DNA of 64,000 nt, taken from positions 360,676 through 424,675 of the forward strand of contig NZ_LMUO01000006.1 in assembly GCF_009765905.1 (NCBI RefSeq), in the 5' to 3' direction. The notes below the pieces were generated by a model that saw nothing but the letters and a program-made list of their open reading frames with translations, searched no databases and was not told where the DNA came from. The DNA comes from Mucilaginibacter sp. L196. Its GTDB lineage: Bacteria; Bacteroidota; Bacteroidia; Sphingobacteriales; Sphingobacteriaceae. Numbering within the stretch: position 1 is the stretch's first letter; each line of letters opens with the position of its first letter. The position numbers and the translations under genes were made by a program. This document shows, in pieces, positions 1 to 64,000 of this stretch.

Positions 1-498
1 CCGTTTGTAATACGTTATCCGCGAGGTAACGGTGTTATGGTTGATTGGCAACGCCCAATGAAAGCCATCCCTGTTGGCAAAGGCCGCAAGGTATGCGATG
101 GCGAAGAAGTTGCCATACTAACTATAGGAACCATTGGCAACGAAGTGGTAAAAGCTACTGTCGATTTAAACGCCGAAGGTTATTACCCCGCCCATTACGA
201 TTTACGTTTTGTAAAACCTTTGGACGAAGCTTTGCTGCATGATGTTTTCAAGAAATTCAATAAAGTAATTACTGTTGAGGACGGCTGTCTGGAAGGCGGT
301 ATGGGCAGCGCGGTACTTGAATTTATGGCTGATAACAAATACAAAGCTGATGTAGTTCGCCTGGGTATCCCTGACCATATTATTGAACACGGCGAACAAC
401 CCGAACTATGGGCCGAATGCGGTTATGATGCCACATCAATTGCCGTGAAAGTTAAAGCCATAGCGGGTAAACGCAAAGCGCATACGATTGCTTCTTAA
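1..498 (+). CDS. dxs: 1-deoxy-D-xylulose-5-phosphate synthase, C-terminal part (cut by window start)
   Basis: The reading frame is open from base 1, so only the last 165 residues of a roughly 640-residue enzyme are present. DXS condenses pyruvate and glyceraldehyde 3-phosphate with thiamine diphosphate, the first step of the MEP isoprenoid pathway, in the cytoplasm. The visible part is the end of the pyrimidine-binding domain (RYPRG at the very start) and the C-terminal transketolase domain: TIGTIG, DLRFVKPLD, VEDG, GGMGSAVLEF and GIPDHIIEHG are family signatures. It ends with TAA at 496-498 and is followed by an imperfect tandem and inverted repeat. No frameshift is visible. Assignment is confident despite the truncation. 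Confidence 0.95.
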   Translation, partial: PFVIRYPRGNGVMVDWQRPMKAIPVGKGRKVCDGEEVAILTIGTIGNEVVKATVDLNAEGYYPAHYDLRFVKPLDEALLHDVFKKFNKVITVEDGCLEGGMGSAVLEFMADNKYKADVVRLGIPDHIIEHGEQPELWAECGYDATSIAVKVKAIAGKRKAHTIAS

Positions 499-605
499 TT
501 GGTTGATTGGTTCATTAAGTTAAGTGGTTTCCTAGCCACTCACTCTTAATTGGTGAATAGTTGATTAAGTTAAGTGGTTTCTCAACCATTCACTAATCAA
601 CCAAT
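498..605. repeat. imperfect tandem 50-bp repeat bounded by an 11-bp inverted repeat
   Basis: Two imperfect copies of a block containing TTAAGTTAAGTGGTTT lie side by side. The whole stretch is bracketed by ATTGGTTGATT at 498-508 and its complement at 595-605. It sits between convergent genes (dxs and the Wzi-like gene) and could form a long hairpin. No ORF is supported here. Confidence 0.6.
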
Positions 606-620
606 AAACTACTCACCACA

Positions 621-2234
621 TTAATGCGTTTTAGGTGCAGCTATATCATCGTATATCTGGCGGAATGAGCTGCGGATACCGATGGTAAACAAGGTGGTTT
701 TATCATCATAATCCACATTCTTTTCATCGCGATATAAGGCGCTAAGCTCTATCCTTAGGTTGTATTTGGGATTAAGTACGTAGGCTACTTTTCCTTCCAG
801 GTAATACATGTTGGTTGTTACACCCTGACCAATGTAGTTACCCTCCAGTTTAGCGGGGGTGGTATAGTCCTGATATGGATCCATGCCATAATCCAACCCG
901 TTTAAAGGGTCTTGTCCGTAATGCCCGTAATCAGCCTCTCCTGAAAAATCAAATCTTTTGTAGCTGTAGTTTAACTGCCCAACCAACTCCCTGAAGTTAG
1001 CGCCCCAAGGATGTGCCAACGGTGCGCCATTACCTGTAAAGCTTAGGATAGGGCCACGTTCAGAATAGGTATATGGTTTAACATTGTTGGTTTCCAACAA
1101 ATAATTTAAGCCTTTTACACCAAACATATTCGCGCCTTTTATACCCAACTGGTAGCCATATTTATTACGGGCGCTGCCACCATCAGTAAAGAACTGCTTG
1201 GCCTGAAATTCGTCAAGCATGAATTGCCCATAGCCTGTAATACCATTGGTTAATTTATATTTTCCTGTAAAGCCAATCAAAGCGTTATCAGGTGAGCCAT
1301 TTGATGCCTCAAGCGGGCGTAAAAAGGTAATAGGATTTAAGTAGGTTACATCAAAGCTGCGTTCATGTCCTTCGTCATCCTTATCATACCAAATAACTGA
1401 ATCAAAGAAACCAAAGGAAAGCTTTTTACTAACGTTCCAATCAAAATAATGAAAAACACCCCATTTTTGGCGGGGACTACCACTGGCATCCAAATCATCC
1501 GGATCATCGAAATGAGCCCACATGGCGGTGTATTGTACATTACCCAAAGTACCTGTTAATTTAAAAAATGGATAAGGTGATATGTAATCAGATAGAAAAA
1601 GTGAGCGGTAACCATCACCAATAAAGTTTTTATCGTTACCGGCAGTAATGTTTAAATACTTGTTTGGTGTGTAGGATATAACGGCGGTGTAATATTGCCA
1701 GTCGTAGTTGTTTAGGCCATAAACTTTAGCCCTTGCTTCGCCGGGGATAATACCGGTTTGGTTGATATAATTGGTTTCGTAAGCCGGGAAATCGCCCTGG
1801 TTGCCGTACCAACTGGCATAGTAATATAATTTAGTGCCTACCGTACCGCCAATTTGAGCCCCGTATGATACTAATGAGGTGCTTTCCTTAGCGTCGGATA
1901 AGTTTTTACCCATGGTAAAGTTTGGCAATAAGTCAGCATAAAAGGTACTGTTTGCTGATTTTATGTCGATCAAATGCTCGTTAAATAGTTTATTGTAACC
2001 CCAGCTATGTTGTTTACCATCGGCATTATAATTCATCAATGAATCATAACGAACTTTAGTTACTGAGTCGATAATATAAGGCTTAAACGAAGTATGCTCA
2101 TTGGTTGAGGTTGAATATTCGATAGCATTAAATTTTTGGTACGACTGATAAGAATATGGCATATACTCCGACTGAGATCGTGCAACGCCAATAATAGATA
2201 GTAATAATATAATGCTTGTAAATATTCTTTTCAT
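621..2234 (-). CDS. capsule assembly Wzi-like outer-membrane protein
   Basis: A 537-residue exported protein. I start it at the Met at 2234, because from there the N-terminus is a classic signal peptide (MKRIF, hydrophobic core, cut after GVARS). The upstream Met at 2276 would overlap gmd. The body is rich in aromatic, alternating beta-strand segments typical of an outer-membrane barrel. The stretch GNDKNFIGDGYRSLFLSDY matches what I remember of Bacteroidota proteins annotated as capsule assembly Wzi family. The gene begins 10 bp after the gmd stop and is probably co-transcribed with it, which fits a role in surface polysaccharide. The family call is from pattern memory. A generic barrel protein is the alternative. 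Confidence 0.65.
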   Translation of the reverse strand: MKRIFTSIILLLSIIGVARSQSEYMPYSYQSYQKFNAIEYSTSTNEHTSFKPYIIDSVTKVRYDSLMNYNADGKQHSWGYNKLFNEHLIDIKSANSTFYADLLPNFTMGKNLSDAKESTSLVSYGAQIGGTVGTKLYYYASWYGNQGDFPAYETNYINQTGIIPGEARAKVYGLNNYDWQYYTAVISYTPNKYLNITAGNDKNFIGDGYRSLFLSDYISPYPFFKLTGTLGNVQYTAMWAHFDDPDDLDASGSPRQKWGVFHYFDWNVSKKLSFGFFDSVIWYDKDDEGHERSFDVTYLNPITFLRPLEASNGSPDNALIGFTGKYKLTNGITGYGQFMLDEFQAKQFFTDGGSARNKYGYQLGIKGANMFGVKGLNYLLETNNVKPYTYSERGPILSFTGNGAPLAHPWGANFRELVGQLNYSYKRFDFSGEADYGHYGQDPLNGLDYGMDPYQDYTTPAKLEGNYIGQGVTTNMYYLEGKVAYVLNPKYNLRIELSALYRDEKNVDYDDKTTLFTIGIRSSFRQIYDDIAAPKTH

Positions 2235-2244
2235 ATTTAATATT

Positions 2245-3381
2245 TTATTCAAAGTAGTTAAGTGTTTTATAACCACCTTTTTTCAAATAGTCGTCTCTTT
2301 TCACCAAGTGCAGGTCCGACTTTACCATGTCACTTATTAAGGCCTGCAAGCTATATTTTGGCTGCCATCCTAATTTTTGTTTTGCCTTTGATGCATCTCC
2401 AATTAACAAATCAACCTCGGTTGGCCTAAAATATTTCGGATCAACCTTAACTACGGTTTGGCCAAACCGTAAGGCATCAGGGTTTAAACCCAATTCAGTA
2501 ACCTTTTGTTCGTCAATATCAATAATAACGCCTTTTTCGTTTTGATCCTTGCCGCTGAACTCAACTTCGATACCTAACTCTAAAAAAGCCATTTTTATAA
2601 ATTCCCTAACGGTAGTGGTTATACCGGTTGCTATTACAAAGTCTTCTGCTTTATCCTGCTGCAGCATCAGCCACATGGCCTCCACATAATCTTTGGCGTG
2701 GCCCCAATCCCGTTGCGCGGATAGGTTACCGAGGTATAAAACATCCTGCAAACCTAAAGCTATTTTTGATACCGCACGGGTAATTTTCCGGGTAACAAAT
2801 GTTTCGCCACGTACAGGGCTTTCATGGTTAAAGAGTATACCATTGCAGGCATACATATTATATGCTTCGCGATAGTTTACGATGATCCAGTAGCCATACA
2901 TTTTAGCCACCGCATATGGCGAGCGTGGATAAAACGGTGTGGTTTCACTTTGTGGCACCTGTTGTACCAAACCATAAAGCTCGGATGTGGAGGCCTGGTA
3001 TATTCTTGTTTTTTTGCCTAAGCCTAATAAACGTACCGCCTCCAGTATCCGCAATACCCCTATCCCATCCGCGTTGGCGGTATATTCGGGTGTATCAAAG
3101 CTTACCATTACATGACTTTGGGCGGCAAGGTTATATATCTCGTCAGGTTGGATCTCCTGTATAAGCCTGATCAGGTTGGTAGAATCGGTTAAATCGCCGT
3201 AATGCAGCTTGAATTTAACATTAGGTTCATGTGGATCGTGGTAGAGATGATCGATACGATCTGTATTGAATGATGATGCCCTACGCTTGATACCGTGCAC
3301 CATGTAGCCCTTCTTTAGCAAAAACTCTGCTAAATATGCGCCATCCTGCCCGGTAATACCTGTTATCAGAGCTGTTTTCAT
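2245..3381 (-). CDS. gmd: GDP-mannose 4,6-dehydratase
   Basis: This 378-residue enzyme converts GDP-D-mannose to GDP-4-keto-6-deoxymannose, the precursor of GDP-fucose and related deoxysugars for surface glycans. It is an extended short-chain dehydrogenase. The NADP-binding loop [11 protein letters not shown] is at residues 7-17, [10 protein letters not shown] at 33-42, STSELYG at 131-137 and the catalytic Tyr156-x3-Lys160 lies in [12 protein letters not shown]. Length is normal for Gmd. No GDP-fucose synthase gene (fcl) lies beside it, unlike many gmd loci, so the downstream sugar is unknown. The Wzi-like gene follows by 10 bp on the same strand. Confidence 0.95.
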
Positions 3382-3480
3382 TAATAATATTATTATACCA
3401 CGGTAAGTATGTTACAATATTAGAGATTTAATTGCAAAAGGCGGGTATTGTTCTTACAAACTGTTTAAAAATGCAAAGCA

Positions 3481-3561
3481 TGTCATTGCGAGGAACGAAG
3501 CAATCGCGAACTGTGCAAGACCGCTTTTCTACGTGCGATTGTTTCGTTCCTCGCAATGACA
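3481..3561. repeat. palindromic interspersed repeat, family A copy 1
   Basis: Inverted repeat of the type TGTCATTGCGAGGAACGAAG ... complementary arm ending CTCGCAATGACA, with a variable centre. The same arms recur at 12749, 30914, 39431 and 46431. REP-like, about 80 bp, intergenic. The short ORFs read through it on both strands are artefacts. Confidence 0.85.
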
Positions 3562-3579
3562 TGGTTTTTAAACAGCTTA

Positions 3580-3789
3580 TTAGTTTGAATTTTTCTTTTT
3601 TGAAAGGGTTATTATAAATCCAACGATGATAGTCGGCAACCACAAGAAGAAAGAATACATTCCTAACTTACTTATTATAGGACTTAACCCGTTACCTCGA
3701 TAAGTAAAAAGTGACGCTCCCAAAATAAGCATACCAATTCCTAAAATAATTATTGACAAGCCAATGATATTATTATTTGATAGCCTCAT
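3580..3789 (-). CDS. small membrane protein, function unknown
   Basis: A 69-residue protein with two strongly hydrophobic segments (IIGLSIIILGIGMLILGASLF and SFFLWLPTIIVGFIITL) and a basic tail, SKKKNSN. A longer reading from 3849 is possible, but it would run through the terminator hairpin of the preceding gene at 3795-3820. The Met at 3789 is therefore the likelier start. I recognise no family. It could be a real small inner-membrane protein or a chance ORF. The clean two-helix pattern and charged tail favour a real gene. Confidence 0.45.
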   Translation of the reverse strand: MRLSNNNIIGLSIIILGIGMLILGASLFTYRGNGLSPIISKLGMYSFFLWLPTIIVGFIITLSKKKNSN

Positions 3790-3794
3790 ATAAA

Positions 3795-3820
3795 CAAAAA
3801 AGCCACCTATTAGGTGGCTT
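3795..3820 (-). terminator. intrinsic terminator after the DUF3109 gene
   Basis: On the minus strand AAGCCACCTA and TAGGTGGCTT form a near-perfect stem followed by TTTTTTGTTT. It lies 32 bp past the stop of the DUF3109 gene and marks the end of that transcript. Confidence 0.85.
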
Positions 3821-3851
3821 AAATATATAAATAAGTTAATAGAAATCAATT

Positions 3852-4418
3852 CTACAAATTCGCCACAGCGTCCTCCAGCTCCTCATACCACTCTTCGCCA
3901 TATTTACGGATGAGTGGGTTTTTCAGGAACTCATGTACACGTACTTGTAATTCATCGCCGAAGGTACAGGCCGGGCTGCAAATGCTCCAGCGGTCGTAGT
4001 TCAGCACATCGAATTCAGGGTATTTGGTGATACGGATAGGGTATAAATGGCAGGAGATTGGTTTTTTCCAGGTGATGTCGCCGTGCTCATAAGCCTTTTC
4101 GATAGCGCATTTGGTGATGCCATTTTCAAATACCACGTAGGCGCATTCTTTATTTACATCAACACATGGGGTGGTATAATCGCCTTCAAAATCGGTAACG
4201 TGGGTACCTACTCTTTCAATAGTCGCGATACCTTTGGCGTTCATGTATGGTTTTACCTTTGGGTAGATCTCTTTTAGGATATCTAACTCGTCTGCATTTA
4301 ACGGCGCGCCCGAGTCGCCTTCCAAACAACAAGCACCTTTGCACTTGCTTAAATTGCACACAAAGTTATTTTTCACTACATCCTCGTGTACCAATACACT
4401 CCCTACTTCAATCATCAT
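3852..4418 (-). CDS. DUF3109 family protein, cysteine-rich (YkgJ-like)
   Basis: A 188-residue cytoplasmic protein matching the Bacteroidota DUF3109 family. Cys21, Cys26, Cys30 and Cys31 (CNLSKCKGACC) are followed by further conserved Cys near PCVDVNKEC, CAIEKAY, SCHLYPIR and CSPAC. This resembles the metal- or Fe-S-binding cysteine pattern of YkgJ-type proteins. The biochemical function is unknown. The gene follows the DUF3108 gene by 2 bp, so they are probably one operon, and a strong terminator lies downstream. Family assignment is confident, role is not. Confidence 0.85.
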   Translation of the reverse strand: MMIEVGSVLVHEDVVKNNFVCNLSKCKGACCLEGDSGAPLNADELDILKEIYPKVKPYMNAKGIATIERVGTHVTDFEGDYTTPCVDVNKECAYVVFENGITKCAIEKAYEHGDITWKKPISCHLYPIRITKYPEFDVLNYDRWSICSPACTFGDELQVRVHEFLKNPLIRKYGEEWYEELEDAVANL

Positions 4419-4420
4419 AA

Positions 4421-5200
4421 TTAATTCTTTATTGCATTTAACGGAAATTTAAGCCCCTTAGCTCCCGTCAAATCCATGGTTATACTGCCCAAAATAACTT
4501 CAACCTGCGCTTTTACAGGTATACGGTTGTCATCGTCAGTAATCCACAAATATAGCTTACTATTCTTTTTAAATATACGCCCCGGAATAATAGTTGGGTT
4601 AAACTTAAGGCAATTGAATGTGCCCATTGAGCAAGTTACCTTTTCTTTACCCACATAAGTTATCCCTAACGAGTTGATGCCATCATCCAAAAAATACTTC
4701 AACTCAAATTTATCGCCAATGTGCATTTTTGATATATCAATGGTACGGGCAAAATAATAAGCCGATACAAAATCAAATACCTTGCCTGTATACGGATAAG
4801 TACCTTTATTGGCCGTTATCTTATCGGTTTCATGATTAAAGGTCACCTTATCGCTATGGTTCCAGTTGCCTTCGTGGCGGTTCTCGGCATAATAATAAGG
4901 TAATAAGGTTTTTTGATCCACATAACTCTCGTACCGGTTACGTACTTTATAAAAAACATCAAACGAGCCGGCAGTTTTACCTTCAACAACGATATGGTAA
5001 GCCGGGTGGCCATTGTATTTGATGTCAGTGTTTTCAACCTTAAGATCGGCCTCGGCAGCGGTGAAGAAACCGTATTTTAAACGGTAGCTTAATTGTTCAC
5101 CTACTTTAAAAACTGGGTCGTTAACCATGGTTAACTCCTGGGCTAAGGTTAGGCTGATAGAACCGGTAATAAGTAATAGGGTTAAAAAGTATTTTTTCAT
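4421..5200 (-). CDS. DUF3108 domain-containing exported protein
   Basis: A 259-residue protein with a signal peptide (MKKYF, hydrophobic core, cleavage near LAQ). The rest looks like a beta-rich periplasmic fold. The N-terminal FKVGEQLSYRLKYGFFTAAEA and the later VKAQVEVILGSITMDL are typical of DUF3108. The function is not established; DUF3108 proteins are predicted to be envelope proteins. It is the first gene of a two-gene leftward operon with the DUF3109 gene, with 2 bp between them. Confidence 0.8.
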   Translation of the reverse strand: MKKYFLTLLLITGSISLTLAQELTMVNDPVFKVGEQLSYRLKYGFFTAAEADLKVENTDIKYNGHPAYHIVVEGKTAGSFDVFYKVRNRYESYVDQKTLLPYYYAENRHEGNWNHSDKVTFNHETDKITANKGTYPYTGKVFDFVSAYYFARTIDISKMHIGDKFELKYFLDDGINSLGITYVGKEKVTCSMGTFNCLKFNPTIIPGRIFKKNSKLYLWITDDDNRIPVKAQVEVILGSITMDLTGAKGLKFPLNAIKN

Positions 5201-5348
5201 TTATGGGGTGATACTAGTCTATTGTAAGTCGGAAATCGCTTTAAAGCCCGTCGCATATTTTACCCTATCCTCCTCCTTTCCCTGTTCCAAGGAAAGGTAT
5301 CGCACAGGCCTGCGCTTTGTATTTCGGCTCAAGACTTTCGACTTAAGA

Positions 5349-5864
5349 CTAATCTTTCCTTTTATAAATAGGCACTGTAGAACATGGTTCGCCAAACATC
5401 AGGCTCTTGGCTATAGGCGTTAATTTTTTCGTCAGTTCAACATAGGCTGATACCGGTACAGGTATGTCGCCACAGCCCTTTAAAACGATGCGCTGGTCGC
5501 GATATTGTTCAAGGTCGGCACCAGATATACCTTTTATAAACAAAACCGTTTCTAACAGCTCTAAATCACCAAAAACAACTTCACTGGCATGTGGTGCCAG
5601 CCTATTAGCAATTAACATATACGCCCAGGCAGGTACAATAGCATCGGCAGTACAGGTTATGGCTACATTTTTACCGGCATACTGTACCCAGTCGTGCATT
5701 TTTACAAACTCACGGAAATCCTTTTCGCGGAGGATAAGCTCCATATACAGGTTATCTTTAATATCATACAACACACGTTCGCCTTGCGGATAGAAAGAAG
5801 CCGGATCGAGCGTTACCAAACCACTCTGCGCTACTTTATTGATTATATTTTCCTGAATGTCCAT
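5349..5864 (-). CDS. DUF2480 family protein
   Basis: A 171-residue soluble protein recognised as the Bacteroidota-specific DUF2480 family, from the opening MDIQENIINKVAQSGLVTLD, the central REKDFREFVKMHDW and the C-terminal LMFGEPCSTVPIYKRK. No signal peptide or membrane segment. A Cys-Gly pair (KGCGDIPVP) and the conserved GEPC Cys are visible, but no catalytic function is established. It stands alone, with about 150 bp before the next leftward gene and a repeat-containing spacer upstream. Confidence 0.8.
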   Translation of the reverse strand: MDIQENIINKVAQSGLVTLDPASFYPQGERVLYDIKDNLYMELILREKDFREFVKMHDWVQYAGKNVAITCTADAIVPAWAYMLIANRLAPHASEVVFGDLELLETVLFIKGISGADLEQYRDQRIVLKGCGDIPVPVSAYVELTKKLTPIAKSLMFGEPCSTVPIYKRKD

Positions 5865-5895
5865 AATCCTATATTTTATTTCGGTTTCTACACCC

Positions 5896-5985
5896 TTGTC
5901 TTTTCGAACGAAGAGATAAATCTTCTTCGCCCTGTAAGTCCGCTATGTTAATTGTAGAAGATCTCTCCCTGCGGTCGAGATGACA
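5896..5985. repeat. palindromic interspersed repeat, family B variant (TCGAACGA ... GGTCGAGATGACA)
   Basis: Inverted repeat whose arms read roughly TGTC(A/T)TTTCGAACGA and CGGTCGAGATGACA, with AAATCTTCTTCG inside. The closest relative in the window is at 51100-51180. Intergenic between the DUF2480 gene and the ppiD-like gene. Confidence 0.65.
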
Positions 5986-6006
5986 ATCTACAATCTAATC
6001 CTATTA

Positions 6007-6045
6007 AATAAAAAATCCGGGAAAAGCTTAACGCTGATCCCGGAT
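6007..6045 (-). terminator. intrinsic terminator after the ppiD-like gene
   Basis: The minus-strand stem ATCCGGGA/TCCCGGAT is followed directly by a T-rich run (TTTTTTATT). It starts about 20 bp past the stop codon at 6067. Confidence 0.8.
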
Positions 6046-6066
6046 ACAAAATTACTTTTAATTTGG

Positions 6067-8172
6067 TTATAAGAACTTAACTCTGTAATCTTTTACATTC
6101 GCCTTATCTTTCAGTGCTTCTAATATACCTTGTTGTGAACGTTGCAATAAAGCCTGGCCCAATTCCTGTTTCTGCCTTAAGGCATTTGCAAGTGGTGCAG
6201 GTTTAATGAAATTATCAACAGTAAACACATAAACACCTGACTGGCCTATAACAGGAGCAGATATTTTACCCGGCTGCGAACCGAATACAGTACCTATTAA
6301 TTTATATTCTGCTGATGAACCAGGGATTACCGGGTTAGCAAAAACTATATTCTGTATAGGAACAACAGGTGAACCTGCTTTTTGACCTACCTGATTGATA
6401 TTTGATGCGCCACTAACTGCTGATTGCAATTTATCGGCAAGCGCTTTGCCTTTAACAGCAAGAAGTACTTGTGGTGCTATTTGCTTTTTAACAGCGCTTA
6501 AAGGTAATGTACCTTTAGGGTTAATTTGTGTTAAACGAGCTACCACATACTGGTCGCCGCTGGTGAATACCTGGTCGGAGAAATCGCCTGAGCTTGCTTT
6601 ATAAGCCCAACGTACAATTTCGCGGCCACTGGTGATGGTATTAAATGTTGATGCGATCGGGTTTAAATCAGGAGCCTGAACAATTTTTAAACCTGCTTTA
6701 TTTGCCTGATCGTCAAAATTATCGCCGCTTAATGTGCCCAGGAATGCCTGCGCTTTGCTATAAGCCGCTGATTGCGTTGCAGAACTTGCTGTTAACAATT
6801 TATCCACTGTAGCAACCTTAACTACTTTTGATGAACCTTTTTGGTCTTCAATATCGATGATACGTACACCGTATTGTGAAGTAACAATTTTTATATCGCC
6901 TTTTTTACCTTCAAAAACCGCATCTTCAAATGCTGGCACCATGCTGCCACGGCCAAAAGTTCCAAGTTCGCCACCTTTATCGGCAGATCCTTTATCAACT
7001 GAGTACATCTTAGCTAAATCAGCAAATGATTTACCACCTTCAATTAATTTTTTGATTGAATCAGCAGTAGCCAATGCCTTTTCAGGAGTACTGGTAATTG
7101 GCAATAGAATATGCCTTGCCTTAACCGAATCAGGACCTACCTGCTCATCAACCAATTTAGAAAGTTTGTAGCTGTTGCCTGATAAATAAGGACCGTAAAC
7201 AAAGCCTTTAGCTGCGCCAAACATAATAGAATCTATTTTTGGATCGAGCTGACCTTTTCGCTGGAATGCAAGTGGTGTTTTTGTATCGGCATTTACCTCA
7301 ACAAAAAGCGAATCATTGGTGCTGGCTTTAAATCCAGGTGCCAATTTATCAACCTCTGTTTTTACAACTGCCGAATCCTCTTTTGATGGAGCCGAGTTAA
7401 ATATAACGTATTCAATGCTCCTGTTTTCTTCAGGATTTTTGAATTCGCCTTTATGGTCGTTATAGTACGTTTCGTAATCATCATCAGTTACCGTAACCTT
7501 ACTGTCAGGTATCGATGTATAATCAAGTTTTACATATTTAAAATTAACCAATTTGTTTTTGGCTTCATAGTCATCCTGTGCATCGAGCGCGTTTACGTAT
7601 AAACCGTTTGATACTAATGCCAAGTACTTTTCTGAACGTTTATCATCAACAATGTGACCAACAAAATCGTTCCAACGAATCAGCATTGGATCATCATTTT
7701 TAGCTGCGGATATATTGCTTAAAAAGTTATTAAGCTTCGCCCTGTCAACCTGGCCGGTTTGCGGGTTTCCGAATGCCTGTACAATTTGCGGGCTTGGGCT
7801 ATCGCCCTGGATTAACGAACGTTTTTCATCGTCGCTTACAACCAAGCCTAATTTGTCCATCTCAGCGTTCAGGATCTTTTCGTTTAGCTCCTGGCTCCAG
7901 GTTGATTCCTGTATGTAGCTGGTGATTTGCGGTGTCATCTCAGTTTGATGAGATTGTGCCTGGAAGTTGGCCGTATTCTGGTCAACCCGTTTATTAAACT
8001 CATCAACAGCGATTTTTTCGCCGTTAACTTCGCCCATCTCGGTGTTGTCACCATGAAAAAACGAACCGCCATAATGTATAACCTCGCCTGCGATGAAAGC
8101 AAACATTGCAAAACCAATAACGACGACTAGTATCATCCCCATCCGGTTGCGCAAAAAACCCATTATTCCCAT
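6067..8172 (-). CDS. ppiD: PpiD-like periplasmic peptidyl-prolyl isomerase/chaperone
   Basis: A 701-residue membrane-anchored protein. Residues 1-10 are short and basic, 11-32 form one transmembrane helix, and the rest is periplasmic. An N-terminal SurA/PpiD-type chaperone region (VNGEKIAVDEFNKRV at about 50-64) is followed by a parvulin rotamase domain at about 350-445 (KARHILLPI, GGKSFADLAKMYSVD, GGELGTFGRGSMVPAFEDAVF). The family folds outer-membrane proteins in the periplasm. It is last in the lptC neighbourhood, 102 bp after lptC, and ends at a clear terminator. A long C-terminal region follows the parvulin domain. Confidence 0.88.
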   Translation of the reverse strand: MGIMGFLRNRMGMILVVVIGFAMFAFIAGEVIHYGGSFFHGDNTEMGEVNGEKIAVDEFNKRVDQNTANFQAQSHQTEMTPQITSYIQESTWSQELNEKILNAEMDKLGLVVSDDEKRSLIQGDSPSPQIVQAFGNPQTGQVDRAKLNNFLSNISAAKNDDPMLIRWNDFVGHIVDDKRSEKYLALVSNGLYVNALDAQDDYEAKNKLVNFKYVKLDYTSIPDSKVTVTDDDYETYYNDHKGEFKNPEENRSIEYVIFNSAPSKEDSAVVKTEVDKLAPGFKASTNDSLFVEVNADTKTPLAFQRKGQLDPKIDSIMFGAAKGFVYGPYLSGNSYKLSKLVDEQVGPDSVKARHILLPITSTPEKALATADSIKKLIEGGKSFADLAKMYSVDKGSADKGGELGTFGRGSMVPAFEDAVFEGKKGDIKIVTSQYGVRIIDIEDQKGSSKVVKVATVDKLLTASSATQSAAYSKAQAFLGTLSGDNFDDQANKAGLKIVQAPDLNPIASTFNTITSGREIVRWAYKASSGDFSDQVFTSGDQYVVARLTQINPKGTLPLSAVKKQIAPQVLLAVKGKALADKLQSAVSGASNINQVGQKAGSPVVPIQNIVFANPVIPGSSAEYKLIGTVFGSQPGKISAPVIGQSGVYVFTVDNFIKPAPLANALRQKQELGQALLQRSQQGILEALKDKANVKDYRVKFL

Positions 8173-8274
8173 AAAAAAAATTATATAATATTATTAGTAC
8201 TCCAAAAAGAGGCGCAAGATACAACTTTTAGTAAAATTTTTTAATAGAAAAAAAAATAGTCAAAAAGCTGTTAA

Positions 8275-8862
8275 TTATTGCGTTGGCGCATCGGTTACAT
8301 TAAATATGCCTGTTGACTGTGTCATGGTCCAATGAGCCAGTGCTTGGTCGCTTTTAAAGCCGGTACCGTTCATTATATCTCCGTTGGCCATTCTAATTTG
8401 AACAACCTTATCAGAGTGTATTGTTTTGGAGGTTTTATCCCAGATCAGCTCGTCTGATTTAAAGGTTTCGCCTTTTGCGTTTTTGGCAACCACATTCTTA
8501 TGGAACTCCAACTTATTATCATCATCGCTTTGTATACCTGTATCTGCCGTGAGGGTACCCATCTGGCTCAGATCTATTTTATTAAAAATAATAACATTAA
8601 CAGTTTTAGGCATCAGGTCATAGGGTTTTTTACCGTGATACTGCAATAACAAAGGAGCTAACACACGAACACGTACTTTTGCAGAATCGCTGTAAATTAT
8701 ATCAACACCGTGTATAGTATCAACATCGGCATTAACCTGATTTGCTGATAGCTCACGTACTTTATTGATGTCATTTTCACAGGCTGAAAACAGCATGATA
8801 CCTGTTACAATTGCCGGCCAAAATAATTTTGACAGAAGTTTTGACCGACTTAACATGTTCAA
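8275..8862 (-). CDS. lptC: LPS export periplasmic protein LptC
   Basis: A 195-residue lipoprotein-type LptC. LptC joins the LptBFG ABC transporter to the periplasmic bridge that carries lipopolysaccharide to the outer membrane. The N-terminus has a hydrophobic stretch and a lipobox ending in Cys28 (FSAC). The body is the beta-jellyroll LptC/OstA-like fold: DTIHGVDIIYSDSAKVRV, NKLEFHKNVVAKNAKGETFKSDELIWD. Bacteroidota LptC proteins are often predicted lipoproteins like this one. The start codon directly abuts the stop of the upstream barrel gene, so the two are co-transcribed. Confidence 0.85.
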   Translation of the reverse strand: MNMLSRSKLLSKLFWPAIVTGIMLFSACENDINKVRELSANQVNADVDTIHGVDIIYSDSAKVRVRVLAPLLLQYHGKKPYDLMPKTVNVIIFNKIDLSQMGTLTADTGIQSDDDNKLEFHKNVVAKNAKGETFKSDELIWDKTSKTIHSDKVVQIRMANGDIMNGTGFKSDQALAHWTMTQSTGIFNVTDAPTQ

Positions 8863-10197
8863 TTAATCAAGTTTATATTTTTTGAACCACTTGTCGTTAA
8901 GCGCGAATGATAAATGAAAATTAACATAATTCTCTTTTACAAGGCCATTAGCCAGGGTACCACGTGTACCTATTTCGGCAGCAAAATTTATTTTGTAATA
9001 ACTGGCATAACCCGGCCTTAAAGGCAAGCCTAAACCAAAGGTAACTGCTTTATCAGTAATATTTGTGTTAGAGTTACCCGTTTGCACATCAACGTATGAT
9101 TGGTTATATATAACTCCTACACGATAATCAATTGTTGCCCAATAGTTTGATAATGCATTAGCATCTGGCGTAAACTGGCCACCTAAATTATAGGTTTTAC
9201 TATTTTGGTAATCCTGGCCTGTTACACCGGGTATATTTAATTGCGACCAGTTACCCTGGCTATATTCTGCCCCGATTAAAAATTTATTATCACTTACAAA
9301 TGTTATACCATAGCGGCCTATATACGGCAAGCGCAGTTTTGCTTTAGGATCTTTTGTTTCAGAAAGTGTATCAGAAGCCACATTTTCATTACCCTGATCA
9401 TCATAAGTATACTGACTTACGATATTCGTATGCTGGCTATTTAGGTTAGAGCTTAATGTAGCTGAGTAACCTAATATTAAATGTTTGCTATCGCTAAAGT
9501 CAATGGTATACTGGGCACCTATATCATAGCTTGCACCACCAATAGCATAACTATCTTCAACACGAGAGTTTACCGTGCTGAATAAGGTTGGTATTTCTGT
9601 TGAGCTGTATTGATGCAGGTTGCCAAATATGTAAGATGCATTGGCACCCAATAACAAATGCTTGCCTATACCGAAACCATAACCAATATAAGCTTTAGAT
9701 AAATCGCCCTGACCATTGTATAGATAATTAACAGCATTAGTATCGATAACATTACCGGTACCGAAATTCTTTTTTGTGGTTTTGTAGCTATAACCCATTT
9801 CGCTATAAGGCTGCAAGCCAAAACTGAGGGCCGATTTTTTAGATACAGGGAATGCAAACGCAACGTGATCTAACCTGAAATTACCATTAGATTGGCTTGG
9901 CTGCCCGGTTTGGCTAAGGCTGGTAGAACTGCCATATATACCAATATCAATAATTGTTAAACGCAGGCTGCCATAACTTGCCGGGTTAACCGGGTTTAAG
10001 TTAAAATAACCGCTAAAGTTATTAATGGCTGCACCTAAGCCGCCCATACCTAATGTTTGCGGTAATGCCATTTGATCAAGGGTACCGATACCAAATTGCG
10101 AATACGGTGAGCTGGTAGTAGCTGTTGATTGTGCACTTACCCGGAAAACTGTAAGAGCAAGTAAAAACGTTATAAATAGTTTAGTAAATTTAATCAT
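8863..10197 (-). CDS. putative outer-membrane beta-barrel protein (coaX-lptC neighbour)
   Basis: A 444-residue exported protein with a signal peptide (cleavage after RVSAQ). The N-terminal motif SPYSQFGIGTLDQM and the repeated amphipathic strands ending FHLSFALNDKWFKKYKLD suggest an outer-membrane barrel, distantly like FadL/PorP-type proteins. I cannot name the family. It overlaps coaX by 8 bp and abuts lptC. I recall a barrel protein between coaX and lptC in other Bacteroidota, so a role in envelope biogenesis is a fair inference. Confidence 0.6.
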   Translation of the reverse strand: MIKFTKLFITFLLALTVFRVSAQSTATTSSPYSQFGIGTLDQMALPQTLGMGGLGAAINNFSGYFNLNPVNPASYGSLRLTIIDIGIYGSSTSLSQTGQPSQSNGNFRLDHVAFAFPVSKKSALSFGLQPYSEMGYSYKTTKKNFGTGNVIDTNAVNYLYNGQGDLSKAYIGYGFGIGKHLLLGANASYIFGNLHQYSSTEIPTLFSTVNSRVEDSYAIGGASYDIGAQYTIDFSDSKHLILGYSATLSSNLNSQHTNIVSQYTYDDQGNENVASDTLSETKDPKAKLRLPYIGRYGITFVSDNKFLIGAEYSQGNWSQLNIPGVTGQDYQNSKTYNLGGQFTPDANALSNYWATIDYRVGVIYNQSYVDVQTGNSNTNITDKAVTFGLGLPLRPGYASYYKINFAAEIGTRGTLANGLVKENYVNFHLSFALNDKWFKKYKLD

Positions 10198-10930
10198 TAT
10201 GCTTTGTTATGGCTGCGTTTAATCCTTTAAGAACCAGGTAGGGCTCATTTTTAATATGGGGGGCAAAGATGCTATTTTTTAACAGGGTATCAAAAAAAAT
10301 ACCGTCGCCTCCTGTTAGTATAATATTAAGTTCGTTTTTATGTTGTTTATAGCTTGTTATAAAACCTTCAAGCTCGTATTTTATGCCGTTTTGCACGCCA
10401 GATGTTATAGCGCTTTGGGTATTATTACCACTTATTTTATTAAAGGTGCTATCCTCATTAACTACAGGTAAAGCAGATGTATAATAATTTAATGCTTTAT
10501 AACGCATTTTTAATCCCGGTGATATACTGCCGCCCGAATAATTTAAATCACTATCCACAAAATCATAAGTTATACAGGTTCCGCCATCTATTACCAAACT
10601 ATTTTGACCGGGATAGGCATAAGCCGCGCCTATAACACCAGCCAAACGATCGGACCCTAAAGTTTTGGGGGTAAGATAATGGTTTTTGATACCTGTTGTC
10701 ATTCCAGTATTAAAATAGATCACTTTGATTTTTTCCTTCAATACCGATTCCCAACCTGTATGCTCATTTTTTACCGTAGATATAATGGCTTTACTAATAT
10801 TATAATCAATCAGTATATCCTGAACTTTTATATCCTGATCATGATAATGGGTGATATGCACTAATTCATCCTGCTCAAAAACAGCAATTTTTGTATTAGT
10901 ATTACCTATATCAATAACCAGGTTTGCCAT
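10190..10930 (-). CDS. coaX: type III pantothenate kinase
   Basis: A 246-residue ASKHA-fold kinase that phosphorylates pantothenate, the first step of coenzyme A synthesis. The phosphate-binding DIGNTNTK is at residues 6-13, the GSDRLAGVIGA motif is mid-protein, and LVIDGGTCITYDFVD with GGSISPGLKMRYKAL follows. Length is normal for CoaX. Its start ATG shares one base with the purQ stop, and it overlaps the next gene by 8 bp, so purQ, coaX, the barrel gene and lptC form a tightly packed leftward operon. Confidence 0.95.
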   Translation of the reverse strand: MANLVIDIGNTNTKIAVFEQDELVHITHYHDQDIKVQDILIDYNISKAIISTVKNEHTGWESVLKEKIKVIYFNTGMTTGIKNHYLTPKTLGSDRLAGVIGAAYAYPGQNSLVIDGGTCITYDFVDSDLNYSGGSISPGLKMRYKALNYYTSALPVVNEDSTFNKISGNNTQSAITSGVQNGIKYELEGFITSYKQHKNELNIILTGGDGIFFDTLLKNSIFAPHIKNEPYLVLKGLNAAITKHND

Positions 10931-11622
10931 TAGGCCTTAACCAATGCCAATATAGATTCGAAAATAGCTAAACCGTCTTCGTTGCCCAACAAACTGTCGG
11001 CAGCACGTTCAGGGTGAGGCATCAGGCCGAATACGTTACGTTTGATATTACAAACACCCGCGATGTTCTCTAAAGAACCATTCGGGTTTGCATCAGCGGT
11101 AACTAAAGCCGAATCATCACAATACCTGAATAATATCTGGTCGTTATCTTTTAAGCTTTGCAATACATCAGCCTCAGCAAAATAATTTCCTTCGCCGTGG
11201 GCGATAGGGATTTTAAGCGCTCTTTGCGGATCGATCTGCGCGGTAAGTAACGAGTTTGAAGTTTCGGCTTTTAAGTAGATGTTGCGGCAAATAAATTTGC
11301 GGTTTTGATTATGTAAAAGCGCTCCCGGCAATAAACCTGCTTCGGTTAATACCTGGAAACCATTACAAATGCCCATTACATAGCCGCCGTTTTCAGCAAA
11401 CTTGATAACCTCGGTCATTATGGGTGAGAAACGGGCGATAGCGCCTGAGCGTAAATAATCGCCAAAAGAGAAACCTCCCGGCAAAACTATAAAGTCAACA
11501 CCCTGTAAATCATGGTCTTTATGCCATAGTTTTACTACCGGCTGGCCAGTTAATCGCTCTAATGTATAAATGATATCCTCGTCGCAATTGGACCCAGGAA
11601 AAATTACTACTCCAAACTTCAT
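10930..11622 (-). CDS. purQ: phosphoribosylformylglycinamidine synthase, glutaminase subunit PurQ
   Basis: A 230-residue class I glutamine amidotransferase that supplies ammonia to PurL in the fourth step of purine synthesis. The catalytic Cys86 sits in GICNGFQ and the His203-x-Glu205 pair in MPHPERA. PGGFSFGDYLRSGAIA at about 48-63 is PurQ-specific. A separate PurQ implies a separate PurL with PurS elsewhere rather than one fused enzyme. It is first in the operon with coaX, with a one-base overlap. Confidence 0.95.
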   Translation of the reverse strand: MKFGVVIFPGSNCDEDIIYTLERLTGQPVVKLWHKDHDLQGVDFIVLPGGFSFGDYLRSGAIARFSPIMTEVIKFAENGGYVMGICNGFQVLTEAGLLPGALLHNQNRKFICRNIYLKAETSNSLLTAQIDPQRALKIPIAHGEGNYFAEADVLQSLKDNDQILFRYCDDSALVTADANPNGSLENIAGVCNIKRNVFGLMPHPERAADSLLGNEDGLAIFESILALVKA

Positions 11623-11667
11623 GTTACAAAACTAATATAACAGCTGAAATATGAACGAATTTAATAG

Positions 11668-12660
11668 TTAAAAAGTGTTAAACTGAAAGTATATGATGCT
11701 GATAAACAGCAAAAGATATAAGGTTTCGTAAAACCATTTACGGTTGCCGTGCAAAAAGTAGTAGGCAAAAAACACCGCGGCAGGTATGGTGCACAATAAA
11801 AAATGATTTAAATTAAACTGCGCCCGCACATAAAATGATAAGGCGGCAACCATAAAAATAAAAAACAACAGCTGAAAAGATTTACGTATCTGTACGTAAC
11901 TTTTAAAGAAATTTTGCCTCAGCTTCACAAAACACAGCCCCAATATTACTATTACCGGGATAAGTACCAGGTAGTTGTAATAGTTGGTTATATTTATACG
12001 ATCAGGAAACTTGGTACCCAGCGGCAGCCATATTTTATAAAATTCGCTAAATTGATTATGCAGGTAGTAGTACACTGCTAAAAAGAAAAACACCGTAGCA
12101 TAACCAATAATACCGGCAATCCACTCGCGCCAGTTAAATGATCTAAAAATTATAAGCGCTATCCATATCACCAGGAAAAAAAAGATGAACGGGAAATAAA
12201 TCAGCGTACCGAGGGCTACGATCATCCCCAGATCATAAGTGGTTGATAATGCGCTCTCGCCTTTATACAGGTCAAACAGCTTATACAGCATCCATATCAC
12301 CAGAAAATTGCAGATCAACGGCGGACTTAAAACCAGGAACGGCGTAAATAAGCCCGATACGGTTATATACATTAATGCAGGCAAAAAAGTTGACTTGCCT
12401 AATAAATTATACCTGTTTACTAAAAAGTTAAGCAGCAACGCTTGTATAAATACCAATATCGCGGCTATAAATATGTTAGCAGCAGGCGAAAACATATGCT
12501 CATAGGCTAAAGGCACTAATGTGCGGGCAAATGTTTCAACAAACGTAAACTCAATATTAGCAGGCGCATTGTATAAATAGCCAATACGCAGTACAACCAA
12601 CAGTATTAAAAGCCATAAAGCGTTAAGCGGATTAAACCTCCTGAAGATACTGATCATCAA
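11668..12660 (-). CDS. polytopic membrane protein, DUF6427-like
   Basis: A 330-residue protein with about nine or ten hydrophobic helices across its whole length and short charged loops. The opening ISIFRRFNPLNALWLLILL and the motif RSFNWREWIAGIIGYATVFF resemble Bacteroidota proteins I recall as DUF6427. No catalytic motif is visible, so I give no function. It stands alone upstream of purQ (45 bp), and a family A repeat follows on its 5' side. Confidence 0.6.
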   Translation of the reverse strand: MMISIFRRFNPLNALWLLILLVVLRIGYLYNAPANIEFTFVETFARTLVPLAYEHMFSPAANIFIAAILVFIQALLLNFLVNRYNLLGKSTFLPALMYITVSGLFTPFLVLSPPLICNFLVIWMLYKLFDLYKGESALSTTYDLGMIVALGTLIYFPFIFFFLVIWIALIIFRSFNWREWIAGIIGYATVFFFLAVYYYLHNQFSEFYKIWLPLGTKFPDRINITNYYNYLVLIPVIVILGLCFVKLRQNFFKSYVQIRKSFQLLFFIFMVAALSFYVRAQFNLNHFLLCTIPAAVFFAYYFLHGNRKWFYETLYLLLFISIIYFQFNTF

Positions 12661-12748
12661 ATATTGTTGTTAAGGGAGCAATATTAGCAGAAAAACCGCT
12701 TATGCTAAAATCGTATGCTTATAAACTATTTAAAAATGATAAAACTAT

Positions 12749-12831
12749 TGTCATTGCGAGGTACGAAGCAATCGCAAACTATGCTTAGCTGCTCTGTATA
12801 GCATGAGATTGCTTCGTACCTCGCAATGACA
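12749..12831. repeat. palindromic interspersed repeat, family A copy 2
   Basis: Same arms as the copy at 3481, here TGTCATTGCGAGGTACGAAG and its complement ending CTCGCAATGACA. Intergenic between the 5' end of the membrane-protein gene and the 3' end of the glycosyltransferase gene. Confidence 0.85.
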
Positions 12832-12863
12832 TGGTAGAGTTTGGTATTGTACCTCCTGACAAT

Positions 12864-13847
12864 TTACCTCGCATACTTTTTCACCAGATTCTCTACTATA
12901 GCAGCGGTTTCATCCGGAAAGTTTACCTGTATTATTTTATCATCGTTAAGCCAATTGGCAATATGGTTGTTGAAATGGCCATCAATCTCGTTAACAACAG
13001 GCACACCCAGCTTTGATGCCGAGAGGGCGTTACAACGTTGCTCATACTGGCCGGTCATTGGTATCATTAATACCTTTTTTTGTAAAAACAAGGCCTCTGC
13101 AGGTCCTTCAAAACCACCACCGGTTAGCAACCCCGCGCAACTGGCCAGGCTTTTATTAAACTCCTGATTATTTACCGGGCATATATGTACATTACCTATG
13201 TGGGTTGCTTCTTTTTGTCGTTTGGAGAAGATGTGCCATTCCACATCTGTTTTGCTCAGGTGGTTAAGTAATGTTTTATCATCATACGCGGGCAGATAAA
13301 CGGTGTAATGCCCGTTGTTTGATGTTTCCATATTACGGATCTCGCTGCGGATAACCGGGGTATGGATAAAATCGGCATAACGCTCAAAATGAAAGCCTAC
13401 ATGATATGTAGTTGGCGAATAGTACTTAAACAGCCACTCGGCATAGTTCCATTTTTGCGGACGTGGTGTATTTGGCGATACAAACGAGCATTGATGGCTT
13501 AATGATACCGATGGTATTTTTTGCAACCTGCATGCCCAGGCGCTTACCGGCTCAAAATCATTAATAATCAAGTCGTAATCTTTTAAGGGCAGGCTATGCA
13601 TATCGCGCCATAACTGCGGCAGGTTCATTATTTTAAATGTTGCCCAGTTATCAACCCCGCCTTTAGTGCCAAAAACAAAGCTAAACCCATGAAATTTATA
13701 CTTGAGAGGCTGCGCCAAACTCACCTCGGCCTGTGTACCGCTAACTAGCAGATCAACATCTCCATATTGCTGCAAAAGCGGCACAATTTCGCGTGCGCGA
13801 CTGATGTGGCCGTTGCCTGTACCCTGTATAGCGTATAGTATTTTCAT
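12864..13847 (-). CDS. glycosyltransferase, GT28-like (MJ1255/VC2487 type)
   Basis: A 327-residue protein opening with the nucleotide-sugar transferase signature MKILYAIQGTGNGHISRAREI. The C-terminal half has GLLTGGGFEGPAEALFLQKK and VLMIPMTGQYEQRCNA, the acceptor/UDP-sugar-binding pattern of GT-B enzymes related to MurG and diacylglycerol glucosyltransferases. It probably transfers a sugar to a lipid or polysaccharide at the cytoplasmic membrane; donor and acceptor cannot be told from sequence. It is transcribed leftward on its own, with more than 300 bp of repeats upstream. Confidence 0.8.
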   Translation of the reverse strand: MKILYAIQGTGNGHISRAREIVPLLQQYGDVDLLVSGTQAEVSLAQPLKYKFHGFSFVFGTKGGVDNWATFKIMNLPQLWRDMHSLPLKDYDLIINDFEPVSAWACRLQKIPSVSLSHQCSFVSPNTPRPQKWNYAEWLFKYYSPTTYHVGFHFERYADFIHTPVIRSEIRNMETSNNGHYTVYLPAYDDKTLLNHLSKTDVEWHIFSKRQKEATHIGNVHICPVNNQEFNKSLASCAGLLTGGGFEGPAEALFLQKKVLMIPMTGQYEQRCNALSASKLGVPVVNEIDGHFNNHIANWLNDDKIIQVNFPDETAAIVENLVKKYAR

Positions 13848-14158
13848 GCTGATGAATGCGCGCTCAAGTTAGCAACAAAAAATGGCATGAGGCAAATTCA
13901 AAAGGGTGCAAATCAAAATTGTCGCTATTTTTTTGGCTAAAGCCTAATAATATAATTGCGCATCCGTTGGCTGAAGCCAACGGCAATGATTGATTGTAAT
14001 TTATTACCATCTGCTTTAGCTGACGGTAAAGAGAAAAGTGTCATGCTGAGCGTAGTCGAAGTATGTGGGCAAAGGCCTTTACGCTCATACTTCGACTACG
14101 CTCAGCATGACACCCCTCTCTTTTTTTATAAAAAGTTCATTTTTGCTTAATCAAATAA
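13848..14158. other. intergenic spacer with two palindromic repeats
   Basis: No supported gene. It contains the hairpin CCGTTGGC-TGAA-GCCAACGG near 13963-13983 and a family B palindrome at 14038-14113. Confidence 0.6.
14038..14113. repeat. palindromic interspersed repeat, family B copy 1
   Basis: Long inverted repeat with arms GTGTCATGCTGAGCGTAGTC and the matching complement ending AGCATGACAC, and a centre TGGGCAAAGGCCTTTACGC. Arms and centre recur at 15875, 46545 and, degraded, at 41626 and 42873. Confidence 0.85.
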
Positions 14159-15013
14159 TTATGATGGCTCTTGTCTGAATCTTTCTAATAAGCTTTTTAC
14201 ATCCAGCTTGGCATCAAGGTCCTCGGCATCGGTTTTATCATCTTCGTTATCATCTTTAATAAAATCCTCGGGTCTGTAATTAAATATTTTCCATTTTTTG
14301 TCGTGGTATTCCAGCGCGGTTAGGCTCTCCACCCAATCGCCTGAATTCAGGTAGATCACACTACCGTTTTTTTCTGTTGATTCTATCTTCCTGATCTCGG
14401 CCTGGTGAATGTGGCCGCAAATTACATACTGATAGTTTTTATCGACAGCCAGATCGGCCGCGGTTTGCTCAAACTGGTTAATGAACTTCACCGCATCTTT
14501 AAACCTGGCTTTTACTTTTTTGGAGAAACTCATTTTCTCGCGCCCCATAGCGGTTAAAACCCAATTGGTAACACTATTCAACCAAATAAGCGTATCATAG
14601 CCTACAGCGCCTAATTTAGCCAGCCATTTGGAATGTTGCATGGTAACATCAAATACATCACCGTGAAATATCCAGGCCTTTTTACCATCTATATTTAAAA
14701 CTATTTTGTTGAGCAATTGAAACGATCCCATGTTGAAATCGGCAAACTTGCGCAGCATTTCATCGTGGTTACCGGTTAGGTAATAAACCGGTATGCCTTC
14801 GGTAACAAATTTCAGTATGCGGCGTATCACTTTCATATGCGCCTCGGGCCAGTACGATTTACTGAACTGCCATATATCAATAATATCGCCGTTCAGTATC
14901 AGCATTTTGGGTTTGATGCTTTTTAAGTACTTAAGCAGTTCTTTCGCGTGGCACCCATAGGTACCTAAATGCACGTCGGATATTACTACGATATCAACTT
15001 CGCGTTTTGCCAT
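14159..15013 (-). CDS. UDP-2,3-diacylglucosamine diphosphatase-like metallophosphoesterase
   Basis: A 284-residue calcineurin-fold phosphoesterase. The metal-binding motifs are in order: D13-V-H15 (ISDVHLG), G41-D42 (NGDIIDIW), GNHDE at 81-85, FHGDVFD mid-protein and CGHIHQAEIR near residue 200. It resembles LpxH-type UDP-2,3-diacylglucosamine hydrolases, which make lipid X in lipid A synthesis, but is longer than the classic 240-residue LpxH and has an acidic tail (KDDNEDDKTDAEDLD). Bacteroidota often carry several such homologues, so the substrate is inferred, not shown. Confidence 0.75.
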   Translation of the reverse strand: MAKREVDIVVISDVHLGTYGCHAKELLKYLKSIKPKMLILNGDIIDIWQFSKSYWPEAHMKVIRRILKFVTEGIPVYYLTGNHDEMLRKFADFNMGSFQLLNKIVLNIDGKKAWIFHGDVFDVTMQHSKWLAKLGAVGYDTLIWLNSVTNWVLTAMGREKMSFSKKVKARFKDAVKFINQFEQTAADLAVDKNYQYVICGHIHQAEIRKIESTEKNGSVIYLNSGDWVESLTALEYHDKKWKIFNYRPEDFIKDDNEDDKTDAEDLDAKLDVKSLLERFRQEPS

Positions 15014-15085
15014 GAAAATTTGGGGGTTAATGTTCCTGCCGGTAATGAATATCGGTAAATGGTGTTTGGTGAGTTAAGCCAACTG

Positions 15086-15196
15086 TTATTCGTTGTCTTC
15101 TTCTTCACTTACTTTTAGTTCGTAAGGGCTGAAATAAAATACGGCAAGCATTGCCAGTAAAGCGATTACAACCATGTATGAATATTCAAAATCCAT
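15086..15196 (-). CDS. 36-residue single-pass membrane protein
   Basis: A short ORF starting MDFEYSYMVVIALLAMLAVF and ending in the acidic tail VSEEEDNE. It has one transmembrane helix (about residues 8-23) and a charged C-terminus, and lies between two longer leftward genes. The hydrophobic core plus acidic tail in the sense orientation argue for a real small protein. Shape and length resemble small subunits of membrane complexes, but none is encoded nearby, so no function is assigned. Confidence 0.5.
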   Translation of the reverse strand: MDFEYSYMVVIALLAMLAVFYFSPYELKVSEEEDNE

Positions 15197-15266
15197 TTAA
15201 AAGCTTTTAACAAAGGTAAAACTGATAAGTTACTATAGTGTTAAGACTTCGTTAAATATCAATGGT

Positions 15267-15797
15267 TTAGCTTGCTGAAAAATCTTTTTTTATGCGGTCG
15301 AGTTGTTTGAGGTGATGCGCCAGGTGGATGCGGATAAATTTAAACCATTGCGCGGCCGTGAACATGCCCAAACGAGGATGTTTAACCCTACGGATAGCTA
15401 ATTTATCCGTAGTAAAAGGAACCATCTCGTCCATCCGCTTGCGGCATTTGATGATGAGGTTGCGGGCTTCTTCCTTACTAATTTTAACTGCCGGCATTTT
15501 TGAACTGACAGATTGAGGTTCCTTAATTTTAACCGGTGGGAAACGGCCAAAAAGCAATACCATTTTACCCATTAAGCTAGCTTTACCTGTGTTAGGCTTA
15601 TCCGACTGATGGGTACAACGCTCCAATGCTATAGTTGCTCCCATAGTAGCCTGCATAATGTGCGAGTAAACTTCGGCATAGCTCCAGCCACCGTGTGGTG
15701 GTGTTTCGTCGAATTGGTCATCAGGGATGGAATCGATTTGGGCGCGGTAGTTATCAAATATCGCGTTTAGGTGCTTATGCTCTTTGGTTATGCTCAC
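15267..15797 (-). CDS. DinB-like four-helix metal-binding protein
   Basis: A 176-residue helical protein. His46 or so in YAEVYSHIMQAT, and the late pair IRIHLAHHLKQLDRIK, are placed like the three-His metal site of the DinB/YfiT superfamily. The function of most DinB members is unknown; some are thiol transferases. It is preceded and followed by non-overlapping leftward genes and is probably monocistronic. Confidence 0.7.
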   Translation of the reverse strand: MSITKEHKHLNAIFDNYRAQIDSIPDDQFDETPPHGGWSYAEVYSHIMQATMGATIALERCTHQSDKPNTGKASLMGKMVLLFGRFPPVKIKEPQSVSSKMPAVKISKEEARNLIIKCRKRMDEMVPFTTDKLAIRRVKHPRLGMFTAAQWFKFIRIHLAHHLKQLDRIKKDFSAS

Positions 15798-15874
15798 AAA
15801 GTAAATGTAGTGGTTTTAAATTCTTTTTGTTAAATAAAATTCAGCCTGTGGTTGGTATTCGAAAGACTTAAAAA

Positions 15875-15953
15875 GGGTGTCATGCTGAGGTACTCGAAGC
15901 ATGTGGGCAGAGGCCTTTACGCTCATGCTTCGAGTACCTCAGCATGACACCCC
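15875..15953. repeat. palindromic interspersed repeat, family B copy 2
   Basis: Arms GGGTGTCATGCTGAGGTACT and matching complement, with the same TGGGCAGAGGCCTTTACGC-type centre as the copy at 14038. The TACTCGAAGC inner arm is compensated on the other side, so pairing is kept while sequence drifts. Confidence 0.85.
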
Positions 15954-15958
15954 ACCCT

Positions 15959-16711
15959 TTATATCAATTTAACTAGTTTATCTCCTTGTAAAATAGGGAT
16001 AGCGGTGGTCAAGTCCATCTGCAAACAAAATTCAATATCGGCTTCAATACCTAATGCTTTGAGGCGTTCGCTGTGCGATGTTTTTTTGAGGTAGGCTGAA
16101 ATATCATTTTTCCCGATCTGGAAAAGATCATAAGCAGCTATGGCAGCGTCATCCAATATAAAACCGGCTGGTTTTAATTGATCTGCTACCGCTCCGGCAA
16201 AAAGCGTATCTTCCAGGTTGAAGTTGTTTTTCCATCCGGCACAAACCAGCAATATATCTTCCTGCTGATCTTTTAGCCAATTACAAACCGAGGTAAGGTT
16301 GAGAAACGAGCCAATGATTATTTTTTTTGCTTTGATAGATCGCTGCAAAGCATGGGTGCCATTGGTGGTGGTAAGCACTATGGTTTTGCCCGATACTTTT
16401 TCGTGTGTATAGGAGAATGGCGAATTTCCAAAATCAAAACCTGCTACTACTTCACCGTTACGTTCGGCGGCTAGCATATAGTCGGCGAATTTATCCTGAT
16501 AGGCAAGGCATTCTTCAACTTCTGATACCGGAATTATAGCCTCTGCGCCATTTTCAATGCCGTAACAGATAGATGATGTGGCCCTGAAAATATCGATAAC
16601 TACTACAATATAGTTCTCTACATCAAAAAGAGGGATAAGCGCAGGGGTTAAGCAAACGTCTACCCCCCGGCCCCCTGAAGGGGGAGTTTGATCAGCATGA
16701 TTGTTAAACAT
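15959..16711 (-). CDS. comB: 2-phosphosulfolactate phosphatase-like ComB protein
   Basis: A 250-residue ComB-family protein. In methanogens ComB removes phosphate from 2-phosphosulfolactate in coenzyme M synthesis; in Bacteroidota the substrate is less clear. Family signatures are VVIDIFRATSSICYG near residue 35, FDFGNSPF and TIVLTTTNGTHAL. The first 17 residues (MFNNHADQTPPSGGRGV) are encoded across a GC-rich palindromic repeat, and no usable start codon lies after the repeat and before VDVCLTPALIPLF. Translation therefore probably reads through the repeat, giving an unusual N-terminus. Confidence 0.8.
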   Translation of the reverse strand: MFNNHADQTPPSGGRGVDVCLTPALIPLFDVENYIVVVIDIFRATSSICYGIENGAEAIIPVSEVEECLAYQDKFADYMLAAERNGEVVAGFDFGNSPFSYTHEKVSGKTIVLTTTNGTHALQRSIKAKKIIIGSFLNLTSVCNWLKDQQEDILLVCAGWKNNFNLEDTLFAGAVADQLKPAGFILDDAAIAAYDLFQIGKNDISAYLKKTSHSERLKALGIEADIEFCLQMDLTTAIPILQGDKLVKLI

Positions 16712-16752
16712 ATCTTTTAAATAAAATATTCCCCCTTCAGGGGGTTAGGGGG
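16671..16752. repeat. pair of inverted CCCCCTTCAGGGGG palindromes spanning the comB start
   Basis: CCCCCTGAAGGGGG at about 16671-16684 and its complement CCCCCTTCAGGGGG at about 16730-16743, followed by TTAGGGGG, sit in opposite orientation about 60 bp apart. The left one lies inside the comB coding sequence, the right one between gcvT and comB. Confidence 0.7.
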
Positions 16753-17832
16753 TTATTTATAAAAAGGTGGCTTAACCACTTTTGCCTTTACTTTATTATC
16801 ACGTATGCTGATGAATATTTCAGCGCCTTCTTTGGCAAACTCGTTTTTAACGTAGCCCATACCGATTGCTTTTTGCAATGATGGCGATTGCGTACCTGAA
16901 GTTACGGTACCGATGTTATTCCCGTCGGCATCAACAATCTCGTAATCGTGGCGAGGGATGCCGCGGTCTATCATTTCAAAACCAACCAGCTTTTTGCTTA
17001 CGCCTTGTTGCTTTTGTGCTTGCAAAGCATCTGAATTAACAAAATCCTTAGTGAACTTGGTTACCCAGCCTAAACCAGCCTCTAGTGGCGATGTAGTATC
17101 ATTAATATCGTTACCATATAAGCAGAAACCCATTTCTAAACGTAAGGTATCACGGGCACCTAAGCCTATTGGTTTTATGCCAAATGGTTCGCCTGCTTTA
17201 AATATGGCATTCCATATGTGTTCAGCGTGTTCGTTATCAAAATAAACCTCAAAACCACCTGCACCGGTGTAACCTGTTGCCGAAACAACAACATTATCAA
17301 TACCCGCAAACTTGCCTTTTTTAAAGGTATAGTACTCCATTGATGGCAGATCAATATCGGTAAGGCTTTGCAACGCTTCGGCCGCTTTAGGGCCCTGGAT
17401 GGCTAGCAACGATGTGCGGTCGGATATGTTTTTCATATCAACGCCCCAGGTATTGTACTTAGAGATCCAATCCCAGTCTTTATCGATATTGGATGCGTTA
17501 ACAACCAGCATGTAGGTTTTTTCGTCGATACGGTAAACCAGTAAATCATCAACTATACCACCATCTTCGTTTGGCAGGCAAGAATATTGCACTTTGCCAT
17601 CATAAAGCTTGGCAGCATCGTTACTGCTCACTTTTTGTATCAGGTCGATAGCGTGATCGCCTTTTAAAATAAATTCGCCCATGTGGCTTACATCAAACAC
17701 GCCTACGGCTTTGCGTACGGTTTCGTGTTCAGCGTTAATTCCGGCGTATTGTACGGGCATATTGTAACCGGCAAAGGGTACAATTTTGGCGCCTGCTTTT
17801 ATATGAATATCAGTTAATGCGGTATTTTTCAT
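16753..17832 (-). CDS. gcvT: glycine cleavage system aminomethyltransferase (T protein)
   Basis: A 359-residue enzyme of the glycine cleavage complex that moves the methylene group from the H-protein-bound intermediate to tetrahydrofolate and releases ammonia. I prefer the start at 17832 ([10 protein letters not shown]) to 17844, matching the family's usual opening. Signatures include [21 protein letters not shown] near residue 49, [29 protein letters not shown] and [13 protein letters not shown]. Length is typical. The other gcv genes are not in the window. comB follows after a repeat-containing gap. Confidence 0.95.
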
Positions 17833-17865
17833 GAATTGGGTCAATTGCCGTCAAAAGTAATAAAA

Positions 17866-19074
17866 TTAGCTTACTCCCACAGGCAGCAAACGCTCATATA
17901 TATTAAAAAGCTTACTGGTGACTACATTTATATCGTGTTGGTGCTCTATAAGCTCGCGGGCATTTAAACCAACACTGCGGCAAAACTCTTCGTCGGTTAT
18001 GCAGCGTTTTATGGCATCGTAAAACTCGTCGGCATTATTGGCTATTAATATATTCTTGCCGTTCGTAAAATTAATTCCTTCGGCACCGAGTGATGTGGAG
18101 ATAATACATTTTTCCATGGCCATCCCCTCAACAATCTTAACCCTCACCCCTCCGCTGGATAACAGCGGTACGATCATTATGGATTTACTATTCACAAACT
18201 CGAGCGCGTCATCAACTTCGCCGGGGATAAAAATCTTGCCCATCACCTCGTAATCATCAAAACGCTCGGGAATATCATTACCTGCCACATAAAATTTAAC
18301 GGGGAGGTCGCCGTTGGTTAGTTCTTTGTGGAAATTTTCCAGAAACCACTCAATGCCTTCGCGGTTAGGCAACCAATCCAGCGAACCTAGAAAAAACAGA
18401 CTTGGCACCTCGGTTTTGGTATAATCGGGTTTATACTGTTCCAGATTTAAACCTACCGGCAATACATTTACAGGTGTTTCTGTACCATACGATAACATGG
18501 TGGCTTTATCTTGCTCGGTAAATACAATAATTGAGTCTACTTTATTAAGTTGCTCCAACTCGAATTTTTTAATGCGCTTGGCATGCATCCTTAAATACGA
18601 CTTTTTAAACGGGTCATTCTTTTGACCAGCCAAACGCTGCCATACTTGATTTTCGATATTGTGCGCCCGGTAAATAAGCTTTGAATTGCAACTTTTACGA
18701 ACTGCGTTTAAGTACAACGATACCATCAGCCCATCAAACTGCACAATATCATAGTTATTTATACGCACCTCGCGCATCAGCTGGCGCTCAAATTCGGCAT
18801 CGTAATACTTATCAATATTAAAAGATGTTTTACTGAACAGGTTAACAGCCACATCCAAAACCGATACCCGCGTATCAATATCATAAGCACGATAGTTTAT
18901 CTTGCTTATCACATCGTCGTTAGGTTGTTCGTGGTAATTTTTTTTGGAATTTAACGCCACCAACGATACCTCGTGCCCCAGGTTAACAAGGCCTTTAATG
19001 GTATTGTATACCACAATCGGGTATCCGCCATTTTGCGGAAATGGAACACGGTGAGCTAAAATAAGTATCTTCAA
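17866..19074 (-). CDS. glycosyltransferase family 4
   Basis: A 402-residue GT-B glycosyltransferase. The N-terminus MKILILAHRVPFPQNGGYPIV carries the Gly-rich acceptor-side loop. The C-terminal half has LFLGSLDWLPNREGIEWFLE, then VPLLSSGGVRVKIVEGMAMEK, which holds the conserved second Glu of the EX7E pattern, and CIISTSLGAEGI. It probably adds a sugar to a surface polysaccharide or lipid carrier on the cytoplasmic side. It sits alone between gcvT and rnhB, not in a glycan cluster, so the product is unknown. Confidence 0.85.
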   Translation of the reverse strand: MKILILAHRVPFPQNGGYPIVVYNTIKGLVNLGHEVSLVALNSKKNYHEQPNDDVISKINYRAYDIDTRVSVLDVAVNLFSKTSFNIDKYYDAEFERQLMREVRINNYDIVQFDGLMVSLYLNAVRKSCNSKLIYRAHNIENQVWQRLAGQKNDPFKKSYLRMHAKRIKKFELEQLNKVDSIIVFTEQDKATMLSYGTETPVNVLPVGLNLEQYKPDYTKTEVPSLFFLGSLDWLPNREGIEWFLENFHKELTNGDLPVKFYVAGNDIPERFDDYEVMGKIFIPGEVDDALEFVNSKSIMIVPLLSSGGVRVKIVEGMAMEKCIISTSLGAEGINFTNGKNILIANNADEFYDAIKRCITDEEFCRSVGLNARELIEHQHDINVVTSKLFNIYERLLPVGVS

Positions 19075-19117
19075 ACTTAATTGGTTTCCAACAAAAATAC
19101 CATCTGTAACGACTATA

Positions 19118-19729
19118 TCAAAGTCCCTCGGGAAAAATAGTTAATTGCGGCTTGCTTACTGTAAAAGTACGGCGATGATATGGCGTAAAACCTAATTCCA
19201 ATACTGTATTACGGTGTTTTATGGTTGGATAGCCTTTATTGGTGTGCCAGTTGTATTCAGGATGTTCTTCGGCAATTTGCTTCATGTAATCATCGCGATA
19301 GGTTTTGGCTAATATAGATGCCGCCGCGATACTTAAATACTTGGCATCGCCCTCCACAATACATTGGTGGGGCGTGTCCTGATATTTATTAAAGCGGTTA
19401 CCGTCGATAATTAAGAATTCGGGTTTCAAATGCAGTTTATCAATAGCACGGTGCATGGCTAAAAAAGAAGCGTTCAGGATGTTGATCTCGTCTATCTCCA
19501 CATTATCAACCGAGGCTATGGCATAAGCAATCGCTTTTTCCTCTATCTCTTTACGGAGCTGGTAGCGTACATTATCAGATAATTGCTTAGAATCGTTTAG
19601 CAATTCGTGCTCAAAGTTATGCGGAAGGATTACCGCGGCAGCAAATACCGGCCCGGCAAGGCACCCACGACCAGCTTCATCGCATCCGGCTTCAATCAAA
19701 TCAAATTGGTATCTTGCTAATAACATCAA
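19118..19729 (-). CDS. rnhB: ribonuclease HII
   Basis: A 203-residue endonuclease that cuts RNA in RNA-DNA hybrids and removes single ribonucleotides from DNA. The active-site signature [14 protein letters not shown] at residues 15-28 carries Asp and Glu. LNDSKQLSD and the later LIIDGN hold further conserved positions, with HTNKGYPT near the C-terminus. Length is standard for RnhB. Two neighbouring Met codons (19729 and 19726) cannot be separated; the difference is one residue. Confidence 0.95.
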
Positions 19730-19796
19730 CAGCTAGTTTTTCAAATATCCGTTTTTTAAAATTGAGGATTTAGGGGTGTGGAAAAGATGTGAGGAA

Positions 19797-19865
19797 AAAT
19801 TACTCACCCGGCTACGCTTCGCTGGCCGACTCTCTCTTTCGCTGCGCGACAAAGAGGTGAAAAAT
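19797..19865. repeat. interspersed repeat, family F copy 1 (GGGTGAGTAA ... CTCTTT)
   Basis: Read on the minus strand this matches the blocks at 63142-63200 and 63307-63372: CTCTTT, a short hairpin, GAGAGAGTCGGCCAGCGAAG, then CGTAGCCGGGTGAGTAA. Intergenic between rnhB and the globin gene. Confidence 0.6.
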
Positions 19866-20023
19866 ACAAGTCCAATTTCCTTCCTTTCTTGCGTTCCTTT
19901 TTCTTTGCAAACGAATGTAAGAAGCGCACAAGAATGAAAAATAAATTATAAGATTTGGGTTGACGAATCATCAATTTATTAGGCGATTTTATTATTCATA
20001 ACTATATTTAAAAAAATAAGACC

Positions 20024-20500
20024 ATGATGGATAATAAACCTATTCCTTCGCTTTACGAATGGGCGGGGGGAATGCCCATATTTATAGAACTGTTTGATAA
20101 GTTTTATGATAAGGTATTAGCTGACGATATATTGGAACCAGTTTTTAAGCATATGTCACCAGAGCACCGGTTGCATGTAGCTCATTTTGTGGCCGAGGTG
20201 CTGGGCGGCCCTAAATTGTATAGCGAAAGTGAGGGTAGCCATTTCGAAATGATACGCCACCATCTTTCAAAACACCTTACCCAACAGCACCGCCAGCGCT
20301 GGATGGAACTGCTGCTACAAACTGCCGACGAGTTAAAACTCCCCGACGACCCCGAATTTCGTTCGGCATTTTTAGCTTATCTGGAATGGGGAACGCGAAT
20401 TGCCGTCATCAATTCAAATATGGATAACATCACCGAACCAACGGATATACCTATGCCTAAATGGGGTTGGGGAGTGCCTGGTGGGCCTTTTCAAGGATAA
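20024..20500 (+). CDS. group II truncated hemoglobin
   Basis: A 158-residue 2/2 globin. The pattern LYEWAGGMPIFIELFDKFYDKV is the typical helix A-B/E start. VFKHMSPEHRLHVAHFVAEVLGGPKLY and GSHFEMIRHHLSKHLTQQHRQRWMELL contain the proximal His region (IRHH) and the conserved Trp in the G helix. Such globins bind oxygen or nitric oxide and may relieve nitrosative or oxidative stress. An extra C-terminal tail rich in Pro, Trp and Gly (MPKWGWGVPGGPFQG) is present. It is monocistronic, divergent from rnhB. Confidence 0.85.
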   Translation: MMDNKPIPSLYEWAGGMPIFIELFDKFYDKVLADDILEPVFKHMSPEHRLHVAHFVAEVLGGPKLYSESEGSHFEMIRHHLSKHLTQQHRQRWMELLLQTADELKLPDDPEFRSAFLAYLEWGTRIAVINSNMDNITEPTDIPMPKWGWGVPGGPFQG

Positions 20501-20581
20501 CTTAAGGTTGATTAGTTTGCTGCTTCGCCGCACGAGAGCTCTTCTCAGTCCTGCTCAAAACGAAATGGTAGAGATTGTGTT

Positions 20582-21817
20582 CTAAAATATCCGTAGCGTA
20601 AGCAAGGTAATATCATCAATAGCCTTTCCTTTTGTAACATGGTTAACATGCTCGAGCAGGGTTTGGTTGAAACTATCGGGCGACGCGTTGCCGTGCTGTA
20701 ACACAAATTTTAACAACTTTTCCTCGTTCCAGCTTTTGGGGCCTTGTGATTCGTAGTCCATTAAGCCATCGGTATAGTTGAATATCAAACTACCGGGATC
20801 AATATCTATTTCGCCCTGATTTAAGAATGGCAGCTCTTCAAAAGCACCTATCATAGTAGTACCTAACTTAAGCGGGATAGCCTCTCCATTTGAATATAAA
20901 ATCGCGGGGTTGTGACCGGCATTTATATAGTTAAGTAAACGTGTTTTTTGATTGTATTTGGCTAAAAAGAGCGTAATAAAGCGTTCGCCTTTGGTATTGT
21001 TGAGTACAATTTTATTAAGGCGCTCAATAATATTGGTCAGGTCGTCCTCCACCGTGGCCCAGGCATGCAAACTGGCCTGAAAATTAGCCATCAGCAATGC
21101 GGCCGAAATCCCTTTTCCCGAAACATCGGCTATGCACCAGATAAATTCATCCTCGTTCAGGCGGATAAAGTCGAAATAATCGCCGCCAATATTTTGGTGA
21201 GGCAGATACCGGGCATCAATCTCAACGCCATCATCTTTATGTATCCGGATGGGTACCAGCATATTCTGCACCTCAACGGCAAGCTCCATCTCGCGCTCAA
21301 AACGTTCTGTTTGTAAACGCTCCCTGAATAAACGTTTATTTTCGAGCGCAACCAGCACCACATTTATAAGGGTTTGTATAAAGTTGAGGTCGTTGTTCAA
21401 CATCTCGGGCGAGCTGTTGAAATCGCCTATAAACGCGTAAGCAAGCGCCTTGTTTTTATGGTAGATAGGGATGAAGTAATCGTATGTTTTTAGTATCGGG
21501 TCGGAGTGGCTAGCAACCGGAGTGGCTGTTTTAAATTTGCTTAGATCGGTGCAAATGCGATGCAATACACTTACCGGTTCAATGGCGCCGCCATACTTTG
21601 ATATGCAGATAAAATTTTCATCATCCTCAATCAAAAACCTGAATTTCCCTACTTGCAGATAACTCTGCAAAATAACCTCGAGCATTTGCACCAATACTGG
21701 TGTAGCTATGTTTTTATTGATGGCCCTGGTTACTTCGAGCAGCGAGTTTAATTCCGACTGCCTCTTAAGCAGTAATCTAATCAGTTCATCTTCGCCAGAC
21801 TTATCGATATTTTGCAT
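20582..21817 (-). CDS. GAF-like sensor and PP2C-type SpoIIE protein phosphatase
   Basis: A 411-residue signalling protein. Residues about 1-25 look coiled, 25-170 form a GAF-like sensory region, and about 185-411 form a SpoIIE/RsbU phosphatase domain. Metal-ligand motifs are QNIGGDYFDFIRL, CIADVSGKGISAALLMANFQASL, NAGHNPAILY, FNYTDGLMDYE and DDITLLTLRIF. In the family such phosphatases dephosphorylate anti-anti-sigma proteins in partner-switching pathways. No partner (STAS or anti-sigma kinase) is encoded beside it, so its target is unknown. Confidence 0.88.
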   Translation of the reverse strand: MQNIDKSGEDELIRLLLKRQSELNSLLEVTRAINKNIATPVLVQMLEVILQSYLQVGKFRFLIEDDENFICISKYGGAIEPVSVLHRICTDLSKFKTATPVASHSDPILKTYDYFIPIYHKNKALAYAFIGDFNSSPEMLNNDLNFIQTLINVVLVALENKRLFRERLQTERFEREMELAVEVQNMLVPIRIHKDDGVEIDARYLPHQNIGGDYFDFIRLNEDEFIWCIADVSGKGISAALLMANFQASLHAWATVEDDLTNIIERLNKIVLNNTKGERFITLFLAKYNQKTRLLNYINAGHNPAILYSNGEAIPLKLGTTMIGAFEELPFLNQGEIDIDPGSLIFNYTDGLMDYESQGPKSWNEEKLLKFVLQHGNASPDSFNQTLLEHVNHVTKGKAIDDITLLTLRIF

Positions 21818-22013
21818 TTATTGGGCAGTATAGATAAGGTTTAAATTTTCAGACACCCCTGTGTTTAATGAATTACCTGTCAAAGATACCATTAACAGAT
21901 TGTTTAATATTAATAAAAGCCTCCATTCATTTTTTTGTTTTAACAGAAGAGAAGCGTGGGGGTTAAAGATCATATAGTTTATAAACAGAACAGCCTAAAA
22001 TAAAGAATAATTT

Positions 22014-23171
22014 TCAAATTCGTGTATTTTGAGATTTAATATCAAAAGCATCGCGCAAACCGGTGGTTACCAGATTAAAAGAATAAACCAAAAACATAAT
22101 GGCGAGCCCCGGCAGCACTGCTAAATACGCCGCATCCATCACAATATAAGCGTAATTTTCCCGGATCATACTACCCCATGTTGGCATTGGCGGTTGCGCC
22201 CCGAAACCCAGGAAGCTAAGCCCGGCCTCCAGCAATATAGCCGTAGCAAAATTTGATGCCGCCAGCACCAGAATTGGCCCGATAATATTAGGCAAAATAT
22301 GCCTGATAATAATACGTGCATTACCAAAACCCATTGAACGTGCTGCTTCAACGTATTCCACCTGTTTTAAGCTGATCACTTGTCCCCTTACCAATCTGGC
22401 TACCTCAACCCACATGGAAAGGCCAACAGCTACAAAAATTTCCCATAAACCTTTGCCCAATGCAAACGATATGGCAATAACCAGCAACAAGGCTGGCAAT
22501 GCCCAAAGTATGTTCATCAGCCAGCTTAACGAGGCATCAAGCCAACCGCCAAAGTAGCCCGCGATCGCGCCGATGCTTACACCCAGTAACATACTGATGA
22601 GTACCGACATTAAACCGACAGATAAAGATACCCGTGTGCCTAGTAACAGCCTGCTCAGCATATCGCGCCCATAAATATCGGTACCGAACCAAAAGGTTTT
22701 GCGTGTGATCTGTTTGCTAACGATTTGGTTTTTTAATACGGAGAGATTGCTTATTTGGGCAGATGCATGCTTTTGCCCGGTGGCGACTTCAACAATACTG
22801 TAAGCTTTTTTTTCGGGCTTATCTTCATCGCCGATATATTGGTTGATGTAGATGGAATCTTTGGCGAAGTAGTAACCGGTTATGGGTATTTCATGATAAA
22901 AGCTGGTTTGTCCCGATAGCATTTTGGTGAAGATGCTGGCGGTATCTACAGGCTCCGATTTACGGATATTGAGGAACATGAATTTAGATCCCGGTTTTTT
23001 GAGGCTGAGCTGGATAGCCATGTTATTGGCATCGGGCGTGGAATCGGGCATGATGAGATAGCCCAATATGGCAACCAACGCGGTGATGATGATAAACACT
23101 AAACCCGCCATAGCAGATTTATTGCGTTTAAATGTTTTCCAGGTGCGTTGGGATGGGGTGAGCTCGGGCAT
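22014..23171 (-). CDS. peptide-type ABC transporter permease (DppC/OppC-like)
   Basis: A 385-residue inner-membrane permease. The N-terminal KTFKRNKSAMAGLVFIIITALVAIL is the OppC_N segment, and the BPD_transp_1 domain covers about 190-385. GTDIYGRDMLSRLLLGTRVSL and the EAA loop region VEAARSMGFGNARIIIRHILPN are clear. Between them, about residues 45-170, lies an unusually long extracytoplasmic insert, which I have seen in Bacteroidota homologues. No partner permease, ATPase or binding protein lies nearby, so the transporter is assembled from scattered genes and the substrate is unknown. Confidence 0.85.
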   Translation of the reverse strand: MPELTPSQRTWKTFKRNKSAMAGLVFIIITALVAILGYLIMPDSTPDANNMAIQLSLKKPGSKFMFLNIRKSEPVDTASIFTKMLSGQTSFYHEIPITGYYFAKDSIYINQYIGDEDKPEKKAYSIVEVATGQKHASAQISNLSVLKNQIVSKQITRKTFWFGTDIYGRDMLSRLLLGTRVSLSVGLMSVLISMLLGVSIGAIAGYFGGWLDASLSWLMNILWALPALLLVIAISFALGKGLWEIFVAVGLSMWVEVARLVRGQVISLKQVEYVEAARSMGFGNARIIIRHILPNIIGPILVLAASNFATAILLEAGLSFLGFGAQPPMPTWGSMIRENYAYIVMDAAYLAVLPGLAIMFLVYSFNLVTTGLRDAFDIKSQNTRI

Positions 23172-23260
23172 TAGCCACTAATTTCATGAATTTAATTGGG
23201 ATGTGGCGAATATAATACCCTTGCTGTCGCACCCATTCCGCGTGTGCCAGCAGAAGGGTA

Positions 23261-25159
23261 TTACAGTTTATTTACGCTATCCTTTAATTGTTCAAGAAAT
23301 AAAAAGTAGTCATTTTTTGTATCCGTCCCTTTAAAGGTATCAAAAATAAGATTTTTGAATTGTTCCAATATCTTTGAAATATCTTGATTATCAACTATCC
23401 CGTTCGACTTAACCCATGATTGTATTTCAGCTAAAATCCCAACATTTGATTCAATTACCGGATTTGTAAGTAACAGAGGATTGTCGATTTTTAGTTTATT
23501 TACAACTTTTCCTATGTGTTCAGATGTTAAAAAATCCTCTCCAGTAATGATGGAGGCATTAGAATAAATTTCATTATATCTTTTCCAAACACCATAAATA
23601 CGCTCTTTTTTAAATTCTTTTTGTTTCTCTATAGCAGCTTTATCATTATCACTTATGACTATACATTTTTTATTTGTAAGTTCAAATATTGGAGTGATAT
23701 TTTTTATGCTTTTCACACCAGTGGCGCTACTAATTCCAATCTTATTTAATGCATCTTTAAGCTCAGCTTTTTCCTTTGTAAGATGTTTCAATGCTGTTTT
23801 AAAGAGCTTTTTATCTCTCCAGCCCTCAAATAAGATATTTTTTTCTTTAAGCTGATCATAAATGCTATATCCTAAAGCTTTGTATAAAACCTCTTCTTCT
23901 ATAATATTATCCTCTTGCGTTATTTCTAATTGAGTTACTTCCTCAACTTTTTTTACAATATAATGCCTGGAAATGTTTTCTTTATCTATAAGAAATATCG
24001 AATGGGTGCTTGCTAAAATATAATTGTTTTTCGAGATGTTTATCAATTCATCCCTTAAACTTCGTACACCTGATGGATGTAATCCCATATCAGGTTCATC
24101 TATTACAATCACTGTGTTAGAAAGATCTTTGTTTTTATCATTTACTGATAACATTAATAAAAATGTCACAAAACGCTTAAATCCATCACTTCTTTGATTT
24201 AGACTAAAATTATTTTTCTCCTTAATCCCAGCATCAATTTCCTCTCCATTAGGAGATAAAAAGAATGATATATAATCATATTCTTTCCAAACAGCTCTAA
24301 AATGTTTAGTTCCGTGATCGGCTACTCTATCTAATAAATTACGTATTTTATTTTTACTGCCAACCTGAGCATTGGTTATTTCTTTTGTAATATCTTTTAT
24401 TCCGGCAATCTTAAAAAGATTTTTTAACGGTATACATGTATCAGGGTCAGCAGCAAATTCATCTATATTAATAGTTGCCGGCAGTAAATTTGATTCATCA
24501 TATTGCCAATACATAAGTGTTGGAATTTTCGCTTTCACAATCTGCTTAATTTCAGAACCTATCAATGTATGAAGTTCCGAAATATTCGCTGTTGTATAAC
24601 TTTCGGCGATAATACTTTCAACTCCTTCTGTATCGATAAATAAAGCATTGTCAACTGTAATATTTTCTGTCGCATTAGGCTTAATATAACTCTTGTTTTT
24701 TTTTATAAAGTTTAAAAGCTTAAATTTTGAGTCTAATGTCCAATATGAATATGCTTTTGATTTATCTAAAATGTTTATTCTATACAAACCTTCATATTGA
24801 AGTTTACAAAATTCTAATAAAGTATATTCTGACTTGCCGTCTGTTATTATTTTCTTGTCTCTATTTTTTAAATATATAGTGGCAGAAATATTTTTGTATA
24901 CCTGTTGAATTTCTTCCTGATTTAAATTAAAAATATACCTAACATACGCTTCAACTATCGACCTTTCTTCTGGAAGAGGCTCCCTTATATCTTCATCTGA
25001 TGGCTCAATGTCTGGAGCTAATAATGAAAGTGCTTTCAGAATATTAGTCTTTCCACTTTCATTCTTACCGACTAATATTCTAAAGCTATTATTTGAGAAA
25101 TCAACGTCCAGTTCTTTTATTGACCTGAAATTTTTAATACTGACTTTTTTTAGGATCAT
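23261..25159 (-). CDS. OLD-like ATPase with C-terminal TOPRIM domain
   Basis: A 632-residue protein with an SMC/RecF-type ATPase. Walker A GKNESGKTNILKAL is at about residues 31-44. NFSLNQRSDGFKRFVTFLLML serves as the signature region, VIVIDEPDMGLHPSG as Walker B, and ASTHSIFLID follows. The C-terminal half shows TOPRIM-like motifs: ILFEGWRDKKLF (Glu) and CIVISDNDKAAIEK (Asp-x-Asp). This layout is that of OLD family nucleases, some of which act in phage defence. The DNA is visibly AT-richer than its neighbours, with many Lys, Asn and Ile codons, which suggests acquisition. No partner gene lies beside it. Confidence 0.8.
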   Translation of the reverse strand: MILKKVSIKNFRSIKELDVDFSNNSFRILVGKNESGKTNILKALSLLAPDIEPSDEDIREPLPEERSIVEAYVRYIFNLNQEEIQQVYKNISATIYLKNRDKKIITDGKSEYTLLEFCKLQYEGLYRINILDKSKAYSYWTLDSKFKLLNFIKKNKSYIKPNATENITVDNALFIDTEGVESIIAESYTTANISELHTLIGSEIKQIVKAKIPTLMYWQYDESNLLPATINIDEFAADPDTCIPLKNLFKIAGIKDITKEITNAQVGSKNKIRNLLDRVADHGTKHFRAVWKEYDYISFFLSPNGEEIDAGIKEKNNFSLNQRSDGFKRFVTFLLMLSVNDKNKDLSNTVIVIDEPDMGLHPSGVRSLRDELINISKNNYILASTHSIFLIDKENISRHYIVKKVEEVTQLEITQEDNIIEEEVLYKALGYSIYDQLKEKNILFEGWRDKKLFKTALKHLTKEKAELKDALNKIGISSATGVKSIKNITPIFELTNKKCIVISDNDKAAIEKQKEFKKERIYGVWKRYNEIYSNASIITGEDFLTSEHIGKVVNKLKIDNPLLLTNPVIESNVGILAEIQSWVKSNGIVDNQDISKILEQFKNLIFDTFKGTDTKNDYFLFLEQLKDSVNKL

Positions 25160-25233
25160 GTGATAGGATAAGTATATTAGTATAAATATACATGCATATC
25201 TTTCATTTCCAAATTGGTTGCTAAAATTCTCCC

Positions 25234-25320
25234 GCTACCGCAAGCGTCCCGATTGTGGTTTATGCTTTTCTATTGAACTTATTATATACTTGCATGTTTG
25301 CCACAAGCGCTTGCGGTAGC
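25234..25320. repeat. inverted repeat, family D copy 1 (GCTACCGCAAGCG)
   Basis: GCTACCGCAAGCG at 25234-25246 pairs exactly with CGCTTGCGGTAGC at 25308-25320 around a 61-bp loop. A related element lies at 47519-47618 (TACCGCATACGTCCCGCTTG). Confidence 0.75.
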
Positions 25321-25344
25321 AAAAAAGCTGGCATGGTGAAGAAC

Positions 25345-25383
25345 ATACCCCTTGCCCCTCTCGAGAGGGGAACTGATTTGCAT
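25345..25383. repeat. palindromic repeat, family C copy 1 (CCCCTCTCGAGAGGGG)
   Basis: GAACATACCCCTTG followed by the perfect palindrome CCCCTCTCGAGAGGGG and AACTG. The same unit occurs in reverse at 46130-46163 and, with an insertion, at 55760-55808. Confidence 0.8.
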
Positions 25384-25432
25384 GGTGGTGATTTTGGTAC
25401 AGAAACACGCATAAACCCAACAAAATAGGGTG

Positions 25433-25658
25433 CTTTTATGGGTTAAAAGCTATAATTTTTGTTAAAAAATGGCATAAAAACAGTGAAAAACGTGTGTTTT
25501 TTGATGTTTTTAGGGCATATTTTGGGTGTTTTTGGGGTAAAAACGGCTCAATTTGGCATGTAATAACCGCCTTTTTAGGGGCTTTTAGGGCGTTTTTGGG
25601 GCTGAAAGTGTTTCAAATGTACCAACTGTTTCATGTGTACCGTGGTACAGTACGGCAG
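25433..25658 (-). repeat. 226-bp dispersed element, copy 1
   Basis: This block aligns end to end, by eye at roughly three-quarters identity, with the reverse complement of 46177-46402. Shared landmarks in the + orientation are GGTTAAAAGCT, AAAAATGGCA, GTGTTTTTTGATGTTTTTAG, AAAAACGGC, CCTTTTTA and CCGTGGTACAGTACGG. It begins directly after the stop of the leftward glycosyltransferase gene, so in the transcript it would be a 3' extension. In that sense it is rich in CCCnAAAAAC motifs. The frame open in this copy is not open in the other, so it is non-coding. Confidence 0.8.
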
Positions 25659-25660
25659 GG

Positions 25661-26791
25661 TTACCTAACCGTCCTGCCCTTCCAAACGTACTTTTTGGTG
25701 TTGCCAATTAAGCCCACATACACAAAGTAAACGATGTGTATGGGCGATAGCAGGAACAGCAACCATATCAGCCCCCTGCGCTTAAAAAACGCCGTTACCG
25801 GCAGCAGGAATATGGCCTCGAAGATGAACTTCAACCCATATTGCAGCAGGAACAGGTAGAAGAACCTGACATCAAAAAAGCTTAGTATACCGTTTACCAG
25901 TATCAGCACATTAAACAACCAGATACCTACGGCAAGGGCCACTATTTTTTTGTCTTTATACTTGGTAGATTTGGATGCCCAGCGGCGGCGCTGGTTTAAG
26001 AATTCCTTTAAGTTTGCCTTAGCGTGAGTGTATACAATGGCTTCGGGTAGCTTCAGGAAGGCGATTTTATCAGCATATTTTTCAGCTACTTTTTGCAGTA
26101 GTAGTTCATCATCACCGGATGCTAGTTCATCAATGCCTTTGAACCCTCCTACCTCGTAAAACACATCCTTACGATAAGCGAAATTAGCGCCATTACAGGT
26201 TGATGCCTTGTTATTACCAATGAACGACGCGCCCATGGCTACCAGGTAACCAAACTCTAAAGTTTGCAGGTTTTCAAACAGGCTTTTCTCCTCAAAATAG
26301 GTTACCGGGGACGAGATCATTACCGGGTTCCGGGTTTCATAATAATTCACAATGGATGATAGCCATTGCGGGCCCATGCGACAATCGGCATCGGTAGCCA
26401 CCATTAGCTCTCCGGTTGATTGGTTGATGGCTTCGGCAATTGCTTTCTTTTTGTAGGAGTTGAGGGGCTTATCCTCGTTCAATTGTAATAGCTTGATGCC
26501 TTGTGGGGCATAGCTGCGGATAATATCTGCTGTACGATCGGTAGAGTGATCATCAACAATAATAACTTCCATCAGGTGTTTGGGGAAATCCTGCACTAAA
26601 ATATCATCGATAGTTAGGGCTATTTTTTCCTCCTCATTACGGGCAGCGATGAGCACGGTTACTTTGGTTTTAAAATCAACTACATCCAGTTTAGGCCGTT
26701 TTAAATTCGACCAGCCTTTTATCAAATAAATAAGTACTAACAGGTACAAGCCGGTTAGCGATAGAGAGATAATACTATACGTTACGATCAA
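25661..26791 (-). CDS. membrane-bound glycosyltransferase family 2
   Basis: A 376-residue enzyme. An N-terminal transmembrane helix (about 5-25) is followed by a GT-A domain: VTVLIAARNEEEKI, EVIIVDDHSTD, ATDADCRM (the Asp-x-Asp metal site), SGDDELLLQK and QRRRW, the Q-x2-RW signature of processive GT2 enzymes. Three or four transmembrane helices close the C-terminus. It probably extends or initiates a lipid-linked or exported glycan. It overlaps the upstream flippase-like gene by 17 bp, and the two likely act together. Its stop codon abuts a 226-bp dispersed element. Confidence 0.88.
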   Translation of the reverse strand: MIVTYSIISLSLTGLYLLVLIYLIKGWSNLKRPKLDVVDFKTKVTVLIAARNEEEKIALTIDDILVQDFPKHLMEVIIVDDHSTDRTADIIRSYAPQGIKLLQLNEDKPLNSYKKKAIAEAINQSTGELMVATDADCRMGPQWLSSIVNYYETRNPVMISSPVTYFEEKSLFENLQTLEFGYLVAMGASFIGNNKASTCNGANFAYRKDVFYEVGGFKGIDELASGDDELLLQKVAEKYADKIAFLKLPEAIVYTHAKANLKEFLNQRRRWASKSTKYKDKKIVALAVGIWLFNVLILVNGILSFFDVRFFYLFLLQYGLKFIFEAIFLLPVTAFFKRRGLIWLLFLLSPIHIVYFVYVGLIGNTKKYVWKGRTVR

Positions 26792-27797
26792 AGAATTTCA
26801 GTTTAAAAACAAATACGGAGCCTAAAATAGCGGGAATAATTAAATTTATCAGCCAAATTGATGAAACTGCCGCTACAACAGCCAACGATTGGGTAGTAAT
26901 ATGCGCGAAAAGTACGCTTGCGGTAGCGCTGCGTACGCCAACATCCAGCAGATCCAACGATGGCAGAGCCGATTGCACAAAGAATAATATCAGCACCATC
27001 AGCATCATTTTAACCACAGGCATTTCGGGTATCAGCAGGTGTATTACCAGGTAATATTGAAACGAGAATACAGCGAACCTCGCCATACAAAATCCCATTA
27101 TTTTGAATAACTCCGGCTTGGTATAACGGCCCATGATGTCGAAAAAGCGGTGATATTTTTTCACATAAGGGATGTAATCCAGTAGCTTTACTATCCATTG
27201 GATATGAAAAAACAATACCAGGAAAAACACCATAAATATTATGGCTGAAACAAATATCCAGATGTAGATATAGATGTTTAAATGTGAGTATGTATATAAA
27301 TACCACATCAGCGCGCATGCGCCAAGTACATTGGTTATAACGCTTTGTCCGAATGCGCCTACGGCCATGGCAAATACGCCGTGTATACGTTTACGATTGG
27401 GCAAAAACAATACGCGCCCCGCATATTCGCCCAGGCGGTTGGGGGTAAATATGGCCCAAGTCAAACCGCAAAAAACGGCTTCGATAGATTGCCAAATTGA
27501 AATTTTTTGAACCCTGTTGATCAGGTATTTCCACTTGATGGATTCAAGTATCCAGTTTACTAACATCAGCAGCACAATTGCCGACATGGTGATAGTAACT
27601 TGCTGCTGACTGATATGATTAACCAGTTGTTGAAATCGTTTTAAGCTATCGCCTTTTTCAATAAACTGATGATAGATGTAAACCAGAGCCAAAACAAGTA
27701 TCCCGACTTTAATCAGGAGAGAAAATAATTTTTTAGCGGCTTTGGTTAACAAGGGGTACGAGTTTTTTTGCAATGTTACAAAAAGTTGATGGTTCAT
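26775..27797 (-). CDS. lysylphosphatidylglycerol synthase TM-region (flippase-like) membrane protein
   Basis: A 340-residue polytopic protein with about seven or eight helices, assigned to the UPF0104/LPG_synthase_TM group. The motif WAIFTPNRLGEYAGRVLFL and the later QSALPSLDLLDVGVRSATASV are the family's conserved loops. The group includes the lipid-flipping half of MprF and uncharacterised proteins paired with glycosyltransferases. It lies immediately upstream of, and overlaps, the GT2 gene, so transport or presentation of a lipid-linked sugar is a reasonable inference. No synthase domain is fused. Confidence 0.8.
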   Translation of the reverse strand: MNHQLFVTLQKNSYPLLTKAAKKLFSLLIKVGILVLALVYIYHQFIEKGDSLKRFQQLVNHISQQQVTITMSAIVLLMLVNWILESIKWKYLINRVQKISIWQSIEAVFCGLTWAIFTPNRLGEYAGRVLFLPNRKRIHGVFAMAVGAFGQSVITNVLGACALMWYLYTYSHLNIYIYIWIFVSAIIFMVFFLVLFFHIQWIVKLLDYIPYVKKYHRFFDIMGRYTKPELFKIMGFCMARFAVFSFQYYLVIHLLIPEMPVVKMMLMVLILFFVQSALPSLDLLDVGVRSATASVLFAHITTQSLAVVAAVSSIWLINLIIPAILGSVFVFKLKFFDRNV

Positions 27798-27848
27798 AGT
27801 TCATGACTGGAAACTACTTCCACTATGAACTATGAACCATCAACTAAA

Positions 27849-28694
27849 TTATTTAAGTCGCACCTTATAAAAAGCAATGGTATTTTCATACGCATCGGCT
27901 GCGGCGGTGCTATTGGCAGTTGGGCTGCTTGGATTGGCAAAACCATGACCGGCATCGTACTGGTGCAGATATAATTTTTTACCGGCTGCTTTCATATCGG
28001 CAGCAAATTTGGCTACTACTTTCGGATTGATCCACGCATCCTGATTACCAAAATTACCCAATACATCGGTATGCAGTGTTTTAAGTTTGTTTACATCCTG
28101 CTCGGGCATGCCATAAAACATTACACAAGCCACGGCCTGGTTACCAGCTAATAAGGTGGCTTGTAAGCTCCATCCACCACCAAAGCACCAACCTAAAGTG
28201 GCAATATGTGCTTTAGGCCCAACGTAAGCGATAACACCTTTTATAATCGCAATAGCACGATCATCCCTTACTGCCTGCATTAATTTGGCGGCTTCAGTGC
28301 GATCTGCGGTAACTTTGCCATCGTATAGATCAAGGTCGATGATGTTTACGTTGCCCAAATCGTTGTATATATCTTCAGATTCCTTCTTCACAAAATCATT
28401 CAAACCAAAAAACTCATGAACTACTAAAATATAATTATTGGTAGGTGTTTTTGCTTTAAACTCATACGCATCGGCCGTTTTGCCATCGGGAGTACTATAA
28501 GTTATAGCTTTGCCTATACTGCTTTGAAAATGTATTGTTTTTGGAGTCGGGTGCGACATCACAAACCTTTTATCATTTGCCAGCATAGCAAATTGTTTTG
28601 TGGCCGATGGTTTACTGCAGCATGCCATATTACTTTGGCCAAATGCTATGGCACTACTACAAATAATAAACGCGAAGAGGATGAGTTTTTTCAT
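27849..28694 (-). CDS. exported dienelactone hydrolase family protein
   Basis: A 281-residue alpha/beta hydrolase with a signal peptide (MKKLILFAFIICSSAIAFGQ). The nucleophile is a Cys in GWCFGGGWSL, as in dienelactone hydrolases. VHEFFGLNDFVKKESED carries the family's conserved Glu, and the His is in DAGHGFANPSS. The classic enzyme opens dienelactone in chloroaromatic degradation, but most exported Bacteroidota members have unknown esterase-like substrates. It is monocistronic and divergent from modABC. Confidence 0.85.
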   Translation of the reverse strand: MKKLILFAFIICSSAIAFGQSNMACCSKPSATKQFAMLANDKRFVMSHPTPKTIHFQSSIGKAITYSTPDGKTADAYEFKAKTPTNNYILVVHEFFGLNDFVKKESEDIYNDLGNVNIIDLDLYDGKVTADRTEAAKLMQAVRDDRAIAIIKGVIAYVGPKAHIATLGWCFGGGWSLQATLLAGNQAVACVMFYGMPEQDVNKLKTLHTDVLGNFGNQDAWINPKVVAKFAADMKAAGKKLYLHQYDAGHGFANPSSPTANSTAAADAYENTIAFYKVRLK

Positions 28695-28837
28695 GGGTTT
28701 TGTTGATTAGCTTATTTACAATGTTAGAACAATTTTGTTTTGATGATGGTTATTAATCTATGTTAACACAAAGCTAAATACTTTCCTAAATACAACGCTT
28801 AGTATTTATATTAGCATTAATTTACAATACCTATAAA

Positions 28838-29608
28838 ATGAATATTTTAACGAAATTAAAATTACATATACGGCTTGCTTTGGTAGTTAGTTGCCTGTTA
28901 ATTACGGTCTCATCATTTGCGCAAACTTTAAAGGTTGCCGCGGCTGCTAACCTGCAATCAGTAATAAAAGTATTAGGGGCTGATTTTACCAAAAGAACAG
29001 GTGTTATTGTTGAGCCCATTGTAGGTTCATCGGGCAACTTAACCACCCAGATAAGTAACGGCGCCCCCTTTGATGTTTTTTTATCTGCCGATATGGATTT
29101 CCCGCAGAAATTATACACTAGTGGATTTGCCTCTAAAAAGCCTGTTGTTTACGCAAAAGGGAGTTTAATTATTTGCAGTAATAAGGATATTGAGTTTGAT
29201 AACTGGGAACGCATGCTACTTACCCCGGCCATTAAAAAGGTAGCTATTGCCAACCCGACAATCGCGCCATACGGCAAAGCCGCCACTGAAACATTAAAGT
29301 TAAAAGGTATTTTGAGCGAGATACAAAGCAAAATCGTTATAGGTGAAAGTATATCGCAGGTGAACACTTATATCACCACAGGTTCGGTTGATGTTGGTTT
29401 TACTACCCAGGCTTTGGTAAAGGATATTGAAGGCAAGCAAAAAATTTATTGGAGAGCAATCGACCCAAAAACCTACTCGCCTATTGAACAGGGAATTGTG
29501 GTATTAAAACATGGCGAGGCCAACCCTAACGCCGAGAAATTTTATCAGTTTATTTTGAGTGCTGATGCCAAACGCACATTTAAGGAATATGGCTATATTG
29601 TAGAGTAA
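28838..29608 (+). CDS. modA: molybdate ABC transporter substrate-binding protein
   Basis: A 256-residue periplasmic protein with a signal peptide cut near SSFAQ. The body follows the ModA pattern: LKVAAAANLQSVIKVLGADF at the N-terminus, GSSGNLTTQISNGAPFDVFLSADMDFP in the oxyanion-binding region, and ANPTIAPYGKAATETL. It captures molybdate (or tungstate) for the ModBC transporter. It is first in a rightward operon; the modB ATG starts directly after its stop codon. Confidence 0.93.
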   Translation: MNILTKLKLHIRLALVVSCLLITVSSFAQTLKVAAAANLQSVIKVLGADFTKRTGVIVEPIVGSSGNLTTQISNGAPFDVFLSADMDFPQKLYTSGFASKKPVVYAKGSLIICSNKDIEFDNWERMLLTPAIKKVAIANPTIAPYGKAATETLKLKGILSEIQSKIVIGESISQVNTYITTGSVDVGFTTQALVKDIEGKQKIYWRAIDPKTYSPIEQGIVVLKHGEANPNAEKFYQFILSADAKRTFKEYGYIVE

Positions 29609-30280
29609 ATGGATTTAACCCCAATTTGGCTCACACTAAAGCTGGCATGCATTACTACGCTAATTTTGCTTGCTATTTGCCTGCCGCTGGCGTGGTGGTT
29701 ATCCAAAGGACGCTCGTTCTTCAAGATCATTATCGAGGCTATTATAACCATGCCTTTGGTTTTGCCGCCATCGGTATTGGGGTTTTATTTGTTGCTGGCG
29801 TTTAGTCCGCAGCATGGGGTGGGCAAATGGTTGCATGACACATTTGACCTGCAGTTTGTATTCTCTTTCCAGGGATTGGTGCTGGCATCTGTTATTTACA
29901 GCATGCCGTTTATGATGGGGCCTATAAAATCAGCATTACAGCAACTACCGGCATCATTATCACAAGCATCCTACACCCTGGGTAAAAGCGAACGCGAAAC
30001 TTTTCTCCGGGTACTGCTGCCTAATATAAAACCATCATTATTCACGGCGATGGTGCTCACATTCGCGCACACATTAGGCGAATTTGGTGTGGTGCTGATG
30101 ATCGGTGGAAACATCCCAAATGTTACACGGGTAGCATCCATTGCGGTTTATGATTCGGTAGAGAATATGGATTATTCGGCGGCCAATACGTACTCGCTTA
30201 TCTTATTTTGCATTACTTTTATTTTAGTGATCGGTGTATTCATCTTCAACAAAACACAAGCTAAAAGTCCGCTGGAATGA
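29609..30280 (+). CDS. modB: molybdate ABC transporter permease
   Basis: A 223-residue inner-membrane permease with five or six helices. The EAA-type coupling loop is LSQASYTLGKSERETFLRVLLPNIKPSLFTAMVL, followed by FAHTLGEFGVVLMIGGNIPNVTRVAS, which is highly typical of ModB. It abuts modA and overlaps modC by four bases (ATGA), a translational-coupling arrangement. Length is usual for the family. Confidence 0.93.
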   Translation: MDLTPIWLTLKLACITTLILLAICLPLAWWLSKGRSFFKIIIEAIITMPLVLPPSVLGFYLLLAFSPQHGVGKWLHDTFDLQFVFSFQGLVLASVIYSMPFMMGPIKSALQQLPASLSQASYTLGKSERETFLRVLLPNIKPSLFTAMVLTFAHTLGEFGVVLMIGGNIPNVTRVASIAVYDSVENMDYSAANTYSLILFCITFILVIGVFIFNKTQAKSPLE

Positions 30281-30903
30281 TCATCATCAACATTGAAAAA
30301 AAACTGAAGGCCTACAGCGGGCAGCAATGGTTAAAGGTAAACCGGGAGTTTGCTAATGGCAGTATCATCAAAATTCACGGACCATCCGGCGCGGGAAAAA
30401 CAACGCTTTTGAAAATCATTGCTGGACTGGTAACTCCCGAAAAAGGTATTATTAAAGTTGATGGCATTACCTGGTTGGACGCATCCACCAAAACAACGCT
30501 ATCGCCGCAAAAAAGAATGGTTGGTTTTGTATTTCAAAACTATGCGCTGTTCCCAAACATGACGGTGCGCGAGCATTTGGAATATGCCACAAAGGATGTA
30601 GAATGGATCGATCGCTTGTTAAAGATTGGTAAATTAGAAACGCTAACCACGCATAAACCAGAACACCTATCCGGCGGGCAACAGCAGCGTTTAGCCATCC
30701 TGCGTGCGTTGGCTATCAAACCTAAATTATTGTTGATGGATGAACCTTTCTCAGCACTCGATCATGAGATGAAAATGGTTCTGATTAGCGAGCTAAAGGT
30801 TTTATTTACGGAATTAGGATTGACTGTTTTGATTGTAACTCATAATCCTCAGGAGTTGGAGGGGTTGTGCGATGGGGAGTTGGACATAGATACGGAGCGA
30901 TAA
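30277..30903 (+). CDS. modC: molybdate ABC transporter ATP-binding protein (short form)
   Basis: A 208-residue ATPase. Walker A GPSGAGKTT is at residues 35-43, the Q-loop in FVFQNYALFP, the signature LSGGQQQRLAILRAL mid-protein, Walker B LLLMDEPFSALD, and the switch His in VTHNPQE. It lacks the C-terminal molybdate-binding MOP domain found in the about 350-residue E. coli ModC, so ATP hydrolysis is probably not feedback-regulated by that domain here. It overlaps modB by four bases. Confidence 0.9.
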   Translation: MIIINIEKKLKAYSGQQWLKVNREFANGSIIKIHGPSGAGKTTLLKIIAGLVTPEKGIIKVDGITWLDASTKTTLSPQKRMVGFVFQNYALFPNMTVREHLEYATKDVEWIDRLLKIGKLETLTTHKPEHLSGGQQQRLAILRALAIKPKLLLMDEPFSALDHEMKMVLISELKVLFTELGLTVLIVTHNPQELEGLCDGELDIDTER

Positions 30904-30913
30904 CTTTTCTAAT

Positions 30914-30997
30914 TGTCATTGCGAGGAACGAAGCAATCGCACATAAGCAGAACCGCTCTGTATTGTTTGCGATTGCTTCGCTGCGCTCAGAATGACA
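30914..30997. repeat. palindromic interspersed repeat, hybrid of families A and B
   Basis: The left arm is family A (TGTCATTGCGAGGAACGAAG). The right arm reads GATTGCTTCGCTGCGCTCAG then AATGACA, so its outer part is of the GCTCAGAATGACA type seen at 33561. Lies between convergent modC and the peroxiredoxin-like gene. Confidence 0.75.
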
Positions 30998-31013
30998 ATT
31001 TGGGTTTCGGAAT

Positions 31014-31595
31014 TTAATTCAACGCTTCCAACAAATCACTAACCGGTGGGCGTTTAGTATAATCTTTATCAACGTGAGCGTAAATAATTTTGCCCGAGCG
31101 ATCAATTATATAAGTTGCCGGTACTGGCAAAACGTGATCTGTATTACCATTATTCTTTTCCAGATCGACCCCATAATTTTTTAGTTTGGCCAGCATGGCG
31201 CCATCAACCACATAATTAACCTGGTAAGCTTTCATAATGGTATAGTTCTTGTCTTGAATGATAGAGAACGAGGCGTGCGTTTTATCAATTGTTTTGTTGA
31301 TATTCTCACCTGTTTCAGGAGTAACACCAATAACATAAGCACCTTTTGCCGTTAATAGCTGCAATGAATCTTGCAAATGGCTAATCTGTTTGTTACAATA
31401 CGGGCACCATTGTCCGCGATAAAAAAACAGCACCACGGCTTTATGCTTTTTTAATAATGCTTTAAGATTAAGGGCTTTCCCCGTGTTATCAACCGCTGTA
31501 AATGCAGGGGCAGTTTCACCTTTTTTTAAACCTGTTTGGGCTACTGCGTTTAAACAGAGAAATGTAGTAACAGCAATTAGTAATATTTTTTTCAT
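31014..31595 (-). CDS. exported peroxiredoxin-like thiol-disulfide protein
   Basis: A 193-residue AhpC/TSA-type thioredoxin-fold protein with a signal peptide (MKKILLIAVTTFLCLNAVAQ). The active site is FFYRGQWCPYCNKQISHLQ, with a CPYC pair rather than a single peroxidatic Cys. VIGVTPETGENI and ATYIIDRSGKIIYAHVD follow. It probably reduces peroxides or disulfides in the periplasm. A promoter matching those of the neighbouring ECF sigma gene and KMS gene lies at 31614-31639, so it appears to belong to that regulon. Confidence 0.82.
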   Translation of the reverse strand: MKKILLIAVTTFLCLNAVAQTGLKKGETAPAFTAVDNTGKALNLKALLKKHKAVVLFFYRGQWCPYCNKQISHLQDSLQLLTAKGAYVIGVTPETGENINKTIDKTHASFSIIQDKNYTIMKAYQVNYVVDGAMLAKLKNYGVDLEKNNGNTDHVLPVPATYIIDRSGKIIYAHVDKDYTKRPPVSDLLEALN

Positions 31596-31613
31596 AAAGA
31601 TTTTTATTACTTA

Positions 31614-31639
31614 GTCGGATATAACTTTGTACCCTTACA
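31614..31639 (-). promoter_or_regulatory. ECF-type promoter of the peroxiredoxin-like gene
   Basis: On the minus strand TGTAAGG, exactly 14 bases, then CCGAC. The CCGAC ends 19 bases before the ATG at 31595. The spacing and both boxes are identical to those at 32508-32533 and 33429-33454. Confidence 0.75.
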
Positions 31640-31647
31640 GATTAAGT

Positions 31648-32157
31648 TTACTCCGCGATACTCACCACAATTTTATCCAGATTATGCAAGTACCTTCTTC
31701 CGGTTTTATAATCGAGCATGGACACCATTTGGATACTGCTGGTTAGCTGATCGGCTTTTATACCATTCTTCTCCATCACAATATATACGTTATCCCCTAT
31801 TTCGGTATTGAACAACTCATTCCACGAATAAACAACTTTATAGCCATCGGCTCCCACGCAGGTAAAATACATGCTACTGAATAAATGCGGCGTAAGCAAC
31901 CATTGCGAATGGTTCAGAATATCTTTCAGTAAAACTCCTTTTAGTTGATCATCCTGGTGTTTAAAAGCCCCGGTATGATCAGTAACTTTAATATTCCCAA
32001 TGGTTTTTAGCGGATAGCTGTTCAAAGAATCCATTGTAATAATAGATCCTACTTTAACCTTGCCGACTATAGCAAACTCATGGGTCTGGGTATTGGTTTG
32101 TTGTGCAAACGTTGCAGTAGAGCTGCATAACAAGAATAAAACAAGTAATTTTTTCAT
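31648..32157 (-). CDS. exported molybdopterin-oxidoreductase-fold protein (truncated sulfite-oxidase-like)
   Basis: A 169-residue protein from the Met at 32157, where a clear signal peptide begins (MKKLLVLFLLCSSTATFAQ). GVLLKDILNHSQWLL and FTCVGADGYKVVYSWNELFN resemble the C-terminal half of the sulfite-oxidase type molybdopterin-binding domain, where VGADGY is characteristic. It is much shorter than an enzyme of that family, and I do not see the catalytic Cys loop, so it is more likely a binding or accessory protein. Its position beside modABC and within the ECF cluster fits a link to molybdenum cofactor or redox stress. This is tentative. Confidence 0.55.
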   Translation of the reverse strand: MKKLLVLFLLCSSTATFAQQTNTQTHEFAIVGKVKVGSIITMDSLNSYPLKTIGNIKVTDHTGAFKHQDDQLKGVLLKDILNHSQWLLTPHLFSSMYFTCVGADGYKVVYSWNELFNTEIGDNVYIVMEKNGIKADQLTSSIQMVSMLDYKTGRRYLHNLDKIVVSIAE

Positions 32158-32212
32158 ACGTGATGTGGATTGCAATCAGGGAGATGATCACAAATATAAA
32201 ATAAAGAGGGGG

Positions 32213-32240
32213 AATTAATCCACCCTCTTCATCTTTAAAC
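32213..32240 (-). terminator. probable terminator after the KMS-repeat gene
   Basis: On the minus strand AGAGGG, a 12-base loop and CCCTCT are followed by TTATTTTAT. It lies about 10 bp past the stop at 32249. Read-through may still feed the molybdopterin-fold gene, which has no ECF-type promoter of its own. Confidence 0.6.
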
Positions 32241-32248
32241 AACAACCC

Positions 32249-32476
32249 TTACATTTTCGACATTTTTGAGCTATCCTTACTCATTTTGCTCATCTTGTCC
32301 ATTTTTTTAGCTTTCATTTTCGAAGGCTTGCTCATTTTGCTCATCTTACTCATTTTGCCAGTATCGCTAGCAGCAACTGTATGTACTGCCGATGCGTTAG
32401 CATTGATAGTTAAACAAAGTGATAAAATTGCCATAGCGGCTACTGATAATAATGATTTTTTTACGTTGATTTTCAT
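32249..32476 (-). CDS. secreted Lys-Met-Ser repeat protein
   Basis: A 75-residue protein starting at 32476 (MKINVKKSLLSVAAMAIL), with a signal peptide cut near NANA. The mature part is almost only Lys, Met and Ser in units KMSKMSKPSKMKAKKMDKMS, ending KMSKM. The longer reading from 32518 is excluded because it would begin upstream of the -10 box. It resembles the low-complexity secreted proteins annotated as pentapeptide MXKDX repeat proteins. Met-rich sequences can bind copper(I), so a metal- or oxidant-scavenging role is possible but not shown. It is driven by its own ECF-type promoter. Confidence 0.7.
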   Translation of the reverse strand: MKINVKKSLLSVAAMAILSLCLTINANASAVHTVAASDTGKMSKMSKMSKPSKMKAKKMDKMSKMSKDSSKMSKM

Positions 32477-32507
32477 GTGTGTTTTTATTTTGATATTCAC
32501 ACATTTA

Positions 32508-32533
32508 GTCGGCCTCAACTTACGAACCTTACA
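32508..32533 (-). promoter_or_regulatory. ECF-type promoter of the KMS-repeat gene
   Basis: On the minus strand TGTAAGG-N14-CCGAC, the same boxes and spacing as at the sigma gene and the peroxiredoxin gene. The -10 box lies 32 bases upstream of the ATG at 32476. Confidence 0.75.
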
Positions 32534-32539
32534 GTTTAT

Positions 32540-32815
32540 TTAATTTTTATTTAGTTCGATCTCGATACGCTCCTGCAATTCCTTTTTAAAGCTATCGTCT
32601 AATTTAACTTCACCCGGCATCGAGCTTTTAAAAAGCTGGCGAACCATATCATTTATAATACGGCTTTGTTTGCCATATATACGGCAAACCGAGCAGCCCA
32701 TCAGGTGTATGCGCAGTTCTATATGCTCGCGAAAAGTAATACGACTCAACATTTTCTTTTCGATTAGAAATGTGGCCTTCTTACAATTGTACTGTATCTT
32801 TTTTAACTGGCTCAT
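32540..32815 (-). CDS. zinc-finger anti-sigma factor
   Basis: A 91-residue cytoplasmic protein with the ZAS-type motif HLMGCSVCRIYGKQS (His-x3-Cys-x2-Cys), preceded by Cys11 in IQYNCKKATFLIEKK. This is the layout of small zf-HC2 anti-sigma factors that hold an ECF sigma factor until a signal releases it. It has no membrane helix, so it is soluble, and redox change at the Cys/Zn site is a plausible trigger. It follows the sigma gene by 10 bp, as expected for a cognate pair. Confidence 0.85.
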   Translation of the reverse strand: MSQLKKIQYNCKKATFLIEKKMLSRITFREHIELRIHLMGCSVCRIYGKQSRIINDMVRQLFKSSMPGEVKLDDSFKKELQERIEIELNKN

Positions 32816-32825
32816 AGCTTAAAAT

Positions 32826-33395
32826 TTATTCCCAATTCCGTTGAAGGCACGCCCGCAGATTAAGCTTGGTACGATGAATAATTACCCAAAAATTTGATGG
32901 GGTAACCTTTAATTCCGAACATATCAGTGTGGTATCAGCATCATCTATATGTTTCATGGTGAAAACCGCCATCCATAACGCCGGTAGCTTTTGTAAACAC
33001 ATTTGCAGTATGCTATTAAACTCCTTATTGCCCAGGTGATCCACATCTTCTATTCCGAAAATCTGTGGTGCATGTGCTGATCGCCAATGGCCATCAGCTT
33101 GATCAAAAAAATCTTCCTGTTCATGCTCTGCTACCTCAGTTTCTTTCCTTAACCCTGAAGACTTTTTGCGATAAACGTCGATTATCTTATTTTTCAGGAT
33201 GGCGGTTAACCAGGTACGCTCGGAACTTTTGCCTTCAAATCGGTCTACTTTTTCTAAGGCCGCTAAAAAGGTTTCCTGCACCAGATCTTTAGCCTGTTCT
33301 TCGTCAGCAATTCGTTTTATGGTATAGGCATACAAGTAATCGGCATGCGATTTTACCCAGGTATGCGGATCTAATTGATTGCTTTCGGCGCTCAT
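32826..33395 (-). CDS. ECF RNA polymerase sigma factor
   Basis: A 189-residue sigma-70 family protein. Region 2 covers about residues 10-80: YLYAYTIKRIADEEQAKDLVQETFLAAL and FEGKSSERTWLTAILKNKIIDVYRK. Region 4 covers about 125-185: LQKLPALWMAVFTMKHIDD and the helix-turn-helix SELKVTPSNFWVIIHRTKLNLR. The linker is acidic and long for an ECF factor. It is first in an operon with its anti-sigma factor. The promoter at 33429-33454 matches two other promoters downstream, so it probably activates its own transcription. Confidence 0.93.
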   Translation of the reverse strand: MSAESNQLDPHTWVKSHADYLYAYTIKRIADEEQAKDLVQETFLAALEKVDRFEGKSSERTWLTAILKNKIIDVYRKKSSGLRKETEVAEHEQEDFFDQADGHWRSAHAPQIFGIEDVDHLGNKEFNSILQMCLQKLPALWMAVFTMKHIDDADTTLICSELKVTPSNFWVIIHRTKLNLRACLQRNWE

Positions 33396-33428
33396 TTAAT
33401 TTTAATCATAATGTTTTGATACTGCTTG

Positions 33429-33454
33429 GTCGGCAAACGGATCAAAACCTTACA
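33429..33454 (-). promoter_or_regulatory. ECF-type promoter of the sigma-anti-sigma operon
   Basis: On the minus strand TGTAAGG, 14 bases, CCGAC. The -10 box ends 34 bases before the ATG at 33395. Its identity with the promoters at 31614 and 32508 supports autoregulation. Confidence 0.75.
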
Positions 33455-33492
33455 AAGATTAAGTAAAAAAAACGGGAATATTTTGTTTATAC

Positions 33493-33567
33493 TGTCATTC
33501 TGAGCACAGCGAAGAATCTGTAAAGTAGTTTACACCGTACAGATTCTTCGCTCCGCTCAGAATGACA
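33493..33567. repeat. palindromic interspersed repeat (TGTCATTCTGAGCACAGCGA type)
   Basis: Arms TGTCATTCTGAGCACAGCGA and CGCTCAGAATGACA pair around AGAATCTGTAAAGTAG/TACAGATTCT. Related in design to families A and B. It sits between the sigma operon's promoter and the hydrolase gene's 3' end. Confidence 0.8.
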
Positions 33568-33592
33568 AGGATGTTTGAGAATTAAAAATCTA

Positions 33593-34387
33593 TTATTTAC
33601 TATGCGAAAACAACCAAGGCAATAATTGTGGCTCGGCAAAAGCATCGTCCCAGCTATCGTGGTCATCGTTAGGATATAGGGTAAACTTAGGCTGGCCACC
33701 GGCGGCTTTAATAGCCTCAACCATAACAATGGAGTGATCAGCCGAAACTGTTTTATCCTTTTCACCATGGAATATCCACAACGGTACTTTTTTAGCATAT
33801 TTTTTCGCGTTCAGGGTATTATCTCCGCCGCAAATGGCGAAGGCCGCCGCAAATACATTAGGCTCGCGACCGATGATCTCGAATGTACCCATACCGCCCA
33901 TAGAGAGGCCACCAACGTATACTTGGTGTTTATTTACAAAAGGTTTTTCTAAAAACTCATCAACCATTCCCATCAGTGCTGCCATGGCTTTGGTTGGTTT
34001 GGCATCAGTTGGGAAAATGAATTTATTGCCATTAGTATCTGCCTTAAAAATCACATCCGACCAAAAACCATTAGCCGGGCATTGCGGAAACACCACAATT
34101 GCCGGGAACTGCTCACGAACATCAGCCTTTAAAAACAAATCGCTGCCATGTGCCAACTGGGCCTGGTTATCGTTACCGCGCTCACCCGAACCATGCAGAA
34201 CAATAATCAGCGGGTATTTTTTTGCCGGATCAAATCCTTCTGGAAATAAGATACGATAAGGTAAAGTATCGCCTTTAGCGGTATATATGCCACGCTCATA
34301 ATTTGGTTTGCTTAACTGTGCTTTAGAGAAAAATGGCAAAGCAAAAAGCATAATAACAAGAAGTGTGGCGCTGATATTTTTGTGCAT
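33593..34387 (-). CDS. exported alpha/beta hydrolase (prolyl-oligopeptidase/phospholipase-carboxylesterase type)
   Basis: A 264-residue hydrolase read from the Met at 34387 (MHKNISATLLVIMLFALPFF, signal peptide cut near SKAQ). The oxyanion region is LIIVLHGSGERG, the nucleophile Ser is in VGGLSMGGMGTFE, the acid in WIFHGEKDKTV, and the His in NDDHDSWDDAF. Such exported Bacteroidota hydrolases often act on esterified polysaccharides, but the substrate here is unknown. It is monocistronic. Confidence 0.82.
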   Translation of the reverse strand: MHKNISATLLVIMLFALPFFSKAQLSKPNYERGIYTAKGDTLPYRILFPEGFDPAKKYPLIIVLHGSGERGNDNQAQLAHGSDLFLKADVREQFPAIVVFPQCPANGFWSDVIFKADTNGNKFIFPTDAKPTKAMAALMGMVDEFLEKPFVNKHQVYVGGLSMGGMGTFEIIGREPNVFAAAFAICGGDNTLNAKKYAKKVPLWIFHGEKDKTVSADHSIVMVEAIKAAGGQPKFTLYPNDDHDSWDDAFAEPQLLPWLFSHSK

Positions 34388-34490
34388 ACAAATAAGTTTA
34401 ATTAAGGCAATGATCTTTATAGAGCCGAATACTTTAACGCCGGCGAGCAAAAGATGTTTTTTTAATTACCGTAAATATAAAATTATATGC

Positions 34491-35447
34491 TTAATCCTGT
34501 AGTTTCAATTCCTTTTTAGCCACATTTACCGGCTGCGGAACTTTTACATAATAACCGGTACCATCATACACACGCTTACGCGGATGGCTTTGGCACTCAT
34601 CACTACAGCAACCTTCCATTTTTGTACCGCATTCATCGCATTGGGTAAAATGCTCGTTGCACTCGGGGTTGGCACAGTTAATCATTTTATCGGTAGTAGC
34701 ACCGCAGTTATAGCATTTAGATATGGTCACCGGGTTAACGCTATTTACATCAACCGATAAACGGTTGTCAAATACATAGCATTTACCTTCAAAATCCTTA
34801 CCGCCTGCTTCTTTACCGTATTTTATGATGCCACCATGTAATTGGTATACATCTTTAAACCCTTCGTGCAATAACAGGGCCGATGCTTTTTCGCACTTGA
34901 TGCCACCGGTGCAATAGGTTAATATTTTTTTGTCTTTATACTGAGCCAGCTCATTGATCATCGCCGGAAAATCGCGGAAATTTTCAATATCCAGGGTTAT
35001 GGCGTTGCTGAATTTACCTAAATTATGTTCGTAGTTTGAGCGTACATCCAGCACAATAACATCATCCCGGTTTTTCATCTCCATAAACTCTTTCGGGTCA
35101 AGGTGCTTGCCTGTTTTTGTTTTTGGGTCGATGATCTCAGGATTTCTCAAACCTGAATGCACAATCTCGGATTTATAACGCACATGCATTTTTACAAATG
35201 ATGGCGTTTCTACCTCATCAACCTTAAAATCGATGTTAGCAAAACGAGGATCTGCATGAAGCGTCTCCATGTATTGCTCACAGCTATCAGCAGGGCCTGA
35301 TACGGTACCATTAAGGCCTTCTTCGGCCACAATAATACGCCCGGTTAAACCCAGAGATTTACAAAATTTTAAATGATCGGTAGCAAATTGCTCCGCATCC
35401 GCTATTGTTGAATAACAATAATAGAGTAGTGTTTTATACTTTGTCAT
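34491..35447 (-). CDS. trhO: tRNA uridine(34) hydroxylase TrhO (rhodanese family)
   Basis: A 318-residue protein starting at 35447 (MTKYKTLLYY); the upstream Met at 35468 is less likely. An N-terminal acylphosphatase-like region (GRIIVAEEGLNGTVSG) precedes a rhodanese domain with DVRSNYEH and the active-site loop TYCTGGIKCEKASALL. The C-terminus carries a Cys-rich segment (CYNCGATTDKMINC, HFTQCDECG, GCCSDEC), which probably binds zinc. TrhO uses oxygen to make 5-hydroxyuridine at the tRNA wobble position. A conserved Cys and full length argue for an active enzyme. Confidence 0.9.
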   Translation of the reverse strand: MTKYKTLLYYCYSTIADAEQFATDHLKFCKSLGLTGRIIVAEEGLNGTVSGPADSCEQYMETLHADPRFANIDFKVDEVETPSFVKMHVRYKSEIVHSGLRNPEIIDPKTKTGKHLDPKEFMEMKNRDDVIVLDVRSNYEHNLGKFSNAITLDIENFRDFPAMINELAQYKDKKILTYCTGGIKCEKASALLLHEGFKDVYQLHGGIIKYGKEAGGKDFEGKCYVFDNRLSVDVNSVNPVTISKCYNCGATTDKMINCANPECNEHFTQCDECGTKMEGCCSDECQSHPRKRVYDGTGYYVKVPQPVNVAKKELKLQD

Positions 35448-35508
35448 AATCCATTGATGCCGCTGCAAACGGTGTTAAATGAAGTGCAAAGATAATATTT
35501 TGATTTGT

Positions 35509-35600
35509 GATTTCGGACTTTCGATTTCGAATTTGTGCAGCTACTAACTTAGGACAAGCGAATTACAATTCTAAAATCGTAAATCTAAAATCCGAAATCA
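35509..35600. repeat. inverted repeat between the DUF5686 gene and trhO
   Basis: GATTTCGGACTTT at 35509-35521 pairs imperfectly with AAAATCCGAAATC at 35588-35600. The same AAATCCGAAATCGAAATTCC words occur near 53752, just upstream of rlmD. It may act as a weak terminator or be another interspersed repeat. Confidence 0.5.
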
Positions 35601-35601
35601 T

Positions 35602-38103
35602 TTACCTTATACCATAAAATATCCTAATCCCCTGTATGTATTTCTGGCTCCCTTCGTAAGATACGCCGTAATCAATCCGGAAGATCAATCGCTGTAAGCC
35701 TACATAAAACTCGGAGTAATTCAGTTGGCCTTTTTCGGTTAAATAGTTGGCACCCACAATTTCTTCCAGTTTGAGCTTACGCAGGAATGGTATATTATTT
35801 AATAACACTCCCGAGAAGTTATGCTGGTAATGCGCTTCTATAAATGCATTATCAGTACTAAAAGTATAAAAAGGCAGGAAATGGAAACTACCGACATAGG
35901 TAGGATCGAAAGTGGTACCCTGGTTACCTAAAAAGTGATTATAATCAGGGAAATAAATTTTGCTATTATTAAAGAAATCTCCGGCAGTTACCGAGAATGA
36001 TGAATAACCAAACACCCCTATCGGGATTGCGCTTTGGGCGATGTTTAATGATCCGAAGCTATAATCAACATCAGACCCTAACAGGTTATTTATACCCTGG
36101 CGATAGCTTACCGTAACAACCGGGTATTTTGATGGTAAGTTAATTTTTTGTGTAGGCGTGGTAATATACTGCTGATCAAACGATAACCTGAACGAGGTGA
36201 AAAATGTAAGCGCCTGGTTCTCGGGGAACAATACGGAGCGGTCGTCCGCCGGGGCATCCGGAACGCCGGGAATATCTGATTTCAGCGGGTTGTTTGAGGT
36301 ATATTGCCTGTTGCTAAAAGTTTCGATGTGGTTATATGAGGTATTATATAATTGGGTACGGTCAGCATAACTTAAACTGGTTGTCCACAAAACACCATTG
36401 GCAAGTTCGCGCTGGTAACCAAAGTTACCATACTTCGATTTATAATATTTAACGTAGTTACGCTCGCTTAATAGCGTACTTAAAGTATTAAAATACAGCG
36501 ACCGCGTACCCACATTATTCAAATCCAAAATATCGCTGCCAAAACCACCAAAAAACTTGGCGTTATGGAACGGGTCGTAATTATAATCGCCATTAATATT
36601 AGCGGTAAACATTTTATTGGAAAAGCCATAGCGAACATTAGGCGTGGCATCCCATGATTGAAAATCATTGAGTTTGTGGGAGTATTTAGCTTCAAGATTT
36701 AATCCATATCCTTCAACTGTGTTATAAAAGAATGTTTGAATAAAGGGGTACAGGTAAACAGAATCACGACCGCTTTTATAGGTAGAGCTGTGCCCAAATA
36801 CGATGTATGGCAGAATCAACAACCTGTTATTGGAATGCTGGGCAGAATCGAGATAAGCCTTCGATCGTTTAAGTCTGCTTACACTGTCTTTTTTATAATA
36901 ATCCCTTTGCTCCTGCCAGGTTAAGGGAATAGGACGCTTGGATGCCCAATATGCTGAATCTTTTGTATTTGACGCAGTATCATATTTTAATATCTCCCCT
37001 GTAAAGTAGCGATCCGGAAAATTAGGTTTTAGGTTATAGTTATTATAAATAGCATCATAATATCCCCCAAATTTAAACCCTAATACTTTGCCCGAGAAGG
37101 TATATTGTGCCGATACGGGCTGCCAAACGCTATCTGTTATGGGTATGTATTGCTGACTAACCTCCAGCGTATCAATAAAACTAAGGCCATTATCTTTATT
37201 AGTCAGCATCAAATCAACACTATAAATACGCCAGTCGCCCTCCAGAATATAAATATTGCCTTTAAATGTAGCTGAATGATCCAGCCTTGGCGCAACCTGT
37301 ATCTTATCAATCACGCGCCCATTTTCATTAGTGGTACCAACCAGTTTATACTTGTAATATTTAAATCCGTTGTAAGCCACCGGCGATACAAATCCATGGT
37401 CGCTTACGCCGTTTAGGTAAAATATATTTTTGTAAAAATTAACCTGCAGATCTGATGCTTTATTAAAGCCGAATGTTGGGTTTAAGCCAACTGTTTTAGT
37501 CGCTATAGTAACTTCCTTTATTCTATTTGGTTGCTGAAAGTTGAAGTTTGAAATAGATTCTGTTTGAAATAAAATCCCCCTGCCAAGCGAATCCAGATCG
37601 AGCGTGTTACGCACCTGCCTGCCCATAAAGGCCTTTGGCGCGCCCAATAGGCGTTGCACACCTTTAACATAAGCCGCTACAGAATATTCCTGAACTTCGT
37701 TTAAGTAATATTCGCGTTTGGCTATTACCCGGCGCATAATATCATTCGCGGCAGTATCTGTTTTAAGGCGCTTGCCTTGTACAACCACTGTCTTCAGGTT
37801 AAAAATCTCATCTTCCAACTGCACGTTATGTGCCATATTGCGGTTGACGATAGTTACGCTTTCAACCCGTTCCTTATATCCTACAAAACGATAAATAACA
37901 TGATACGTACCCGGATTTAACTTAAACTGATAGCTGCCGCTCTCATTAGCGGTTGTGCCATAAGTAGTGTTGCGTATATAAACCGAAGTAAAAGATATGG
38001 GGTGGTTTTGAGCATCGGTTACTCTGCCCGAAAGTATATATTGTTGAGCTGATGCCTTAAAAGTAAGCAGTGTTATAAAAACAAATAGTAGTTTTTTCTT
38101 CAT
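35602..38103 (-). CDS. DUF5686 protein with N-terminal carboxypeptidase-regulatory-like domain
   Basis: An 833-residue outer-membrane-type protein. A signal peptide (MKKKLLFVFITLLTFKASAQ) is followed by a CarboxypepD_reg-like Ig domain at about 22-95 (LSGRVTDAQNHPISFTSVYI, GSYQFKLNPGTYHVIYRFVGY). The long body carries DUF5686 features: AANDIMRRVIAKREYYLNEVQEY and the C-terminal beta-barrel ending IDYGVSYEGSQKYIQGIRIFYGIR. The family resembles TonB-associated outer-membrane proteins, but transport or assembly function is unproven. It is transcribed alone, divergent from kbl. Confidence 0.85.
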   Translation of the reverse strand: MKKKLLFVFITLLTFKASAQQYILSGRVTDAQNHPISFTSVYIRNTTYGTTANESGSYQFKLNPGTYHVIYRFVGYKERVESVTIVNRNMAHNVQLEDEIFNLKTVVVQGKRLKTDTAANDIMRRVIAKREYYLNEVQEYSVAAYVKGVQRLLGAPKAFMGRQVRNTLDLDSLGRGILFQTESISNFNFQQPNRIKEVTIATKTVGLNPTFGFNKASDLQVNFYKNIFYLNGVSDHGFVSPVAYNGFKYYKYKLVGTTNENGRVIDKIQVAPRLDHSATFKGNIYILEGDWRIYSVDLMLTNKDNGLSFIDTLEVSQQYIPITDSVWQPVSAQYTFSGKVLGFKFGGYYDAIYNNYNLKPNFPDRYFTGEILKYDTASNTKDSAYWASKRPIPLTWQEQRDYYKKDSVSRLKRSKAYLDSAQHSNNRLLILPYIVFGHSSTYKSGRDSVYLYPFIQTFFYNTVEGYGLNLEAKYSHKLNDFQSWDATPNVRYGFSNKMFTANINGDYNYDPFHNAKFFGGFGSDILDLNNVGTRSLYFNTLSTLLSERNYVKYYKSKYGNFGYQRELANGVLWTTSLSYADRTQLYNTSYNHIETFSNRQYTSNNPLKSDIPGVPDAPADDRSVLFPENQALTFFTSFRLSFDQQYITTPTQKINLPSKYPVVTVSYRQGINNLLGSDVDYSFGSLNIAQSAIPIGVFGYSSFSVTAGDFFNNSKIYFPDYNHFLGNQGTTFDPTYVGSFHFLPFYTFSTDNAFIEAHYQHNFSGVLLNNIPFLRKLKLEEIVGANYLTEKGQLNYSEFYVGLQRLIFRIDYGVSYEGSQKYIQGIRIFYGIR

Positions 38104-38232
38104 GGTAGTCCCTCATAAAATGGATTTACCGCTATAAATGTTTGATTAAGCGTGTAATATATTTTTTAAGATGAATTTAAACTGGCGTTTTGCGGGTTTA
38201 TGCTTAATTTTGCACTCTTTGATAAATTTATT

Positions 38233-39423
38233 ATGTACAACACCTTAAAACCCGTTTTGCAGCAGGAACTTGCCGAGATTGAAAAAGCCGGGCTATACAA
38301 ACGCGAACGCATTATTACCTCGCCGCAAGGCGCTGATATTACCGTGCAAGGCGGCAAAGAAGTAATAAACTTTTGCGCCAACAATTACCTGGGCCTGTCA
38401 TCAAACCCCGAAGTTATTGAGGCTGCTAAAGCTGTGATGGACACGCATGGGTACGGACTATCGTCTGTACGTTTTATTTGCGGCACGCAGGATATACATA
38501 AAGAACTGGAACAAAAGATAGCTGAATTTTTAGGCACCGAAGATACCATACTTTACGCCGCGGCATTTGATGCTAACGGCGGTGTTTTTGAACCTTTATT
38601 CAACGATCAGGATGCTATCATATCTGATGAGTTGAACCACGCATCCATCATTGATGGGGTACGTTTATGCAAAGCCCAACGCCAGCGTTATAAACACGAT
38701 GACATGGCTGATCTGGAAGTTAAACTACAGGAAACAGCCTCTTGCCGCCACCGCATCATCGTTACCGATGGTGCATTCAGCATGGATGGAACCATTGCCC
38801 AGCTGGATAAAATTTGTGAGCTGGCCGAAAAATATAATGCGTTGGTGATGATAGATGAGAGCCATTGCTCAGGTTTTATGGGTAAAACTGGTCGCGGCAC
38901 GCATGAGCATCATAACGTAATGGGTAAAATCGACATTATTACCGGCACTTTAGGTAAGGCCTTAGGCGGTGCATCAGGCGGTTTTACCTCGGGCCGAAAA
39001 GAAATTATTGATATGCTGCGCCAGCGTTCACGCCCGTACTTATTCTCTAATACACTTGCCCCTGCTATTACCGGCGCTTCCATAGCGGTGTTGAATATGT
39101 TGAGTAAAACCACAGATCTGCGTGATAAACTGGAAAAAAACACACTTTATTTCCGCAAAAAAATGACGGAAGTGGGCTTCGATATAAAACCGGGTGTACA
39201 CCCCATTGTACCGGTTATGCTTTATGATGCTAAATTAGCCCAGGAATTTGCCGCTAAAATGCTTGATGAAGGTATTTACGTTATCGGTTTTTATTATCCG
39301 GTAGTACCACAAGGCAAGGCACGTATCCGCGTACAAATATCTGCCGCGCACGAACTGGAGCATCTGGATAAAGCTATTGCCGCATTCAGCAAAGTAGGTA
39401 AAGAATTAGGAGTGTTAAAATAA
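38233..39423 (+). CDS. kbl: glycine C-acetyltransferase (2-amino-3-ketobutyrate CoA ligase)
   Basis: A 396-residue PLP enzyme that splits 2-amino-3-ketobutyrate with CoA into glycine and acetyl-CoA in threonine breakdown. I start at 38233 ([13 protein letters not shown]), which matches the family; the earlier start at 38200 is not conserved-looking. Motifs are [47 protein letters not shown] and the Schiff-base Lys in [13 protein letters not shown]. threonine dehydrogenase (tdh) is not adjacent. The gene is monocistronic and ends at a family A repeat. Confidence 0.95.
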
Positions 39424-39430
39424 TCCCTTA

Positions 39431-39515
39431 TGTCATTGCGAGCGATAGCGTGGCAATCGCGAACTTTACATAACCATCTTGCGTACGTGCGATTGCTTCG
39501 TACCTCGCAATGACA
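39431..39515. repeat. palindromic interspersed repeat, family A copy (kbl-pheS spacer)
   Basis: TGTCATTGCGAGCGATAGCG on the left and a right arm ending GTACCTCGCAATGACA. The left inner arm differs from other copies without matching change on the right, so this copy is partly decayed. Confidence 0.8.
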
Positions 39516-39554
39516 ATAGTTTAATAATTTATATAAATTGCTTGTTTTAAGATA

Positions 39555-40589
39555 ATGCAAGAAAAAATAGACCAATATACCGCTGAGATCAACGCTTTTT
39601 CACCGGCTAATGCTGATGAGTTGGAAACCTTCCGTATCAAATTTTTAGGTACCAAAGGATTGATCAAAGATCTGTTCGAAGAATTTAAAATAGTCGGGCC
39701 TGAAGAGAAACGCATTTTCGGTAAAGTACTTAACCAGTTTAAACAACTGGCCGAAGCAAAATATAATGATCTGAAAGAAAATCTTACTTCTGAAGTGTCA
39801 ACTTCGAAGTCAGAAGTCGACCTTACACTTCCCGGTGATGGTTTAAACCTTGGCTCTCGTCACCCGCTTACTTTGGTGCGTACCGAGATCATCGATATTT
39901 ATAAAAGATTAGGTTTCGTAGTTGCCGAAGGCCCTGAAATTGAAGATGATTGGCATAACTTCTCTGCCCTTAATTTCCCTGAAGAACACCCCGCACGTGA
40001 TATGCAGGATACCTTCTTCATTAAAAAGAATAGCGGTCAGGATGATATTGCGTTGCGCACGCATACCTCATCGGTACAGGTACGTATGATGGAGATGGGC
40101 AAGCCACCGTTCCGCGCTATTATGCCGGGCAGGGTTTACCGTAACGAGGCTATTTCAGCACGTGCACACTGCTTTTTTCACCAGGTAGAAGGTTTATATG
40201 TAGATGAAAATGTATCATTTGCCGATTTGAAACAGACACTATACCACTTTGTACAGGAGCTTTATGGCGAAGGCACCAAAGTACGCTTCAGGCCATCGTA
40301 CTTCCCATTCACCGAACCATCGGCAGAAATGGATATTTCCTGCACCATTTGTAAAGGCGCAGGCTGTAATATGTGTAAGTACACCGGTTGGGTAGAGATT
40401 TTAGGCTGCGGCATGGTTGATCCTAATGTATTGGAAAACTGCGGGATAGACAGTAAGAAATTCACCGGCTTCGCTTTTGGCATGGGTATAGAAAGAATTG
40501 CCAACTTAAAATATGTTATACGTGATTTGCGTTTATTCTCTGAGAACGATGTTCGTTTCTTAAAACAATTCCAAACAGAGATAATATGA
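39555..40589 (+). CDS. pheS: phenylalanyl-tRNA synthetase alpha subunit
   Basis: A 344-residue class II synthetase catalytic subunit that charges tRNA-Phe as part of an alpha2-beta2 enzyme. An N-terminal coiled coil (1-85) binds tRNA. Class II motifs follow: RHPLTLVRTEIIDIYKRLGF, motif 2 in FRAIMPGRVYRNEAISARAH, and motif 3 in GFAFGMGIERIANLKY. A Cys-rich insert (CTICKGAGCNMCKYTGW) is found in many PheS. pheT is not adjacent. The next gene starts inside its last codons (four-base overlap). Confidence 0.96.
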   Translation: MQEKIDQYTAEINAFSPANADELETFRIKFLGTKGLIKDLFEEFKIVGPEEKRIFGKVLNQFKQLAEAKYNDLKENLTSEVSTSKSEVDLTLPGDGLNLGSRHPLTLVRTEIIDIYKRLGFVVAEGPEIEDDWHNFSALNFPEEHPARDMQDTFFIKKNSGQDDIALRTHTSSVQVRMMEMGKPPFRAIMPGRVYRNEAISARAHCFFHQVEGLYVDENVSFADLKQTLYHFVQELYGEGTKVRFRPSYFPFTEPSAEMDISCTICKGAGCNMCKYTGWVEILGCGMVDPNVLENCGIDSKKFTGFAFGMGIERIANLKYVIRDLRLFSENDVRFLKQFQTEII

Positions 40590-40999
40590 AGTTAATTTAC
40601 GCATTTGCTACTATGGCCGTACTGTTTTCATCATGCGGTAAAAACTCCGACCCCATTCCAAATGTGGCCGTAAATTTTGAAGCCCCGTTAACAGATCCCC
40701 GCCTGGCGGGACTTACAGCCGGTGGCGGTGTAGTATTTTTGGCGAATTATGGTGTAGCTGGCATAATCCTGTATCATGAGCCCGATGGCAGCTATGCAGC
40801 TTATGACCGTTGCAGCAGTTATCAACCTGAAAAAAAATGCGCGGTAACACTTGACTCTGACCACTTAACGGTTACTGACCCATGCAGTGGATCAAAGTTT
40901 TCACTGGCCGATGGTAGCCCCGTTAAAGCTCCTGCTACGTATTCACTTAAATCATATTATGTAACTGTCGCTAATTATGAGATATTTGTATCAAACTGA
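40586..40999 (+). CDS. Rieske-like lipoprotein lacking cluster ligands
   Basis: A 137-residue lipoprotein with a lipobox ending in Cys17 (FSSCG). The C-terminal half follows the Rieske ferredoxin outline: YAAYDRCSSYQPEKKCAVTL, VTDPCSGSKFSLADGSPVKAPA and TYSLKSYYVTV. In a true Rieske protein each Cys pairs with a His (Cys-x-His, Cys-x2-His). Here the partners are Ser, so a 2Fe-2S cluster is unlikely. Four Cys remain and could form disulfides. It overlaps pheS by four bases and precedes a TetR gene by 3 bp. Function unknown. Confidence 0.6.
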   Translation: MKLIYAFATMAVLFSSCGKNSDPIPNVAVNFEAPLTDPRLAGLTAGGGVVFLANYGVAGIILYHEPDGSYAAYDRCSSYQPEKKCAVTLDSDHLTVTDPCSGSKFSLADGSPVKAPATYSLKSYYVTVANYEIFVSN

Positions 41000-41002
41000 T
41001 GC

Positions 41003-41584
41003 ATGGAAGCTGATAAAATAAAGGAAAGTATTAAACGGGCTGCTCAGGAGCTCTTCAGAAAGTTCGGTTACCATAAAACCAGCGTTAACGAGATAGCTAA
41101 GAAAGCCAAAATTGCCAAAGCCACTATTTACAAGTATTTTGATAGTAAAGAGGCTGTTCTGCACGCCCTATTAATGGACTATATCAAAGTAAGTGTTGAC
41201 GATTTGATACACGTTAACACCGCCGACATGGGCGAAGAAGCGCAGCTTAACAACCTGATCATGAAGACCTGTCGCCTTTCCTACACCATCTGTAACGAAT
41301 TCATCGGCTGGGATTTCATTCGTGAATCAACCAACTCGCAGGAGTTCCTTAAAAGATTATCAAACGAATTGGAGGACTTGTTGATCCATGCCTTTTCGCA
41401 GTTAAACGGCATCCGCAAGCACGAAGCTTACTTGCAAAAACTACGTTTTTTGGTTAAATGCAGCAAAAGCATCGTTTTCAGCTTCGCATTTACCTCAGTT
41501 AGCGATTCCGATATACGCAAAAACTTCGTATCCTTTCAAAAAGAGATACTCCCTTACCTGGTTAAAGCTGCCATCACTATTTAA
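41003..41584 (+). CDS. TetR/AcrR family transcriptional regulator
   Basis: A 193-residue repressor-type protein. The N-terminal helix-turn-helix is at about residues 8-55: AAQELFRKFGYHKTSVNEIAKKAKIAKATIYKYFDSKEAVL. The C-terminal ligand domain (CNEFIGWDFIRESTNSQEF and beyond) is not diagnostic. It lies 3 bp downstream of the Rieske-like lipoprotein gene and is likely co-transcribed with pheS and that gene, which is an unusual place for a TetR. Target genes are unknown. Confidence 0.9.
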   Translation: MEADKIKESIKRAAQELFRKFGYHKTSVNEIAKKAKIAKATIYKYFDSKEAVLHALLMDYIKVSVDDLIHVNTADMGEEAQLNNLIMKTCRLSYTICNEFIGWDFIRESTNSQEFLKRLSNELEDLLIHAFSQLNGIRKHEAYLQKLRFLVKCSKSIVFSFAFTSVSDSDIRKNFVSFQKEILPYLVKAAITI

Positions 41585-41625
41585 TAGTTGTACTGCACAG
41601 TAGTACTTGAGTTAGGTGTAGTGGC

Positions 41626-41692
41626 TGTCATCCTGCATAGTCGAAGGGTTAGCGCAGAGGCCCGCCCACATACTTCGACTACGCTCAGTATG
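41626..41692. repeat. degenerate family B palindrome
   Basis: GCTGTCATCCTGCATAGTCG on the left and ATACTTCGACTACGCTCAGT on the right. The arms have drifted from each other and from the intact copies. Found in the spacer after the TetR gene. Confidence 0.65.
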
Positions 41693-41841
41693 CCCCCCCC
41701 TTTGATTTTTCCGAATATCTCCTATGATAAAAATACCCACCACAGGCTGAATCCAATAAATTCTCCCTGCTGACAAACCTCTGTCAGCACTATTACCAAT
41801 TTAATTCCCGAAATTTGGAGGGTACCGAAACAATCACCGCA

Positions 41842-42852
41842 ATGACAATATCACCCGCCGCCGTACACAAAAACATCTGGTTCGCTTTATTAAGCGCACT
41901 TTGTATCCTTGCAATCGGATTATTCCTCATGCACAAAGTCGCCCCGCTTCATCAGGACGCGGTAGCCAGCGGTTTCCTGTTCGATATGGTGATTACATTC
42001 CCGGTTGCATGGTATTTTTTGGTGATCCGTCCGCTTAAACTGCGTAAGTGGAGTATCTTATTGGTTATAACTTGTTGCTGCACGGTAGCCTATCTTATTC
42101 TGCCTGCCCATCAACGCCACTATATTTTGCAGCTACGCGAATTGATCGCCCTGCCCGAAGTTACCCTGCTCATCTACACCCTCAGCAAAATCAGGCATAT
42201 CAGGCGCGAATACTGCCAGTTGCAAGCCACCCTGCCCGATGTAGCCTACAACCTGCCCCAAAGCATGGCCACCGTAATGGGCAATACCACCGCGATAAAA
42301 ATAATCGCTTCTGAACTTACCATATTATGTTTCGGCCTCTTCTTCTGGAAGAAACAACCGGCCATAACCGCATCCCACCGCTTCAGCATCCACCGAGAAA
42401 TTGCTTATGCCAGCCTTTTCGGGGTAATCATATCTGTTTGCGCTATTGAGCTGGTTGCCTTCCACCTGTTCTTATTACATTACAGCCACATCACCGCATT
42501 TATCGTAACCATCCTCAGCATATACGGCACCCTATTCCTCATCGGCGATTTCGCCGCCATCATCCAAAGCCCTGTGCTTATCCTGCAAGATCAAATATTA
42601 CTCCGCACCGGCCTCCGCTGGCGTGCATTGGTCGATACCAGTAACATCGCCTCCACCCAAAAAGTAACCGACAGCTTTGAACCCGCCCCATCCTGCTTCA
42701 ACGGCGGACTTATGAAAAACCGTGTAAACATCCTATTCACCTTCACCCAACCTATACAAATAGAGCGACTGTACCGTAAACCCATCACCACCACCCAAAT
42801 AGTAATGACTATTGATGAGGCAGAAGAATTAATGGCGGTAATTAGGGCTTGA
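41842..42852 (+). CDS. polytopic membrane protein, function unknown
   Basis: A 336-residue protein from the ATG at 41842; a TTG at 41815 would add nine residues, and GGAGGG about 20 bases upstream of the ATG is a weak ribosome-binding candidate. Six to seven hydrophobic helices fill residues 10-255. The last 90 residues are soluble and look like a PH-like domain (ILLRTGLRWRALVDTSNIAS, MTIDEAEELMAVIRA). Family not recognised. It is Pro- and His-rich at the loops, and a half-copy of a family B repeat follows. Confidence 0.6.
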   Translation: MTISPAAVHKNIWFALLSALCILAIGLFLMHKVAPLHQDAVASGFLFDMVITFPVAWYFLVIRPLKLRKWSILLVITCCCTVAYLILPAHQRHYILQLRELIALPEVTLLIYTLSKIRHIRREYCQLQATLPDVAYNLPQSMATVMGNTTAIKIIASELTILCFGLFFWKKQPAITASHRFSIHREIAYASLFGVIISVCAIELVAFHLFLLHYSHITAFIVTILSIYGTLFLIGDFAAIIQSPVLILQDQILLRTGLRWRALVDTSNIASTQKVTDSFEPAPSCFNGGLMKNRVNILFTFTQPIQIERLYRKPITTTQIVMTIDEAEELMAVIRA

Positions 42853-42872
42853 AATGATAAAAGAACGGGGCC

Positions 42873-42909
42873 GTCATGCAGCGTAGTCGAAGTATGAGCG
42901 CAAAGGCCT
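42873..42909. repeat. half-copy of a family B repeat
   Basis: CGTCATGCAGCGTAGTCGAA GTATGAGCG and the centre CAAAGGCC are present, but the right arm is absent, so the palindrome is truncated. Confidence 0.6.
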
Positions 42910-42978
42910 AACCGCCTAATTGAAGTAAATAAGATTTACGAAGTTTTAAAAACTTCGTAAATCTGACAGAGCTGTTGA

Positions 42979-43836
42979 TTAAGTCGTTTCCGCCAATTTC
43001 AACACCCGTTTCCGTAAAACGGAAGGTCTTGATTTATGGTGCTTATTAAAGTAATTTGATAGGTGGCTTTCGTCAGTAAAGCCAAATTCGGCGGCTATTT
43101 GTTTCATATTAACCTGCCCGCTGTTTATTCGCTTTTCAATAAGCTTTGTACGGTAGTTGTTGATGTAATCGCGATAAGTGATCTCAAAGTTTCGTTTAAA
43201 ATAACCGCTGAAATAATTTATGGATATATTAAAATGCTCCGCCACATGCCTGGCCTGGTATTTTTGCGGATCGTAAATATTTTCGTGCAGATATGAAATA
43301 AGCGCTTCCTTTTTTGGCAAACCATTATCAATGCGCTCGTCAAGTTTTAGGATAACCTCTTTTATCAACCCAAAAATCGATAGCAATTGCTGGTACACAA
43401 AAGGCGATGATGCTGGGTTTTTATATTTATTGTATAAAATAATATTGTCTATAGCGTTGTGCAATATTGTTTTATACGGCTCCTCAAACTCAAGTTTAAT
43501 CTCTTTTAATAATTTTTGTCGCATCACCAGTTCGGGCACTATGGTAAAGGATTCGTTAAAAGATGTATGGCTCTGATGCTTAAAATAGCTATCCGTAAAC
43601 TTGATCATAATGAACCGGGTAATTTCATTTATCCGGAAATGGTGCTGATCCTCCTGCGATATCACAAACAGATCACCAGCGCTATAAGGCATACTGATGT
43701 CATTAAGTACATGCACCCCATTGCCTGAATAGATGTACACCAGCTCATAATAAGTATGCGCGTGAACAGGCAGGTGATAAACCATCTCTTCAAAATCGCT
43801 GACTAGTAAGGTATCGTATTGCTTTAACCTGCTCAT
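42979..43836 (-). CDS. AraC family transcriptional regulator with cupin-like sensor
   Basis: A 285-residue regulator started at 43836 (MSRLKQYDTL); the reading from 43851 uses TTG. The N-terminal cupin-type domain includes LPVHAHTYYELVYIYSGNGVHVL and DQHHFRINE. The C-terminal two helix-turn-helices are RHVAEHFNISINYFSGYFKRNFEITYRDYIN and MKQIAAEFGFTDESHLSNYFNKHHKSRPSVLRKR. AraC proteins with this layout usually sense small molecules such as sugars. It is divergent from the winged-helix-like gene at 43932, with 95 bp between. Confidence 0.9.
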   Translation of the reverse strand: MSRLKQYDTLLVSDFEEMVYHLPVHAHTYYELVYIYSGNGVHVLNDISMPYSAGDLFVISQEDQHHFRINEITRFIMIKFTDSYFKHQSHTSFNESFTIVPELVMRQKLLKEIKLEFEEPYKTILHNAIDNIILYNKYKNPASSPFVYQQLLSIFGLIKEVILKLDERIDNGLPKKEALISYLHENIYDPQKYQARHVAEHFNISINYFSGYFKRNFEITYRDYINNYRTKLIEKRINSGQVNMKQIAAEFGFTDESHLSNYFNKHHKSRPSVLRKRVLKLAETT

Positions 43837-43931
43837 GCTATAAATATACAAGTTAATATCAAATTAGTACAAGTATAAGATTATCAATAAAACTGAACTT
43901 TGTATACGTTCACTCATCAATTTTATACCCC

Positions 43932-44306
43932 ATGACCACATATTATTATCAGCCGTTACCCGATCTTCCCCAATCATTGCTAACCTATTTTACTCAGCAA
44001 GGTTACCCACTCTCACTTAAAAAAAAGTATATCATAGCGCAGATATTAGCTTTAAACACAGATACAGATATTGACCTGTTGTTATATAAAATAGGCGCTT
44101 ATTGCAGCAGTATAAGCCGCTCAAGTGTTTACCTGGTATTACAATGGATGGTTGCCAATGATTTGGCAATAAAAACCGTTTATAACGATGATCTGAAAGT
44201 TTATTATAAAGCGAATACTGAAAAGTTAATCAGCATGCATTTACCCCCCTTGGTAGAGGTGGCCGATTTTGAGCCTCGCTCTCACTCCTTTGTAACGGGC
44301 GTTTAA
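43932..44306 (+). CDS. small winged-helix protein, Fur-N-terminal-like
   Basis: A 124-residue protein. YFTQQGYPLSLKKKYIIAQILAL, followed by SISRSSVYLVLQWMVANDLAIK, has the spacing of the Fur family DNA-binding domain, where the second part corresponds to the recognition helix IS-x2-TVYR-x-L. The Fur metal-binding and dimerisation domain is missing, and the only Cys is in AYCSS. It may be a truncated or specialised regulator. The assignment is tentative; it is not recognised by name. Divergent from the AraC gene. Confidence 0.45.
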   Translation: MTTYYYQPLPDLPQSLLTYFTQQGYPLSLKKKYIIAQILALNTDTDIDLLLYKIGAYCSSISRSSVYLVLQWMVANDLAIKTVYNDDLKVYYKANTEKLISMHLPPLVEVADFEPRSHSFVTGV

Positions 44307-44368
44307 AGGTTTATACCGATTAAGTATTTGTAATCAGCTAACAATATATATTTGCGCAAGCATTTCAT

Positions 44369-44743
44369 TTAAACATTCACACTCTCGTCCAGGTATTTCT
44401 GTGTAAGATTTACCAATTCATCTATATCAAAAGGTTTAGCGAGGTAGGCATCAGCCAAACTGTAACGGGCCACATTAGCAATATTCAAATCCGCCGATAT
44501 CATAATAATAGGGATCTTTTTAGTATGAGGATCTGTTTTAAGGGCAAGGCACAAGTCGCCGCCCAATTTTTTGTGTAACCAATGATCCAGAATAATAAGA
44601 TCGGGGGCCAGCGCGTAAACTTCGCTGGTTTCAAGTGCTTCGGGGGCGCTCATCACGTGGATATTCATGCCTGACAATATCAGCTCAATCGTTTCCAAAA
44701 TACCGGGATCATCTTCAATAATTAGCACCGTCTTTTTTATCAT
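44369..44743 (-). CDS. stand-alone response regulator receiver protein
   Basis: A 124-residue CheY-like domain with no output domain. The acidic pair is in LIIEDDPGI, the phospho-acceptor Asp in LIILDHWL, the Thr/Ser in IIMISADL and the Lys in YLAKPFDIDEL. It would be phosphorylated by a histidine kinase encoded elsewhere and act by protein contact. No kinase lies in the window. It borders a 990-bp gene-poor region. Confidence 0.9.
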   Translation of the reverse strand: MIKKTVLIIEDDPGILETIELILSGMNIHVMSAPEALETSEVYALAPDLIILDHWLHKKLGGDLCLALKTDPHTKKIPIIMISADLNIANVARYSLADAYLAKPFDIDELVNLTQKYLDESVNV

Positions 44744-44948
44744 ACTGTTATCATACTGTTAATCATTAATTAATAGACTAATTTCTGTGGAATTTATTGT
44801 ACCACAGGCTCAGTAAACACAATTACCCCATAAATGTTTACCATAATATGTTATTATTATTTCGAATTTAATTAAAACGAAATAGTTGTTTTTATAACTA
44901 AATGCGTTAACTACAGCATTAGGGATTGTAAGCCTGCCTGCGATAGGC

Positions 44949-45115
44949 GGGGGTTAGCCCAATGTCATTAAGTTAAGGGGGCGCCAAGCATATAGCCCCC
45001 TCTAAATCTCCCCCGGAAGGGGAGACTTTAGCTTCGCCCGCGTTTGTTTTTTTAAGTCCTCCCTACCGGGGAGGATTTAGGTGGGGCTTAACTTAATGAC
45101 ATTGGGGGTTAGCCC
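44949..45115. mobile_element. MITE-like element with 17-bp terminal inverted repeats and 12-bp flanking direct repeat
   Basis: The element proper is 44961-45103 (143 bp). It starts AATGTCATTAAGTTAAG and ends with the exact complement CTTAACTTAATGACATT. Both sides are flanked by the same 12 bases, GGGGGTTAGCCC (44949-44960 and 45104-45115), as expected for a target-site duplication. Inside is a second imperfect palindrome (CCCCCTCTAAATCTCCCCCG, and CCTCCCTACCGGGGAGG). There is no coding capacity, so movement would need a transposase in trans. Confidence 0.75.
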
Positions 45116-45240
45116 GACGGAGGAGGGCCGCAGCGCAGCCCTGCAAAGCCCGGCCCGCTGGATAGTGGGAATGCCCCATAAAACTCATTCCTATTACTTA
45201 TCTTTACACCCGATGTAAGTTGTTTACTTTATTTCTTCAT

Positions 45241-45430
45241 CAACCGGTATAGGTTTTACTTAATTGTAGATTAATAGGGAATCGTGTGCAAATCACGAGC
45301 TGTCGCGCAACTGTAAGTAACACAAAAGGTTTTTGCCAATAATTGTCCACTGTCCGTTAACTAACGGATGGGAAGGGCGGCAAAAATGTTACAAAGTCAG
45401 GAGACCTGCCATATACTGAATTGACAATGC
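45241..45430 (+). promoter_or_regulatory. cobalamin riboswitch
   Basis: The core sequences of the adenosylcobalamin aptamer are all present in order. GGGAATCGTGTGCAAATCAC is at about 45277-45296, followed by GAGCTGTCGCGCAACTGTAA. The variable arm ends GGATGGGAAGGG, and the B12 box AGTCAGGAGACCTGCC is at about 45395-45410. GCTTTCGCGGTATGAAGC then TTTTGGTCAGG probably forms the expression platform. It normally controls B12 transport or B12-linked genes, but no such gene follows. The next intact CDS is an acyl-CoA thioesterase 300 bp away, beyond a terminator. Confidence 0.93.
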
Positions 45431-45607
45431 TTTCGCGGTATGAAGCTTTTGGTCAGGTTATGGTTTGTTTTTTATTGGGTACGAATAATTCCACGCACCC
45501 CCCACTCCATGCACCTCCCACTTTTTTCATCCACAGGCATTTTATTGAAGTTTAGCTAAAGGGCTTTTAACAGGTTTAATTTATTTAATCATTTAAAAAA
45601 ATACTAA

Positions 45608-45682
45608 CACAAAATTTGGGCTACCCGCGCATTATCAGTCACCAAAGAAATGCGTGCCGCTATTAGCGAAACCATCAGCTAA
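45608..45682 (+). pseudogene. possible 3' remnant of the gene once controlled by the cobalamin riboswitch
   Basis: A frame of 24 sense codons ends WATRALSVTKEMRAAISETI then Ser and a TAA at 45680-45682, directly before a terminator. The amino-acid mix looks like a real C-terminal helix, but the frame is closed just upstream (TAA at 45605). I cannot name the parent. It could be chance. Confidence 0.35.
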
Positions 45683-45691
45683 ATAAACACC

Positions 45692-45722
45692 AACATGCAG
45701 GGATAATTCCTGCATGTTTTAT
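45692..45722 (+). terminator. intrinsic terminator before the thioesterase gene
   Basis: ACATGCAGG, loop GATAATT, CCTGCATGT, then TTTATT. It would stop transcripts coming from the cobalamin riboswitch 12 bp before the thioesterase ATG. Confidence 0.75.
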
Positions 45723-45734
45723 TAAACTTGTATC

Positions 45735-46121
45735 ATGACTTTAGAAGAAAGAATCAACGCATCCGAAACCCGCATTTTTAAAACCGTTTTCCCCAACACC
45801 ACCAACCATTACGATACCCTGTTTGGCGGCGAAGCCATGCGCATGATGGATGAAGTTGCCTTTATTGCCGCCACACGCTTCAGCAGGCAGGTGATGGTTA
45901 CCGTAAGCAGCGACAAGATCGACTTCAAGAAGCCCATCCCGGCAGGCACCTTTGTGGAGCTTGTGGCCCGTGTAACCCATGTAGGCAACACCAGCCTCAA
46001 GGTAACCGTAGAGATTTACATAGAGCAAATGTATGCCGAAGGCCGCGAACTCGCCGTACACGGCAGCTTCGCCCTGGTAGCTATCGATGAGCACAAAAAA
46101 CCCGTAAAAATTATCAAATAA
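45735..46121 (+). CDS. acyl-CoA thioesterase, hotdog fold (YciA-like)
   Basis: A 128-residue hotdog thioesterase. The typical N-terminal VFPNTTNHYDTLFGGEAMRMMDEVAFIAATRF contains the catalytic-region Asn-His-x2-Thr-Leu-Phe-Gly-Gly motif. VTVSSDKIDFKKPIPAGTFVELVARVTHVG follows. It hydrolyses acyl-CoA thioesters in the cytoplasm; chain-length preference is not readable. It starts only 12 bp after a terminator hairpin, so its promoter must overlap that hairpin or transcripts must read through it. Confidence 0.88.
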   Translation: MTLEERINASETRIFKTVFPNTTNHYDTLFGGEAMRMMDEVAFIAATRFSRQVMVTVSSDKIDFKKPIPAGTFVELVARVTHVGNTSLKVTVEIYIEQMYAEGRELAVHGSFALVAIDEHKKPVKIIK

Positions 46122-46129
46122 AGGCAAGT

Positions 46130-46163
46130 TCCCCTCTCGAGAGAGGCAGGGGGTGTGTTCTAT
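46130..46163. repeat. palindromic repeat, family C copy 2 (inverted)
   Basis: TTCCCCTCTCGAGAGAGGCAGGGGGTGTGTTC is the reverse-oriented counterpart of the copy at 25345. Both copies stand next to a copy of the 226-bp element, but on opposite ends of it. Confidence 0.75.
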
Positions 46164-46176
46164 AAGCGACCAAAAG

Positions 46177-46402
46177 CGCCCGTACTGTACCACGGCACAT
46201 ATGAAACACCTGGTACAATTGGTACACTTTTAGACCCAAAAACGTCCATAACAACCATAAAAAGGCCGTTTTTACTCGTCTATTTAAGCTATTTTTAGCC
46301 TAAAAACACTCGATTTAAGCCCTAAAAACATCAAAAAACACCCGTTTCACATCATTTTTTTGCCATTTTTCAACAAAATATCAGCTTTTAACCCCCAAAA
46401 GT
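46177..46402 (+). repeat. 226-bp dispersed element, copy 2
   Basis: The reverse complement aligns over its full length with 25433-25658. In the thioesterase's direction it begins CCCGTACTGTACCACGGCAC and continues with repeated CCnnAAAAAC words (ACCCAAAAACG, CCTAAAAACAC, CCCTAAAAACATC), ending CTTTTAACCCCCAAAA. It begins 55 bp after the thioesterase stop, so like copy 1 it lies downstream of a gene in the same transcriptional sense. No frame is open across both copies. Confidence 0.8.
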
Positions 46403-46430
46403 TCATAAATTAAACACCATTGTCATTGCT

Positions 46431-46516
46431 GTAAGGAACGAAGCAATCTCTACAAAGGCAGAGCGAGTTTGCAGACTCCCCTGTACAGCATATAGATTGC
46501 TTCGTTCCTCGCAATA
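46431..46516. repeat. palindromic interspersed repeat, family A decayed copy
   Basis: TGTCATTGCTGTAAGGAACG and a right arm AGATTGCTTCGTTCCTCGCA with the last bases AATAATTT in place of AATGACA. Both ends have drifted. Confidence 0.7.
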
Positions 46517-46544
46517 ATTTTGATAAATGTTAACGCGGGGTGGC

Positions 46545-46612
46545 TGTCATACTGATTTCTCGAAGTATGCGGGCAGGCCTTTACGCTTATGCTTCGAGAA
46601 ATCAGCATGACA
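46545..46612. repeat. palindromic interspersed repeat, family B copy
   Basis: TGTCATACTGATTTCTCGAA on the left pairs with TTCGAGAAATCAGCATGACA on the right, around GCGGGCAGGCCTTTACGC. The inner arm ATTTCTCGAA differs from other copies but is matched on the other side. Confidence 0.8.
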
Positions 46613-46652
46613 ACTCACTTTGTAGTATCGCAAATTCATCTAACCGCCACAG

Positions 46653-47456
46653 CTACTTACCACTAATCTTTAAAAAATCAGCCGATTGTCGCTTCTCAAC
46701 CGGGATCTTGCAAAACGCTTTGTATGAAGATGACAGGTACAAGATCAAATTAAAACCGCTGCTGTTATAAGTCTTGAGGTCCGGGGTATAAAGTATAATG
46801 AAATTCCGAAGTTCCTGCCCTTTTATAGGCACATACTGCTGTATATTTTCATCGCTAAAGATCTTGGCGATCCTATCTTTTTCCGCTTCATCAATACCAA
46901 TCTGCTGTTGCTTTAACTTTTTGTTTTGATAGCCTTTCGAGTCATTCAGCATAATTTTTATGCCACCTACATTATTTTTTACAGCGTCGTCAGTTTGGTA
47001 TAGTACAGTTTTGCTATTAAGCGGCCCTGTAGTCTCCGGCAATGTAAGCTTACCTGTTTTAATTTCCGACTGCGTTACATCAACCTCGTTCAGGTTCCTG
47101 CTTCTCAAATTAAGGAATACATACAGGTAGTTTAGGTTGGCTATATACAGGGTATCATTATGATAAGCTGCTGCACTAAACAAAAGCAGATCGCTAATTT
47201 TTGCACCGATAACAAATATTCCGTTAGCATCAGAAACCGTTTTCTCCTGCGATCTTAAATTTTCTACTACAATACCGCCCAGGGCAATCCGGGTGTGGTT
47301 CTCAAATATCCGCCCGCCAAATTTATCCTGCGCATAAGCGCATTTACCAGCCAATCCAAATAATGTGATCAGCAGCAATAGTTTTAAGGTGTAAAATATT
47401 TTTATTTTCAATACTTTCAGGTTAGGGCTTAATCGCGAAACTATAGAACGGTTCAC
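46653..47456 (-). CDS. exported carboxypeptidase-regulatory-like protein
   Basis: A 267-residue protein. A long N-terminus (about 20 residues) precedes a hydrophobic signal (TLKLLLLITLFGLAGKCAYAQ), so the true start may be the Met-less region further in; I keep 47456. Residues about 44-120 form a CarboxypepD_reg-like domain (GGRIFENHTRIALGGIVVENL, TVSDANGIFVIGAKISDLLLFSAAAY). The C-terminal half is unassigned and highly charged. In Bacteroidota such proteins are envelope-exposed. Function unknown. It sits in a repeat-rich region. Confidence 0.7.
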   Translation of the reverse strand: MNRSIVSRLSPNLKVLKIKIFYTLKLLLLITLFGLAGKCAYAQDKFGGRIFENHTRIALGGIVVENLRSQEKTVSDANGIFVIGAKISDLLLFSAAAYHNDTLYIANLNYLYVFLNLRSRNLNEVDVTQSEIKTGKLTLPETTGPLNSKTVLYQTDDAVKNNVGGIKIMLNDSKGYQNKKLKQQQIGIDEAEKDRIAKIFSDENIQQYVPIKGQELRNFIILYTPDLKTYNSSGFNLILYLSSSYKAFCKIPVEKRQSADFLKISGK

Positions 47457-47518
47457 AATTCAATTTAATATTTATCATTATAATTTTAAGCATTAAAGCA
47501 CCTTTAATAACTGAGCTT

Positions 47519-47618
47519 TGCTACCGCATACGTCCCGCTTGTGGTAAATATGCAAAGCAATTATAACGATGCAAAAAAAATCCCACAACCACAAGCGGGA
47601 CGCTTGCGGTTGTGGGGA
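47519..47618. repeat. inverted repeat, family D copy 2
   Basis: CGTCCCGCTTGTGG at 47531-47544 pairs exactly with CCACAAGCGGGACG at 47589-47602. The outer TACCGCA and TGCGGTTGTGGG arms resemble copy 1 at 25234. Confidence 0.75.
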
Positions 47619-47658
47619 TAGTAATGAAGGCTAGGTGACAGGGTTTAATATGTAAATT

Positions 47659-47796
47659 TTAATGCGATACAATCACTTTTTTCTCAATTACAGTGCTACC
47701 ATAAATAATATGCACATAATACATATCCGAAGTTAACGTGCTGGTATCAAATTGAACCGTCGACCCATCTTTGGATTGGCCTTGACGTAATATCTT
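47659..47796 (-). pseudogene. fragment of a type IX secretion C-terminal sorting domain
   Basis: On the minus strand a 45-codon frame reads KILRQGQSKDGSTVQFDTST, then LTSDMYYVHIIYGSTVIEKK and VIVSH before TAA. This is the shape of a T9SS type A sorting domain (Leu/Ser, then Tyr-x-Val-x-Ile, Lys-Lys-x-Val-Val near the end). It has no start and is not preceded by a cargo protein; it is joined in another frame to a hydrolase fragment. Confidence 0.6.
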
Positions 47797-47981
47797 GCCT
47801 CGTTAGAGCCGGATTTTAGTGTTGTTATTTCCCCGATATACTCACCGTGTACGCCTGGGATTATGGCTAATTCTGAGTTGGTTAGCGGCCTATGCATTTC
47901 GATGGAGTGCTCTGGTTCTATAACATCCCGGTCGCCTATAATAATTAGTGCCGGGGCTTTAATAGATTCTAGTTTAACCAA
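47790..47981 (-). pseudogene. C-terminal fragment of an alpha/beta hydrolase
   Basis: The frame reads LESIKAPALIIIGDRDVIEP, EHSIEMHRPLTNSELAIIPG, VHGEYIGEI, which is the acid-and-His end of an alpha/beta hydrolase (GDRD supplies the acid). The nucleophile half is missing, no ATG start is present (only TTG at 47981), and the C-terminus runs out into the frame-shifted sorting-domain fragment. It is a broken gene. Confidence 0.65.
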
Positions 47982-48044
47982 AACTTGACTAACAAAGCAA
48001 GTAATCCTATATTTATACCTTAACCTTATTCAACAAACAAACGC

Positions 48045-48299
48045 ATGAAAACTGACACCTACACCAAAATTATTTTAACCGTAATAGCCGTTAACCTGAC
48101 TATTATTACACTCAAACCACTCATCAGCCCGTCTGTTGCCAATACGGCGGTAAATGATAAATAATCCATGAGCACACCATCATACGGATTGGTACCTCTT
48201 AATAAAGATGGCTCCATCAACGTAAAAATTAATCCCGGTGATCCTATTGACGTTACGCTAATAGGTATTAACAAAAAAGGTACGAGTGGGACGCGATAA
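48045..48299 (+). pseudogene. small membrane-anchored protein interrupted by one in-frame stop
   Basis: An ATG at 48045 opens MKTDTYTKIILTVIAVNLTI, a transmembrane N-terminus, and stops at TAA 48162-48164 after 39 residues. The same frame resumes one codon later (ATG at 48168) with STPSYGLVPLNKDGSINVKI and runs 43 residues to TAA at 48297-48299. Read through, it would be one protein of about 84 residues with an N-terminal helix and a soluble tail, a layout I associate with short Bacteroidota proteins. A promoter-like TTG-N20-TATATTTA lies at 47985-48015. Confidence 0.55.
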
Positions 48300-48365
48300 A
48301 GACCAAGTCTGATAATTAAATTTCCTTCCCAAAAGCTTTCCCTAATAGGCACGACAGAAATATAT

Positions 48366-48397
48366 TTTGTAAGTAAGCAAACGTTTACTTACTTTTG
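48366..48397 (+). promoter_or_regulatory. Bacteroidota promoter with embedded TetR-type operator
   Basis: TTTG at 48366-48369, a 20-base spacer, and TACTTTTG at 48390-48397 match the TTTG/TAnnTTTG consensus. A 24-bp near-perfect palindrome, half-site AAGTAAGCAAAC with TTTACTTACTT, occupies 48371-48394 and so covers the spacer and the -7 box. The ATG of the TetR gene is only four bases beyond the -7 box, so the transcript is probably leaderless or nearly so. Confidence 0.7.
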
Positions 48398-48401
48398 TAT
48401 C

Positions 48402-49007
48402 ATGCGCCCTAAAAACCTAATAAAAGAAGAAGCCATCCGCAGCATCGCCCTGCAAATCATAGCCGATGAAGGCCTGGAAAACCTTAGCATGCAAAAGCTG
48501 GCTAAGGCCGCAGGCATTTCGCCCCGTACCATTTATATTAAGTACGAGAACAAGGAAGACCTGTTGGTAAAGCTTTTTATTGAAGAAGTATTAGGCGCAT
48601 ACGAAAAAGCGATATTAAAGAATTTCGATCCCGCTGCGCCCTTCGCGGAAGGCGTGCAGAAACTTTGGTTAAACGGTTTTAATTATCTGATCAATAACCG
48701 CCATGCTTTCGCGCTGCTGCAACATGGCAAAGCATCGCCTTTATTAAATCGCGCCTTTCAGCAAAAGAATATTAAGGAAGGGGATTTTTTTGGGCCGATA
48801 CACCAATTTTTAACGTTGAATGTAGAGGCTGGTATTATTAAAGATTTCCCGCAGGAAATACACCGGGCACTGTTATTTTCGCCAATACTCGATCTGGTTG
48901 CCGAGTATTTCGACTACCAAACCCGCCCCCAACAAATCATCACCCCCGAAACCATTTTAGCATGCTGCGAGGCAGTAACTCAAGGCATCCTCATACCTAA
49001 AAAATAA
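48402..49007 (+). CDS. TetR/AcrR family regulator of the TetX-like gene
   Basis: A 201-residue regulator. The N-terminal helix-turn-helix is IRSIALQIIADEGLENLSMQ, KLAKAAGISPRTIYIKYENKEDLL at about residues 9-55. The C-terminal domain is generic. It lies five bases upstream of the TetX-like monooxygenase gene in the same operon, and a palindromic operator overlaps its promoter. It probably represses its own operon and releases when a ligand binds, perhaps a substrate of the monooxygenase. Confidence 0.92.
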   Translation: MRPKNLIKEEAIRSIALQIIADEGLENLSMQKLAKAAGISPRTIYIKYENKEDLLVKLFIEEVLGAYEKAILKNFDPAAPFAEGVQKLWLNGFNYLINNRHAFALLQHGKASPLLNRAFQQKNIKEGDFFGPIHQFLTLNVEAGIIKDFPQEIHRALLFSPILDLVAEYFDYQTRPQQIITPETILACCEAVTQGILIPKK

Positions 49008-49012
49008 AAGCA

Positions 49013-50170
49013 ATGAGCTCAATCAACAATAAAACAATAGCTATAGTAGGCGGCGGCCCTGGTGGTTTAACCCTTGCCCGCCTGCTGCAGATGAATGGTG
49101 CCAACGTAAAAGTGTACGACCGCGACCTCAACAAAGATGCCCGTGTACAAGGTGCCACGCTCGACCTGCACGAAGAATCAGGTTTACACGCATTACATCA
49201 AGCCGGGCTAATGGACGCCTTCAATGCCAACTACCGCCCCGGCGCGGATGCCCTGCGCATAGCCGATAAAGATGCCAATATTTTGTGGGATGATGATGCC
49301 ACCCCACGCGAAGAAACCAACCGCCCAGAAATTGATCGTGGCCCACTCCGCAAAATCCTGCTCGAATCATTACAGCCCGATACGGTAGTTTGGGATAGCA
49401 ATTTTGTATCGTTAACCCCAGAAGGCAATGGTTGGAAACTCCATTTTAAAAACGGGACTTCCGCCATTGCAGATATTGTAATTGGTGCCGATGGCGCGAA
49501 CTCAAAAATCCGCCCTTATATCACCCCCATCAAAGCATTCTTTGCCGGGATGACCGCCATTGAAGGTGCGGTTTACAACGCAGAAGTAGCCAGTCCTAAA
49601 ATTTATAAGCTGCTAAATGATGGCAAAATATTTGCCATGGGCGATTCTAAATCATTCATCGTAAGCTCCAAAGGTGATGGCAGCATGACCTTTTACCCGG
49701 GCTTTAATTCCACCGAAAACTGGAGCAAGAATAGCGGGATAGATTTTAACGATAAAGCGCAGGTATTAGCCTGGTTCAAACAGGAATTTACAGGATGGGA
49801 TGAAGTATGGCAGGAAGTATTTGAAAACGCCGAACCCAAATTCATTCCCCGCCCCCAATACTGCATGCCGCTCGACCAAACCTGGGAAGCCCTACCAAAT
49901 CTAACTATGCTGGGCGATGCCGCCCACCTGATGCCACCCTACGCCGGTGAAGGTGTGAACATGGCTATGTTGGATGCAGTAGAATTAGCAGAATGTTTAT
50001 TGAACGATAGCTATACCGATACCAAATCAGCGATTGCCGCTTACGAAAAGCAAATGCGCAAAAGAGCATCCGAAATCGCGGCCATAACTTTAGAATCGAC
50101 AGCCGCATTACATTCGCCGGGGGCGATCAATTACCTCATCAGCATAATTAGCGGGTCACAACCGGAATGA
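49013..50170 (+). CDS. TetX-like FAD-dependent monooxygenase
   Basis: A 385-residue class A flavoprotein monooxygenase. The FAD-binding GGGPGG is at residues 13-18, the middle GADGANSKIRPYI is the DG motif, and GDAAHLMPPYAGEGVNMAML near residue 300 is the GD motif. Parallels with tetracycline-inactivating TetX include GATLDLHEESGLHAL, PEIDRGPLRKILLESL and DTVVWDSNFV, so it is a close relative rather than a generic hydroxylase. Whether it inactivates tetracyclines is not shown by the sequence. Such environmental homologues often have other or weak activity. It is the second gene of a TetR operon and overlaps the AraC gene by 15 bp tail to tail. Confidence 0.88.
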   Translation: MSSINNKTIAIVGGGPGGLTLARLLQMNGANVKVYDRDLNKDARVQGATLDLHEESGLHALHQAGLMDAFNANYRPGADALRIADKDANILWDDDATPREETNRPEIDRGPLRKILLESLQPDTVVWDSNFVSLTPEGNGWKLHFKNGTSAIADIVIGADGANSKIRPYITPIKAFFAGMTAIEGAVYNAEVASPKIYKLLNDGKIFAMGDSKSFIVSSKGDGSMTFYPGFNSTENWSKNSGIDFNDKAQVLAWFKQEFTGWDEVWQEVFENAEPKFIPRPQYCMPLDQTWEALPNLTMLGDAAHLMPPYAGEGVNMAMLDAVELAECLLNDSYTDTKSAIAAYEKQMRKRASEIAAITLESTAALHSPGAINYLISIISGSQPE

Positions 50171-51052
50171 AGATGGCGTAGCGCTGGTTTGCTTTTTAAA
50201 GAAATGATTAAAGTGAGCGGGCTCATCAAACCCAAGGCAATTGCTGATCTCGGCAATGTTCCAGTTGGTATGCAGCAATAAAGCTTTGGCTTCGATCACT
50301 ATCCGCTCAAAAATAAGCTCGGTAGTGGTTTTGCCGGTGGTAGCCCGGATGGCGCGGTTCAGGTGGTTCACATGCACACAAAGCTGCTCGGCATAATCCT
50401 TCGCCGAGCGCATTTTTAGCTGTTGCGAAGTTGATTCAATCGGGAACTGCCGCTCCAGCAAATCATTAAACACAGCGGTTATCCGTGCATTGGCATCAGC
50501 ATATTGGTATAAACTTTCTGATGGTTGCATTTTTAGCGCGAAATGCACCATCTCCATAATATAACTGCGGATCAGGTCATACTTAAAAGGGTAATCGCTG
50601 GCAATCTCCGAGGTGATTTTTTTGAAGATCTCGGTGATCTGCTCATCCTGCACAGCACTCAAACTATAAGTCGCCTTCGCACCCGGCACAAACATAGGCA
50701 GGTGTTTAACCTGGCTACGGATATGGTCGCTGAAAAAGGCTTCCTTAAAAATACAGAAGTAACCTGTACTCTCTTCGTCAACCCGTTCAAATTTATAAGG
50801 CACCAACGGGTTAAAAAACATCAGTGTCGAACCCGACACTTCCACGCTCTTATCCATATAATGAAAAATATTTTCACCACGCAGCAGCGAAATCTTATAA
50901 AAATCGCGCCGTGCATATTTAGGCGTGACCCCGCTTTTGCGGGTATCGTCCATATTGAAAACATTAAAATGCCCCGTGTCCATATTCAGGTCGCAAGGCA
51001 TTTTATCAAATTTATACTGATAAAATTCTTCGAGGGTTTCTGTGATTGCCAT
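50156..51052 (-). CDS. AraC family transcriptional regulator
   Basis: A 298-residue regulator. The N-terminal half is a cupin-like sensor (FYKISLLRGENIFHYMDKSVEVSGSTLMFFNPLVPYKFE). The C-terminal helix-turn-helices are YAEQLCVHVNHLNRAIRATTGKTTTELIFERI and IAEISNCLGFDEPAHFNHFFKKQTSATPSSFR. It lies downstream of, and in the same direction as, an SDR gene, a pairing I recall as common in Bacteroidota, so it may regulate that gene. Its 3' end overlaps the TetX-like gene's by 15 bp, so convergent transcripts could interfere. Confidence 0.92.
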   Translation of the reverse strand: MAITETLEEFYQYKFDKMPCDLNMDTGHFNVFNMDDTRKSGVTPKYARRDFYKISLLRGENIFHYMDKSVEVSGSTLMFFNPLVPYKFERVDEESTGYFCIFKEAFFSDHIRSQVKHLPMFVPGAKATYSLSAVQDEQITEIFKKITSEIASDYPFKYDLIRSYIMEMVHFALKMQPSESLYQYADANARITAVFNDLLERQFPIESTSQQLKMRSAKDYAEQLCVHVNHLNRAIRATTGKTTTELIFERIVIEAKALLLHTNWNIAEISNCLGFDEPAHFNHFFKKQTSATPSSFRL

Positions 51053-51099
51053 ATTACTAAATTAAAACAATTTGGTGATAAATCCCTCTTTATCCCCAT

Positions 51100-51180
51100 T
51101 GTCATTTCGAACGAGGTACGAGAGAGAAATCTTCTTCAAATACAAGTCGCAGAAGATTTCCCCCTACGGTCGAAATGACA
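51100..51180. repeat. palindromic interspersed repeat (TTGTCATTTCGAACGAGGTA type)
   Basis: Arms TGTCATTTCGAACGAG and GGTCGAAATGACA around AGAAATCTTCTTC/GAAGATTTCC. Same design as 5896-5985. Between the AraC gene's 5' end and the SDR gene's 3' end. Confidence 0.8.
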
Positions 51181-51194
51181 CTTGTTTTCCTCAA

Positions 51195-52046
51195 TTAACC
51201 CGAAAAATCAGTAATGAAGGACAATTCCTTCCATTGCTCTAATTCAGATTTTATCAACTCTAACTTCGCGTTAGCCCTGTTGTAAGCATCTGTCCCCATA
51301 AACAAACGTACCGGCGGGTTGGGGTTTTCAGCCAAAGCTATAAAAACTTCAGCCGCTTTATCCGGGTCGCCTGCCTGCACGCCATTCATGGTTTGGTAAC
51401 GCGCATGCGAATCCCTAACCGATTGGTAAGCATCTATCTTATTTTTAGATACCACCAGCGACTCTCCGCTCAAAAACTCCGTACGGAAAGCACCCGGCGC
51501 AACAACCGTTACCTTAATGCCTAAATCACGCACATCCTCAGCCAATACATCGCTAAAACCAACCACCGCGAATTTGGTAGCCGCATAAATACCCCAACCT
51601 GTAGCTGCCGCGAAACCCGCTATCGAGGCAATATTAATAATACTACCCGAACCCTGCGCACGCATAAACGGCAGCACATGCTGCACCACATTAATGGTCG
51701 CGAAAACGTTAATATCAAAACTGTCCTTAATTTCTTTGTCCGATAATTCCTCTGCCGCGCCGCCAATACCGTAGCCCGCGTTATTCACCACCACATCAAT
51801 ACTACCAAAATGCTTATACGTTTTTTGTACCGACTCCCAGATAGAATCATTATCAGCCAGGTTAACCTCCAAAGCCAAAAAATCCTCATTCACACCAACA
51901 GCATCCAGCAGTTGCGCAGCCGACCGCGAAGTAGCCGCAACCCTATACCCCTCAGCCAATAACTTTTTCACCAGCGACAAGCCTAAACCCTTTGATGCGC
52001 CGGTAACATACCATACTTTTTTTGCGTTCATCATCTTACTTTTCAT
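51195..52046 (-). CDS. short-chain dehydrogenase/reductase
   Basis: A 283-residue classical SDR. The NAD(P)-binding TGASKGLGLSLV is near the N-terminus, NNAGYG at about 90-95, the catalytic Ser in NIASIAGFAAATG, and Tyr-x3-Lys in YAATKFAVVGFSD. The start could be at 52046 or at either of two Met codons five or six residues later. Substrate unknown. It likely belongs with the AraC regulator downstream. Confidence 0.92.
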   Translation of the reverse strand: MKSKMMNAKKVWYVTGASKGLGLSLVKKLLAEGYRVAATSRSAAQLLDAVGVNEDFLALEVNLADNDSIWESVQKTYKHFGSIDVVVNNAGYGIGGAAEELSDKEIKDSFDINVFATINVVQHVLPFMRAQGSGSIINIASIAGFAAATGWGIYAATKFAVVGFSDVLAEDVRDLGIKVTVVAPGAFRTEFLSGESLVVSKNKIDAYQSVRDSHARYQTMNGVQAGDPDKAAEVFIALAENPNPPVRLFMGTDAYNRANAKLELIKSELEQWKELSFITDFSG

Positions 52047-52326
52047 GATACAAATGTCAGCTTATGTTGTGAGTAATAGCTTGTGCATATCAAACCAATG
52101 CTTGTATAATTCAAACAATTGGTGGCTTTAAAATGAAGGTTAGGGTGTTACCTCCGGCCCGGGCTGTACGCTTATACTGCACGAGTACTTAAGCGTAAAG
52201 GCCCTCGATTGGCCGGTATCCGTTTCTTTCCCTAACGCGGAAAGTCATAAGTATTAACCACCACGCACGTCATTGCTGTAATATTACCTTACTTGCACAC
52301 GTTACAAATGAGCGCAATTGTGGAAA
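52047..52326. other. intergenic spacer between the GH76 and SDR genes
   Basis: No supported gene, terminator or known repeat. It contains GTACGCTTATACTGCACGAG and a later TACTTAAGCGTAAAGGCCCT, which echo the family B centre but lack its arms. Confidence 0.5.
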
Positions 52327-53454
52327 TCAATTAGATGGCGGGCAAATCTGCATCATTGTTACCACACTGCTCGCTTCGTACGATTGTATTTCACCCGTTG
52401 GGCATGCAACCGCATAAGACCGGTATGTTAAATTGCGGGCTTTATCGCGATTGGTCCAGCCTGTATTAATATTTTGCTGTATCCATGGTAAATATTGTTT
52501 TTGCCCCCCGTCATTTATCAGCATCATTATATACTGTCCAAAAATAGACTTTAACACACCTTGTTCATTAAAATCCCCTTCGGCAGGTAATATCCCATTA
52601 ACACACATACTATTTTGGGTATAATTGGCAGCCAGCTTAGCATCAGCAAGGTAAGAAGTATCATTAGTTACTTTATAAAGCATAACCCCGGCGCCGATAG
52701 CAGTGCCCTGATTATACGTGTAATCCTGATACCCCGGGGCGCCATCACCTATCTTATGGTCGGCTACCTCACCGTTAGTTGCATTAAACAAGTTTGCCCT
52801 TGCCCACGCGTATACTGATTTTGCTTTTACAAGATAGCTGGTATCCTTAGTGATTTGATACAAGCGCACAGCTGCTATAACTGTGGGATAATTAATGCAT
52901 GCATTTTTGCCACTATGCACAAAATCCCAAAACATCCCCCCTTCAACCGGGTCGTATGAACCAGCCCATACACGGTTAAACCCCGCAATTGAATTTTGCA
53001 GATAAGCCGCATTTCCTGTAAGCTGATTGGCCCTGGCTAAAGCAGTAACCCACCACATCATATCATCATAAATAAACCACGTGGTAGTATTATTCCAGTT
53101 ATAGTTATCATATTGATTTGCTCCGCCCGCGTATATATCAGTTACCATTTTAAGTTGGGCAGTATCATTTGTACGCTGGTAAACATCCATCGCCAAATCC
53201 CAGTAAATGGCCTGTGTCCATATAGCACCCAGTGCACTTTTGTCGGTAGTACTGTAATAAAGCTTTGCAGTAGGATTATAAAAATATTTGTTGAAAGCAG
53301 TATAAGCGGTACTGGCATCGCTTAGTGTAAAATTCACGGGTTTAGTAGTTGGTACCGGTTTTAATGTTTGCGGTGGCGGCATGTGGTAAGGTTTAGCGCA
53401 GCCCATACAAGCAAACCATAAGGTAAGCGGTAAAGTGCAGATCAGTTTTTTCAT
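52327..53454 (-). CDS. glycoside hydrolase family 76 lipoprotein (alpha-1,6-mannanase-like)
   Basis: A 375-residue exported enzyme read from the Met at 53454 (MKKLICTLPLTLWF, lipobox near FACMGC). The GH76 alpha/alpha-barrel shows repeated aromatic motifs: AIWTQAIYWDLAMDVYQ and the paired catalytic Asp in WFIYDDMMWWVTAL, then GGMFWDFVHSGKNACINYP and TYNQGTAIGAGVMLY. GH76 enzymes cut alpha-1,6-mannan backbones such as yeast or fungal mannan. Surface attachment fits glycan scavenging. No SusCD pair lies beside it, so it is not a full polysaccharide locus. Confidence 0.87.
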   Translation of the reverse strand: MKKLICTLPLTLWFACMGCAKPYHMPPPQTLKPVPTTKPVNFTLSDASTAYTAFNKYFYNPTAKLYYSTTDKSALGAIWTQAIYWDLAMDVYQRTNDTAQLKMVTDIYAGGANQYDNYNWNNTTTWFIYDDMMWWVTALARANQLTGNAAYLQNSIAGFNRVWAGSYDPVEGGMFWDFVHSGKNACINYPTVIAAVRLYQITKDTSYLVKAKSVYAWARANLFNATNGEVADHKIGDGAPGYQDYTYNQGTAIGAGVMLYKVTNDTSYLADAKLAANYTQNSMCVNGILPAEGDFNEQGVLKSIFGQYIMMLINDGGQKQYLPWIQQNINTGWTNRDKARNLTYRSYAVACPTGEIQSYEASSVVTMMQICPPSN

Positions 53455-53804
53455 AATAAAGGTTTGTTTCATAAATTATAGGTTAGTGAATTGGTTTATT
53501 ATTATTTGCTTTATATAAAGCTGGTTTAGCGCGTATCTGGGATTTCGCTTAGCAAGAATAGGTGTTGGGTATTAACAAAACGGTTAATAAAGTGGTTAAT
53601 ACAGAGATTAATTCATTAACCGAACTTTTCCTTAAACGCAATCAATTGCGCCAAAAGAAAACAAATTATGATAGAATTATCGATAATTAAGCATTGCCTA
53701 TTTAGGCGTTTTATGTCTGTAGCTTACAAAGCAGTTTACTCAGTATATCAAATCCGAAATCGAAATTCCAAAGTCCTAAATCAAAATATTACCTTTGCAG
53801 CTTT
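53455..53804. other. intergenic spacer between GH76 and rlmD (divergent)
   Basis: No supported gene. Near 53746-53790 it has AAATCCGAAATCGAAATTCC, shared with 35588-35600, then TACCTTTG at about 53788-53795, which matches the TAnnTTTG promoter box eight bases before the rlmD ATG. Confidence 0.5.
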
Positions 53805-55223
53805 ATGAGCAGAGGTAACAGAAACAAACCCGATAAAATTTTTGAAGACGTTGAGATAATCGACATTGCCGAAGAGGGCAAAGGCGTTGGCAAAACCGAC
53901 GAATTTGTACTTTTTGTAGAGAAAGCCATCCCCGGCGATATTGCCGATGTGTTGGTTTACCGCAGCAAAAAGAATTTCGGCGAGGGCCGTATCCTCAACC
54001 TCAAAAGAGCATCCGAATATCGGGTGCAAACTTTCTGCGAACACTTTGGCACCTGCGGCGGCTGTAAATGGCAGCACATGAGCTACGACGCACAGTTAAA
54101 GTTCAAACAAAAATCTGTTGAAGATGCCTTAACCCGCTTAGCTAAAATTGATATAACCGGGATGATGCCTATTGTGGCTTCGCCCGAGGATAAATATTAC
54201 CGCAATAAGCTCGAGTTCACATTCAGCAACAAACGCTGGCTGATGGATGGTGAGGCCAAACCAGATGATAATATCAATATGGATGCCCTGGGTTTCCATA
54301 TTCCCGGCAGGTTTGATAAAATTTTGGATGTACACCACTGCTACTTACAGGCCGATCCGTCAAACGCTATCCGCAACAGCATTGATGAGTTTGCTAAACG
54401 CGAGGGTTATTCTTATTACGATTTAAAAGGCCATGCAGGTGCTTTGCGTAACCTAATTATCCGCACCTCATCAACCGGCGAATTGATGGTGATCGTGGTT
54501 TTTGCCTACCCTACCGAGGAAGAGATTACTAAACTGATGAATTTTGTTGGCGATACTTTTTCGCAAATAACTTCGCTATTGTACATCGTCAACCTAAAAA
54601 AGAACGACACCATTTTTGATCAGGAGGTTATCGCTTTCCGCGGGCCGGAATATATCCACGAAGAAATGAACGGAATCCGTTTCCGTATAGGCGCGAAATC
54701 GTTTTATCAAACCAACTCGGCACAAGCAAAGCGCTTGTACGAGATAACCCGCGATTTTGCAGGCTTCACCGGTAACGAACTGGTTTATGATTTGTACACA
54801 GGTGCCGGAACAATAGCCAACTTTATTGCCAGCCAGGTGAAAGAAGTTGTTGGGGTTGAGTATGTACCAACCGCTATTGAAGATGCCAAAATAAACTCCG
54901 CCATCAACAACATCACCAATACCAAATTTTATGCAGGTGATATGAAGGATGTTTTGGTAGCCGACTTTATAGCCGAACATGGCAAACCAGATGTGATCAT
55001 CACCGACCCACCGCGCGCAGGCATGCACCCCGATGTGGTTGCCCGCCTGATGGAAATTGAAGCGCCAAAAATTGTATACGTAAGCTGCAACGCCGCCACA
55101 CAAGCCCGCGATTTGCTGGTACTAAAAGAGAAATACGACACGGTTAAAATTCAACCGGTTGATATGTTCCCCCATACCCAGCACGTAGAAAATGTGGTAT
55201 TGTTAATGCTTAGAAATAATTGA
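53805..55223 (+). CDS. rlmD: 23S rRNA (uracil-5-)-methyltransferase RlmD/RumA type
   Basis: A 472-residue enzyme. The N-terminal TRAM domain covers about 15-70 (VEIIDIAEEGKGVGKTDEFV, IPGDIADVLVYRSKK). The Fe-S cysteines are in FCEHFGTCGGCKWQHMSYD and in HHCYLQ. The Rossmann methyltransferase has LVYDLYTGAGTIANFIASQ, TDPPRAGMHPDV and the catalytic Cys in VSCNAATQARDL. It methylates a uridine of 23S rRNA using SAM. RlmD and RlmCD-type enzymes are hard to separate by eye, so the exact U site is inferred. Its start lies close to a TACCTTTG promoter box. Confidence 0.9.
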   Translation: MSRGNRNKPDKIFEDVEIIDIAEEGKGVGKTDEFVLFVEKAIPGDIADVLVYRSKKNFGEGRILNLKRASEYRVQTFCEHFGTCGGCKWQHMSYDAQLKFKQKSVEDALTRLAKIDITGMMPIVASPEDKYYRNKLEFTFSNKRWLMDGEAKPDDNINMDALGFHIPGRFDKILDVHHCYLQADPSNAIRNSIDEFAKREGYSYYDLKGHAGALRNLIIRTSSTGELMVIVVFAYPTEEEITKLMNFVGDTFSQITSLLYIVNLKKNDTIFDQEVIAFRGPEYIHEEMNGIRFRIGAKSFYQTNSAQAKRLYEITRDFAGFTGNELVYDLYTGAGTIANFIASQVKEVVGVEYVPTAIEDAKINSAINNITNTKFYAGDMKDVLVADFIAEHGKPDVIITDPPRAGMHPDVVARLMEIEAPKIVYVSCNAATQARDLLVLKEKYDTVKIQPVDMFPHTQHVENVVLLMLRNN

Positions 55224-55231
55224 TTTTATAA

Positions 55232-55356
55232 GCATCAGGAAAATCGGCTTAATCCTATAAATCCTGGTTCAGACAACTTAGAGTTAATTAATAGATTAGT
55301 AAATTTGCAAAACATCAGGAAAATCGGTTTAATCCGTTAAATCCTGGTTCAGACAA
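55232..55356. repeat. pair of 44-bp direct repeats upstream of a hypothetical gene
   Basis: CATCAGGAAAATCGGCTTAA ... GTTCAGACAA at 55232-55275, and the same with four changes at 55313-55356. The second copy ends at the base before the ATG of the next gene, so it supplies that gene's leader. Between them is TAAATTTG, a -7-like box. Confidence 0.8.
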
Positions 55357-55357
55357 T

Positions 55358-55747
55358 ATGGAACCCGAAGAACTGCTAAACGATAATAACGGAAAAGACA
55401 AGGAAAGCCCGCTTTTAAGTCTGGAGATAGATTTGAAGCTATTTAACGAATCAATCCGAGAAGTGGCTATTGAAATTATGGTAGAAGGATTATCCAGATA
55501 CCCCATCTTCGTAGCCCACCAGCATGAAGTAGCCTTAGGCGAAATGATATTGGATAAAGACGATATCAACAGCGACTGGAGCATCAATGCCTCAACACTG
55601 GAAGAGTTCATGGAGCGTGGCATCATCAAAAAAGAGCTTAAACAACGCTTTATTGATACTTATAAAAAGCCCGAAGACTTTATGTGCATTTTTGTGATAG
55701 TACCCGAAGGCGCCAACTTTGTATTTTTCCCGTACGTTAAAGATTAA
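55358..55747 (+). CDS. conserved hypothetical acidic protein
   Basis: A 129-residue soluble, acidic protein beginning MEPEELLNDNNGKDKESPLLS. The middle FNESIREVAIEIMVEGLSRYPIFVAHQHEVALGE and the end FMCIFVIVPEGANFVFFPYVKD look like one compact alpha/beta domain. No catalytic motif or transmembrane segment. Family not recognised with certainty; it resembles an uncharacterised Bacteroidota family. Its leader is a copy of a 44-bp direct repeat. Confidence 0.75.
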   Translation: MEPEELLNDNNGKDKESPLLSLEIDLKLFNESIREVAIEIMVEGLSRYPIFVAHQHEVALGEMILDKDDINSDWSINASTLEEFMERGIIKKELKQRFIDTYKKPEDFMCIFVIVPEGANFVFFPYVKD

Positions 55748-55759
55748 GAAAATTTTCAA

Positions 55760-55808
55760 ATTCCCCTCTCGAGAGGGCGCGAAAGACTTGCGGCAGCAGG
55801 GGTGTGTT
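55760..55808. repeat. palindromic repeat, family C copy 3, with an insertion
   Basis: TTCCCCTCTCGAGAGGG, then about 21 extra bases (GCGCGAAAGACTTGCGGCAG), then CAGGGGTGTGTTTC. Compared with 46130-46163 the outer parts match and the middle is new. Confidence 0.7.
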
Positions 55809-55913
55809 TCTACGCCATTCAATTCTCACTTTATGCTTTAAAACTTAATTTCTACCTTAGCCGTTAAATATATTTGAATATTAAAATCACTTCTAACATT
55901 CAACTAAAGTATC

Positions 55914-56423
55914 ATGTCAGATAAAAAACTTCTTATTCTTAACCAGCATCAAATGCAGCAAAAGATCGACAGGATTGCCTACCAGATTTTGGAGGATAAT
56001 TTTGACGAGGAAGAAATACTGATAGCAGGAATTTTACCACGTGGCAACCACATTGCCGAACGCCTAAAGAAGATATTAGACCAGATAGCGCCCTTTAAAA
56101 GTAAGCTACTAACCATCGAACTGGATAAACAAAGCAGCAGCCTTAAATCAAACATTAATTTTAATGTAGATGACTGTAAAGATAAAGCGGTTATTTTGGT
56201 GGATGATGTGCTAAACTCAGGCAAAACACTGGCTTATGGCTTTGGGGTATTTATTGATGTGCGTTTAAAAAAGCTGCGTACCGCTGTTTTGATTGATCGT
56301 AACCACAAGAATTTTCCGATAACTACTGATTACGCAGGCATGGCCCTATCTACCGTTTTAAAAGAGCGTGTTGACGTTTTTTTAACCGAAAACGGCGACG
56401 AAGACGCGGTATATTTAACGTAG
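55914..56423 (+). CDS. phosphoribosyltransferase domain protein (PyrR-like)
   Basis: A 169-residue type I phosphoribosyltransferase fold. The PRPP loop is KAVILVDDVLNSGKTLAYG, and IAGILPRGNHIAERL is the N-terminal loop. TAVLIDRNHKNFPITTDYAGM resembles the end of PyrR proteins. It could be a uracil phosphoribosyltransferase, a PyrR-type regulator or a general PRTase; sequence alone does not decide. It is monocistronic and followed by a non-coding region with a terminator. Confidence 0.85.
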   Translation: MSDKKLLILNQHQMQQKIDRIAYQILEDNFDEEEILIAGILPRGNHIAERLKKILDQIAPFKSKLLTIELDKQSSSLKSNINFNVDDCKDKAVILVDDVLNSGKTLAYGFGVFIDVRLKKLRTAVLIDRNHKNFPITTDYAGMALSTVLKERVDVFLTENGDEDAVYLT

Positions 56424-56439
56424 TATTTTCAATTCCTAT

Positions 56440-56650
56440 ATTCCCAATTTGTGTAAAAAATTTCCCAAACAACTGGTAGGAATTCTACACGCAAAAACAA
56501 TCTGTTGCTTAACAAACAAGGTACCCGGTTCAAACTAACATTTCGGGCAATTGGCATTGCCTTTGAATTAATATCAGCGTCCCTTACAAAAGGGTTGTTT
56601 TCATAGGTAGATGTAGGCCGAAAGACTGCGAGAGTGTTTCGGCCTTTTTT
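56440..56650 (+). ncRNA. candidate small RNA ending in an intrinsic terminator
   Basis: The 339-bp gap downstream of the phosphoribosyltransferase gene has no ORF. It ends in a strong hairpin, AGGCCGAAA ... TTTCGGCCT followed by TTTTTT, at about 56613-56648. A second small hairpin, CCCTTACAAAAGGG, lies before it. The terminator is about 190 bases past the stop, long for a simple 3' UTR. This may be an independent RNA or a long trailer. No known RNA family recognised. Confidence 0.35.
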
Positions 56651-56762
56651 ATGCTAAAAATTTCTCAAAAATATATTGATGTGCCCTGTTTATATTAATT
56701 CATAGCCAATCCTGTAACTCACATTACTAATACATCCAGGTTTCTACAACTGATTTGCCCTT

Positions 56763-57434
56763 CTAAACGTTTGTAATATTATATAATAACTCAGGTGGCA
56801 TTTGTTCCGTCCCATTAGCCGTGGTTAATATTAATATATATAATATTTTGCCCTTCCTTATGAATTCTATATTTGCGGGGATTGCCGAATCATTGGCCTT
56901 AGCAATAATGTCATACGTGTCATCTTGATTATTATAGCTTAAAGAAAACGTTTTAAATTTGTAGTAATAACAAAGTAAACTGTCGTTTTGGGCAATGGGT
57001 TTAATTAAATCTCCATCAAACTTAAAATTTACTTTTGATATTGTGTCTGTATTACCTACTCTTATATTCATTTCATAATTAAGCCCAAAACGATCATTAT
57101 AAATGGCATTTATATTAATCCTACTACTCTCATTGGTATAGTTAACAATGTTTCCAATTTTTAAAGCATGTGATAGCAGTACACTATAAACAATAATGTG
57201 ATATTTACCATTGTAAATGTAAAGTGATTCGGGTTGCCTATGTTCGCTTATTATAGTTGAATAAAATCGTAATTGACCTTGTATTTGTTTGGCAAATAAA
57301 TTATCATAACTTCTTATTTGGGTTTTTGTAGTGGTTTGAGGGTCATGTATTGCAGTGTAAATCATTCTTGATGCAGCATAAAAAACTACAAGTAAACAAA
57401 CCCAAATAATCGAGCGCCCATTAAATTTTTTCAT
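56763..57434 (-). CDS. membrane-anchored hypothetical protein
   Basis: A 223-residue protein from the Met at 57434 (MKKFNGRSIIWVCLLVVFYA), with one N-terminal transmembrane helix and an extracytoplasmic body rich in Tyr, Ile and Asn. The body has alternating strands and ends ILTTANGTEQMPPELLYNITNV. The coding sequence is AT-richer than its neighbours. No family, domain or active-site pattern is recognised. It is monocistronic. Confidence 0.6.
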   Translation of the reverse strand: MKKFNGRSIIWVCLLVVFYAASRMIYTAIHDPQTTTKTQIRSYDNLFAKQIQGQLRFYSTIISEHRQPESLYIYNGKYHIIVYSVLLSHALKIGNIVNYTNESSRININAIYNDRFGLNYEMNIRVGNTDTISKVNFKFDGDLIKPIAQNDSLLCYYYKFKTFSLSYNNQDDTYDIIAKANDSAIPANIEFIRKGKILYILILTTANGTEQMPPELLYNITNV

Positions 57435-57527
57435 TTTTCGATTAATCACTTATTGCATATTTGATTATTACTATGCTCAAACTTAAGTCTAATTTACTAT
57501 CTGCATTCTAACAGCATATTACCACAC

Positions 57528-57995
57528 CTAATTAGCAGTTTTACTCAAAGCCTGCTTCCCAAACTTCATCAGATCTTTAGCCCCCATATAACCCATCGTA
57601 CCAAAAACCGGTTTACCGTTAGCGTCGAAAACGATTAAAGTAGGGTAAGCAGTTATCCCCCATTGACTAGCCAGATCAGGCCCTTCCCCACGCTCCATAT
57701 CCATCGATAGGTTTATAAAGTTTTGGTTATAAAACTCCGCTACTTTTTTATCCTTAAAGGTGGTGTTCTTTAACAAATTACACGGCCCGCACCAGGTAGC
57801 ATAAGCATCAACAAAAATGTATTTATTTTGTAATTGGGCCTGGTGCAAAGCTTCAATCCATGAGTTTTCAATAAAAACAATTCCATTAGCATTTTTAGCA
57901 TTATCATTTTTAACACTTTGTCCGCAGCTGAATACCGGCATCAATGCCACTAAAAGTGCAAATGCACTCCATCTATAAAAACAAATCAATTTCAT
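57528..57995 (-). CDS. thioredoxin-like lipoprotein
   Basis: A 155-residue periplasmic thioredoxin-fold protein read from the Met at 57995 (MKLICFYRWSAFALLVALMP), with a lipobox at FSCG. The longer reading from 58013 would start inside a terminator stem. The active site is YATWCGPCNLLKNTTF and the cis-Pro loop is WGITAYPTLIVFDANGK. Such proteins reduce disulfides in exported proteins. It is monocistronic, next to the Gln-rich protein gene but with its own terminator between. Confidence 0.88.
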   Translation of the reverse strand: MKLICFYRWSAFALLVALMPVFSCGQSVKNDNAKNANGIVFIENSWIEALHQAQLQNKYIFVDAYATWCGPCNLLKNTTFKDKKVAEFYNQNFINLSMDMERGEGPDLASQWGITAYPTLIVFDANGKPVFGTMGYMGAKDLMKFGKQALSKTAN

Positions 57996-58000
57996 ATAAA

Positions 58001-58040
58001 ACAATAAACCCAAACCTATAAATAATATTACAGGTTTGGG
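58001..58040 (-). terminator. intrinsic terminator after the Gln-rich protein gene
   Basis: On the minus strand CCCAAACCT at 58032-58040 (reversed) pairs with AGGTTTGGG at 58009-58017 and is followed by TTTATTGTTTT. It separates the Gln-rich gene from the thioredoxin-like gene. Confidence 0.8.
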
Positions 58041-58089
58041 ATATTCAATTTTATTCAGCGCTTATGCTAACACTGTTATCAGGATTCGC

Positions 58090-59772
58090 TTAATGCTGAT
58101 CCTGTTGTTGGGGCTTAGGCTGCGGGCGTTGCTTCTGTTGCTGCTGACGCTGAGCTTGCTGCTGCCTTTGCTGTGCCTGTTGTTGAGCCTTTTGCTGCTG
58201 CTGTTGTGCTTGCTGCTGCTGGTGCTGAGCTTGCTGCTGTTGGCGGGCTTGCTGTTGCTGTTGTTGAGCCTGTTGCTGCCTTTGCTGCGCTTGTTGTTGT
58301 TGCTGCTGCGCTCTTTGCTGTTGCTGCTGAGCCTGTTGTTGTTGGCGCTGAGCTTGCTGCTGCTGTTGACGGGCCTGCTGTTGTTGTTGGGCCTGTTGCT
58401 GCCTTTGCTGCGCTTGTTGCTGAGTCTTTTGCTGCTGCTGTTGAGCTTGTTGTTGTCTTTGTTGCCCCTGTTGTTGAACTTGACGAGCTTGTTGCTGTTT
58501 TTGCTGCGCCTGCTGCTGTACCTGACGAGCCTGCTGTTGTTGCTCCCGAGCCTGTTGCTGCTTTTGTTGCCCCTGTTGCTGAACCTGACGGGCTTGTTGT
58601 TGCTTTTGTTCCGCCTGTTGTTGACCCTGATGTGCTTGTTGCTGATGCTGCGCCTCCTGAGCTGGTTTTACAACAGCTGGTTGCTGCCCCCTGTTAGGCG
58701 CATTGGTTGCCGGGCGATTATTTGCCGCTGGTTGTTGCTGTTTTTGTGGCCCATGAGCCTGATTTCTTCCCGGTGCACTGGTATTTGAAGGCAGGGATGG
58801 CCTGGCACCACCTTGTGCCGGGCGGCCATTTTCAGGTCCAACTTTACTTTGTATTGGCGCAGGGTGTACATTTACAAATTTTGTATCAGGCCTGGTGCTG
58901 TGTGCAACCGTTGCTAATTTTTGCGCGTTAGCACGATTATTTGCCACGCCACCTGCTCTGCCTATGCCTGCATTGGGGTTTGCCTGCCTGTAAGCCTGGG
59001 CATTTACCACCCTTGCCGGGCGTGCATTAGCGGTTTGGTTAACTGCCGGCCTAAAAATATTTATAGCATTATGCCCCACACTTGCTGCGCCGGGCCTGCT
59101 GGCATTGTTAATCTTGTAAACAGTAACCGGTCGGCGTGTAATACGCTGAATATCTGCAGGGCGCGGGCCTGTTGCATACGTTTGGTTGTTATACACATAG
59201 GTATTATTAATTATAGTGGTGTTACGTATAATATTTACCACCTGGGTATGCGGTGCATAATAATTGTATATCCGCGGGCTGTTCATATAACGTTCAGGCG
59301 CGCACACCCAGTAATTATTGGGCGCATTATAACCACCACCTATTGATATGCTGATGGATATACCTGCATCTAACGGTGCCCAGCTATAGTAACCACCGCC
59401 ATGGCGCCAGCTAACCCAGGCTGGTGCCCAATGGTGGCCCGGTATCCATTCCCATCCATAATAATCATCAAAATGCCACCTGCCATAATGAAAGGTTGCC
59501 CAGCCCCATGGATAATCTGATACCCAGGTATTGCCATATTCTGTTTGTGCCCAGTAGCCATTGGTGGCATACGGCCTAAAGTCCTCATCTACATTAGGTA
59601 TCCAAACATCCCCATAATAATCATCCTGTACCCAGGTACCATAAGGTGCTAATTGATCATAAAATTCCTGGTCTGATATATATCCGTCCTGTGCCTTACC
59701 CTTATTAGGCATAAACAGCATAAACGCAAGCGAGAACATGCTTATCGTAAGGGCTCCTTTTAAAGTTTTCAT
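58090..59772 (-). CDS. exported DUF6600-like protein with long Gln-rich tail
   Basis: A 560-residue exported protein with a signal peptide (cut near GKAQ). Residues about 28-165 contain repeated Tyr-Trp-Gly motifs (YGTWVQDDYYGDVWIPN, GYWAQTEYGNTWVSDYPWGW, FHYGRWHFDDYYGWEWIPG) of the DUF6600/YXWGXW type. Residues about 165-350 are Asn/Ala/Pro-rich. From about residue 350 to the end the sequence is mostly Gln with Ala and Arg (QQQQAQQ and ARQVQQQ units), so low-complexity and probably disordered or coiled. Function unknown; surface or cell-wall association is a guess. The CAG/CAA repeats make the antisense frames long Leu/Ala ORFs, which are not genes. Confidence 0.75.
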   Translation of the reverse strand: MKTLKGALTISMFSLAFMLFMPNKGKAQDGYISDQEFYDQLAPYGTWVQDDYYGDVWIPNVDEDFRPYATNGYWAQTEYGNTWVSDYPWGWATFHYGRWHFDDYYGWEWIPGHHWAPAWVSWRHGGGYYSWAPLDAGISISISIGGGYNAPNNYWVCAPERYMNSPRIYNYYAPHTQVVNIIRNTTIINNTYVYNNQTYATGPRPADIQRITRRPVTVYKINNASRPGAASVGHNAINIFRPAVNQTANARPARVVNAQAYRQANPNAGIGRAGGVANNRANAQKLATVAHSTRPDTKFVNVHPAPIQSKVGPENGRPAQGGARPSLPSNTSAPGRNQAHGPQKQQQPAANNRPATNAPNRGQQPAVVKPAQEAQHQQQAHQGQQQAEQKQQQARQVQQQGQQKQQQAREQQQQARQVQQQAQQKQQQARQVQQQGQQRQQQAQQQQQKTQQQAQQRQQQAQQQQQARQQQQQAQRQQQQAQQQQQRAQQQQQQAQQRQQQAQQQQQQARQQQQAQHQQQQAQQQQQKAQQQAQQRQQQAQRQQQQKQRPQPKPQQQDQH

Positions 59773-59944
59773 GTGATTATATTCTTTTGTAACAATCTTG
59801 TTTCAATACTTAACATGTAGTAAACGTTTAAATTAATAAATGTTTTAAATGTTATTAAAAATTCTTCATACGTATTTTAATATGCCTTATAATTGTAGTA
59901 TAATTTACCTCATTAAATAAACCATCTATTATCAGGCAATAGTT

Positions 59945-60907
59945 ATGAATAAAGTAAACATACCCAGGCTCGATCTGAACGCCTATATACATGGCACCGA
60001 CCAGGAGCGCAAACAGTTTTCTGACGAAATTGGAAAAGCCTTTAACGAGACAGGTTTTGTAACCATTACAAACCACGGTTTAAGCAAAGCTTTAATAGAC
60101 AAGCTTTATATAGAGGTAAAATCGTTATTCGCTCTCACCGAAGACACCAAACTAAAATACGAAATACCTGATCTTGCAGGTCAGCGTGGCTACACCGGCA
60201 AAAGCAAGGAAACTGCCAAAGGTTTTAAAACCCCGGACCTGAAGGAATTTTGGCAGATAGGCCAAACCGTAAGTAACGACTCGCCATTAAAAGCGGATTA
60301 CCCGGATAATATTTTCGTAACCGAATTACCCGACTTTAATATAACCACGCAGGAAGTTTACAAAAGGCTTGAACAGGCCGGTATACATTTATTACGCGCC
60401 ATAGCTACTTACCTTAACCTGCCTGTAGATTATTTTGAGGATAAGGTTAAAGAAGGCAATTCCATACTCCGCACGCTGCACTATTTCCCGATAACTAATC
60501 CGGATGCTTTGCCTGATGACGCGGTACGTGCAGGTGCCCATGAGGATATTAACCTGATCACCCTATTAATTGGCGCAAGTGCTGATGGCCTGGAGCTGTT
60601 AACCCGTGATAATGAATGGTTCCCGGTTACTGCTTTTGGCGAGGATTTGGTAGTAAATGTTGGCGATATGCTGCAGCGTTTAACCAACAACAAATTAAAA
60701 TCAACTACGCACCGTGTGGTTAACCCACCGAAAGATCAGATGAAAAACTCACGTTACTCTGTACCGTTTTTCCTGCATCCAAAATCGGGAATGAGTTTGG
60801 CTTGCCTACCATCATGCATTGATGAAGCACACCCTAAAAAATACACTGATACCACAGCCGGTGAATATTTAGACGAACGCTTACGCGAAATCGGCCTAAA
60901 AAAATAA
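59945..60907 (+). CDS. isopenicillin-N-synthase-like 2-oxoglutarate/Fe(II) oxygenase
   Basis: A 320-residue non-haem iron dioxygenase. The DIOX_N part is IPRLDLNAYI and ETGFVTITNHGLSKALIDKLY. The iron triad is His-x-Asp in GAHEDINLITLLIG and the distal His in KSTTHRVVNPP; the 2-oxoglutarate Arg is in NSRYSVPFFLHP. It resembles isopenicillin N synthase and plant 2OG oxygenases, but the substrate is not readable. A hairpin terminator follows at 60929-60965, so it is monocistronic. Confidence 0.85.
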   Translation: MNKVNIPRLDLNAYIHGTDQERKQFSDEIGKAFNETGFVTITNHGLSKALIDKLYIEVKSLFALTEDTKLKYEIPDLAGQRGYTGKSKETAKGFKTPDLKEFWQIGQTVSNDSPLKADYPDNIFVTELPDFNITTQEVYKRLEQAGIHLLRAIATYLNLPVDYFEDKVKEGNSILRTLHYFPITNPDALPDDAVRAGAHEDINLITLLIGASADGLELLTRDNEWFPVTAFGEDLVVNVGDMLQRLTNNKLKSTTHRVVNPPKDQMKNSRYSVPFFLHPKSGMSLACLPSCIDEAHPKKYTDTTAGEYLDERLREIGLKK

Positions 60908-60928
60908 TCTTCAATATTACAATCCCAT

Positions 60929-60965
60929 AAATGCCAACCGCTGATCATCCGTCAGGTTGGCATTT
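60929..60965 (+). terminator. intrinsic terminator after the oxygenase gene
   Basis: AAATGCCAACC, a 15-base loop, and GGTTGGCATTT followed by ATTCCTT. 22 bp past the stop codon. Confidence 0.75.
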
Positions 60966-60991
60966 ATTCCTTGATAGCCAGACTTTTCAAT

Positions 60992-61031
60992 ATTATAGAC
61001 TATTAAATCCATGGATTTAATAGTCTATAAT
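60992..61031. repeat. 40-bp perfect palindrome
   Basis: The 40 bases from 60992 to 61031 equal their own reverse complement. The half-sequence is ATTATAGACTATTAAATCC, with centre CCATGG. It lies between the oxygenase terminator and the sulfotransferase gene and has no T-tract, so it is not a terminator. It could be a protein-binding site, the end of a mobile element or a cruciform. Confidence 0.85.
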
Positions 61032-61229
61032 TGTAATGAAACAGTTACAAACCAATTTGTAATCAACACGTTACAAATCCGTTAGCATATATAATTTAGT
61101 TTTGGATCAATATGATCTTTTACAAACTTATTAGAATGAGATTAAACTTTTCTCATTTATTATAGTCAAAGAAATGTCATGCTGCCCCTAAGCCTGATAA
61201 AAATTTAATGTTTCATTTTAAAACCGATT

Positions 61230-62060
61230 ATGCAAAATAAAACTTTAATTATCGCGGGAATGCACCGTTCAGGCACATCGCTAATTACACATTGGTTAAG
61301 CGAGTGCGGCTTACAGTTGGGCGAAAATTTTTTACCAGCCGGAGTTGGAAATGTAGACGGGCATTACGAAGATATTGAGTTTTTAAAACTACACGAAGAG
61401 ATACTAAACGACAATCACCTGCCCCCAACCGGGCTTACTGATGAGCATAATATTGATGTATCGTTATATCACCGCGAAAAGTTAAAAAGCGTTATCAGGG
61501 TTAAAAACGCGCTTTACCCGCAGTGGGGTTGGAAAGACCCTCGTACCTGTCTATTCTTAGATACTTATAAAGAACTATTACCAGATGCCCGCTACCTGAT
61601 TGTGGTAAGGGATTACCAATCAGTAGTAAGTTCATTATTACAGCGTGATTTTGTATTTATTGAAAAGAAATACTTAGCGCGCGGCTATTTCGACAGGTTA
61701 GTATGGAATGTTCTCCGCAGAAAACGCAGGCTGAAAAAATTATACAATCAAAAGGCCGAAGATTATTTAAAGATCTGGATTGCCTACAACGAAGAGATCC
61801 TGAAAAACATTAAAACGCTGCCTGAGTCTGCTTACGTAATGATCAATTATTCATTGCTAAATACTAAAGACGATCATATTTGCTCCTTCCTAAAAACCCA
61901 CTGGCATCTGTCGCTGAAATACTCCCGGTTTAAAGATATATACAAAGACAAATTAATCAGCAAGCCTATAAATACCGATGCATTCATACTTAATAAATCA
62001 TTATTAAGCAAAGCCAATCAGCTGCAAACCAACTTGAATACATACATGGCCTTTTCCTGA
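61230..62060 (+). CDS. sulfotransferase family protein
   Basis: A 276-residue cytoplasmic enzyme. The PAPS-binding P-loop-like AGMHRSGTSLITHWLSECGL is at residues 9-28. WGWKDPRTCLFLDTYKELLP contains the DPR stretch and YLIVVRDYQSVVSSL the 3'-phosphate-binding region. It probably sulfates a glycan or small molecule at the surface. The overall pattern matches bacterial sulfotransferases next to glycan genes, but no other glycan gene is adjacent. It stands alone, tail to tail with the HAD gene. Confidence 0.85.
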   Translation: MQNKTLIIAGMHRSGTSLITHWLSECGLQLGENFLPAGVGNVDGHYEDIEFLKLHEEILNDNHLPPTGLTDEHNIDVSLYHREKLKSVIRVKNALYPQWGWKDPRTCLFLDTYKELLPDARYLIVVRDYQSVVSSLLQRDFVFIEKKYLARGYFDRLVWNVLRRKRRLKKLYNQKAEDYLKIWIAYNEEILKNIKTLPESAYVMINYSLLNTKDDHICSFLKTHWHLSLKYSRFKDIYKDKLISKPINTDAFILNKSLLSKANQLQTNLNTYMAFS

Positions 62061-62756
62061 TTACAGGAGGCCAATTAATTCTTTCAGGTTATTTATCTGC
62101 GCAGGCACATCATCAGGCTTAGGCAATTGCATTGGGTTAAAATAAATGGCATCCATACCAAAATTTAACGCTCCGCGGATGTCGGCCTCAATGCTATCGC
62201 CAATCATAATGCTTTCATCCTTTACAGCTCCGGCCAGGTTAAGGGCATGCTCAAATATGGCTTTGTTGGGTTTATTAATCCCAACCGCTTCTGATATAAT
62301 AATCTGGTCGAAATAATGACTGATATTGCTTCCGGCAATCTTTATTTCTGTCGATTCCTTAAACCCGTTCGAGATCAGGTGTATGGTATACTTTCTTTTC
62401 AAATAAGTCAACACCTCATGCGCATCCGGGAATAAATTAGTTTTGGTAGGGCATAATTTCACGTACTCATCCTCAAAACCAACCGGTATCAACTCCGGCT
62501 TAACACCCAGATCCAAAAATGTAGTCCTGAACCTTGCCTCACGTAAATAATCCTTGGTAATCTTACCCATATGGTACTGCGCCCATAGGCTATGGTTGTT
62601 GCGGGTATACGTTTCAATAAAAGCATCAGCCGAGGTTAGCCCTATTTTATCCAGCCCATGTATCACATAAAGCTCCTGTAAAGTTTCCTCGGCATTTTTA
62701 TCAAAATCCCAAATGGTATGGTCAAGGTCGAAGAAAATGTGGCGGTAGTGTTTCAT
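62061..62756 (-). CDS. HAD-family noncanonical pyrimidine nucleotidase (YjjG-like)
   Basis: A 231-residue haloacid dehalogenase phosphatase. Motif I is FFDLDHTIWDF (Asp10 and Asp12 region), motif II HLISNGFKES, motif III Lys in GINKPNKAIFEHAL, and motif IV MIGDSIEADIRGAL. YjjG-like enzymes dephosphorylate noncanonical dNMP/NMPs and help keep mutagenic bases out of DNA. The family usually ends near 225-230 residues, as here. It is monocistronic and starts 58 bp from the next, divergent small gene. Confidence 0.88.
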   Translation of the reverse strand: MKHYRHIFFDLDHTIWDFDKNAEETLQELYVIHGLDKIGLTSADAFIETYTRNNHSLWAQYHMGKITKDYLREARFRTTFLDLGVKPELIPVGFEDEYVKLCPTKTNLFPDAHEVLTYLKRKYTIHLISNGFKESTEIKIAGSNISHYFDQIIISEAVGINKPNKAIFEHALNLAGAVKDESIMIGDSIEADIRGALNFGMDAIYFNPMQLPKPDDVPAQINNLKELIGLL

Positions 62757-62813
62757 TTTGAATTCTATATATTAGATCCCGATACCATAATGTTAATACG
62801 GAATTGGGTAACC

Positions 62814-63059
62814 ATGCAAAGCTACAACTTGAAAATAAATTACATACGGTTATTAATATCATGTTCAACAATAGCTTCCGTAGCAATTTTCGCCTTCTTT
62901 GTATACTTTGCCTATGAAGAAACCGGCACAGGGAACGAACTGCCTTTTTTACTTGCCGGATGGGTGCTACACTTAATCTTTTATCCTGCATATTTATTCA
63001 CCGATATATATATCATTCTTTATCAAATCCGGGTGTATTCTTCGCTGGTGGTACTATAG
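62814..63059 (+). CDS. small two-helix membrane protein
   Basis: An 81-residue protein from the ATG at 62814 (MQSYNLKINYIRLLISCSTI). Two transmembrane helices (about 12-33 and 44-70) and short polar ends. Longer readings from 62718 or 62790 would overlap the HAD gene start or its promoter region. No family recognised. Codon use looks ordinary, and the hydrophobic pattern is continuous, so it is probably real. Confidence 0.5.
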   Translation: MQSYNLKINYIRLLISCSTIASVAIFAFFVYFAYEETGTGNELPFLLAGWVLHLIFYPAYLFTDIYIILYQIRVYSSLVVL

Positions 63060-63534
63060 GTACAATTTTAGATGGCTTATTGATTGAATTAATGATCGTT
63101 AAATATCAATCCTTCAAAAAAAACAAATAGTATGATAATCTTCTTACCCTCTTTCCGTCGCAGACGAAGGAGGGTCGAACAGTATAGCGCAGTCGGGGTG
63201 AGTCAACGGCGTTAACACATTGGCGCATCGACTCACCCGGTTTTCGCTCAGCCGCTCAACCTGTCCTCTCTTCTGCTTCGCAGGAAAGAGGGCAAAAACC
63301 CTTTTCTTACCCTCTTTCCGCCTCAGGCGAAGAGAGGGTCGACCAGCGAAGCGTAGTCGGGGTGAGTAACCTCTCCAATTTTTAATTCCCCCTACTGACA
63401 TACAGATGTCACTCCCCCTCATTTACTTTGCAAAAATCAAACGGAACATTACAAATCCGAAAGCGTTATCATAATGTAAACTAACCACTGGTAACTGATT
63501 AACTAAGCACTATTTTGTACCTTTATAAAAGTCT
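63060..63534. other. repeat-rich intergenic spacer upstream of uvrB
   Basis: No supported gene. Two direct copies of a palindromic block (63142-63200 and 63307-63372) are separated by a related inverted block. The short reverse ORFs here are made of repeat sequence. Confidence 0.65.
63142..63372. repeat. interspersed repeat, family F copies 2 and 3
   Basis: TTACCCTCTTTCCG, a short hairpin, GAGGGTCGAACAGTATAGCG then CAGTCGGGGTGAGT, occurs twice in the same direction. The inverted GACTCACCCGGTTTTCGCTC block lies between. The reverse-oriented relative is at 19797-19865. Confidence 0.75.
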
Positions 63535-64000
63535 ATGGATTTCAATTTAACGTCAGTATACAAACCCACCGGCGACCAGCCCGAAGCGATCCGGCAGTTG
63601 GTTGAAGGTGTGAATAATAATGAAACATTTCAAACGCTATTAGGTGTAACAGGCTCTGGTAAAACGTTTTCCATTGCCAACGTTATACAGCAAACGCAGC
63701 GCCCTACGTTGATATTAAGTCACAACAAAACACTTGCCGCACAACTATACGGCGAATTCAAGCAGTTTTTCCCGGAGAACGCGGTAAACTACTTTGTTTC
63801 CTATTACGATTATTACCAGCCCGAGGCATTTATTCCCTCATCAAATACCTATATTGAAAAAGATTTACAGATAAACGAGGAGATTGAAAAGCTCCGTTTA
63901 CGCACTACATCGGCCCTGATGTCGGGCAGGCGCGATGTAATCGTGGTATCGTCCATCTCCTGCATTTATGGTATGGGTAACCCCGAGGATTTTGCTAATT
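63535..64000 (+). CDS. uvrB: excinuclease ABC subunit B, N-terminal part (cut by window end)
   Basis: The ATG at 63535 opens [20 protein letters not shown], and the frame stays open to the end of the window, giving 155 residues of an about 670-residue protein. The Walker A loop is [14 protein letters not shown] at about residues 38-51. The flexible beta-hairpin region that inserts into DNA follows: [21 protein letters not shown]. UvrB is the damage-verifying helicase of nucleotide excision repair. It is preceded by a long repeat-containing gap. Confidence 0.96.

Follow-up and report, generated by a model that had tools for sequence, protein, structure and literature searches.

The window analysed here, a 64-kb stretch (64,000 nucleotides) of the Mucilaginibacter sp. 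L196 genome, contains on its minus strand a cluster in the order box, ECF sigma factor gene, anti-sigma gene, box, KMS gene, gene of a SUOX-fold protein, box, redoxin gene, where box denotes the two-part element TGTAAGG-N14-CCGAC. The sigma gene (32826..33395, minus strand) codes for a polypeptide of 189 aa (Sigma70_r2, 6e-16; sigma70-ECF, 5e-22), for which the nearest model was TIGR02943, with a score just under its cut-off. It is followed by the gene (32540..32815, minus strand) of a soluble, zinc-type anti-sigma factor of 91 aa (antisigmaE, 2.7e-11, below cut-off) with the residues C11, H37, C41 and C44. The KMS gene (32249..32476, minus strand) encodes a Met-rich protein of 75 aa with KMS repeats, predicted to be secreted and recognized by its composition (15% Met, 21% Lys) and by the box in front of it. 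Searches with this protein in Pfam and NCBIfam gave no family match beyond two chance-level hits, and none to the MXKDX Met-rich peptides (BcrX/MrpX).

The next gene (31648..32157, minus strand) codes for a predicted secreted protein of 169 aa. Sequence searches gave neither a family nor a solved structure for it, and the SUOX fold was assigned from a structure model (pLDDT 84) and a fold search, which matched sulfite dehydrogenase, YedY and the small pterin-binding PruR proteins. C100 of this protein is conserved in at least 90% of 34 sequences, and in two relatives (G057 and G085) the gene has a box of its own. The last gene (31014..31595, minus strand) encodes an AhpC/TSA-type redoxin of 193 aa with a CPYC motif, also predicted to be secreted (AhpC-TSA, 4.7e-28). 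Genes of a modABC-like transporter (SBP_bac_11, BPD_transp_1 and ABC_tran; 28838-30903, plus strand) are convergent to the redoxin gene and lie near that of the SUOX-fold protein; a link to molybdenum is possible. The cluster is flanked on either side by two related hairpin-like inverted repeats (33493-33567 and 30920-30997), which resemble small mobile or repeated elements.

The initial annotation had described three exact boxes with a 14-base spacing on the minus strand, and all three were recovered by a scan of the window, at 33429-33454, 32508-32533 and 31614-31639. The distance between the last base of CCGAC and the ATG is 33 bases for the sigma gene (ATG at 33395), 31 bases for the KMS gene (32476) and 18 bases for the redoxin gene (31595). 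No fourth match was found in the window even when up to two mismatches were allowed, a level at which about 2.6 are expected by chance; for the 12 exact bases the calculated expectation is about 0.008 per 64-kb window. The fuller form of the box is TGTAAGG-N15-CGACTAA, present in the predicted promoters of the KMS gene (32505..32533, minus strand) and of the redoxin gene (31611..31639, minus strand), and the predicted promoter of the sigma/anti-sigma operon (33426..33454, minus strand) has CGACCAA instead. A scan for sigma-70-type promoters yielded 10 against 9.3 expected.

In the complete genome (5,331,597 bases) TGTAAGG-N14-CCGAC occurs exactly six times and the reversed pattern, used as control, not at all, so the genome-wide search proposed in the initial annotation showed no sign of a motif common at random. 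With one mismatch allowed there were 18 matches and 20 in the control, indicating that for this pattern only near-perfect copies are informative. When the spacer before CGACTA was varied from N12 to N18, all six matches had N15 (two matches in the control). Outside the window a box precedes the gene of a DUF1223 protein by 27 bases, and boxes were found 137 bases before the ATG of MsrB and 129 bases before that of MsrA, the latter reading GCGAC where the others have CCGAC. Both Msr proteins start with lipoprotein-like signals, as judged from their sequence. A further box, ending in CGACTAT, lies inside birA and is followed by genes of a 151 aa DsbD_N protein and of a 570 aa DsbD. (MsrA, MsrB, DUF1223, DsbD_N and DsbD were identified by Pfam.) The regulon of this genome is thus predicted to comprise seven promoters, and the small regulon of three neighbouring genes proposed previously appears too narrow. 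Although msrB (L165) and msrA (L166) are unrelated genes, their leaders, about 130 bases from box to ATG, resemble each other almost throughout. They are possibly a duplicated or a regulatory leader. An Rfam search detected no family in them, the sole match above the gathering threshold being RNase P elsewhere in L166.

In 121 genomes of the family the form TGTAAGG-N15-CGACTAA was found 52 times, in 22 genomes, against eight control matches. Automatic classing of the genes behind these 52 exact boxes assigned 15 to the sigma factor, eight to DUF1223, seven to Met-rich proteins, four each to MsrB, MsrA and redoxin, two to a second type of redoxin, and one each to cytochrome b561 and DUF417 (46 classed in total). 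Two more boxes (L059 and L068) precede Met-rich peptides that the composition rule missed and that were judged by eye. With these two included, 48 of the 49 exact boxes in sigma-bearing genomes stand before a gene for the sigma factor, a Met-rich protein, DUF1223, MsrA, MsrB, redoxin, cytochrome b561 or DUF417. Four boxes of the family set were left over, one (L073) in a sigma-bearing genome and three (L019, L020 and L021) in genomes without the sigma factor. In 38 of the 46 classed cases the start codon lies 7-55 bases past the box. Two of the arrangements contain additional genes: in G013 the box is followed by DUF417 (matching RclC weakly, at 2.7e-14 and well under the cut-off) and an MsrAB fusion, and in G032 by cytochrome b561 and an Oxidored_molyb protein, whose best NCBIfam match was MsrP, below cut-off.

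Boxes with one mismatch numbered 108 in 23 sigma-bearing genomes against 45 in the control, so many of them are due to chance. Of 63 unique one-mismatch strings in the loci collected, 41 could be classed: sigma factor 8, DsbD_N 7, DUF1223 5, MsrB 4, MsrA 3, Met-rich 3, HYC_CC_PP 3, SUOX-fold 2, second-type redoxin 2, spondin-domain 2, cytochrome b561 1 and anti-sigma 1, the last being a coding coincidence within the sigma gene that was counted among the 41. At L126 (G069), L115 (G101) and L120 (G104), one-mismatch boxes precede genes of spondin-domain proteins, in two genomes, and of a secreted protein of 140 aa that matched no family. The exact and one-mismatch regulon boxes collected (87) mostly have W, T, T after TGTAAGG and mostly CGACTAA as the -10 part, with CGAC in 85 of 87.

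If the boxes are read by the ECF factor encoded in the cluster, as the initial annotation suggested, box and sigma gene should occur together. In the family set the sigma factor (E 1e-30) was present in 19 of the 22 genomes with a box and in 13 of the 99 without (Fisher 5e-11). Among 120 genomes of the genus, TGTAAGG-N15-CGACTA gave 350 matches, spread over 85 genomes, and the control gave 22; the box was present in 84 of the 92 sigma-bearing genomes (E 1e-40), eight having no exact copy, and in one of the 28 sigma-less ones (Fisher 1e-18; eight of the sigma-less genomes were assigned by comparing the list of sigma matches with that of boxes). The counts of exact copies and controls in the own genome, the family and the genus rule out a chance motif. 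Since these genomes are related, a tree of 56 of them was built (28 with and 28 without the sigma factor), in which four to seven independent pairs agreed on the tie between box and sigma gene and none disagreed (median p 0.03).

The position of the boxes is in line with this. Upstream of 30 of the 34 sigma matches in the family, the best candidate box agreed at 14 of 14 bases in 15 cases, 13 of 14 in eight, 12 of 14 in two, and at most 10 of 14 in five, which thus have no good box. At least 13 of 14 bases were thus matched before 23 of these 30 orthologues, which together with the co-occurrence in the genus supports recognition by the encoded factor. In a comparison of 80 named sigma loci, at 52% identity or above, at least 13 of 14 bases were present in 24 of 27 loci (Mucilaginibacter, Pedobacter, Chitinophaga, Dyadobacter and MAGs; in the Dyadobacter loci the spacing is one base shorter), and below 52%, 14 of 14 were present in one and 12 of 14 in three of 53 loci. 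In two distant box-less relatives (L264 and L291) the sigma gene still has those of MsrA and MsrB nearby, at no more than about 5 kb. The string TGTAAGG-N15-CGTC, often found about 450 bases inside the sigma gene of relatives below approximately 50% identity, was rejected as a promoter; it encodes the stretch C-K-E-L-x-I-T-x-S-N of sigma region 4.2 (translated by eye) and is a coding coincidence. G015, which does not have this sigma factor, contains one exact box (L019, 1500) 20 bases before a different ECF gene. L020 (G008) and L021 (G055), both at 1500 and from one group of small genomes without the sigma factor, share an exact box together with the sequence around it, but no clear gene follows. 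Three or four matches to the sigma factor are present in certain members of the genus (G146, G170, G150, G165 and G193), a sign that the module may have been duplicated or have spread.

The box inside birA overlaps codons for V-R-x5-R-L-Y. It was exact in 15 of 28 sigma-bearing and in one of 28 sigma-less genomes (Fisher 5e-5; four loci without a readable birA, two per set, were left out). All 18 sigma-bearing loci encoding V-R-x5-R-L use AGG for the first Arg, and 17 each use CGA for the second Arg and CTA for the Leu, whereas in 25 ORFs of the window AGG and CGA make up 18% and 3% of Arg codons and CTA 8% of Leu codons. Four sigma-less loci with the same residues have AGG in three, CGA in two and CTA in three. 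When relatedness was controlled for this site alone, two to four pairs agreed and none was against (median p 0.25, not significant). The codon choice and distribution are suggestive of a promoter of the DsbD operon located within birA.

The anti-sigma gene, which the initial annotation had left out, adds a likely sensor to the picture. C11, H37, C41 and C44 did not vary among the 34 sequences aligned, which comprised the query plus 33 of 120 listed homologues. The N-terminal Cys was present in 30 of 30 anti-sigma factors adjoining sigma orthologues of the family, and it is the only independent residue in that set because the set was picked by an H-x3-C-x2-C rule. As described for RsrA, zinc is bound there by identically numbered residues (C11, H37, C41 and C44), and Cys11 makes the trigger disulphide with Cys41 or Cys44 (PMC4960319). 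Number and spacing of the ligands in the anti-sigma factor are those of the RsrA-type CHCC pattern, and it is a candidate redox sensor. A fold search with it gave no significant match (top row RsiW, E 2.4), and a sequence search retrieved no PDB chain of RsrA.

By promoter, anti-sigma layout and Msr targets the system most closely resembles sigma-E (NMB2144) of Neisseria meningitidis, which, as described, is autoregulated, has a small ZAS anti-sigma factor (NMB2145) encoded directly downstream and controls MsrA/MsrB (PMC2893595). The residues Cys4/His30/Cys34/Cys37 of NMB2145 are at the same relative positions as those of RsrA and of the anti-sigma factor described here (PMC2893595). The arrangement of an ECF sigma gene directly followed by that of a small ZAS anti-sigma factor, and predicted sharing of one box by sigma and Msr genes, are common to the present system and the Neisseria sigma-E/Haemophilus RpoE2 type. 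The Neisseria promoter (GTMAGBWTT, 12-13 bases, CGTCTAAH; PMC2893595) and the box (GTAAGGWTT, 12 bases, CGACTAA) agree in the -35 part and the spacing, and differ in one base of the -10 part (T in Neisseria, A in most of the boxes). Unlike here, MsrA/MsrB of Neisseria is encoded by a single gene and the sigma operon comprises six genes, and the text available on its sigma-E targets names no Met-rich peptide, DUF1223, DsbD or redoxin (PMC2893595). Haemophilus influenzae RpoE2/HrsE similarly combines an ECF sigma factor, a cytoplasmic small ZAS anti-sigma factor and an Msr target (MsrAB); its anti-sigma factor is 67 aa long, autoregulation is weak, and DUF1223, DsbD and methionine-rich are absent from the main text of the account (PMC7907618).

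Counterparts of the Met-rich peptide and the HOCl theme are found in the ECF16 systems, in which an ECF factor drives a methionine sulfoxide reductase system, a Met-rich peptide or both: Brucella BcrS/AbcS-BcrXQP, with its HOCl link (PMC8315932), Caulobacter SigF/NrsF (PMC3511200) and Azospira SigF/MrpX (as cited in these accounts). Membership in ECF16 was ruled out. The ECF16 anti-sigma factor is NrsF, a membrane protein of six helices, whereas no NrsF (DUF1109) domain was detected in the anti-sigma factor studied here, nor PF06532 in any of 41 genus genomes (the Caulobacter control was positive). The ECF16 promoter, given in the texts consulted as GTAA-N14-21-CGAA or GTAACC-N16-CGAA, has CGAA at -10, where the boxes have CGAC. 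As far as these texts describe them, ECF16 systems use MsrPQ; here the enzymes are MsrA and MsrB, and an MsrP-like pair is restricted to relatives, for example G032.

Taken together, the results make it probable, with a chance of roughly three in four, that the boxes are promoters of the adjoining ECF sigma factor and form one autoregulated regulon directed against the oxidation of methionine in envelope proteins. In reduced cells the soluble anti-sigma factor would hold the sigma factor by means of its zinc site (C11/H37/C41/C44). Oxidation to a disulphide would release zinc and sigma factor, and the latter would then transcribe the regulon along with its own operon. The Met-rich peptide could serve as a sacrificial, rechargeable sink for oxidants, MsrA and MsrB, with their lipoprotein-like signals, would reduce methionine sulfoxide of the peptide and of other envelope proteins, and DsbD, DUF1223 and redoxin might supply or use electrons. 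By analogy the most likely inducer is hypochlorous acid. In Haemophilus, rpoE2 expression was increased by HOCl and H2O2, and that of msrAB by HOCl in an RpoE2-dependent manner (PMC7907618). Another inducer is conceivable because Neisseria sigma-E was not induced by peroxide, diamide or singlet oxygen (PMC2893595) and because mutation of rpoE2 did not make Haemophilus more sensitive to killing by HOCl (PMC7907618). A more far-reaching version, to which we would give slightly less than an even chance, is that of a methionine-armour regulon of Bacteroidota, in which a switch and promoter like those of Neisseria sigma-E would be combined with an ECF16-like Met-rich peptide, and the promoter inside birA would couple DsbD to them, so that a bleach sink is fed with cytoplasmic electrons.

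The initial annotation had guessed at envelope redox or metal stress. The presence of MsrA, MsrB, DsbD and DUF1223 under the same box strengthens the redox half, and the metal half fared less well. A regulon against copper or other metals, in which Met repeats of the MxxM type bind Cu(I) and Msr, DsbD and redoxin mend metal-driven oxidation, is unlikely but deserves the first place among the alternatives. The Met repeats of the KMS protein are spaced like copper-binding Mets motifs. Genes of the HYC_CC_PP family are neighbours of copper genes, and in three genomes they stand behind one-mismatch boxes, although each of these boxes has a conserved base changed. In the comparable system of Caulobacter, sigma-F is described as responding to chromium and to cadmium (PMC3511200). 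Against this, no metal pump or regulator was found behind any of the 52 exact boxes of the family, and both main Msr types, DsbD and the DUF417 protein point to protein oxidation.

The residue pattern of the anti-sigma factor would also fit a general response to cytoplasmic thiol stress, of which the envelope genes are merely part, as in Streptomyces, where the zinc anti-sigma factor RsrA has the same C11, H37, C41 and C44 (PMC4960319). SigR/RsrA, however, is known as a system of cytoplasmic disulphide stress, whereas the recurring classes here are predicted envelope proteins and a cytoplasmic thioredoxin system was not assigned to any of the 52 exact boxes (judged on the listed classes and the visible sequences), which makes this explanation improbable. 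Least probable, and very much so, is that the box is read by another sigma factor or is the operator of another regulator: seven further genes of the own genome match the same sigma model weakly and the box in G015 precedes a different ECF gene, but the box is nearly absent where this sigma factor is missing, is built of two parts like an ECF promoter, resembles that of Neisseria sigma-E, and stands before the sigma gene itself.

No account of such a regulon in Bacteroidota appeared in listings of the open literature, which is weak evidence of absence; in the available text of one survey, only 6% of the ECF factors of Bacteroidetes are beside a class I anti-sigma domain (PMC7406223). The envelope methionine-oxidation regulon proposed here unites, in a soil bacterium, a sharp promoter with its likely sigma factor, a candidate sensor and a set of genes that has a clear theme. 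The box in birA may represent an ECF promoter that has been retained within protein-coding sequence. If the proposal is true, poorly known families (DUF1223, the KMS peptides and the small SUOX-fold proteins) would be tied to methionine repair.
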